Source: Desulforamulus putei DSM 12395
GTDB lineage: Bacteria > Bacillota > Desulfotomaculia > Desulfotomaculales > Desulfotomaculaceae
Reading direction: 5' to 3'
Length of the DNA stretch: 33,366 nt
NCBI RefSeq assembly: GCF_900129195.1
Contig: NZ_FQUY01000026.1
Coordinates: 1-33,366 of the forward strand
The notes under the pieces are model-generated. The model made no database searches. It was not told the DNA's origin and was given only the letters and a program-made list of their open reading frames with translations. The position numbers and the translations under genes were made by a program. Positions 1 to 33,366 of the stretch are shown piece by piece. Position 1 is the first letter of the stretch. The number at the start of each line of letters is the position of its first letter.

Positions 1-128
1 CGAATGTTCAACACGATAATATCACCGGATGGTTTGATCGATTTGCGTAGACGGCTTCCGATTACCCTTAACTCTCTGCCACAACAAGGGCAAGGGACTA
101 TTTCCGCACTCCTAACAGAAAACGCCAT
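1..128 (-). CDS. DUF6431-like zinc-ribbon protein, N-terminal fragment (runs off window)
   Basis: The reverse strand opens with ATG at 128 and reads 42 codons to the window edge without a stop. It carries a CPCCG zinc-ribbon motif near residue 13 followed by a basic stretch (GSRLRKS) and SGDIIVLNIR. This resembles the N-terminus of DUF6431-type proteins, which from memory are short cysteine-rich proteins often encoded beside transposase genes. The function is not established. A long hairpin lies just upstream of its start, which would fit the end of a mobile element. Only the N-terminus is visible, so the family call rests on one motif and its spacing. Confidence 0.5.
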   Translation of the reverse strand, partial: MAFSVRSAEIVPCPCCGRELRVIGSRLRKSIKPSGDIIVLNI

Positions 129-182
129 TTACAGGATTCTCAACCAGCGAAAAATCTGATACAATGATCATACTTGTTGGGT

Positions 183-234
183 GGACATCTCTAGTGATAC
201 TGTTGGCGCAGTACCACGCACTACAGAGATGTCC
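183..234. repeat. Imperfect long inverted repeat / hairpin
   Basis: GGACATCTCT at 183-192 is repeated in inverted orientation at 225-234. The pairing continues inward (AGTG/CACT, then ATACTG/CAGTAC) around a small loop TTGGCG. It lies between the DUF6431-like gene and the truncated Abi gene. It could be the terminal structure of a mobile element, or a terminator or attenuator; a T/C-rich stretch follows the right arm. The rest of 129-376 has no intact gene. Confidence 0.55.
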
Positions 235-376
235 TTTTCCTTTCTTTAAGTTATGGTCATTATATCCATCTATTTCTGGATAGGCAATACCGTCAGCTTC
301 TGGGCTTTTTAACTCAGCCCCAACAGAATACCTTAAAAAGAAAAATCCTGATCATTATTCAAAGTTATATCGTGAT

Positions 377-868
377 TTGCATTCTTTAATTCGAAGCCTT
401 GAATCAGTAATTATTGATAGTTCTTATATTGTTAAGCATCTTGAAAGAATTAGAAATTCAATTAATTCTGACCCAGAATTAGCAATTGGTTCCACTAAAG
501 AATTAATAGAGACAGTTTTAAAAACAATTCTTGAAGATGCCGGAGAAGATATACGTAATAAGGATATTCCGCAATTGTTGCGGTCAGTACAAAAAGTATT
601 AGGATTATTGCCTGATAGTGCAGATAGCTTTAAAAAAGGTACTGATACGATCAAACGGTTATTGAGTAACCTTGGACAAATAGTTATTTGTATTGACGAA
701 CTAAGAAATCTATACGGTACAGGACATGGAAAAACTAAATTAGATACAGGAATTGAAGCACACCATGCTAGGCTAGTTGTTGGTGCCGGCGCTACTTTAG
801 CCACCTTCTTAATGGAATTGCATGAGGGAATTGGAAGTGGTGTACCTAAACCAAAAACGAAAAAGTAG
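377..868 (+). CDS. Abi_C-type abortive infection protein, probably N-terminally truncated
   Basis: The 163-residue product ends with the features of the abortive-infection C-terminal domain (Abi_C): RNLYGTGHGK followed by HARLVVGAGATLATFLMEL. The N-terminal two thirds is helical and charged. The only usable start is a TTG at 377 with no convincing ribosome binding site. The same frame continues upstream without a start (reading LFNSAPTEYLKKKNPDHYSKLYRDL) back to a TAG at 281, and still resembles coding sequence before that stop. I infer that the original N-terminal domain was lost, probably by the event that brought in the hairpin and DUF6431-like gene to the left. Abi proteins act against phage, and a location inside a mobile element fits a defence cargo. 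It may now be a pseudogene. Confidence 0.65.
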   Translation: MHSLIRSLESVIIDSSYIVKHLERIRNSINSDPELAIGSTKELIETVLKTILEDAGEDIRNKDIPQLLRSVQKVLGLLPDSADSFKKGTDTIKRLLSNLGQIVICIDELRNLYGTGHGKTKLDTGIEAHHARLVVGAGATLATFLMELHEGIGSGVPKPKTKK

Positions 869-910
869 TAACATTGTCAAAAGGCAAAAAAAACATTAGT
901 AAATTCATTA

Positions 911-949
911 GACTAAAATAAAAGATGGCCATTCCTACGCTGGCCATCT
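911..949 (-). terminator. Rho-independent terminator of recA
   Basis: Perfect 9-bp stem AGATGGCCA / TGGCCATCT (923-931 and 941-949) with a 9-nt loop. On the minus strand it is followed by TTTATTTTAG. It sits about 12 bp past the recA stop codon. Confidence 0.85.
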
Positions 950-960
950 AAAAGTATTTA

Positions 961-2010
961 TTATTCATCAACTACTTTCTTTTCTGCTGTTATATTGACA
1001 TTATTTGAAATCACTTTAATCTTATCTTCAATATCAAGAGCAAGCTTTTTGTTGTCCTTTAAGTAAATTCTCACATTCTCACGCCCCTGGCCAAGCCTCT
1101 CTTCTCCGTAACTATACCATGAACCAGATTTCGTGATTATCTTATGGGCTTCTGCTAGATCTAAAAGGGCTGCTTCTCTTGAGAACCCTTCGTTATAATA
1201 ACACTCACAATCAGCTTCTTTAAACGGCGGAGCTACCTTATTTTTTACCACCTTTATCTTTGATCGATACCCAATCCGTTGTTCTCCCTGTTTTATATCT
1301 TCTTTTTTCCTTACATCTAAACGCATCGAGGAATAAAATTTTAGCGCCCTGCCACCGGTGGTAACTTCAGGACTGCCGTAGCCATTATTACCTATTTTTT
1401 CCCTAAGTTGATTGATAAAAATAACAATTGCTCTGCTCTTGGCTACTATGGCGGTTAATTTACGCATGGCTTGTGACATCAGCCGAGCCTGCAGACCGAC
1501 ATTAATAGCTCCCATTTCCCCTTTTATCTCATCGTGAGGAACCAGGGCGGCAACGGAATCCACAACAACTACATCAATAGCCCCACTCTTCACCAGATAT
1601 TCGCATATCTCTAGGGCCTGCTCTCCATAGTCTGGTTGTGAAACTAACAACTCTTCCAAATTAACCCCTAATTTCTTTGCATAAGAGGGATCTATGGCAT
1701 GTTCGGCATCAATAAAAGCAGCCGCTCCTCCCTGTTTCTGAGCCTCAGCGATTGTATGTAAGGCTACAGTAGTTTTACCGGATGATTCTGGGCCAAAGAT
1801 TTCAATGATACGTCCACGCGGGAAACCACCTACCCCGGTAGCTAAATCTAGTGTAGGTATACCCGTTGGCACTACTTCAACCACAATATGTTTAGCGTCC
1901 CCGAGTTTCATAATTGACCCTTTACCAAATTTCTTTTCAATTTCATCCAAACACAGTTCCAATACTTTACTCTTTTCTAATTCGGTATTAATTTTTTCTT
2001 TTTTAGACAT
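961..2010 (-). CDS. recA: RecA recombinase, element-borne
   Basis: RecA forms the filament on single-stranded DNA that carries out strand exchange and triggers LexA self-cleavage. The 349-residue product is full length. It has [10 protein letters not shown], Walker A GPESSGKT at residues 73-80, Walker [13 protein letters not shown], loop 2 near [17 protein letters not shown], and [11 protein letters not shown]. The start is ATG at 2010 with GGAGG upstream. Several normally constant positions differ: AEHAID where most have [15 protein letters not shown] where most have MGDxxVGLQ, and [21 protein letters not shown] in the C-terminal half. It is divergent from a serine recombinase gene and shares an SOS-type control region with it. 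Chromosomal recA in Firmicutes normally lies near cinA/rny, so I infer that this is a second copy carried by the integrated element. The protein identity is certain; the extra-copy status needs the rest of the genome. Confidence 0.95.
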
Positions 2011-2023
2011 TAACCCCGCCTCC

Positions 2024-2037
2024 AGAACAAGTGTTTG
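2024..2037. promoter_or_regulatory. LexA (DinR) box 1
   Basis: AGAACAAGTGTTTG matches the Firmicutes SOS-box pattern CGAACRNRYGTTYG at 13 of 14 positions. It lies just downstream of the recA -10 element, over the likely transcription start. It is one arm of a perfect 17-bp inverted repeat (2022-2038 with 2058-2074). Confidence 0.8.
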
Positions 2038-2048
2038 TATTTAATACG

Positions 2049-2078
2049 ATTATATTGACAAACACTTGTTCTGGTCAA
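2049..2078 (-). promoter_or_regulatory. recA promoter
   Basis: Minus-strand TTGACC (2078-2073), 18-bp spacer, TATAAT (2054-2049). LexA box 2 fills the spacer and box 1 follows the -10. Confidence 0.75.
2059..2072. promoter_or_regulatory. LexA (DinR) box 2
   Basis: Same 14-mer as box 1, in the opposite orientation, centred 35 bp away. It lies inside the -35/-10 spacer of the recA promoter and over the -35 element of the recombinase promoter, so one bound repressor could block both. Confidence 0.8.
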
Positions 2079-2094
2079 TAGGCTATGGTAAAAT
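2066..2094 (+). promoter_or_regulatory. Serine recombinase promoter (extended -10)
   Basis: TTGTTC (2066-2071), 17-bp spacer, TAAAAT (2089-2094) preceded by TGG, an extended -10. The -35 overlaps LexA box 2. Confidence 0.55.
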
Positions 2095-2139
2095 TTTTCA
2101 CAAAAAATATTTTTTTCAGCCAGAGAATGAGGTGACATT

Positions 2140-3747
2140 TTGTTTAACCAAGCCGACCAACAAAAAGTAATAGTTGCTATCTACGTCCGGGTCTCCACCG
2201 AGGAACAAGCCGATAACTTCAGTATTCCCGCCCAGTTGGAGTTGCTCCGAAGTTACTGCCGGGCTATGAGTTATGAAATTTATGATGAGTACGTGGATGC
2301 CGGTTTTTCCGGCACCACTTCGGATCGTCCTGCCCTGGGTAGATTAATTGATGACGCCAAGACTGGGAAATTTCAGGTTATTCTAGTCTACCGCATTGAC
2401 CGGTTCTTCCGAAGCGTTAAGGACCTTCTTTTTGTTGTGGACTACTTAGACAAACTGGGAGTCTCCTTTCGCTCTGTTACAGAACCTTTCGACACCACTA
2501 ACCCCATTGGAAAATTTATGCTATCCCTTTTAGGCAGCATTGCCCAGCTTGAACGCGATACTTTTATTGAGCGAAGCATGATGGGTAAAATACGTCGGGC
2601 CGAGGAAGGATATGTTGTTTTAAGCAGTCCGCCTTATGGTTATGACTACATTATGCCTTTCGAATCAGGTAGAAAAAGTAAGTCCGAAAAAGGATATCTT
2701 GTTGTCAATAATGATGAAGCTCAAGTAGTGAAGGAAATATTTCTGGAATACATAAAACCGGATCAAAGTACCATTACAGTTGCAAAATACTTAGCTCAAA
2801 AAGGATACAAAACAAAACGCGGCGGCCGTTGGGGTGGCGAACGAGTATATTCCATCCTTACAAATACAGCCTACATCGGCGAGTGGCGCTACAAAGATAT
2901 ATCGGTTTCTGTCCCACCTATAATAGATATAGATACCTTCGAAACGGCCCAGAAGCTGCTTAAAGAGCGTAAAAACATGATCCATAGGGTCACACCACGG
3001 GACTATCTTTTAAGGGGTCTCCTGCGTTGTAAGAAGTGCGGCAAATATATGGGCGGCACCACACAAATGCATAGGCATTATAAAAATGGAAAAAGGGTCG
3101 GAGATCCTTACAAGGAAACATACTATTACCGTTGTATCACAAGCAGTCTAGCCAGGCGGCGCGGCATGGATGAATCATGCCCGGCCAAGTGGGTTAAGGG
3201 TGAAAATATAGAAACAAAAGTCTTAAACTACCTTTCTGAAATACTCTCCAACCCCGCAAAGCTAAATGAGGCACTATCAGCACAGCAGGAGAATGTCCGT
3301 AACAAAAAGGCAGATACCGAGAAAAAACTAAAAGAATTAGATAAAACTATGTATAGGCTCGCTAATGAAAGAGAACGTATACTGGAGGCCTACCGCTCCG
3401 GTGTGATTGAATTATCTGACCTGCAAAAGTCAATAGAGGATATCAAGAGTCGGCAAAAGACTGTAGAACAGCAAATTAATGAAATCAAGCTGTCGCTCAT
3501 TATCGAGGAAGAAAAGTCAAAGAATGTCTTTGAAATCGTTGAGAAACACCGGAACAATTGGGAGGCGGTTCACAGCCTTAGCTTTGAAGAAAAAAGGGAA
3601 CTGCTCATAAAAACAGTTAAGTGCATCTGGGTAGAAACATCGCCAGATGGAAATGTAGTACTAGATATTGAGTGTTATCTGCCGGCAAGTGAGGAACAAA
3701 TTACTACTCCACCACTTGCGTCACATGAACCAGGCCGGTTTCGTTGA
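2140..3747 (+). CDS. Large serine recombinase / integrase of the element
   Basis: This enzyme cuts and rejoins attachment sites through a serine-DNA intermediate to integrate or excise a mobile element. The 535-residue protein has an N-terminal resolvase domain (about 10-160) with the YVRVST motif, nucleophile Ser19, and Arg85/88/91 in YRIDRFFRS. A recombinase domain follows (about 165-290), then a zinc ribbon with Cys297, Cys300, Cys332 and Cys347, and a charged coiled coil (about 375-465). This is the usual layout of phage-type large serine integrases. The start is taken as TTG at 2140, with GAGGTG six bases upstream. The promoter is overlapped by a LexA box, so DNA damage should induce it. 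Its 3' end overlaps the truncated end of comEC on the other strand, as expected for an integrase beside its own attachment site. A small separate directionality factor was not recognised in the window. Confidence 0.93.
   Translation: MFNQADQQKVIVAIYVRVSTEEQADNFSIPAQLELLRSYCRAMSYEIYDEYVDAGFSGTTSDRPALGRLIDDAKTGKFQVILVYRIDRFFRSVKDLLFVVDYLDKLGVSFRSVTEPFDTTNPIGKFMLSLLGSIAQLERDTFIERSMMGKIRRAEEGYVVLSSPPYGYDYIMPFESGRKSKSEKGYLVVNNDEAQVVKEIFLEYIKPDQSTITVAKYLAQKGYKTKRGGRWGGERVYSILTNTAYIGEWRYKDISVSVPPIIDIDTFETAQKLLKERKNMIHRVTPRDYLLRGLLRCKKCGKYMGGTTQMHRHYKNGKRVGDPYKETYYYRCITSSLARRRGMDESCPAKWVKGENIETKVLNYLSEILSNPAKLNEALSAQQENVRNKKADTEKKLKELDKTMYRLANERERILEAYRSGVIELSDLQKSIEDIKSRQKTVEQQINEIKLSLIIEEEKSKNVFEIVEKHRNNWEAVHSLSFEEKRELLIKTVKCIWVETSPDGNVVLDIECYLPASEEQITTPPLASHEPGRFR
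3704..3727. other. Inferred element/chromosome junction (att site) inside comEC
   Basis: The comEC reading frame follows the family up to GLVHV (codons about 3713-3727), where ComEC proteins normally continue with a conserved (A/S)xSGxH segment. Here it changes to TQVVE and a stop that lies inside the recombinase gene. The crossover should therefore be at or just left of the HV codons. The other half-site should be beyond the left window edge. Confidence 0.6.
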
Positions 3748-4450
3748 AGGCTAGCTGTACCTCCCGGGGGATCTCCCCACGGGTGCCGAACAGAATACCC
3801 TTTAATATAGACGCGTTGGTCTTGCTCATGGTTTGATCAAAGATTTTTTCCAGGGCATCCCGTATCCCATAGGCCATCCGCAGCAGCGGGTTTCCCCCTC
3901 TGTCCAGGAGCTTGATCTCCCCGGCGTCATGCACCGTAAGGATGGCGGCAATGCCCTGCCTGTTTAACCAGGCCCGGTAGTCAAAGGCGCCGGGGTTCCC
4001 CGGCGGTTCCGGGATGCTGATGAATCCCGCCAGTTCCAATCGGTCGCCGTATTGAAAAACCTTCTCCTGACCCCTTACCTTTACCCGGAGGACTCCCTTA
4101 ACAGGACCGGCCTGATCATTACTTACTGCCAGTTTATAAAAAACTGCCTCCGGGCGGACATCCGGCCGGTCGATGACTTGGCCTGTCACCCGCACGCTCT
4201 TACCCTGCCAGGTAACCGGCAGTGATGCCACCGCAGCCATTTTGATAGAGGTTAAGACCATTCCCAGGGTGAAGCAAAGACAAAAAAGGACCCAGGCATT
4301 CATACGCCAGGCCCTGATGAACCCTATACCTGCTATGATAAGGGTAAAAACCGCTGCCGTCATGGCAGCGGCAACATCTATTTTGCTGAAAGTTGCCCCG
4401 ACAATCCCCAAAATCAGGGCCAATACCAGAAAAACCAGCGGTCGCTGCAT
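3704..4450 (-). pseudogene. comEC: comEC 5' fragment, interrupted by the recombinase-bearing element
   Basis: ComEC forms the inner-membrane channel for single-stranded DNA in natural transformation. This fragment of about 248 residues has the N-terminal membrane helices (PLVFLVLALILGIVGATF, then a second pair), the OB-like DUF4131 region (VRVTGQVIDRPDVRPE... YGDRLELAGFISIPEPPGNPGAFDYRAWLNRQGI), and the beginning of the Competence domain. It stops after LAFNETGLVHVTQVVE, just where the conserved membrane channel domain should begin; full proteins are usually 700-800 residues. I chose ATG 4450 because AGGTGG lies five bases before it; an in-frame ATG at 4465 has no such site. It begins directly after the transglycosylase stop, so the com genes are one operon. 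The missing part probably lies left of the element, and excision could restore the gene. Confidence 0.88.
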
Positions 4451-4451
4451 A

Positions 4452-5099
4452 TTATCCACCTGCATAATGACGCCAGAAGCCGGTCACCCTTTCAATATAT
4501 TGAAGGGTTTCCCCATAGGGCGGCACGCCCTGGTGGCGGTCCACCGACCCGGGTCCTGCATTATAAGCGGCCAGGGCCAGTTTTACATCTCCGTTGTATT
4601 TATCCAGCATCGACTTCAAGTAGCGCACCCCCGCGTCGGCGTTTTGCTCCGGGTCGTAGGGGTTTTCTACCCCCAGGCTCCTGGCGGTGCCCGGCATTAA
4701 CTGCATCAAACCCATGGCGCCGGCCTTGGAAGTGGCGCCGGGGTTAAAACCGGACTCCACCCTGGCCACCGCTTTACAGAGGGCAGGGTCCACCCCGTGA
4801 CGCAGGGCGGCCCTTTCTACCATGGCTTCATATTCTTTGGACCCCCGGGCAGCCAAAAAAGACGCCGCTGCTGCCCGGGCTGAGGCCTGGGTCTGCCTTT
4901 TAGGCAGGAAAGGGACCTCTGCCAAACAAACGGCGGGTTTAAGGTTTACATCTGTATTGACAGAACCTGCTTCGGCGGCCATCAATCTGGCCAGCAACAG
5001 GGAAAACTCCGGGGAGTTCCCCCTGTTCTCTTGAAAACTGTTCAGGCCGGTTTCCATCGTCTGCAGAAGGATTAACCGGGCCAGCATACTTGCTTCCAC
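4452..5099 (-). CDS. SLT-type lytic transglycosylase in the com operon
   Basis: It cleaves peptidoglycan glycan strands to give 1,6-anhydro ends. The 215-residue protein has a variable N-terminal region (1-88) and a C-terminal SLT domain (about 89-212). The catalytic Glu is residue 115 in ARVESGFNP, followed by GAMGLMQLMP, the RYLKSMLDKYNGDVKLALAAYNAGPG block, and YIERVTGFW. No clear signal peptide is visible, so export is unexplained or occurs through another route. It lies between comEA and comEC, 32 bp after comEA and touching comEC, which suggests a job in opening the wall for DNA uptake. That role is inference; general wall turnover is the alternative. Confidence 0.9.
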   Translation of the reverse strand: MEASMLARLILLQTMETGLNSFQENRGNSPEFSLLLARLMAAEAGSVNTDVNLKPAVCLAEVPFLPKRQTQASARAAAASFLAARGSKEYEAMVERAALRHGVDPALCKAVARVESGFNPGATSKAGAMGLMQLMPGTARSLGVENPYDPEQNADAGVRYLKSMLDKYNGDVKLALAAYNAGPGSVDRHQGVPPYGETLQYIERVTGFWRHYAGG

Positions 5100-5131
5100 G
5101 TACTCACATCCTCAAGCTGACGGTATCCACA

Positions 5132-5764
5132 TTACTGAACGGTGATCCTGTGCTGCAGTTCGGCAAATTTTTTGTCACCGATACCGGAAACATTTTTGAG
5201 ATCCTCGATGGTCTGAAAGGGTCCGTTGGCCTGCCGGTATTGAATGATTTTTTCCGCCAGGGCCGGACCGATACCGGGCAATGTGTCCAGCTCTGCGGCG
5301 CCGGCGGTATTAATATTTACCAGGCCGTCGGACCTGGCCGGTGACCCGGGTTGTGGATGATGCGCCGCCGGGCCGGCGGGAGTTTGGCCTAGGGTGATCT
5401 GTGAAACAGCGCCCTGTCCCGGCGCCTGCTGTTCCATTTTTCTGGGAACTACCAGCTTGCGCCCGTCCTTTAACGGTTCAGCCAGGTTTAACGCGCTTAA
5501 ATCGGCGTCCGGCAAGGCAACTGCCTGTTCAATGGCATCGTTTACCCTGCTGCCGGGGGGCAGTTTATAAAGGCCCGGTTTTTCCACCGCACCATCCACA
5601 TGCACTACCGGCCCGGTTTCCCCGTGGACGGCTTCGGCGCCGGCGGACCCCACCAGCTCAACCTCTTTCTTTTCCCGGTGGGCAAACTGGTAACCGGCAG
5701 CAAAAAGGATAATGGCTGCAATGATGAGAATAAGGCCTTGTTCCTTACGGCCCAAATTCAACAT
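5132..5764 (-). CDS. comEA: ComEA competence DNA receptor
   Basis: ComEA is the membrane-anchored receptor that binds incoming double-stranded DNA. The 210-residue protein has a single N-terminal transmembrane helix (about 10-28, GLILIIAAIILFAAGYQF), an SLBB domain (about 53-110, VVHVDGAVEKPGLYKLPPGSRVNDAI), a Pro/Gly-rich linker, and a C-terminal double helix-hairpin-helix domain (about 147-210, VNINTAGAAELDTLPGIGPALAEKII and LKNVSGIGDKKF). This matches the usual Gram-positive layout and length. It is the first gene of the minus-strand com operon, upstream of the transglycosylase and comEC. With comEC broken, DNA bound by ComEA could not be taken in by the normal channel. The interval 5765-5910 upstream holds no recognised gene. 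Confidence 0.95.
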   Translation of the reverse strand: MLNLGRKEQGLILIIAAIILFAAGYQFAHREKKEVELVGSAGAEAVHGETGPVVHVDGAVEKPGLYKLPPGSRVNDAIEQAVALPDADLSALNLAEPLKDGRKLVVPRKMEQQAPGQGAVSQITLGQTPAGPAAHHPQPGSPARSDGLVNINTAGAAELDTLPGIGPALAEKIIQYRQANGPFQTIEDLKNVSGIGDKKFAELQHRITVQ

Positions 5765-5910
5765 GGGTGTTTTCCTCCCAAAAAACCTCTTGCCAAGGTT
5801 CTATAGTTACTTCTATTCATAAACACTTTTTCCTGCTAATAAGAACCAATATTAGATTTTATTTGCAGGCTATGTTCCTGCCTTGCCCCTGGCTATGAAC
5901 GATGGGTATT

Positions 5911-5948
5911 AAAGCAAAAAGGGCCCAACCTCCGTTGAGGTTAGACCC
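5911..5948 (-). terminator. Terminator after the DUF421 gene
   Basis: Stem GGGTCTAACCTC / GAGGTTGGGCCC (one mismatch region) with loop AACG, followed on the minus strand by TTTTTGCTTT. It lies just past the DUF421 gene stop. Confidence 0.85.
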
Positions 5949-5961
5949 GCCGATTTATGAT

Positions 5962-6654
5962 TTACCGGGCTCTGTCATCATTCTGGCAACCCACTATTAG
6001 CTGTCCCTTGGTATTTAACGTGGCCAGTAAAACCTTGTTCGGATGAAGGCCCTTTTCGGCAAGTTTTTCTTTCAGCCATTCCTCACTGAGATTCACCTTA
6101 CTGAGATTCTCTTTCAACACATCTCCGTCCATGACCAGAACAGTGGGCAGCCCCTCATACCCGGTAGAGATCCCCAAATCCTCCGGCGTAACCGGTCTCT
6201 TCTGGGAACGGGGAATCACACTTAACCTGCCGGAGGTTTCCAAAATGGCATACTCCACATCTTCAATATTATGATAACCCTTTTCCCTCAGCTGGCTTAA
6301 CAGGTCGTCCAGGTTATACCGGGAGGCCCGCATCTCATGTTTTAACAGCCGCCCGTTCTCAATAATAACCTGGGGTGATCCGTATAATAATTTACGTAAC
6401 GGGCGATTAATCAGGGTTAAATAGGAAAATCCAACTTCCAGCAGCCCCAGGGTGGCAATGGGAATAATGCCATGCCAAATGGGAATATCGGTGGACTCCA
6501 TGGGAATGGCTGCCAGCTCGGCCAGGATGATGGCCACCACAAAGTCGAAGGAAGAAAGCTGTCCGATCTCCCGCTTTCCCGTCAGCCTGACAATCACCAG
6601 AACTGCCAGGTAGATTACCACTGTACGCCAGACATGCGGAAACAGTTCTTGCAC
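5962..6654 (-). CDS. DUF421 (YetF/YcaP-type) membrane protein
   Basis: The 230-residue protein has three N-terminal membrane helices (about 10-30, 36-52, 60-80) and a soluble C-terminal part with the duplicated YetF fold. Signature segments are RLTGKREIGQLSSFDFVVAI, SPQVIIENGRLL, NLDDLLSQLREKGY and YAILETSGRLSVIPR. Relatives are common in spore-forming Firmicutes and have been linked to membrane or spore biology, but no biochemical activity is firmly known to me. Start is GTG 6654 with GGAGGTG close upstream. It has its own terminator and is separated from leuS by another, so it is probably a single-gene unit. Confidence 0.88.
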   Translation of the reverse strand: MQELFPHVWRTVVIYLAVLVIVRLTGKREIGQLSSFDFVVAIILAELAAIPMESTDIPIWHGIIPIATLGLLEVGFSYLTLINRPLRKLLYGSPQVIIENGRLLKHEMRASRYNLDDLLSQLREKGYHNIEDVEYAILETSGRLSVIPRSQKRPVTPEDLGISTGYEGLPTVLVMDGDVLKENLSKVNLSEEWLKEKLAEKGLHPNKVLLATLNTKGQLIVGCQNDDRAR

Positions 6655-6732
6655 ACCATTTCACCTCCGTGGGCATACACATTTTAGTATAGGGCGGCAG
6701 ATGGAAGTACATACATTGTATTTAAAACCAAA

Positions 6733-6762
6733 ACAAAAGACACCGGTCAGGGTGTCTTTTGT
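6733..6762. terminator. Terminator after leuS (symmetrical)
   Basis: Perfect 12-bp stem ACAAAAGACACC / GGTGTCTTTTGT with a 6-nt loop. It has T-rich sequence on the minus-strand side (TTTTGTTTTGGTTTT). It lies about 10 bp after the leuS stop. Confidence 0.85.
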
Positions 6763-6772
6763 TCATGCATTG

Positions 6773-9256
6773 TTATTTTACCACAATGTTTAACAGCTTA
6801 CCCGGCACAGGGATGACCTTGATGACCTGTTTGCCGGCGATTAACTCCTGTACCGGCGCCAATCCCATCACATACTGCTGCATTTCCGCCGGTTTCATGT
6901 TGGCCGGTATGTGCAAACGCTCCCGCACCTTGCCGTTTATTTGCACAACAATCTCCACCTCATCTTCCACCAGAGCGTCAGGATCGTATACCGGCCAGGG
7001 CTGCCGGTGTACACTGTCCCGGTGGCCGGTGGCCTGCCACAATTCCTCGGCGATGTGAGGCGCAAAGGGCGCCAGCAGGATAATGGCGGTATTAACGGCT
7101 TCGGCTAATACAGAGGGGTCACGTTCCACTTCCGCAACCTTGTCGCGGTAGGTGTAAATCCCGTTCACCAGCTCCATGATGGCGCTGATGGCGGTGTTGA
7201 AATTAAAGCGGCCGCTGACATCCTCGGTCACTTTTTTAATGGCATAATGGGTTAACCGGCGCATTTCCTTGTGAACGCCCACAAAGGAAACGCCCGGGGC
7301 AATGGTTGGGGCGGCGGCAACCTGGTCTTTAACGGAGTAAACCAGACGCCATACCCGGTTGAGGAAGCGGTGGCAACCTTCAACACCCCGGTCGCTCCAT
7401 TCCAGATCCCGCTCCGGGGGAGCGGCAAACAGGATAAACAATCTGGCGGTATCCGCGCCGTAGCGGTCAATGATTTCTTCCGGGCTGACCACATTTCCCT
7501 TGGATTTGGACATCTTGGCCCCGTCTTTTAAAACCATCCCCTGGGTTAACAGGTTTTCAAAGGGTTCCTCCACACCCACCAGGCCCAGATCATAAAAGAC
7601 CTTGGTAAAGAACCGGGAATAAAGCAGGTGAAGAATGGCGTGTTCGACACCACCGATATACTGGTCCACCGGCATCCAGCGGGCGGCTTTTTCTTTATTC
7701 CAGGCCTGCGCAGGATCCCCGGGGCTGGTGTAGCGAAGGTAATACCAGGAGGAATCCACAAAGGTATCCATCGTGTCGGTTTCCCGCTGAGCAGGGCCGC
7801 CGCACCGGGGACAGGTGGTATTGACAAAATCAGGCCTGCTCTTAAGGGGTGATTCACCGGTGGGCTTGAAGGCCACATCGGTGGGCAACAGCACCGGCAG
7901 TTGGTCTTCCGGGACAGGCACTGTTCCACATTTCTCACAGTAAATAATGGGAATGGGGGCGCCCCAATAGCGTTGACGGGAAATCAACCAATCCCTCAAT
8001 CTGTAATTAATGACACCTTTGCCAATACCCTTTTCCTCGGCATATTGAATCACCTTGCGGATCCCCTGCCGGTTGGGAGTTCCGTCAAAGGGTCCGGAAT
8101 TGACTATGATGCCATCTTCGGTATAGGCTTCGGTCATGTCTTCCGCCTTTAAGGCCTGTTCCTTGGAGGGATAAATAACCACCTTAATGGGCAGGTTGTA
8201 TTTTTTGGCAAACTCAAAGTCCCTTTCATCGTGAGCCGGCACACCCATGACGGCGCCGGTGCCATAATGATACAGAACGTAGTTGGCGGTCAAGATGGGA
8301 ACCCGCTCCCCGTTAAAGGGGTTGATGCAGTAGGCCCCGATAAAGACCCCTTCCTTTTCAGAGCTGGTACGGGCTAATTCGGTGAGATTACTGACCCGGT
8401 TGACAAACTCCGACACTTCGGCTGCCTGGGGAGTGCCGGCAGAAAGTTTTGCCACCAAAGGGTGTTCCGGAGCCAGAACCATATAGGTAACACCATAAAC
8501 GGTATCGGGTCGGGTGGTGAAAACAGTAATTTCATCTCCGGTGGTTTCTGTCTTAAAGGTCAGCTCGGCCCCTTCGCTGCGCCCGATCCAGTTTTCCTGC
8601 ATGATCTTAACCTTATCAGGCCAGCCTGCCAATTTTTTCAGATCATCCAGCAATCGCTGGGAATAATCGGTGATACGGAAAAACCACTGGTCCAGTTCCT
8701 TTTGTTCCACCGTGGCGCTGCATCTTTCACAGGTGCCCTCCACAACCTGCTCGTTGGCAAGCACGGTGGCACAGTCGGGGCACCAGTTGACCCGGGCATG
8801 CTTTTTGTAACACAGTCCTTTTTTGTAAAGCTGGAGGAACAACCACTGCCCCCACCTGTAATATTCGGGGTGGCAGGTGGCCACTTCCCGCCGCCAGTCG
8901 TAACTCAAGCCCAGTTGTTTGAGCTGGCTTCTCATATGAGCAATGTTATCCCAGGTCCAGGTGGCAGGGGGAATGCCATGCTTGATGGCGGCGTTTTCAG
9001 CGGGCAAACCGAAGGCATCCCAACCCATGGGGTGCAGGACATCGTAGCCCTGCATGGTTTTAAACCTGGCGATTACATCACCTATGGAATAGTTTCGAAC
9101 ATGGCCCATGTGTAATTTCCCCGAGGGATAAGGAAACATTTCCAAGCAATAGTATTTCGGGCGGTCGGAGTGATCCGGCACTTGATAAAGATCTTGTTTC
9201 TCCCAATACTGCTGCCATTTATTCTCTATTTGTTTAAAATCGTATTGCTCCTGCAA
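6773..9256 (-). CDS. leuS: Leucyl-tRNA synthetase
   Basis: It charges tRNA-Leu with leucine in the cytoplasm. The 827-residue protein has the class I HIGH-type motif HMGH at residues 49-52 ([19 protein letters not shown]), KMSKS at 581-585, and the inserted editing domain with [21 protein letters not shown] and [16 protein letters not shown] zinc-binding-like [18 protein letters not shown] segment precedes the editing domain, and [13 protein letters not shown] follows it. The anticodon-binding and C-terminal domains are present, so length is as expected. It starts with ATG 9256. A promoter-like sequence lies 60 bp upstream, and 340 bp above the next gene upstream (the acyl-CoA ligase) is a T-box leader. 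The synthetase may therefore be expressed both on its own and by read-through from the T-box unit. Confidence 0.98.
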
Positions 9257-9314
9257 AATACTTGCCCCCTAGTCGTACTATTTTGGCGGAAAGCCAAACT
9301 CACATTCCTCGCAA

Positions 9315-9343
9315 ATTTTACCACGAATGGTGCCATTTTTCAA
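9315..9343 (-). promoter_or_regulatory. Putative leuS promoter
   Basis: Minus-strand TTGAAA (9343-9338), 17-bp spacer, TAAAAT (9320-9315) preceded by TGG. It lies in the 92-bp gap between the ligase gene and leuS. Confidence 0.6.
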
Positions 9344-9348
9344 CAATT

Positions 9349-11013
9349 CTAAGCTGTTTCGATTTTCGTCAGACTTTCCAACCCCAGGGTGGCAATGGCC
9401 TGTTCTCTGAGTTTATACTTTTGAACCTTACCACTGGCGGTGGTAGGATAGCTGTCAACAAACAGCACATAAGAAGGAATTTTATATTTGGCAATTTTAT
9501 CTTTACAGTAGGCCTGCACTTCTTCCTTCGTTAAACTGGCGCCTTCCCTCAGTTGGATGTAGGCCAGGACCTCCTCGCCATACTTGAGGCTGGGCACGCC
9601 AATTACCTGTACATCTTTGATGGCGGGGTGGGTGTAAAGGAACTCTTCAATTTCTCGCGGGTAAATATTTTCCCCGCCACGGATAATCATATCCTTCAAA
9701 CGGCCGGTAATTTTAAAATAGCCCTTTTCGTCCATGACGCCCAAATCCCCGGTGTGCAGCCAGCCCTCTTTGTCGATGGCCTGGGCAGTTGCTTCCGGCA
9801 TCTTATAGTATCCTTTCATGACGTTATAGCCTCTGGCCACAATCTCTCCCTGCACACCCGGCGGGCAATCTTCACCGGTCTCCGGATCCACAATTTTAGC
9901 TTCCACATTGGGAATCACCCGTCCCACAGTGGTTACCCGCAGTTCAATGGGATCCTCGGTTCTGGTCATGGTGATGGCTGGGGATGCTTCGGTCTGGCCG
10001 TAGGTGATGGTGATTTCTTTTGCTCCCATCCGGTTCACAACCGATTTCATGACTTCTATGGGGCAGGGGGAACCGGCCATAATACCGGTACGCAGGCTGC
10101 TGGTATCATAATTTCTTTTATTCATTTCTTCCAGCTCCATGATGAACATGGTGGGAACACCGTGTACCGCCGTGCAACGCTCCTTCTCAATGGTTTCCAG
10201 CACCTTCACCGGATGGAAAACTTCCAACGGCACCATGGTAGCCCCGGAAACCACGCAGGTCATGGTACCCAACACACAGCCAAAACAGTGGAAAAAGGGC
10301 ACCGGGATGCAGAGACGGTCCCTGTGGGTGAAGGCCATGCAATTTGCGATGCTGTGGGCGTTGTTAATGATGTTAAAGTGCGTTAACATAACGCCCTTGG
10401 GAAAGCCGGTGGTACCGGAAGTATATTGCATGTTGATGACATCATCCGGGTCCAGGCTCGCCTGGCGGGCAGCCAGTTCTTCGTCAGTTACCTGGTCAGC
10501 CAGTGCAAGAAGATCGGTCCAGTTTAACATGCCGGGCGGGGTTTCTGGTCCGATAAAAATCACATTTTTCATCAACGGCAGTCTTGCGGACTGCAACTGC
10601 CCGGGTTGGCATTCATTAAGTTCGGGACATAACTCGTTCACCATTTTGATATAGTTTGAGGTTTTTGTACCGCCAATCATCACCAGCGTGGTGGTGTCGG
10701 ACTGCTTCAGCAGGTATTCCACCTCAAAGGTTTTATAGTTGGTATTGACGGTCACCAGTACAGCCCCCATCTTTCCGGTGGCAAATTGCAGGGTCACCCA
10801 TTCCGGCACGTTGGTGGCCCAGATGGCGATATGTTCGCCCTTTTGAATACCAAGGGCCATCAACCCTTTGGCAACTTTCCGGCAAAGCTCGTTAAACTCC
10901 CGGTAACTGTAACGAAGATCCCTGTCGGTATACACCAGCGCTTCATGATCCGGGTGTTCCGCCGCTACGCGATCCAACAGTGCTCCCACCGTTATTCTGT
11001 CCAATTCTTGCAT
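9349..11013 (-). CDS. AMP-dependent acyl-CoA synthetase (fatty-acid or related acid ligase)
   Basis: It activates a carboxylic acid with ATP to an acyl-AMP, then transfers it to CoA. The 554-residue protein has the AMP-binding loop YTSGTTGFPKG at 197-207, the TYGQTEASP adenylate motif, LHTGDLGVMDEKGYFKITGRLKDMI with GGENIYPREIEE, and the C-terminal lysine segment TASGKVQKYKLRE. Overall similarity is to the medium/long-chain acyl-CoA synthetase group (FadD/AcsM-like); the acid cannot be fixed from sequence. The start is ATG 11013. It is the first gene after the T-box leader, an unusual position because T-box control normally serves aminoacyl-tRNA synthetase or amino-acid genes, and leuS follows directly. 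Confidence 0.92.
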   Translation of the reverse strand: MQELDRITVGALLDRVAAEHPDHEALVYTDRDLRYSYREFNELCRKVAKGLMALGIQKGEHIAIWATNVPEWVTLQFATGKMGAVLVTVNTNYKTFEVEYLLKQSDTTTLVMIGGTKTSNYIKMVNELCPELNECQPGQLQSARLPLMKNVIFIGPETPPGMLNWTDLLALADQVTDEELAARQASLDPDDVINMQYTSGTTGFPKGVMLTHFNIINNAHSIANCMAFTHRDRLCIPVPFFHCFGCVLGTMTCVVSGATMVPLEVFHPVKVLETIEKERCTAVHGVPTMFIMELEEMNKRNYDTSSLRTGIMAGSPCPIEVMKSVVNRMGAKEITITYGQTEASPAITMTRTEDPIELRVTTVGRVIPNVEAKIVDPETGEDCPPGVQGEIVARGYNVMKGYYKMPEATAQAIDKEGWLHTGDLGVMDEKGYFKITGRLKDMIIRGGENIYPREIEEFLYTHPAIKDVQVIGVPSLKYGEEVLAYIQLREGASLTKEEVQAYCKDKIAKYKIPSYVLFVDSYPTTASGKVQKYKLREQAIATLGLESLTKIETA

Positions 11014-11100
11014 AATATCCCTCCTGATTATTTTGCGGAAAATTCTGTTTTATAGGGCACCAAGGTTTACCCTGCCTGTAAACGACTCTGAACAGAGGCC

Positions 11101-11355
11101 TATAAAAATATATAAACCTCTCATCCCAAAAGGGACGAGAGGTTACTCCCGCGGTACCACCCCAGTTGATAAGTGTGCAACTTATCCCCTTAAAAGCTGT
11201 AACGGGCACACCCGGTTTGAAGTAATAGGATTTCCTCCAAACAACTCCGGGGCGAGATTCAGCAATTTAGCCCACCGCCTTACACCAACCGGCGGCTCTC
11301 TGCAGGGTTACACCGCTTACTGCTCCCCATCAACGTTACTAACTTATTTATATAG
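11101..11355 (-). promoter_or_regulatory. T-box leader (probably leucine-specific)
   Basis: The minus-strand leader contains the conserved T-box core GGTGGTACCGCGGG (about 11161-11148). It is followed by a terminator with 13-bp arms AACCTCTCGTCCC / GGGATGAGAGGTT (11144-11132, 11127-11115) and a U-rich tail. Upstream is a Stem I-like region with AGTA and GAAT-CTC-GCC segments expected around a specifier loop. CTC (Leu) is the likely specifier because leuS is downstream; shifting by one base would give TCT (Ser). An uncharged cognate tRNA would bind the core and allow read-through into the acyl-CoA ligase gene and perhaps leuS. Confidence 0.9.
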
Positions 11356-11360
11356 TGGTT

Positions 11361-11389
11361 ATTATAACTACACTAACTAACGATGTCAA
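11361..11389 (-). promoter_or_regulatory. Promoter of the T-box transcript
   Basis: Consensus minus-strand promoter: TTGACA (11389-11384), 17-bp spacer, TATAAT (11366-11361). Confidence 0.85.
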
Positions 11390-11405
11390 CGAAAGTTTGT
11401 TAAAA

Positions 11406-11762
11406 TTACTTATTAGCCGACATTTCAACCACCTGGGCATCGCCCCACAGACGTTCCAGGTTGTAAAAGTTCCGTTCCATTTCCTGAAATACGTGTATCA
11501 CCACATCGCCATAATCCAGCAAGATCCAGCTGCCTTCCCGGAAACCTTCAATGCGCAAAGGTTTTACTCCTGCTTCCTCCAGTTTTTCCTCTATGTGTTC
11601 CGCAACGGCCTGCACCTGGGTGCTGGAGCGCCCGGTGCAGATTAAGAAATAATCACAAATAATAGAGATATGACTGATATCCAGGACCGTTATATCTGTG
11701 GCTTTCTTGTCATCCGCAGCTTTGTGGGCGATGTCTACAATCTCCCTGGCGCTAAGTGTCAA
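11406..11762 (-). CDS. rsfS: Ribosome silencing factor RsfS
   Basis: RsfS binds ribosomal protein uL14 on the large subunit and blocks joining to the small subunit when nutrients are short. The 118-residue protein covers the whole family length. It has the hallmark blocks ATDITVLDISHISIICDYFLICTGRSSTQVQAVAEHI, GFREGSWILLDYGDVVIHVF and ERNFYNLERLWGDA. Start is ATG 11762. It follows yqeK at 82 bp; nadD-yqeK-rsfS is the common Firmicutes order, kept here except for an RRM gene placed in between. Confidence 0.96.
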   Translation of the reverse strand: MTLSAREIVDIAHKAADDKKATDITVLDISHISIICDYFLICTGRSSTQVQAVAEHIEEKLEEAGVKPLRIEGFREGSWILLDYGDVVIHVFQEMERNFYNLERLWGDAQVVEMSANK

Positions 11763-11844
11763 ACAGACCCCTCCTTGATGTTTTCTTTTTTATTATATCC
11801 TATTCCACTATTTTCCCTTATGCTTATAAGAAGTTTTTTCTTTT

Positions 11845-12426
11845 TTATCTGCGATAAGATCCCCGGGCAACCAAAATGGCGTTGCGGGCCTTCACACTGG
11901 TGGGATGCAGCAGGCAACCGATTTTTAAAGCATACCGGATACTTTCGTCAAAACAGCTCAAGAGGGCAGCATCCAAATCCTTTTCCGCCTGCCTTCGTAT
12001 TTCCTCTACCATCCCGTGGCGCCGATTCGGTTCAATCTTATCCGCCACAAACAAAACTTTATCCAGTTGACTCATATCTTCCGAACCAACCGTATGTAAC
12101 GCGATGGCATTCAGGATCTCCGGGTCTGTAATGCCAAACTCATCCCTGGCCATAACCGCAGCCACCGGCCCATGCAACAAAAGTGGCATGGCAAAGCCGT
12201 ATTCACTGACCTGCAGTTTCGCTTCCCTGGCCCGCCTTAACATTTCATCGTCAGCAAAATCTCTGGCGATGTCATGCAACAGCCCTGCGATGCGGGCCTT
12301 TCGGGGGTCTGCACCAAACCTGCGGGCCAATTTTTCTGCGGTATTCGCCACGCCCACCGAATGCTTAAAACGGTTTTCCGGCATGACCATACTTATCTTT
12401 GCTTTAAGATATTCCTCGTTGACCAT
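11845..12426 (-). CDS. yqeK: YqeK, HD-domain symmetrical diadenosine tetraphosphatase
   Basis: YqeK-type enzymes hydrolyse Ap4A to two ADP using an HD-domain metal centre. The 193-residue protein has His22 in NRFKHSVGVANTAEKLA, the HD pair at 51-52 in AGLLHDIARDF, LLHGPVAAVMARDEFGI and AIALHTVGSEDMSQLDKVLFVADKIEP. These are the usual YqeK metal-binding and dinucleotide-pocket segments. The start is ATG 12426. The gene is placed between rsfS and the RRM/nadD genes, so it belongs to the NAD/ribosome maintenance cluster. Confidence 0.94.
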   Translation of the reverse strand: MVNEEYLKAKISMVMPENRFKHSVGVANTAEKLARRFGADPRKARIAGLLHDIARDFADDEMLRRAREAKLQVSEYGFAMPLLLHGPVAAVMARDEFGITDPEILNAIALHTVGSEDMSQLDKVLFVADKIEPNRRHGMVEEIRRQAEKDLDAALLSCFDESIRYALKIGCLLHPTSVKARNAILVARGSYRR

Positions 12427-12451
12427 TGGCTTCCTCCAAATACAGTTTTAT

Positions 12452-12486
12452 CGTGAAAAAACCTCCGATCCCACAGGATGGAGGTT
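12452..12486 (-). terminator. Terminator after the RRM gene
   Basis: Minus-strand stem AACCTCCATCC / GGGATCGGAGGTT with a short loop, then TTTTTTCACG. It is 10 bp past the RRM protein stop and separates it from yqeK. Confidence 0.85.
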
Positions 12487-12495
12487 CAGTCTAAT

Positions 12496-12750
12496 TTAAG
12501 CCCTCGGCTCGCGGGCTTTTGCTTCGTTTACCGTGATGATCCTGCCACCGAGTTCGGTACCGTTCAGCGCTGCCACCATTTTCTCAACATCAGCGTCATT
12601 TACTTCAACGAAACCAAAGCCACGGGAACGACCGGTCTCACGGTCAGTAATCACCCGGCTGCTAAACACTTCACCATATTGGGAAAAAGCTTCCTGCAAA
12701 TCCTCCGCCTTGGTAGCCCAGGGTAGGTTACCTACATATAAAGTTGCCAC
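12496..12750 (-). CDS. RRM-family RNA-binding protein
   Basis: A short 84-residue protein made of one RNA recognition motif. RNP2 is TLYVGNLPW near residue 3 and RNP1 is RGFGFVEV near residue 42, with DLQEAFSQYGEV between them. Bacterial single-RRM proteins of this size bind RNA, and some are cold-inducible; the targets here are unknown. I chose GTG 12750 because AGAGGTG lies six bases before it. An in-frame TTG at 12771 would add seven residues but has no ribosome binding site. It has its own terminator and so is probably transcribed alone between nadD and yqeK. Confidence 0.9.
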   Translation of the reverse strand: MATLYVGNLPWATKAEDLQEAFSQYGEVFSSRVITDRETGRSRGFGFVEVNDADVEKMVAALNGTELGGRIITVNEAKAREPRA

Positions 12751-12842
12751 TTGCGTCACCTCTTTCAACAATGGTTCTCTTATTCTAATTTCGTGATTGT
12801 ATTATTTGCAGAAGATAAGGACTAAATGCAGTGGCAAGCTGA

Positions 12843-13490
12843 CTAAGATATTTCCATTTCAGGTAAGAAAAGTTTTTCTGCAGTGTTCTTACGGTACAGA
12901 CCGTTCTTTAAAATATATTCCTCTACGGATTCAGGCAGCAGGTATTTGATACTTCTGCCCTCCATAACCCTTTGGCGTATATCGCTGGAGGATATGGATA
13001 ATGCCGGAACCTCCAACGGCAATATCCTTTTTAAAATGTCTCCCGGTAAGGATTTTAAAGTCTCTTTAATATTGTTCAGGTTATATCCCGGCCTGGTGGC
13101 GGCAATAAAAGTGCACATGAACAATAATTTCTCGGCCTCTTTCCAGTTAATGATTTCCAGAACAGCGTCCGCTCCGGTAATGAAGTAAACAGTTTCAATG
13201 CCGTAGATTCGTTTAATTTCACGTACTGTATCGATGGTATAGGAAATTCCCTGTCTTTCAATCTCAAGGGTGGATACTTCGAAATACTTGTTGCTGGCAG
13301 TGGCCAGGCGGGTCATATTTACCCGGTGATAGGCTTCAGAGATTTTCTTACCCATTTTATGGGGCGGCCTGGCAGCGGGGATAAAGAGAACCTTTTGTAA
13401 GCCAAACTTTTGCCGAACTTCTTCCGCCACTACCAAATGACCATAGTGTATTGGGTCAAAGGTTCCTCCCATCAGACATATCTGTTTCAT
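12843..13490 (-). CDS. nadD: Nicotinate-nucleotide adenylyltransferase
   Basis: It converts nicotinate mononucleotide and ATP to deamido-NAD in NAD synthesis. From ATG 13490 the product is 215 residues, the usual NadD length. It has the nucleotidyltransferase signature [12 protein letters not shown] at residues 8-19, PPHK, the [21 protein letters not shown] block, and the second ATP-binding motif [10 protein letters not shown]. The frame extends upstream to 13589, but those 33 residues are unlike NadD and are discarded. It lies upstream of the RRM, yqeK and rsfS genes on the same strand. Confidence 0.96.
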
Positions 13491-13561
13491 GGAATTCTTT
13501 TCCCTTCTGCCTGTAACTACAGTAATTTTATAGTTTGGTGCTTTAAAAAGCAACAATTTTC

Positions 13562-13592
13562 GGCTTAAAAAATAACCCTTGCAACGCAAGGG
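13562..13592 (-). terminator. Terminator between the HIT gene and nadD
   Basis: Near-perfect palindrome CCCTTGC-N3-GCAAGGG (13576-13592), followed on the minus strand by TTATTTTTTAAG. It is about 85 bp past the HIT gene stop. Confidence 0.8.
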
Positions 13593-13676
13593 CCAAAATA
13601 GATAAATATCCGCGTAAATTAATGTTGCTCATAGGTTGATCTTAAAGCTGACAATCTATGCAAGAAATACTGTTAT

Positions 13677-14177
13677 TTAAAACACGCCCTCCCCGGTCAG
13701 TTCATTAATTGCTCCGGTGATTTTTTCATATGTTCTTTGCAGGCCTTCCGAAATCACCCGGGTATCCCCAATCACGGCCATAAAGTTGGCATCCCCTTCC
13801 CAGCGGGGGACAATATGTACATGAAGGTGTCCCGGAATACCGGCCCCCGCCACCTTACCCAGGTTAATGCCGATGTTAAAGCCATGGGGATTGCCAAAGG
13901 CTTTGCGCAGGGCCTGGACCATAAACCGGGTCATCTTATTCAGTTCCAGAAGCTCCTCGTCTGTTAAATCGGTGATGTCACCCACATGTCTTTTGGGGGC
14001 GATGAGCAGGTGCCCGTTATTATAGGGGTATAAATTCATAATGACAAATGTTTTGTCTCCCCGGTAAATGACCAGGTTTTCTTTATCCTCATGGGAGTTT
14101 AATTTTTCACAGAAAATACAACCGGTTTGCGGCTTGCCAATATAAATTGACCGCCAGGGCGCCCACAAATTCTCCAT
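13677..14177 (-). CDS. HIT-family nucleotide hydrolase/phosphorylase
   Basis: HIT proteins hydrolyse or transfer nucleotidyl groups on substrates such as AMP-NH2, ADP-sulfate or Ap4A, using a histidine nucleophile. The 166-residue protein has the triad motif HLHVH at 117-121 (in GHLHVHIVPRW), NGHLLIAPKRHVGDITDL, and an N-terminal CIFC pair (residues 20 and 23) that may bind zinc with a downstream histidine. The form is that of the bacterial Ap4A-phosphorylase-like group (long HIT). Start is ATG 14177. It is divergent from the exchanger gene, with 172 bp between the two; I see no clear promoter in that gap. Confidence 0.93.
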   Translation of the reverse strand: MENLWAPWRSIYIGKPQTGCIFCEKLNSHEDKENLVIYRGDKTFVIMNLYPYNNGHLLIAPKRHVGDITDLTDEELLELNKMTRFMVQALRKAFGNPHGFNIGINLGKVAGAGIPGHLHVHIVPRWEGDANFMAVIGDTRVISEGLQRTYEKITGAINELTGEGVF

Positions 14178-14349
14178 TCTTGATCAACTCCCGCACTCAG
14201 AATTACGGTTTATTTCTTTTTGTATAGAATAAATCCCTGCTCATCTAATGAATAAATCCTATTTTTTCAACCGGTTTAATTTTTGTATGACATGATTACA
14301 ATAGGGGGATTTTAAAGGGTAGTGTTATTTCAGAAAGGATCGAACATAA

Positions 14350-15336
14350 GTGACCTATCTTCTCCTGGTTGCCAGCCTGGCTATTATTCTGCTCAGCGCA
14401 GAGGTTTTTACCAATGGCATTGAATGGTTGGGCAAGAAATTAAACCTTTCCGAAGGGGCGGTGGGCAGTCTTTTGGCGGCAGTGGGCACTGCCTTGCCCG
14501 AAACAATGATCCCGGTGATCGCTATTCTATTTGGAACAGGGGATATGGCTGATGAAGTAGGTATTGGAGCCATTCTGGGTGCTCCTTTTATGTTATCCAC
14601 CCTGGCCCTGGCCATCACAGGGTTTGCCGCCATGGTCTGGAAGGTAAAAGGGAAACCCCGGGAAAGTATGTTTATTGACAGGCAAGTGATGAGCCGCGAT
14701 TTAAATTTTTTTTTGCTGGTCTATACTGTAGCCGTGGTGGCGGGTATTTTTTCCGACGGCTATAAACCTTTTGTGGCTTTATTTTTAATCATCGCTTATC
14801 TTTATTACGTTTATAAAACCCTGGGGTGCGAAGGTGGCCGGTGTGAGGCGCTTGCTCCGCTGTATTTGGCCAGGCGCCATCCGGACCCCGGCATCCCCGT
14901 TGTATTCTTCCAGGTGATCATTGCGCTCATTGGCATTGTTCTGGGAGCCCACTTATTTGTAATAGAAATAGAAATGCTTGCCTCCATGTGGGGAGTACCG
15001 GCTTTTATTTTATCGCTGATCATCGCCCCCATTGCCACCGAGCTGCCGGAGAAGTTTAACAGTGTCATCTGGGTACGGCAGGGGAAAGACACGCTGGCCC
15101 TAGGCAACATCACCGGCGCCATGGTGTTTCAAAGCTCCGTTATTCCAGCACTGGGCATTCTGCTAACTCCCTGGAAATTATCCCAGCTCGGCATTATTTG
15201 CGCCATCCTGGCCATTGCGGCGGCTGGTACGGTCTTCCTCCTGCTCAGGTTGCGGGGTGAAATACGGCCTCTGACCCTGGCCTTTAACAGTATCTTCTAT
15301 TTAATTTTTGTTGGGGCAGTCATGGTACTGAATTAA
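14350..15336 (+). CDS. Na+/Ca2+ exchanger-type (CaCA) membrane antiporter
   Basis: CaCA proteins exchange a divalent cation, usually Ca2+, for Na+ or H+ across the membrane. The 328-residue protein has about ten hydrophobic helices and two alpha-repeat motifs: EGAVGSLLAAVGTALPETMIPVIA near 35-58 and FILSLIIAPIATELPEKFNS near 217-236. The acidic residues of TALPE and TELPE are the ion-binding pair expected of the family. The glycine-rich portion of the first repeat is shorter than in YrbG-type proteins. The start is GTG 14350 with AAAGGA about ten bases upstream. It is the only plus-strand gene of this stretch and stands alone. Confidence 0.88.
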   Translation: MTYLLLVASLAIILLSAEVFTNGIEWLGKKLNLSEGAVGSLLAAVGTALPETMIPVIAILFGTGDMADEVGIGAILGAPFMLSTLALAITGFAAMVWKVKGKPRESMFIDRQVMSRDLNFFLLVYTVAVVAGIFSDGYKPFVALFLIIAYLYYVYKTLGCEGGRCEALAPLYLARRHPDPGIPVVFFQVIIALIGIVLGAHLFVIEIEMLASMWGVPAFILSLIIAPIATELPEKFNSVIWVRQGKDTLALGNITGAMVFQSSVIPALGILLTPWKLSQLGIICAILAIAAAGTVFLLLRLRGEIRPLTLAFNSIFYLIFVGAVMVLN

Positions 15337-15428
15337 TTTTATATTAGGTTGATGAATAAATCTTTTTCGGCCTTGCGTTCTTACATGAGTTAATTTTTTA
15401 AAATATGACCAATCAAAAAGTAGCAGAC

Positions 15429-16329
15429 TTACATTCTTAAGACCAAAGGTATGATCACCATCAAGGTAACACCACTAAGTAAGGTAGTGAAGAAGGTAAC
15501 GCTGGTAACAAAATCCGGCTCTTGATTGTACTGTACAGCATACATAGCGATAAAGGCCGCCGTCGGCATGGCAGCTTCAAGGATCATCACCTGCTGCCAC
15601 AATTTACTCACCGGTAAAAATAACACAATGGCGAAAGCAATGGCCGGTGATACAATCAATCGTAGTAAAATAGCCGTTGTCAGCTTTAGAAAGTTAAGGT
15701 TTGTAATCCGGCACTCTGCAAGCTGCATCCCGAGTATAACAACCACCAGCATAACTGAGGTGTCTCCCACCAGTCTTAATGTTTTGTAGATATTATCAGA
15801 CATAGGAGGCTCAAGGACCTTCCAAATTAAGGCCAAAATCATGGCATGGTTGATCGGGAATTTAAGGAGTGTCATGAGGGTCTTTTTGAGATCCTGCCTG
15901 GAACCACCGGTGGCAATATAAATACCCAAAGTGTTCATGGCAATGGAGTGGAACAAATTAATAATCATGGCATAATTAAACCCGGCTTCCCCAAAGGCAA
16001 ACAGCATCACAGGTGCTCCCATGTTACCAGTATTGATAAAGGCTGTCGATAACATGATACTAGGCTGACTTTCTTTGGGTACTAGGTGGCATTTACTCAG
16101 GAGATAAACCAATCCCACAATAACCACAGGGAGTAGCATCGAATAAAGAGCCACATATAAAATGCCTCTGTCCAGAGGTGTATCGTAAAACACTCGGAAT
16201 ATCAGGGGGGGTCAGAACATAGATGGCTAAAGTTGAGATCGGTTTAATATCCAATTTTAATATCTTTTGACCGGTATAACCAAGGAAAATCATTAGAAAT
16301 ACCGGTATGACAACATCAAAGAGAACCAT
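15429..16329 (-). pseudogene. AEC-family (auxin efflux carrier-type) transporter, frameshifted
   Basis: The reading frame from 16329 begins MVLFDVVIPVFLMIFLGYTGQKILKL and runs to VLTPP. The frame then breaks at a run of seven C on the minus strand (plus-strand G 16205-16211). Removing one C joins it to LIFRVFYDTPLDRGILYVALY and the second frame to 15429, giving about 300 residues with ten membrane helices, the normal AEC length and topology. AEC carriers move organic acids such as malate or malonate. It is the last gene of the sugar-acid cluster, so it may have exported or imported an acid intermediate. The homopolymer break could be a real mutation, phase variation or a sequencing error. Confidence 0.85.
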
Positions 16330-16362
16330 ATTAACACCTCTTACCCGCAGCCGATATCGAAA

Positions 16363-16383
16363 GAGCGTACCAAAGGTACGCTC
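16363..16383 (-). terminator. Hairpin after the second DapA-type gene
   Basis: Perfect 9-bp stem GAGCGTACC / GGTACGCTC with a 3-nt loop. On the minus strand it is followed only by TTTCG, so it is a weak terminator or a processing hairpin between the aldolase and the AEC gene. Confidence 0.5.
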
Positions 16384-16412
16384 CTTTCTACATCATTTAT
16401 ACACCTTCTTGA

Positions 16413-17369
16413 TTATGCGGTTGCTTTGTTCACTAATTTTTCTACGTCCACTTTGTAATCTCCCAGCAGGGCACCCATGACCTTTTCAATCCTGCTGCGG
16501 ACATTGACAAAGCTAAATTTTTCAGCATGGGAAAGGGGCTGCATTGGTTCGCCCATCTCGAATCCACGTAATTCCATAGCAAGCTTGAAGCCGACCGGGA
16601 AGGGTAGCGCGTTCATAGCTCTTAACAGATTAAGGAAGGAAAACTGCAATTCACGGGCCTTGTCGTACTCTTTATTGTGAAAGCTGTCCCAAATACCTAC
16701 CAGAATTTCCGGAATAATTCCGGCGCATGCGGTCATGCAGCCTTTGGCGCCCATCATTAAGGCCGGGAACAGGCCGTCTTCACGACCAATTAAGAAGTTA
16801 AAGTTATCTTGCTGGCCAATGGCCCTGACCTTGTCCATGAAGTGAACAGCATCAACGATACTGCCGCTGCTATCCTTCATCGCTACAACGTTTGGCTTGC
16901 GGCTGAGCCTTTTTACGACATCGTAGGTTATGGGGGTGGTAAAGGCAGGTATATTGTAAAGAATAACCGGAATATCAACGTTGTCTGCCAGCAGTTCAAA
17001 ATGTCTTTCAATGGTTTCCTGGCTGACAGGTAGGAAATAAGGTGGGCAAATAACAACGCCTGAGCAGCCAAGCCGTTTAGCTTCTCTTGCCAGGGCGATA
17101 GATTGATCTGGATTGGGGGCAGTTACTCCCGGGGTTACCGGAACGCGACCGGCCGCCTGGTCTACAACAATTTCCATGCAACGAACTTTCTCAGCAAAAT
17201 CCATTTGAATGAATTCACCGCAGCTGCTGACTGGGAATAAGCCGTGCACACCTTTTTGAATCTGAAATTCTACAATTTGACGTAGTACCGGTTCATTCAC
17301 TTTTCCGTCTTTAAAGGGAGTCAGCATGGCAACATAAATACCTTCAGGTTTAAACATTTGTTTGCTCAC
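16413..17369 (-). CDS. DapA/NAL-family class I aldolase (second copy)
   Basis: Members of this family cleave or form pyruvate-containing sugar acids through a lysine Schiff base. The 318-residue protein has the catalytic Lys165 in NVVAMKDSSGS, the partner Tyr138 in VILYNIPAFTT, and a changed pyruvate-binding loop, SSCGEF at 48-53, where most have GTTGE. The context of KDG kinase, KDPG aldolase and AOR favours a 2-keto-3-deoxy sugar-acid aldolase over lysine biosynthesis. It lies 11 bp past the MoaD/ThiS gene in the same operon. Its relation to the other DapA-type gene (19888-20790) is distant enough to suggest a different substrate. Start is ATG 17369. Confidence 0.87.
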   Translation of the reverse strand: MSKQMFKPEGIYVAMLTPFKDGKVNEPVLRQIVEFQIQKGVHGLFPVSSCGEFIQMDFAEKVRCMEIVVDQAAGRVPVTPGVTAPNPDQSIALAREAKRLGCSGVVICPPYFLPVSQETIERHFELLADNVDIPVILYNIPAFTTPITYDVVKRLSRKPNVVAMKDSSGSIVDAVHFMDKVRAIGQQDNFNFLIGREDGLFPALMMGAKGCMTACAGIIPEILVGIWDSFHNKEYDKARELQFSFLNLLRAMNALPFPVGFKLAMELRGFEMGEPMQPLSHAEKFSFVNVRSRIEKVMGALLGDYKVDVEKLVNKATA

Positions 17370-17379
17370 CTCTCACATT

Positions 17380-17643
17380 TTATCCCCCACTCAAAATGGG
17401 AACGAAGGCTAAAGTATCTTCATCTTTTAATTCATAATTATCAGCTAATCCGTAGGAATAGCCCTTACCGTTAATTAAAATAGAATAGTATGTGCCTAAC
17501 TTTTCTTTAGCCGGAAGGTTGAACCTTGCCCCAATAACTTCTATCGCCTGATAGAAGTTATTGGGCACTTCAAGGGTACAGGATCGACAACCCGTCTGAA
17601 TGGCCAGCTGGGCAAAGAACTTAACCTGTATTTTGACTGTCAT
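17380..17643 (-). CDS. MoaD/ThiS-family sulfur carrier protein
   Basis: This 87-residue beta-grasp protein ends in GG (VPILSGG), the C-terminus that is activated to a thiocarboxylate for sulfur transfer. The core has VKFFAQLAIQTG, YYSILINGKGYSYGLADNYELKDEDTLAFVPIL. It lies 3 bp past the AOR gene. AOR-type enzymes need a tungsten- or molybdenum-bis-pterin, and MoaD-like genes are often next to them. I infer that it supplies the dithiolene sulfur for the AOR cofactor. A thiamine or other sulfur-transfer role cannot be excluded. Start is ATG 17643. Confidence 0.87.
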   Translation of the reverse strand: MTVKIQVKFFAQLAIQTGCRSCTLEVPNNFYQAIEVIGARFNLPAKEKLGTYYSILINGKGYSYGLADNYELKDEDTLAFVPILSGG

Positions 17644-17646
17644 AGA

Positions 17647-19461
17647 CTATAATCCCAGTTCTTCCAGTTTAGCTGGCAGGGGTCTGCCTGCTTCATCCCA
17701 ATGACGAATGGTGTAATATTCCTTCAGCATAATGTCCAACGGTACTACTTGACCCGCTGCCGGTCCTTCTGCTAACTGTTCAGTCAGCAAACGTTCAGGC
17801 AGTGTGTCACTGGCGGGAGCCATCCCTTCTCTCAAGTTAAACAGACGAGTGAGGTTATAAATTCTCTCGCCAATTACCATTAACTTTTCACCGGAGTTAA
17901 ATTCCTGGATCCCTGTCAGTGCGGACAACATGCCCACAATTTGCTTCAGAGAAAGGGCAAAGGTGGCAAAGAGACAAAGACCCAGCGAGTCGATTACCGC
18001 AATGAGATCCTGCTCACTCTTAATAAACTCTGCCTTAAATTCCACAGAGAAGGGGTCCATTCTGTTGGCAGCCAGAACTTCCTGGGCAATGGGCCAGGAT
18101 CTCAGGTGACAGCCCCCCCGGTCACTGGTGGCATAGGCCAGGCCCATGCCAAAAGCACCCCTTGGATCATAAGCCGGCAGTTCCATCCCTTTAACATGCA
18201 TAGCCCATTTTTCAGAGCCTTTTCCGATTTGTTCCGAAGCATACCGAACACCCTGAGCCAACAGTTTACCAATGCCCTGCCCCTGACAAATGGCTTCTAC
18301 TGTTTTTATCATGGCTTCAGTATCACCAAACCGGAGTGGATATCCGATTTCCTCCTCGGTTAGTGCGCCTTGTTCAAAGCATTCCATCGCGAAGCCCACG
18401 ACGTTCCCCACGGAGGTAGCATCCAGGCCATAGGCATCACAAAGATATTCAGCATAGATTACTGCCCCGAGGTCAGTGTTGCCGCACTGGGCACCGAAGC
18501 TCCAAACATCCTCATATTCCGGACCCTCTGTAAATTTGCCCTGGTATTTTCCTTCATCAACCTTGGCTAGTTTACTGCAGGCAATGGGACATGAAGAGCA
18601 AGCTTTATCCTTCTTGTAATACTTGCTTCGTAAAACTTCTTCATTAATGGTATCTGTTCCCGTGAACTTGCCTTTTCGGAAGTTCTCCACCGGGTGAACC
18701 CCGGCTTCGTTAATAAAGGAGTAAATGACACTGGTACCGTAATGGTTTCTGCCACCGCCGGTATCCGGATGAATGGCCACCTCGTTAAAAGCTTCTTTGA
18801 CGTAGTCAACGAATTTTTGATAATCGGCAATGTTGATGCCCCGGGTTCCACGAACTACAATTGCCTTTAGGTTTTTGGAGCCCATAACGGCACCGGCACC
18901 ACCCCGGCCAAAGGCCCGAGCTTCGGAAATAATCGCAGCTAATTTATCCATTCTTTCACCGGCCTGACCAATGGCAGCCACCCGGTAATCAGGGCCATGT
19001 AACTCTTTTAATGTCTGGTGTGTCTCAAAGGTATCTTTACCCCAGAGGTTATTGGCGGGACGAAGTTCAACACGGTCATCTTCAATTAGAATATAGACAG
19101 GTTCCAAAGACTTGCCCTCAACAATCAGAGCATCATAGCCGGCGAATTTTATCTCCCTGCCCAAAAAACCGCCGGCGTTAGAATCTAACCACAGGCCGGT
19201 CAGAGGACTCTTGGTGGCCACGATCATTCGACTGGATGTTGGTGCCAAAGTAGCGGTCAGAGGACCGGTGGCAAAAACCAGCAAGTTCTCAGGACCTAGG
19301 GGATCCTGGCCAGGTTGTAAACGATCATAGAGAATACTGGCTGCCAACCCCTTACCGCCAAGATATTTCTTAGCCTGTTCCGGAGCTAATTCCTTAACTT
19401 CATAATTTCCATTTGATAAATTAACGTATAGCAGCTTCCCTGCATAACCGAACCACTGCAT
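17647..19461 (-). CDS. Tungsten-type aldehyde:ferredoxin oxidoreductase (AOR family)
   Basis: The enzyme oxidises an aldehyde to its acid and reduces ferredoxin, using a tungsten-bis-pterin and a [4Fe-4S] cluster. From ATG 19461 the product is 604 residues, normal for the family. Pterin-binding segments are ATGPLTATLAPTSSRM (64-79) and AFGRGGAGAVMGSKNLKAI (183-201). The cluster ligands are Cys288, Cys291, Cys295 (CSSCPIAC) and Cys496 (DSLGLC). DPRGAFGMGLAYATSDRGGCH lies at 432-452. The ATG overlaps the stop of the polyferredoxin gene (TAATG), so the two are translationally coupled; an in-frame start at 19509 lies inside that gene and is rejected. In this neighbourhood a glyceraldehyde or a sugar-derived aldehyde is the likely substrate, but that is inference. 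Confidence 0.95.
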   Translation of the reverse strand: MQWFGYAGKLLYVNLSNGNYEVKELAPEQAKKYLGGKGLAASILYDRLQPGQDPLGPENLLVFATGPLTATLAPTSSRMIVATKSPLTGLWLDSNAGGFLGREIKFAGYDALIVEGKSLEPVYILIEDDRVELRPANNLWGKDTFETHQTLKELHGPDYRVAAIGQAGERMDKLAAIISEARAFGRGGAGAVMGSKNLKAIVVRGTRGINIADYQKFVDYVKEAFNEVAIHPDTGGGRNHYGTSVIYSFINEAGVHPVENFRKGKFTGTDTINEEVLRSKYYKKDKACSSCPIACSKLAKVDEGKYQGKFTEGPEYEDVWSFGAQCGNTDLGAVIYAEYLCDAYGLDATSVGNVVGFAMECFEQGALTEEEIGYPLRFGDTEAMIKTVEAICQGQGIGKLLAQGVRYASEQIGKGSEKWAMHVKGMELPAYDPRGAFGMGLAYATSDRGGCHLRSWPIAQEVLAANRMDPFSVEFKAEFIKSEQDLIAVIDSLGLCLFATFALSLKQIVGMLSALTGIQEFNSGEKLMVIGERIYNLTRLFNLREGMAPASDTLPERLLTEQLAEGPAAGQVVPLDIMLKEYYTIRHWDEAGRPLPAKLEELGL

Positions 19462-19847
19462 TACTCTCCCCCCTTCCGGATCGCTTTGCTGGGACACCAG
19501 TTGACACATTGATAGTTCCCCTGGCAGGTGTCACAAAACAACGGTTTATTCTCTTTGTCCTTTAAGTTGAAACCAAAGGGACATGCTTCCAGGCATTTGC
19601 CACAGCTGTCGCAGCGGTCATTATCCAGAACCACAAACCCGTTAAAGGTGAGCGCCCCCTGAGGACATGCCTTAATACAGGACTGGGCTTTACATTGCCT
19701 GCAGAGGATTACTTTTTCTTCTTCCGGCCATTTACTGGCAATTTTTATACGGGATAACCCGGCATTAAATTCCCGGTGGTGTTCCATTGAGCAAACCTGC
19801 TCACAAATCCGGCAGCCGGTACAAAGCTTCTCGTTTACCGTTAACAC
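19461..19847 (-). CDS. Polyferredoxin-like Fe-S electron carrier (AOR partner)
   Basis: The 128-residue protein carries four cysteine groups typical of four [4Fe-4S] clusters: CTGCRICEQVC near residue 9, CRQCKAQSCIKACP near 50, CDSCGKCLEACP near 79, and CDTCQGNYQCVNWCP near 104. This is the layout of HycB/AorB-type electron-transfer subunits. Its stop overlaps the AOR start, so it most likely takes electrons from AOR and hands them to ferredoxin or a membrane partner. Start is ATG 19847. Confidence 0.92.
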   Translation of the reverse strand: MLTVNEKLCTGCRICEQVCSMEHHREFNAGLSRIKIASKWPEEEKVILCRQCKAQSCIKACPQGALTFNGFVVLDNDRCDSCGKCLEACPFGFNLKDKENKPLFCDTCQGNYQCVNWCPSKAIRKGGE

Positions 19848-19887
19848 GTTAATCCTCCCTTCATAGATGCCTCGCCTTGTTAATCAC

Positions 19888-20790
19888 TTAGCCTGGTAAA
19901 CACTCCATTAACTTTTTTAGCCCGGCTATGGCCGATTCAGAGGCAAAACCAGCCGGTTGACGAACATAGGTGTTGACGGATAATCCCCGTAATTTGAACC
20001 CTTCTTTGACAACACCTATTGCCGGTAAATCTAATCCATAGATACAGGAGAGGCGCATCAAGGTTTCATTTAATTTAATTGCCTCTGCATATTCGCCGGC
20101 AACAAATTTTTCATAAACACCAACACTGATTTCAGGAGCAAAGTTAGCAGTGCCGGGGATCGCACCATCCCCCCCCATAGCCAGGGTGCTTAGCAAGTGG
20201 TGATCAAAGCCGGCCAGGACACTGAAATCAGGTTTTACCTCTTTGACAGTCAGCACCAGATCCCGTATATGAGCAATGCTGTCAATGGTGTCCTTGATGC
20301 CTACAATATTCGGGAACTCTTTCACCATTTGGGCCACTAAACTTGCTGTAAGTTGTTGCCCGGTGAGGTTGGGAAAATGATAAAGGATAATCGGTAAATC
20401 TATAGCACAGGCCACTGTTTTATAGTGGTTAAATAGGTTCTCCCCGGATAGTCCCCAGTAATAAGGGGTTACAATAATAACGCCATCAGCGCCGATATCC
20501 TGGGCATGACGGGAAAGTTCAACCACTTCCCGGGTGTTACTGTGGCCGGTGCCTACCAGCACAGGCACCCGGCCCTTCACATAATCAACTGCAAATTCAG
20601 CAAATTCCTTTCTTTCGGCGGTACTCATGTGGGCAAACTCGCCGGAACTGCCCAGCACAAAGATCCCGTGAACTCCGCCTTCAATCAGGTAATCAATAAC
20701 GGCTTTATTGCCTTCCCAGTCAAAGGAGCCATCATCATTAAAAATGGTCACCATTGGCGGGATAATGCCTTTAAATTTAACCCCAGTCAT
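19888..20790 (-). CDS. DapA-family KDG-type aldolase (first copy)
   Basis: The 300-residue class I aldolase has Schiff-base Lys166 (NIVGIKDTIDS), Tyr137 (IILYHFPNLTG), and the loop LGSSGEF (46-52). GSSGE, with YHFPN rather than YNVP, groups it with sugar-acid aldolases of the DapA fold (KDG or KDG-like) rather than with dihydrodipicolinate synthase. KDG aldolases split 2-keto-3-deoxygluconate to pyruvate and glyceraldehyde without phosphorylation. It sits between the hydroxyacid dehydrogenase and the polyferredoxin/AOR pair, so the aldehyde product could pass to AOR. Start is ATG 20790. Confidence 0.88.
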   Translation of the reverse strand: MTGVKFKGIIPPMVTIFNDDGSFDWEGNKAVIDYLIEGGVHGIFVLGSSGEFAHMSTAERKEFAEFAVDYVKGRVPVLVGTGHSNTREVVELSRHAQDIGADGVIIVTPYYWGLSGENLFNHYKTVACAIDLPIILYHFPNLTGQQLTASLVAQMVKEFPNIVGIKDTIDSIAHIRDLVLTVKEVKPDFSVLAGFDHHLLSTLAMGGDGAIPGTANFAPEISVGVYEKFVAGEYAEAIKLNETLMRLSCIYGLDLPAIGVVKEGFKLRGLSVNTYVRQPAGFASESAIAGLKKLMECLPG

Positions 20791-20805
20791 TTGAAGAAAC
20801 CTCCT

Positions 20806-21798
20806 TTAGAGTTCTTTTAATTGGAGTTTCGCCTTCACATCTCTGTTTACTAGGTATTTGGGGAAGTAGCCCTGCAGGACTTCCGCTACTCCACGGGCGG
20901 TTTTTGTTCTCAGTTCTGCTTCTGCTTCAATGGAATACCAGGCAGCATGGGGGTTAATCACTACATTATCCATTTTTAACAGCGGATTATCGGCAGTCGG
21001 AGGCTCCACTTCTATAACGTCAAGCCCCGCACCCGCAATCCAACCTTCCTGAAGAGCTTTAATCAGAGCCTTTTCGTCGATAACCGGACCGCGGCCTGTG
21101 TTTACAATAAAGGCTGATTTCTTCATCATTTGCAGTTCTTTCTCACTGATGAGGTGTTCGGTTTCGGCAGTCAACGGGGCATGGACGGAAATGAAGTCTG
21201 ATTCTCTAAGTAGTTCTTCTAGACTAACAAGCTTTGCATCATACTGTTTTGCTACCGTTTCGGGAACATAGGGATCAAATACCAAAAGGTTCATTCCAAT
21301 GGCACGGGCTTTTCCGGCTAGGGTTTGGGCAATTCTGCCGAAACTGATCAGACCCAGGTTTTTGCCCCGAATCCGGTAAATGGGGATGGATACTTTGTAA
21401 TCCCAGTTGCCTTTCTTAACTTCGTTATTCATTAAAACAACCTTACGGGCACAGGCTAAAATCAGGGCCATCGCATGGTCTGAAACTTCATCCATGCAGT
21501 AGTCCGGGACATTGGCGGCACAAATCCCCAGGTCAGTAGCAGCAGGCAAATCAATGGTATTAACCCCAACGCCATAGCGAGCAACTACTTTTAGATTTGG
21601 CAGAGATTCCATTACCTTGCGTGAAATAGGAGCATACTGGTTGATCAGTCCTACCGCATCCTTGCATTTTTCTATAATATCTTCTTCTGTCTTGCACTGA
21701 ACACCGATGAGTTCAGCTCCGATAGGAAGTAATACTTCTTCTTCAAATTTCAGGTTGGGAAATTCATAATCTGTTACATATACTTTCGGTTTGGTCAT
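20806..21798 (-). CDS. D-2-hydroxyacid dehydrogenase, CtBP-like
   Basis: It interconverts a 2-oxo acid and a D-2-hydroxy acid with NAD(P)H. The 330-residue protein has the catalytic set Arg236 (NTGRGPVID), Glu265 (DVIEVEPP) and His284 (INPHAAWYS). The nucleotide site is LGLISFGRIAQTLAGKA (148-164), where the usual second glycine is replaced. The pattern with HAAWYS matches the C-terminal-binding-protein-like subgroup of phosphoglycerate/glycerate dehydrogenase relatives. It lies between eda and the first DapA-type gene. A glycerate/hydroxypyruvate or keto-sugar-acid substrate is plausible; none can be fixed from sequence. Start is ATG 21798. Confidence 0.9.
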   Translation of the reverse strand: MTKPKVYVTDYEFPNLKFEEEVLLPIGAELIGVQCKTEEDIIEKCKDAVGLINQYAPISRKVMESLPNLKVVARYGVGVNTIDLPAATDLGICAANVPDYCMDEVSDHAMALILACARKVVLMNNEVKKGNWDYKVSIPIYRIRGKNLGLISFGRIAQTLAGKARAIGMNLLVFDPYVPETVAKQYDAKLVSLEELLRESDFISVHAPLTAETEHLISEKELQMMKKSAFIVNTGRGPVIDEKALIKALQEGWIAGAGLDVIEVEPPTADNPLLKMDNVVINPHAAWYSIEAEAELRTKTARGVAEVLQGYFPKYLVNRDVKAKLQLKEL

Positions 21799-21823
21799 AA
21801 ATCAATCACCTCATTGTTAATGT

Positions 21824-22492
21824 TTAAAGCCCCTTACGAGTTTGGCTTACAATTTGTACAAATTGGCTGGCTCTTTCAGTTAGTGCTTCATAACGTTCTT
21901 GTTTAATTGCTTCCTTATCTAATAAGGCTCCGCCAACCCCCAAGGCCACACAGCCGGCTTTGATAAATTCGGCGGCATTTTCCAGGGTTACCCCGCCGGA
22001 AGGCATAAGAGGTACATGCTTGAAGGGTCCTCTTACTTCTCTAAAATATCTGGGTCCTAAAACTCCGGCCGGGAACACTTTCAGCAGGTCTGCCCCCATC
22101 TCGTAGGCATTAATGATTTCCGTTGGAGTCATGACCCCCGGAATTACCACCTTACCGTAGCGTTTAGCGGTACGAATAACATCCTCATGAAGGCTGGGGC
22201 AAAAGATAAACTCAGCTCCTGCCAGAATAGCTGCCCGAGCGGTTTCCGCATCCAAAACGGTACCTGCACCAACTACAGCTTGGTGACCGATTTCTGACAC
22301 GACTTGCTTGATCATATCAATGGCCCCCGGGGTATCCATTGTTACCTCGATCGAGGTGACTCCACCTTTATGTAAGGCCCGGGCAATGTTTACTACTTTG
22401 GCAGCTTCAGCCCCCCGTACAACTGCTACAACACCACATTCCAGCAAGCTTTCTGCCAGCCTGGATTTAGGTAAAATTAAATCCTGCTTCAT
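21824..22492 (-). CDS. eda: KDPG/KHG aldolase
   Basis: It cleaves 2-keto-3-deoxy-6-phosphogluconate to pyruvate and glyceraldehyde 3-phosphate. The 222-residue protein has Arg26 (VVAVVRG), Glu49 (SIEVTMDTP), VGAGTVL, FCPS, and Schiff-base Lys138 in ADLLKVFPAG. This is a complete Eda active site and length. Its ATG overlaps the stop of kdgK (TAATG-type), so kinase and aldolase are coupled in translation, completing the phosphorylated branch of the Entner-Doudoroff route. Confidence 0.95.
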   Translation of the reverse strand: MKQDLILPKSRLAESLLECGVVAVVRGAEAAKVVNIARALHKGGVTSIEVTMDTPGAIDMIKQVVSEIGHQAVVGAGTVLDAETARAAILAGAEFIFCPSLHEDVIRTAKRYGKVVIPGVMTPTEIINAYEMGADLLKVFPAGVLGPRYFREVRGPFKHVPLMPSGGVTLENAAEFIKAGCVALGVGGALLDKEAIKQERYEALTERASQFVQIVSQTRKGL

Positions 22493-23442
22493 TACCTCTC
22501 AATCTCCCTCCTCTGTCCTAGGAATATTTCAACCTCTTCCATAGTGGGTAAACCTTCAACATCCCCAATAACCTGAGTGGCTCGAGCTCCTACGGCATTG
22601 GCTAGTTTCACAGCCTCAGTTACACTCCAACCTTTCAGCAACCCGCTGATAAAACCGGCTGCAAAACCATCCCCTGCCCCAATGGGGTCAACTACTCTGG
22701 CAACCGGATAACCGGGCACAAATTCTGCATAAGTCTCTGTGGCTAAATACGCCCCTTTGTCACCGCATTTAATCACTACGATTTTGGCCCCGGTTTTTAA
22801 CATCCTGGCAGCGATTTCCTCCGGTTCTTCCGCCCCTACCAGCAGCCGGCCCTCTTCCAATCCTGGCAGTACAATATCAGCCTGAGAAACAAGTCCCATA
22901 ATCACTTCCTTAGCCCTTTCCGCGGACCAAAGTTTAAGGCGAATGTTGGGGTCTAAACTGATTGTTACGCCTCGGGACTTCGCTAAACGGATGGCTTCTA
23001 AAATCGTCTCATAACAAGACTCGCTCAGGGCCGGCGTGATTCCGGTTATATGCAAAAATTTAGCACCGGCAATATAGTCCGGGTTCAAATCCGCAGGCAC
23101 CATGCGGCTGGCTGCAGAACCCTTCCGGTAATAGTAGACTTTACTTTCCCCTCCCTCCTGCCGCTCCTTAAAAAACACACCGGTAGGAGCATCGGAATCT
23201 TCCTTAACCTGGCTGGTGTCTACACCTTCACCCCGAATAAAGGAGATAATATATTTACCAAACTCATCCTTCCCCACTCGGCTAATCCAGCCTACGGAAT
23301 GGCCCAGCCTGCTTACGCCAATGGCGAAGTTGGATTCGGCTCCCCCAATTTGTCGAACAAAATGAGTTACATATTTTAGGGGCCCGGTGTTGAGGGCATT
23401 TAATAAAACCATAGTCTCGCCGAGGGTAACTACTTCCGGCAT
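22492..23442 (-). CDS. kdgK: 2-keto-3-deoxygluconate kinase (PfkB family)
   Basis: It phosphorylates KDG to KDPG. From ATG 23442 the product is 316 residues with PfkB features: VVTLGETMVLLNA at the N-terminus, GGAESNFAIGVSRLG near 33-47, ISLDPNIRLKLW, and the C-terminal ATP/anion-hole signature DPIGAGDGFAAGFISGL. YYYRKGSAAS is the substrate-binding segment typical of KDG kinases. An upstream in-frame extension to 23487 crosses the presumed regulatory site and is not used; AAAGGA lies ten bases before ATG 23442. An operator-like site (23469-23493) lies just upstream, so kdgK probably starts its own transcript. Confidence 0.93.
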   Translation of the reverse strand: MPEVVTLGETMVLLNALNTGPLKYVTHFVRQIGGAESNFAIGVSRLGHSVGWISRVGKDEFGKYIISFIRGEGVDTSQVKEDSDAPTGVFFKERQEGGESKVYYYRKGSAASRMVPADLNPDYIAGAKFLHITGITPALSESCYETILEAIRLAKSRGVTISLDPNIRLKLWSAERAKEVIMGLVSQADIVLPGLEEGRLLVGAEEPEEIAARMLKTGAKIVVIKCGDKGAYLATETYAEFVPGYPVARVVDPIGAGDGFAAGFISGLLKGWSVTEAVKLANAVGARATQVIGDVEGLPTMEEVEIFLGQRREIER

Positions 23443-23468
23443 CTGAATGCATTCCTTTCCTGGTTGTT

Positions 23469-23493
23469 GTTTCGAATTGCAAAACACCGTTTT
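23469..23493. promoter_or_regulatory. IclR/KdgR-type operator upstream of kdgK
   Basis: GTTTC (23469-23473), N7, AAAAC (23481-23485), N3, GTTTT (23489-23493). It has exactly the layout and orientation of three sites upstream of the SDR gene. It is 27 bp before the kdgK start. Confidence 0.65.
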
Positions 23494-23536
23494 AGATGTT
23501 GTGCAAGAAGAGAACAGGCCGCAATTGCAAGCCTAT

Positions 23537-24823
23537 CTACTTCATCATGTTTATCAGACCCATAGATATTTCAGGTATATACGTTATAAGCATAAGGGCC
23601 AATACCAGCACTGCAAAGAAAGGCATAATCGCCCGGGACAACTTCTCTAACGATACCCCAGAAATCCCATTAGCCACAAACAGGTTCACACCAAGGGGCG
23701 GTGTAATAAACCCAATGGCCAGGTTCACCACCATAATGGCACCGAAATGAATGGGATCCACGCCGAACTTTAGGGCAACTGGCAGCAAAATGGGAGCTAA
23801 AATGATGATCGCCGCTAGGGTATCCATAAAGGTTCCTACAATAAGTAAAAGCAAGTTAATCAACAGCAAAACAATAATGGGGTTCTGCGAGAAGTTTGTA
23901 ATAGCATTAGCCAGCATAGTAGGAATTTGCTCCAGAGCAAGTAACCGGCCAAAAGTGGTTGCTGTCCCTACAATGATTAAGACGGTGGCTGTTGTTAGTG
24001 CAGAAGATGCCACTAAAGAGGGAACTTCGGTTATTTTTAACTCACGGTAGATAAAGACCCCGGCAATGAAGCCGTAAACCACTGCGATAACGGCTGCTTC
24101 CGTAGGTGTAAATACACCACCGTAAATTCCACCTAGAATAATAACTGGAACCAGCAATGCCCACTTGGCATCGTTACATGCTCTTAATAGTCGAGATAAG
24201 GTAAACCCCTGCTCTGATCCTTTTAACCCAGTCTTTTTAGCGTAAATATAACACCATGCCATTAAAAACAAACCTACCAGGATGCCAGGTAAAATACCGG
24301 AAATAAACAGGTCCCCGATGGATGCATTGGTGGATACGCCGTAAATAACCATGGGAATGCTAGGCGGGATCATAACACCGATGGTACCGGATGCAGCCAC
24401 TACTGCAGCAGCAAACTTCTTATCATAACCTGCCTTAACCATTTCCGGAATAATCATCATGCCAATGGCCGCCACGGTAGCCGGACCAGATCCAGAAATA
24501 GCACCAAAGAACATACAAGTGGCCACTGTCACCATTGCTAAACCGCCGGGAAACCGTCCCACCAGCACATCCGCAACCGCCAGCAAGCGCTTTGATATGC
24601 CACCTTTTCCCATTAGGTCCCCAGCTAAAATAAAGAACGGCACTGCCATTAATGGGAAAGAATCAACTGAAGTGATCATCCCTTGGGCTAACATGGTCAG
24701 AGGAGCGCCTGAGACTAAAAACGCCAGGATACATGCCAGGCCCAGGGCAATCCCGATAGGAACATTGAAAACCAGAAAGGCGGCAAAACTTCCAAATAAC
24801 ACCTGGGCTACCAATTTAATCAA
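23537..24823 (-). CDS. dctM: TRAP transporter large permease subunit
   Basis: DctM is the membrane subunit that carries the sugar acid or dicarboxylate with Na+. The 428-residue protein has about twelve hydrophobic helices. Characteristic segments include FPLMAVPFFILAGDLMGKGGISKRLL, ISGSGPATVAAIGMMIIPEMVKAGYDKKFAAAVVAASGTIGVMIPPSIPMVIYG and IGFITPPLGVNLFVANGI. Length is as usual. It follows dctQ and dctP, and precedes the kdgK group. Without a working dctP the transporter should not function. Start is ATG 24823. Confidence 0.94.
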   Translation of the reverse strand: MIKLVAQVLFGSFAAFLVFNVPIGIALGLACILAFLVSGAPLTMLAQGMITSVDSFPLMAVPFFILAGDLMGKGGISKRLLAVADVLVGRFPGGLAMVTVATCMFFGAISGSGPATVAAIGMMIIPEMVKAGYDKKFAAAVVAASGTIGVMIPPSIPMVIYGVSTNASIGDLFISGILPGILVGLFLMAWCYIYAKKTGLKGSEQGFTLSRLLRACNDAKWALLVPVIILGGIYGGVFTPTEAAVIAVVYGFIAGVFIYRELKITEVPSLVASSALTTATVLIIVGTATTFGRLLALEQIPTMLANAITNFSQNPIIVLLLINLLLLIVGTFMDTLAAIIILAPILLPVALKFGVDPIHFGAIMVVNLAIGFITPPLGVNLFVANGISGVSLEKLSRAIMPFFAVLVLALMLITYIPEISMGLINMMK

Positions 24824-24853
24824 CCCTTCCTAAATTCTATTCTTTGACTAGAA

Positions 24854-25384
24854 TTAACGGGAATCAGAAGTTCTAATTGTTGATCCCACTATGTTGTTCT
24901 CCTGATTTAGCCCCTTCAATTCACTAACGATTACTACAATATTTTGTACCAACCGGATAATAGCAAGAGAAAACCCAATAGGAGAAGCCATGTAAATATA
25001 GCCCATCGGAATCGACAAGGCAGGTGACGTTTGACCAAAACTAAGAAGGTTCATAGCTACAGCGGTACCCTGTTGAATAATGAACACACAGAAAACAATA
25101 AACAATATATTAGAAAAAATGAGAAGATATTTTTGGGCTTTAAACGGGAGAATTAACATTATTGCATCCACTTTAATATGGCGCTGCATTTTTACCCCGT
25201 AACTAATTCCGATATAGACCATCCAGATAAAAAGATAGCGGGCCAACTCCTCCGTCCACGAAGGGGAGGCATGCATTACATAACGCATAAAAACCTGTAC
25301 GGCAATCAAGATAACGGTGGTGGACAATAGAAAACTTAACAGGTACTCCTCCAAGTGTTTATCGATCTTTCGTAACAGGCCCAT
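24854..25384 (-). CDS. dctQ: TRAP transporter small permease subunit
   Basis: The 176-residue protein has four membrane helices, starting with LLSFLLSTTVILIAVQVFMRYV. It has the family signature WTEELARYLFIWMVYIGISYGVKMQRHIKVD (about 40-72) and MGYIYMASPIGFSLAIIRLVQNI near the C-terminus. DctQ pairs with DctM in the membrane. Start is ATG 25384. It lies between dctP and dctM, 30 bp from dctM. Confidence 0.93.
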   Translation of the reverse strand: MGLLRKIDKHLEEYLLSFLLSTTVILIAVQVFMRYVMHASPSWTEELARYLFIWMVYIGISYGVKMQRHIKVDAIMLILPFKAQKYLLIFSNILFIVFCVFIIQQGTAVAMNLLSFGQTSPALSIPMGYIYMASPIGFSLAIIRLVQNIVVIVSELKGLNQENNIVGSTIRTSDSR

Positions 25385-25408
25385 ACTCTCACCCCTTACT
25401 TTTTAATG

Positions 25409-25435
25409 ACTGCACGGGGGACACCCCCGTGCAGT
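25409..25435. other. Strong hairpin between dctP and dctQ
   Basis: Perfect 12-bp stem ACTGCACGGGGG / CCCCCGTGCAGT with a 3-nt loop, in the 60-bp gap between dctP and dctQ. No T-run follows on the minus strand, so it is more likely an mRNA-stabilising or partial-termination hairpin. It would give more binding protein than permease. Confidence 0.7.
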
Positions 25436-25444
25436 ATGAGGATC

Positions 25445-25994
25445 TTACTTCTTAACTTTCTCAACTTCTGCCATTAATTCATCTATTAACTGACGGCCAC
25501 CCATCATTTCAGCGCCTTTGTCATAAACGGGTTTGAGAGCCTCAACCATTTTGGCTTTTTCTTCGGCAGGCAGTTCATTCACTACACAGCCAGCATCTTT
25601 GATAACCTTTAGGCTCTTTTCTTCCTGTTGTTTCATCAGGTCACGTTGGTACTGGCCGGCTTCTTTAACTGCATCTAAAACAACTTTTTGCAGATCCTGA
25701 GGCAATTCATCAAAAAACTTCTTGTTCATCATGATTACAAAGGGAGTATAGATATGACCGGACAGGGTTAGATACTTGTTAGCTTCATAAAACTTGTTGG
25801 AGTCAATCAGTGCCAGCGGGTTTTCCTGACCGTCTACAGTACCCTGCTGTAAAGCGGTAAATACTTCACCAAAGGCCATCGGAGTGGGGTTAGCACCCAA
25901 CTGTTTCCAGGCAGCCATGTGCAGCTGGTTTTCCATTGTTCTTAATTTGAGGCCTTTAATATCTTCCAGTTTGTTAATGGATCTCTTACTATTG
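25445..25994 (-). pseudogene. dctP: dctP 3' fragment (TRAP substrate-binding protein)
   Basis: This is the C-terminal half of the TRAP periplasmic-type binding protein: SKRSINKLEDIKGLKLRTMEN, GEVFTALQQGTVDGQENPLALI and NKKFFDELPQDLQKVVLDAVKEAG. The arginine of LKLRTMEN is the usual carboxylate-binding residue region. The open frame appears to begin at 26026 but the first 32 bp are insertion-sequence DNA. It is separated from its N-terminal half by an IS1380-family element. Deleting the element and one copy of the 5-bp duplication restores RHITNSKRS in frame, so this was one gene. Confidence 0.93.
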
Positions 25995-27696
25995 CCTGAA
26001 TCCGCAAAATAAACTTTCTGTATCACCCTATAATTTGTAGGTAGACGAAGAAATATGTAGAAATATACATCTAATCCATATTTCTAATCTTCACCTCAGG
26101 GGTGCTACATGAAAAACAAGAAAAACAAAGCCCAAATTAAGAATGACGATAAACTTACCATTTTTGAAATTGAACAAGGTAACGAAGATTTAACCACTCA
26201 TTCTGGGCTGGCTCTTATAGGGGCACTACTTTCGAACACCAAAATAAAAACACGGCTGAATAAAACAATGGCAACTGAGCAAAAGAAACCCCATATCTCT
26301 AATGGAAGTGTTGGTATTGCCTACATTGGGTTGTTGTGCCAGGGTAAGAGTGATTTTGACCACATTGAACCCTTCCGGGAAGATAACTTTTTCTCCATCG
26401 CACTAAACATAAAAGAGACCCCTTCCAGTCCTACCCTCCGTCAGCGATTGGATATGATGGCTAAGGATGGACAATGGAATAATATCTTGCTGGAAGAATC
26501 TGCAGAATTACTCAAGAAAACCAATGCCCCGCTAACACCGGTGTACCTTGGCCAGAAAGAAAGGCCATATCTTCCGCTGGATATTGATGTGTCCCCCTTT
26601 GATAACTCGAATACCAAAAAGGAAGGGGTCTCCCGAACCTACAAAGGTACTGATGGTTATGCTCCCATCTTTGCATATTTAGCAAAGGAAGGTTACTGTG
26701 TAAATACCGAACTGCGCCAGGGTAGTGAACACTGCCAAAAGGGAACCTCGGAATTTATTACTAAAAGCATTCAATATGCTCGAAAAATCACCCAAATGCC
26801 TTTGCTTTTAAGGATGGATTCAGGTAATGACAGTGCAGATAATATCCAGATTTGCTTAAATGAAAATACCCGGGCAGATTTCATAATCAAGAGGAACCTT
26901 CGTAAAGAAACCCCCGAAGGGTGGCTGCTCTTGGCAAAAAACAATACAAAAAACAATAAAGATATATACTGTCAGGAAAGAGAAGGCAAAAAAGTCTACT
27001 ACGGTTCCATGATGAAATACAAAAAAGAACTCAACAGGGAAATCAGAGTAGTTTACAAAATTACGGAAAGAACCTCTGGCAAAGATGGTCAGATCTTTCT
27101 TATCCCTCAAGTGGAAGCCGAAACATATTGGACATCACTGCCTGATTTACCCCATATAATCGAAAGACTGTACCATGAACATGGCACTAGCGAGCAGTTT
27201 CATAGTGAACTCAAGACAGATCTGGATTTAGAAAGACTGCCCTCTGGCAAATTTGACACCAACAACCTAGTGCTACATTTTGGGGTAATGGCCTATAACC
27301 TATTAAGGATCATTGGTCAATCAACAACCCAGATGAAGCATGTGCCTTTACGTAAGCAGGCAGAGCGCCGCAGGATAAGGACAGTAATACAGAACCTAAT
27401 TACATTGGCATCCCGGTTAATATCGCACGCTAGGAAGAAGAAACTACAGTTTGGCAGGCATAGTCCTTGGTTTGAAACATTTAAGCAAGCCTATTCTGTG
27501 TGTTTAGCAAGATAAAGTTATCCACAAAAAAAAATATAAAACCAAAGCACAAAACGTGTGCTTAGATTGCTGTTGTCAATTTTAGGGTACTCCTGTAGAG
27601 GATTAGCAGATTATTGTAAATAGCATCGGCAAAATACAAATTTTATCACTAACATCAATCCGAGGGACTGCCTGCTGGGTAAATCACGGATTCAGG
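25995..27696 (+). mobile_element. IS1380-family insertion sequence in dctP
   Basis: The element is 1702 bp. Its ends carry the perfect inverted repeat CCTGAATCCG (25995-26004 and 27687-27696). The target TATTG is duplicated on both sides (25990-25994 and 27697-27701). One transposase gene occupies most of it. The intact ends, direct repeats and exactly repairable target gene point to a recent insertion. Confidence 0.93.
26109..27515 (+). CDS. IS1380-family transposase
   Basis: A full-length 468-residue DDE transposase. The acidic residues lie in LDIDVSPFDNSNTKKEGVSRTYKG (first Asp), LLLRMDSGNDS (second Asp) and YHEHGTSEQFHSELKTDLDLERLPSG (Glu), the pattern of the IS1380 group. Start is ATG 26109, with AGGGGTG about six bases upstream. 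The frame is uninterrupted, so the enzyme may be active. It reads opposite to dctP. The nearby stretch 27516-27696 is element tail without a gene. Confidence 0.94.
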   Translation: MKNKKNKAQIKNDDKLTIFEIEQGNEDLTTHSGLALIGALLSNTKIKTRLNKTMATEQKKPHISNGSVGIAYIGLLCQGKSDFDHIEPFREDNFFSIALNIKETPSSPTLRQRLDMMAKDGQWNNILLEESAELLKKTNAPLTPVYLGQKERPYLPLDIDVSPFDNSNTKKEGVSRTYKGTDGYAPIFAYLAKEGYCVNTELRQGSEHCQKGTSEFITKSIQYARKITQMPLLLRMDSGNDSADNIQICLNENTRADFIIKRNLRKETPEGWLLLAKNNTKNNKDIYCQEREGKKVYYGSMMKYKKELNREIRVVYKITERTSGKDGQIFLIPQVEAETYWTSLPDLPHIIERLYHEHGTSEQFHSELKTDLDLERLPSGKFDTNNLVLHFGVMAYNLLRIIGQSTTQMKHVPLRKQAERRRIRTVIQNLITLASRLISHARKKKLQFGRHSPWFETFKQAYSVCLAR

Positions 27697-28189
27697 TATT
27701 GGTAATATGACGGAATCCGTTTTCCCAGTAACCCAAACCCTTGATCCCTTGGCTTGCCAGGTTATCAAGAAGTTTTTGGCCAATAGGACCATCCAGAACT
27801 TTATAAGCAGTTTCCCGATCCGGGAACAAGAAGGGTAGGTCAAACAGGTAGAAGGACTTCTCGAAGTTTGCTACCGGAGAGGTGGAAGAAAGGGTCATGG
27901 TTACAGTACCCATTTGCACTGCTTCGGTTAATTCACGGTCGCCACCTAAAACGCCATTAGCATGAAGTTCAGCCTTAATTTTGCCGTTACTATTCTTTTC
28001 AACCAGTTCGATAAACTTAAGAAATCCATTGTGGGCCGGGTGAGTTTCTACAACAGGAGAACCAATTTTGATGGTATAAGCACCGTCACCGCCGGCGGAT
28101 TTTTTCTCTTCCCCACCACTACCGCCGCATCCGGCCAGTAGGAAACTCATCAGCATTACCAAAACGATGGTCACTAATTTCTTAAACAT
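27697..28189 (-). pseudogene. dctP: dctP 5' fragment (TRAP substrate-binding protein)
   Basis: The N-terminal half begins with a lipoprotein signal, MFKKLVTIVLVMLMSFLLAGC with lipidation Cys21, as Gram-positive TRAP binding proteins have. It continues with IKIGSPVVETHPAHNGFLKFIELVEKNSNGKIKAELHANGVLGGDRELTEAVQMGTVTM, the DctP family N-terminal domain. The frame ends at 27692 just inside the IS1380-family element, after GFRHITNT. The product would lack half of the ligand-binding cleft, so sugar-acid uptake by this TRAP system should be lost. Start is ATG 28189; the gene follows the alcohol dehydrogenase by 23 bp. Confidence 0.93.
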
Positions 28190-28212
28190 TTACCTTCCTC
28201 CTTAAATTTCTT

Positions 28213-28949
28213 TTAGGGTTGTAACAGGATTTTCATAGAATGGCCGGTCCCCCGCATAAGTTCAATTCCTTCCTGTGCCTGTTCCAGGGGTAGTTTATGT
28301 GAAATAACACGGCCAATTTCTTGATTTTTTATTAACATGTCAATTGCAACTTCATAATCCCGGGGAGTATACACCCTCACACCGATGAGTGAAAGTTCCC
28401 TGAAATTAACGGCCTGCAAATCAACCTTGGCAGGTTCTTTAAAGACTCCCACAATTACAATCTGTCCCGTAATTTTAACCAGCCGTGTAGCAAGGGTCGC
28501 AGTAGCAGGAACACCGGCGGCTTCATAAACCACATCTGCACCATTACCTCTGGTAAGGCTCAAGATTTCCGCTTCGGGATCTTGACTAGCGTCGATTACA
28601 GTAAAACCAAGGCTTCGGGCGAGGTCACGGCGGCTTTCGCTTACTTCTGTAACGAAAACCCGAGATGCACCTGCGTACCGGGCTGTAATGGCGGTAAGTA
28701 AACCAATGGGCCCGCCTCCCAGGACTGCAACAGTATCTCCTGCTTTTAGAATCGATTTCCTTACCGCATGAACACAAACTGCCAGTGGTTCCACCAAACA
28801 AGCTACATCCAAAGGCAAATCCTGTGGAAGTTTGAGCACTTTAGCTGCATCTACCTTCACATACTCAGCGAAACCCCCGTCAATATCAATCCCTATTAAG
28901 CCAAGCTTTTTGCAAACATGAGCGTTACCGGTCTGACAAGGTTGACAGT
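28213..28949 (-). pseudogene. Zinc alcohol dehydrogenase, 3' fragment
   Basis: This is the C-terminal part of a medium-chain dehydrogenase: CQPCQTGNAHVCKKLGLIGIDIDGGFAEYV (structural zinc cysteines and the start of the core), then VAVLGGGPIGLLTAITARYAGA with the NAD-binding GGGPIG, and GNGADVVYEAAG. Reading begins at the IS3-family junction (28949). An internal GTG at 28860 is the first start-like codon but the protein would lack the catalytic domain. It joins the N-terminal fragment at 30471-30756 exactly if the element and one 3-bp copy are removed. Sorbitol, L-idonate, L-threonine or similar polyol/hydroxy-acid dehydrogenases are the closest type. Confidence 0.92.
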
Positions 28950-29015
28950 TGACCTTACCGCGATTTTATGGACACATAGAACGTGTGATACAATAAAATA
29001 ACGGAGGTGTCCTAA

Positions 29016-29300
29016 ATGAGAACATTTGATAAAGAATACAAAATTATGGCAGTCAATCGTGTGAAGGCGGGGGAAAAGTCTGCCGCTGAGGTAGCCAGGG
29101 AACTAGATTTAAGTCCCACCACGCTATATGGGTGGATAAGGAAGTTCGGTAAACACGGCGAAAATGCCTTTCCCGGAAGCGGTCACCTGCACAAGGCTGA
29201 CGATGAGTTGCGTAGGCTTCGTAAAGAAATTATGGATCTGAAAGAGGAAAACGCCATCTTAAAAAAGGCGGCAGCCTACTTCGCCAAAAACCAGAAATAG
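29016..29300 (+). CDS. IS3-family transposase OrfA (helix-turn-helix subunit)
   Basis: The 94-residue protein begins TFDKEYKIMAVNRVKAGEKSAAEVARELDLSPTTLYGWIRKFGKHG, a helix-turn-helix that binds the element ends. A leucine-rich coiled coil follows (DELRRLRKEIMDLKEENAILKKAAAYFAK). Start is ATG 29016 with GGAGGTG seven bases upstream. The frame ends with a stop about 15 bp before the OrfB start. Confidence 0.95.
   Translation: MRTFDKEYKIMAVNRVKAGEKSAAEVARELDLSPTTLYGWIRKFGKHGENAFPGSGHLHKADDELRRLRKEIMDLKEENAILKKAAAYFAKNQK
29261..29267 (+). other. Programmed -1 frameshift heptamer A AAA AAG
   Basis: The slippery heptamer lies in the OrfA frame as TTA AAA AAG. A shift of -1 there gives KKGGSLLRQKPEIERFRF, which runs without a stop into OrfB. 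This is the usual way IS3 elements make the fused OrfAB transposase. Confidence 0.75.
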
Positions 29301-29314
29301 AACGCTTTCGTTTC

Positions 29315-30151
29315 ATGGAGACACACCGCTCCGAATTTCGGGTTGCGAAGATGGCTGAGGTGCTCCAGGTATCAAGGAGCGGTTTTTACGCATATTTAAG
29401 GCGACCCAAAAGCAATCGAGAAATAGAAAATGAGTTGCTGCTCGAAAAGATAAAGGCTATCTACAAGAAGAACCACGCTATATACGGATATCCTCGCATA
29501 ACCAACGAACTAAAGAACGACGGCGCACCTAGCAAAAATCGTGTATACAGGCTGATGAGAAAAAACGGCATCAAATCAAAGACCGTAAAAAAATATAAGG
29601 CAACGACTAACTCAAATCATAACCTCCAGGTTGCTGAAAATCTGCTTAACCGCGAATTTACAGCAAATAAGCCAAATCAAAAGTGGGTAAGTGATATCAC
29701 CTATGTTGCAACCGATGAAGGGTGGCTGTACCTCGCCGGTGTTATGGATTTGTGCGGCAGGCCAATCGTTGGCTTTGCCATGGCCGAGCACATGAGAAAG
29801 TCACTTGTCATAGAAGCCCTAAACCAGGCCATAGGCAGAACTGGTGCGAAAGAAGGGCTATTGGTACATTCCGATCGCGGTGTCCAATATGCCAGCAGAG
29901 AATATCAGGCCATACTAAATGAAAATAAATTTATATGTAGCATGAGCCGCAAAGGGAACTGCTATGACAACGCTCCTATGGAATCATTCTGGGGCAAGCT
30001 CAAACAAGAGTGGTTGTACGGTAAGCGGTTTAAGACGCGGGCCGAAGCCAAGGCAGCCATATTTGAATATATCGAAGTCTTTTACAACCGACGGCGCATA
30101 CATTCTAGCAACTGTTACAAAACACCGATGGAAGTTATAAAGGCAGCGTGA
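29315..30151 (+). CDS. IS3-family transposase OrfB (DDE catalytic subunit)
   Basis: The 278-residue protein has the retroviral-integrase-type DDE domain. The acidic residues are in WVSDITYVATDEGWLYLAGVMD, LLVHSDRGVQYAS and NCYDNAPMESFWGKLKQEW. The N-terminal HTH_21 region is YRLMRKNGIKSKTVKKYKATTNS. The frame is open upstream to the frameshift site. It looks intact, so the element may be mobile, making either OrfB alone or the OrfAB fusion. Confidence 0.95.
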   Translation: METHRSEFRVAKMAEVLQVSRSGFYAYLRRPKSNREIENELLLEKIKAIYKKNHAIYGYPRITNELKNDGAPSKNRVYRLMRKNGIKSKTVKKYKATTNSNHNLQVAENLLNREFTANKPNQKWVSDITYVATDEGWLYLAGVMDLCGRPIVGFAMAEHMRKSLVIEALNQAIGRTGAKEGLLVHSDRGVQYASREYQAILNENKFICSMSRKGNCYDNAPMESFWGKLKQEWLYGKRFKTRAEAKAAIFEYIEVFYNRRRIHSSNCYKTPMEVIKAA

Positions 30152-30188
30152 TCGCTAAATGTTGGTGCATAAAACTAACCCTTGGTCG

Positions 30189-30297
30189 CCCTTGACATGG
30201 AGCCTCGCACCCGTGTTTCCAAGGGCCAAGGGCAACCCAGCTTCGCTTAGTGCCCCTTGCCATGAAAGGCTAACACGGGCATTCTCCATGTCAAGGG
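30189..30297. repeat. 109-bp nested palindrome in the IS3 tail
   Basis: Outer arms CCCTTGACATGGAG (30189-30202) and CTCCATGTCAAGGG (30284-30297) are perfect over 14 bp. Inner arms CCCGTGTT (30210-30217) and AACACGGG (30272-30279) are perfect over 8 bp, with GC-rich sequence inside. It lies between orfB and the element right end. The structure is unlike an IS3 end and may be a nested repeat or a folded RNA. Confidence 0.75.
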
Positions 30298-30470
30298 TCT
30301 CCGCTATCGCTCCGATAAACGACCATGATCATATATCAAGGTGGTACTCCGGCGAATTAAAAAGCCACCTTCACCTTAACATAACATACTAAATATTATA
30401 TAATTAAGCAATTTTGTGAGACAGTTAGATATTGTGCGTTTTTAGTGTCTATTGATTCGGGGTAGGTTCA

Positions 30471-30756
30471 AGTTACCGCAGGATATTAAAGGGTTGACTG
30501 TTACTTTATCCCCTACCTTAATGTCCGACTCTGTTGCCAAAGTTTCTACCACTTCACCGGTGAACTCATGCCCCATAATCAGGGGTGCCTTAGCTCGTGG
30601 ATGCTTACCGGCATAAATCCCCAAGTCAGAACCACAAATTCCGGCAGAATGAACTTTAATTAAAACCTCGCCGGGCTTTAACTTAGGCTTTTCTACCTCC
30701 TTAACAGCTATTTGTTCTTTTCCCAGGTAAACAACAGCTTTCATTCTACTTGTCAA
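30471..30756 (-). pseudogene. Zinc alcohol dehydrogenase, 5' fragment
   Basis: The N-terminal catalytic (GroES-like) domain is present: HSAGICGSDLGIYAG with the catalytic Cys, APLIMGHEFTGEVVE with the catalytic His, and VGDKVTVNPLISCGN. The open frame continues into the IS3-family element to 30442 with unrelated residues. The remaining zinc-binding cysteines and the NAD domain are in the fragment at 28213-28949. Rejoined, the coding order gives SCGNCQPCQ. It follows the SDR gene in the same operon. Start is ATG at 30741 or 30756 (MTSRMKAVV or MKAVV). Confidence 0.92.
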
Positions 30757-30787
30757 TTCCTCCCCCCCTTTTCTTTCATAATTAAAA

Positions 30788-31558
30788 TTAAATGGCTAAT
30801 GAAAGGAAACCACCATCAACAGCTATGGTACTGCCGGTTACGAAATTGGAGGCGTCAGAGCAAAGAAAGATAGTTGCTCCAACTAAATCCTCAGGTAACC
30901 CCAGTCGCTGCATCGGTGTCCGATTTACAATTTTATCGTAGGTCTCTTTCACAGAAAGCATTTTTTCTGTTAACGGGGTCTTAAAATATCCCGGAGAAAT
31001 ACAGTTCACATTAATACCGTAAGGAGCCCACTCTGCTGCTAATACCTTGGTTAGTTGAAGTACAGCCCCTTTGCTGGCACAGTAAGCTGCGGAGCGGGTG
31101 ATGCCCAGGTGAGAGCCAAGTGAGGCAATATTTATAATTTTGCCACTCTTCTGAGCAATCATTTTCTCTCCCACCGCTTTACAGGCTAGGAATGTACCCT
31201 TAAGGTTGACAGCCAATACGTCGTCCCATTCCTCCCCTGTCAACTCCAATGCTGGTTTTTTATAGTTTTTACCGGCTGCGTTGATTAGGATGTCGATGTG
31301 ACCAAATTTCGCCATAACCTCATCCACAAGGCGTTTTACATCTTGTTCATCAGTAACATCTACAGAGGTTAACAGGGATTTGCGTCCTAATGCAACGATT
31401 TCCTCAACGACTTCTCTATTGCGCTCTTTATTTCGGCTCACAGGGATAACATTGGCCCCGGCTCTCGCTAAACCTAAACTAATCGTTCTGCCAAGACCAC
31501 CGCCGCCACCCACAAAAATGGCAACCTTACCGTTTAAATCAAAAAGTTGTGTACTCAT
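30788..31558 (-). CDS. Short-chain dehydrogenase/reductase
   Basis: The 256-residue SDR has the nucleotide-binding GGGGGLG (17-23), NAAG, and the catalytic Ser146, Tyr159 (YCASK) and Lys163. The C-terminal ISPGYFKTPLTEK and VDGG motifs are normal. The form is like gluconate 5-dehydrogenase or 2-deoxy-D-gluconate/KduD-type enzymes, fitting sugar-acid interconversion; the substrate is not fixed. It is the first gene of the IclR-controlled transcript, with three operator-like sites 49-168 bp upstream of its ATG 31558. TATAAT at 31617-31612 (minus strand) lies inside the nearest of these. Confidence 0.92.
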   Translation of the reverse strand: MSTQLFDLNGKVAIFVGGGGGLGRTISLGLARAGANVIPVSRNKERNREVVEEIVALGRKSLLTSVDVTDEQDVKRLVDEVMAKFGHIDILINAAGKNYKKPALELTGEEWDDVLAVNLKGTFLACKAVGEKMIAQKSGKIINIASLGSHLGITRSAAYCASKGAVLQLTKVLAAEWAPYGINVNCISPGYFKTPLTEKMLSVKETYDKIVNRTPMQRLGLPEDLVGATIFLCSDASNFVTGSTIAVDGGFLSLAI

Positions 31559-31606
31559 GACCGTATCCTCCTAGCCTTAGTACGCTAAATTAGGGTTTAA
31601 TAAGAT

Positions 31607-31631
31607 GTTTCATTATACAAAACAACGTTTC
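31607..31631. promoter_or_regulatory. IclR/KdgR-type operator 1 upstream of the SDR gene
   Basis: GTTTC (31607-31611), N7, AAAAC (31619-31623), N3, GTTTC (31627-31631). The N7 segment contains the reverse complement of a TATAAT -10 element for the SDR transcript, so binding here should repress. Confidence 0.7.
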
Positions 31632-31653
31632 TATTTGTAGCTATTATTAAAAT

Positions 31654-31678
31654 GTTTCATATAACGAAACCCTGTTTC
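31654..31678. promoter_or_regulatory. IclR/KdgR-type operator 2 upstream of the SDR gene
   Basis: GTTTC (31654-31658), N7, GAAAC (31666-31670), N3, GTTTC (31674-31678). Both palindromes in it are perfect. It is offset 47 bp from operator 1. Confidence 0.7.
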
Positions 31679-31701
31679 TTTTGTGCAGGAAAAATAAAAT
31701 A

Positions 31702-31726
31702 GTTTTGCAATATGAAACACTGTTTT
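31702..31726. promoter_or_regulatory. IclR/KdgR-type operator 3 upstream of the SDR gene
   Basis: GTTTT (31702-31706), N7, GAAAC (31714-31718), N3, GTTTT (31722-31726). Same layout and orientation as the others, offset 48 bp from operator 2. Confidence 0.7.
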
Positions 31727-31795
31727 GAATTATTTATTAATTCTATTAATTTTTCTCTTTTCCTTCAAAAAAATCACAATTTTTTAAATAGAATT

Positions 31796-32572
31796 TTATT
31801 GTCTGTAGCCCAGCTGCCTTGATATTTTATTGGCAGTTTCAATCAACATTGTAGCTAATTCTTTCTCAATTCGATCTTTAGTTACCCGTATAGTAGGACC
31901 AGCCACACTTATTGAAGCAATTACATTACCTTTGTAATCCCGAACAGGAGCGGCAACACACCGGAGTCCCGGGTCGTGTTCCTCATCGTCGATGGCATAC
32001 CCCTGCCTCCTTATTTCTTCAAAGTGCTTAAGCAGTTTATCCAGTTGGGTGATGGTTTTATCAGTCTTGTAAACCAAACCACTCTCTTTAATAATTTTTA
32101 TAACTTCTGCTTCAGGCTGAAATGCAGCAATCACTTTGCCAACACCTGTACAATGTATGGGTGCAACACGGCCTATACGAGAATACATGAGCACAGAGTT
32201 GCGGCTTTCAACCTTGTCAATATACACAACTTTTCCATTCTCCCACAGACACAAATGCACAGCTTCTTGTGTTTGCTCCATTAACTCCTGCAGAAATGGG
32301 CGGGCTTCGGACCGAATTTCCATACTATCAAGCCTTGCCTGACCCAGGCTGATAAGCTTTAAACCTAATCGATACTTTTCGGTATCGTTCTTTTTTTCTA
32401 CATAGCCTCGAAGCATTAAAGTATGAAGCAGACGGTGAACCGTACTTTTATGCAAGCCGACAATGGAGCCTATCTCGGTAACACCTAAGCCAGACTCATG
32501 TCTTGACAATTCTTCAAGAATATCTAAAGCCCTATCCAGAGATTGAACAACATTATCTCTTTCAGATTTCAT
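31796..32572 (-). CDS. IclR-family transcriptional regulator (KdgR-like)
   Basis: The 258-residue protein has a winged helix-turn-helix at the N-terminus (residues about 8-68: SLDRALDILEELSRHESGLGVTEIGSIVGLHKSTVHRLLHTLMLRGYVE). The IclR effector-binding domain follows (about 85-255), with HCTGVGKVIAAF, YAIDDEEHDPGLRCVAAPVRDYKGNVIASISVAGP. Such regulators respond to small organic acids; KdgR-type members respond to KDG. It is the first gene on this strand before the sugar-acid cluster and probably binds the four sites listed. Start is ATG 32572; the 237-bp gap upstream to 32808 holds no gene I recognise. Confidence 0.92.
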   Translation of the reverse strand: MKSERDNVVQSLDRALDILEELSRHESGLGVTEIGSIVGLHKSTVHRLLHTLMLRGYVEKKNDTEKYRLGLKLISLGQARLDSMEIRSEARPFLQELMEQTQEAVHLCLWENGKVVYIDKVESRNSVLMYSRIGRVAPIHCTGVGKVIAAFQPEAEVIKIIKESGLVYKTDKTITQLDKLLKHFEEIRRQGYAIDDEEHDPGLRCVAAPVRDYKGNVIASISVAGPTIRVTKDRIEKELATMLIETANKISRQLGYRQ

Positions 32573-32808
32573 TAAGCCTCATCTCCTGTTGCGTATTACG
32601 AAATCTATTTTTAATTTTGTATATTTATAATACTACGTCTTTTCACAATATTCCTGCCTATTGGGCAAATTTGTTTTAAATTTTCCGAACAAACTAAAAA
32701 ATTCTTGCTTGAGAAAAAGTTTTTAAATAAACGATAGTTTTGCCTTTCTTCCACAAATCATTTGACATCGGCCGTGATTGCTTTAGTAAGTGGTTCCCAA
32801 TAGGGACA

Positions 32809-33024
32809 TTAGCGGCTGGCAAAAACTACACAACTATTGCTACGGCAGCACAGTTTGCTCTCTTTTTGCAGCAAGACGGTGATTATTAAACTGGACAAAT
32901 AGGTATTCTTAGTTCGGGCGGCAGCCCTGGCTGCTTCTATGAGTGTGCTTCTTAGTTTCTGATTCCCTTTATGAGTTCTTCCTGACTTTCGTTTTCCGGC
33001 GCTTTCACTGTTACCTAGAGACAC
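32809..33024 (-). pseudogene. IS110-family transposase C-terminal remnant
   Basis: SLGNSESAGKRKSGRTHKGNQKLRSTLIEAARAAARTKNTYLSS is the conserved Transposase_20 C-terminal block of IS110/IS116 enzymes. After TYLSS the frame shifts: another frame reads FNNHRLAAKRE, the next conserved segment, and further shifts follow. The start of the protein is missing before GNSESAGK. It is a decayed relic and does not interrupt a recognised gene. Confidence 0.85.
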
Positions 33025-33135
33025 TAATTTTTCTAATTAGTCTCTCTAACCTGGAACAAGCTTTTTGGTGAGTACGCCGGAGATCAGGTCTTGTGGTTAC
33101 TGGGTTTTTCTTTTTTACTTACCGGATCTAAGAAG

Positions 33136-33366
33136 GTGGCCGGCATAGAAAAGGTAAGAATTCTTTTAGTGGATGATGAGGAACGGATCAGGGAAATGAT
33201 CAGGGAATATACCAGTCTGGAGGGATATGATATTGATGAAGCCTCAGACGGAATTGAAGCTTTAAATCTTTTTAAACAACAGAAATATTCATTGGTTATT
33301 CTCGATGTCATGATGCCTAAAATGGATGGCTGGAGCGTATGCAGGGAAATTAGAAAGACCTCCCAG
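33136..33366 (+). CDS. Response regulator receiver domain, 5' fragment (runs off window)
   Basis: Seventy-seven codons are visible. The receiver domain has the acidic pair in LLVDDEERI (residues 12-14), the phosphorylated Asp57 in LVILDVMMPKMDGW, and GYDIDEASDGIEAL. The form suggests an OmpR/PhoB-type regulator, to be confirmed by the output domain to the right. GTG 33136 is taken as start; the ribosome binding site is unclear (GGATCT upstream) and the frame is open further to 33037, so the start is uncertain. Confidence 0.88.
   Translation, partial: MAGIEKVRILLVDDEERIREMIREYTSLEGYDIDEASDGIEALNLFKQQKYSLVILDVMMPKMDGWSVCREIRKTSQ

Follow-up and report, generated by a model that had tools for sequence, protein, structure and literature searches.

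The stretch of DNA analysed here (the window; 33,366 nucleotides of Desulforamulus putei DSM 12395, contig NZ_FQUY01000026.1) carries an SDR/TRAP/KDG-kinase/aldolase gene cluster that is interrupted by two insertion sequences, and the repeated three-box sites in front of its genes are, judging from comparative sequence analysis, very probably the operators of its IclR-family regulator. Each exact site follows the pattern GTTTY-N7-RAAAC-N3-GTTTY. The sites are real and well-conserved predicted IclR operators of a kind that is already described; the fixed polarity of their third box may be an addition to that description. The features discussed are compiled in Table 1.

Table 1. Predicted operators and genes of the window, and variant sites at three related loci
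Feature	Position	Strand	Remarks
Site C, before sdr	31607..31631	+	GTTTC-N7-AAAAC-N3-GTTTC; N7-palindrome centre to sdr start, 57 nt
Site B, before sdr	31654..31678	+	N7-palindrome centre to sdr start, 104 nt
Site A, before sdr	31702..31726	+	N7-palindrome centre to sdr start, 152 nt
Internal operator (predicted), dctM/kdgK gap	23469..23493	+	N7-palindrome centre 35 nt before likely kdgK ATG (23442)
Degenerate fifth site, directly before iclR	32588..32612	+	16.7 bits
iclR-family regulator gene, presumed binder of the sites	31796..32572	-	HTH_IclR 63.9 bits (cut-off 22), IclR_C 190.8 bits (cut-off 24)
sdr, SDR dehydrogenase, KduD/gluconate 5-dehydrogenase-like	30788..31558	-	
TRAP transporter dctP (IS-split), dctQ, dctM	23537..28189	-	
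kdgK, KDG-kinase-like, counted from likely ATG	22492..23442	-	start inferred from footprint alignment
kdgA, KDPG/KHG aldolase	21824..22492	-	
Middle-box variant site after iclR, G083	L158 2339-2363		same polarity
Middle-box variant site after iclR, G084	L159 2336-2360		same polarity
Middle-box variant site after iclR, G049	L141 10010-10034		same polarity

Occurrence of the Sites in the Genome

An earlier note on this DNA had described four exact 25-bp sites in one common orientation, three before sdr and one before kdgK, and all four are present, with the pattern on the forward strand and the genes on the reverse strand. They are also the only exact three-box matches in the genome (3.1 Mb, both strands), and no regulon beyond the cluster appears there at exact match. 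When one mismatch is tolerated, 10 real matches face 6 in the reversed control, so that outside the cluster there is no signal at that level; N7 palindromes alone, again with at most one mismatch, turn up at four further genomic positions, which is about the control level. Within the window, 6 matches with up to two mismatches were counted, compared to a shuffle mean of 0.86, with 6 also being reached in one of 100 shuffles.

A chance pattern in AT-rich intergenic DNA would have to be considered on two grounds, namely the low GC content of the region before sdr (25%) and the control matches across genomes: in 60 genomes, D. putei included, the exact pattern is found 43 times in 27 genomes, versus 14 times in the control. 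Isolated matches elsewhere are, thus, often fortuitous, and the signal resides in clusters beside iclR homologues. The 237 bp before sdr hold three exact sites, whereas simulated Markov DNA (both strands) yielded none in 1 Mb at 25% GC, nor in 2 Mb of genome-like composition; the unique spacing and the conservation described below also argue against chance. The earlier note had stated that equal frequency in unrelated AT-rich DNA would speak against its reading; the simulation, with which the organism's own genome agrees, shows no such frequency. Based on the genome search, the spacing grid and the Markov simulation, chance origin was ruled out, its probability being practically negligible.

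A stricter pattern applied to 113 genomes of the order gave 14 matches with none in the control. Three of the 14 lie outside the 20 loci introduced below: two (in G006 and G001) are located inside the open reading frame of another IclR-like gene; the third, in G084, precedes an sdr and a Zn-dehydrogenase gene and looks like a real site.

Anatomy of the Three-Box Site

For comparison, the IclR protein was searched against the 60 genomes and 20 loci were then fetched. Set A comprises the window and, from other genomes, the seven loci with the highest protein scores, with IclR identities of 68% (G011), 65% (G045), 65% (G007), 59% (G049), 57% (G004), 49% (G051) and 48% (G059). Set B consists of four loci (G013, G038, G046, G028; IclR proteins 40–41% identical) out of the 13 further ones and is biased, since two of the four were already known to hold pattern matches near iclR.

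The two spacers are strictly defined. Over 144 combinations in set A (first spacer 2–13, second 0–11), 17 exact three-box arrangements have (7,3) spacing, and three other combinations are represented by one each; in set B, all three exact arrangements are at (7,3). The boxes alternate in direction and combine the group 1 and group 2 spacings of Suvorova and Gelfand 2021 (PMC8222616). Furthermore, the pairs hardly ever stand alone. Set A has 21 exact GTTTY-N7-RAAAC pairs; the third box is exact in 17 of them and has one mismatch in two, the remaining two pairs being internal to kdgA or a kdgA-like gene; likewise, 21 exact RAAAC-N3-GTTTY pairs are accompanied by an outer box that is exact (17), has one mismatch (three) or two mismatches (one). 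The conserved unit is, hence, the three-box site and not either palindrome. The earlier proposal of a middle box common to two palindromes, giving three putative half-sites before both sdr and kdgK, is borne out by this comparison.

In the 20 exact sites, the N7 spacer approximates R-n-A-W-T-R-Y, with single sites deviating at some positions. The third box is followed by R in 18 of the 20 and, two positions on, by W in all of them; the first box is flanked likewise (R in 17/20, A or T in 17/20). Owing to this resemblance, the third box looks like a full half-site. An exact fourth box was not found beside any of the 17 exact set A triples, the closest candidate having one mismatch.

These features bear on whether three-box IclR sites are filled by a tetramer or serve two alternative dimer modes. 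The latter, proposed for three-box sites by Suvorova and Gelfand (PMC8222616), implies that a single dimer takes one of the two palindromes (N7 or N3), perhaps depending on the effector state, with no three-box tetramer. It is compatible with both palindromes being intact in all 17 exact sites, but it predicts common two-box sites near these genes, of which almost none stand alone, and the constant polarity described below is not obviously needed for it. We, therefore, regard alternative dimerisation as rather unlikely, though a serious competitor to tetramer binding.

The same spacing recurs beyond the close relatives. In non-genic DNA of 80 more distant homologue loci, three-box arrangements with at most one mismatch are most frequent at (7,3). 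With GTTYC/GRAAC boxes, 9 fall there versus a mean of 0.18 over the other 99 spacer combinations; with GTTTY/RAAAC boxes, it is 13 versus a mean of 0.53, with (8,3) second at 8. Four Ruegeria loci (L094, L097, L099, L105) carry, near 9870, nearly complete four-box sites beside iclR homologues with close divergent starts.

Conservation among Relatives

The earlier note had suggested searching the genome and its relatives for the pattern; this search finds it confined to the cluster within the genome and conserved at related iclR loci. Sites with up to one mismatch are present in 10 of the 20 fetched loci. No site at that level was found in the other ten, i.e., G049, two of the organism's own loci (contigs C50 and C27), two loci of G018, and G043, G024, G034, G002 and G041. 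Of seven further loci scanned, L028 holds sites and L029–L033 and L035 hold none; L028 apparently corresponds to contig C5 of G051, with the same sites, and is, thus, not independent of set A.

In G011, G045 and G007, the gene order iclR, sdr, Zn-dehydrogenase, dctP, dctQ, dctM, kdgK, kdgA, 2-hydroxyacid dehydrogenase and DHDPS-type aldolase is kept, and sites are located before both sdr and kdgK, the sdr site of G045 having one mismatch. The predicted IclR-family three-box operator is, thus, conserved before orthologous, functionally linked genes. An alignment of the kdgK footprint from four genomes shows 14 of 15 box columns to be invariant, as compared to 6/30 upstream, 6/26 downstream, 1/7 in the N7 spacer and 0/3 in the N3 spacer. 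It is from such comparison that the anatomy, the exact spacing, the link to the IclR clade and gene set, the conservation and the polarity of the sites are derived.

A variant with a changed middle box is found beside iclR in G049 (18.6 bits) and, with two mismatches each, in G083 and G084, which carry two more 59% homologues among the 113 genomes of the order; perhaps, this reflects a shifted specificity in the genus of these three.

Directly before iclR, the window contains a degenerate fifth site that the earlier note had overlooked. An extended 28-position pattern with up to three mismatches has eight matches genome-wide versus five in the control; the fifth site is one of them, and seven of the eight are in the cluster, two being opposite-strand shadows of sites, with a single one outside (contig C12). 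Counterparts are present in G011 (30.4 bits), G007 (21.0 bits) and G045 (15.2 bits), and in simulated AT-rich DNA 15 bits are reached approximately 0.004 times per 237 bp. The fifth site is probably autoregulatory for iclR.

Another regulator, such as an IclR paralogue encoded elsewhere, might bind the sites instead. The genome has four further IclR homologues (E ≤ 1e-40), three of them on C50; however, the sites track the IclR clade of the cluster, and the recognition helices of the paralogues (STTFGLL, STVHGIL, STVHGLL) differ from its STVHRLL, with no sites nearby at up to one mismatch. Binding by such a protein appears distinctly improbable to us, and the neighbouring IclR protein remains the preferred candidate. 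On C50 (L148, 8936-12730), three iclR paralogues (43–48% identical) are arranged in a row, with aldehyde ferredoxin oxidoreductase-like genes in the vicinity; at 12706-12730, there is a three-box-like variant, GTTCG...CAAAC...GTTTT.

Relation to Known Operators

Three-box sites have been predicted for 199 regulators in 32 orthologous groups (PMC8222616). PcaU is cited there as a precedent in which the extra repeat is required for binding. Tandem palindromes 18–22 nt apart are also reported, as is an over-representation of GTT-11-AAC in Firmicutes, in whose regulons sugar and sugar-acid genes are frequent. The sites described here share with the published three-box motif the alternating boxes and the combination of a group 1 pair (here mostly GTT-11-AAC) with a group 2 pair. 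Their N7 spacer is close to that of the group 1 subtype GTTYC-RY-W3-RY-GRAAC (PMC8222616), and their N3 pair resembles group 2, which has the shorter spacer. They differ by the triple array and the constant side of the third box, neither of which was found in the available part of that study.

In contrast to the PcaU, PobR and HmgR operators, which belong to aromatic pathways (PMC8222616), the box sequence is a different one, and the protein scores below the cut-off of the PcaR/PcaU/PobR subfamily (TIGR02431; 190.1 vs. 284.75 bits). Similarities to gamma-proteobacterial KdgR comprise a GAAAC/GTTTC pair with a short spacer, the IclR family and KDG-related genes (PMC8222616); however, a single palindrome is tabulated there, whereas here the N7 outer box is nearly always added. 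The scores also stay below the cut-offs for KdgR (PRK15090 equivalog; 226.4 vs. 275 bits) and BhcR (NF045644; 238 vs. 350 bits) and, given all three shortfalls, the protein is not classed as KdgR. The earlier description of the sites as an extension of the KdgR box is, thus, apt for the N3 pair, which resembles the KdgR type, while the site as a whole belongs to the three-box IclR type known from PMC8222616. In literature listings on three-box sites, Desulfotomaculum IclR regulons, Firmicutes KdgR, TtgV, the PcaU direct repeat and half-site footprints, no account closer than that study was found.

Polarity of the Third Box

Sets A and B together contain 20 exact sites, every one with a gene-distal third box (open reading frames of at least 100 codons) and with no called gene reading away on the third-box side. 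The 20 sites are related by descent; we estimate that they represent at least eight independent positions. In 398 genomes of the phylum, a strict group 1 form of the three-box pattern gave 8 matches, including the window, as opposed to none in the reversed control. The other seven phylum sites have the same polarity, with the caveats that L182 has an 85-codon open reading frame reading the opposite way and that L183, L184 and L185 come from one genus; in L183 and L185, the gene caller took antisense frames, and a translated search places iclR as the polarity rule wants. The site in G084 agrees as well. Among the 80 distant loci, nine sites with up to one mismatch are found: L029, L034 and L042 agree by the nearest gene, L030 is ambiguous, and L037 and the four Ruegeria loci either have four boxes or sit between divergent starts that are close together.

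A constant third-box side was not found described in the available part of PMC8222616, and the fixed polarity may, thus, add to the described operator kind; it may also bear on the choice between tetramer and alternative dimers. Boxes spaced 7-3-7 put the centres of group 1 palindromes 20 bp apart, so that a single architecture may underlie the tandem and the three-box sites of the literature. Generalising, we tentatively propose that the three-box IclR operator is directional: the third box would be gene-distal and the tetramer loaded asymmetrically, with its second dimer upstream, and the published three-box and 18–22-nt tandem sites would represent one 7-3-7 architecture, the former lacking the gene-distal fourth box. 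As a family-wide rule, this is possible but still somewhat doubtful.

Proposed Mechanism

With considerable confidence, we consider the sites to be operators of the neighbouring IclR protein, offering three equivalent half-sites most likely bound by a tetramer, with repression and sugar-acid release. The regulator contains both the HTH_IclR and the IclR_C domain; beyond the comparison itself, we infer its role as the binding protein, its tetrameric mode of binding, the effector and the direction of regulation.

According to this model, each site would present three equivalent GTTTY half-sites. The 17-bp group 1 palindrome (GTTTY-N7-RAAAC) adjoins the gene, and the third box, 3 bp beyond on the gene-distal side, forms a group 2 palindrome with the common middle box. 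One dimer would occupy the 17-bp palindrome, and the tetramer's second dimer would contact the third box through one of its DNA-binding domains; the distance between this box and the like-oriented outer box is 20 bp (about two turns, same face). The bound protein would cover the promoter region, thereby repressing sdr and the genes behind it; kdgK–kdgA would be repressed separately, from the internal site, and iclR itself weakly. Release would be effected by one of the pathway's sugar acids; in view of the KDG-kinase-like, KDPG-aldolase and KduD/gluconate-dehydrogenase-like genes, KDG or a precursor is a reasonable effector. A promoter scan of the region performed no better than on shuffles and gave no convincing promoter; hence, that the protein represses and does not activate is an assumption taken from the IclR family. 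On the gene strand, the N7 spacer of site C includes TATAAT, with no convincing −35 element.

Three predicted operators in 237 bp, one internal and one weak autoregulatory, with orthologues in several genera, provide a natural test set for the question of tetramer or alternative dimers.

Spacing of the Array

The sites before sdr follow each other in steps of 47 and 48 bp, from which the earlier note had derived cooperative or looped binding. Apart from these regular steps, such a phased array could draw on a homologous triple array before sdr in the congener G007, which aligns with that of the window (one mismatch in two of its three sites), and on G084, where a second site with two mismatches lies 49 bp from the exact site before sdr. 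However, the steps in G007 are 44 and 46 bp, so that among relatives they range from 44 to 49 bp, a spread of about half a helical turn. A step of 47.5 bp corresponds to some 4.5 turns, i.e., opposite faces of the helix. The array is absent in G011, which has one strong and one weak site 133 bp apart before sdr, and in G045, which has one site; moreover, the over-represented distances reported in PMC8222616 are those near two, three and four turns. Helical cooperation or looping is, thus, unsupported, and we see little likelihood of a phased array. The array may instead raise local occupancy. Its partial conservation in G007 had escaped the earlier note.

Recent tandem duplication was considered as the origin of the array and rejected: the sites are 64–72% alike and their flanks mostly unlike (left 11 bp, 27–73%; right 11 bp, 9–45%).

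Gene Cluster and Insertions

Two insertions disrupt the cluster. A DDE_Tnp_1_4 transposase gene splits dctP (25986-27705), the element having imperfect 19-nt terminal inverted repeats; we take it to be IS1380-type. An IS3-type element splits the Zn-dehydrogenase gene (28861-30441), with transposase open reading frames at 29016-29300 and 29315-30151. Both genes are intact in G011 (dctP in L138). Together, the insertions separate the sdr-side genes from kdgK, which keeps its own predicted operator. The longest open reading frame for kdgK starts at 23487 and would overlap that operator. A sugar-acid dehydratase was not found among the genes scanned.

The region 2140-4465, alongside recA (961-2010) at the other end of the window, contains a truncated ComEC-like (DUF4131) open reading frame whose end is overlapped by the gene for a large serine recombinase, an arrangement that looks as if an element had been inserted at this position.
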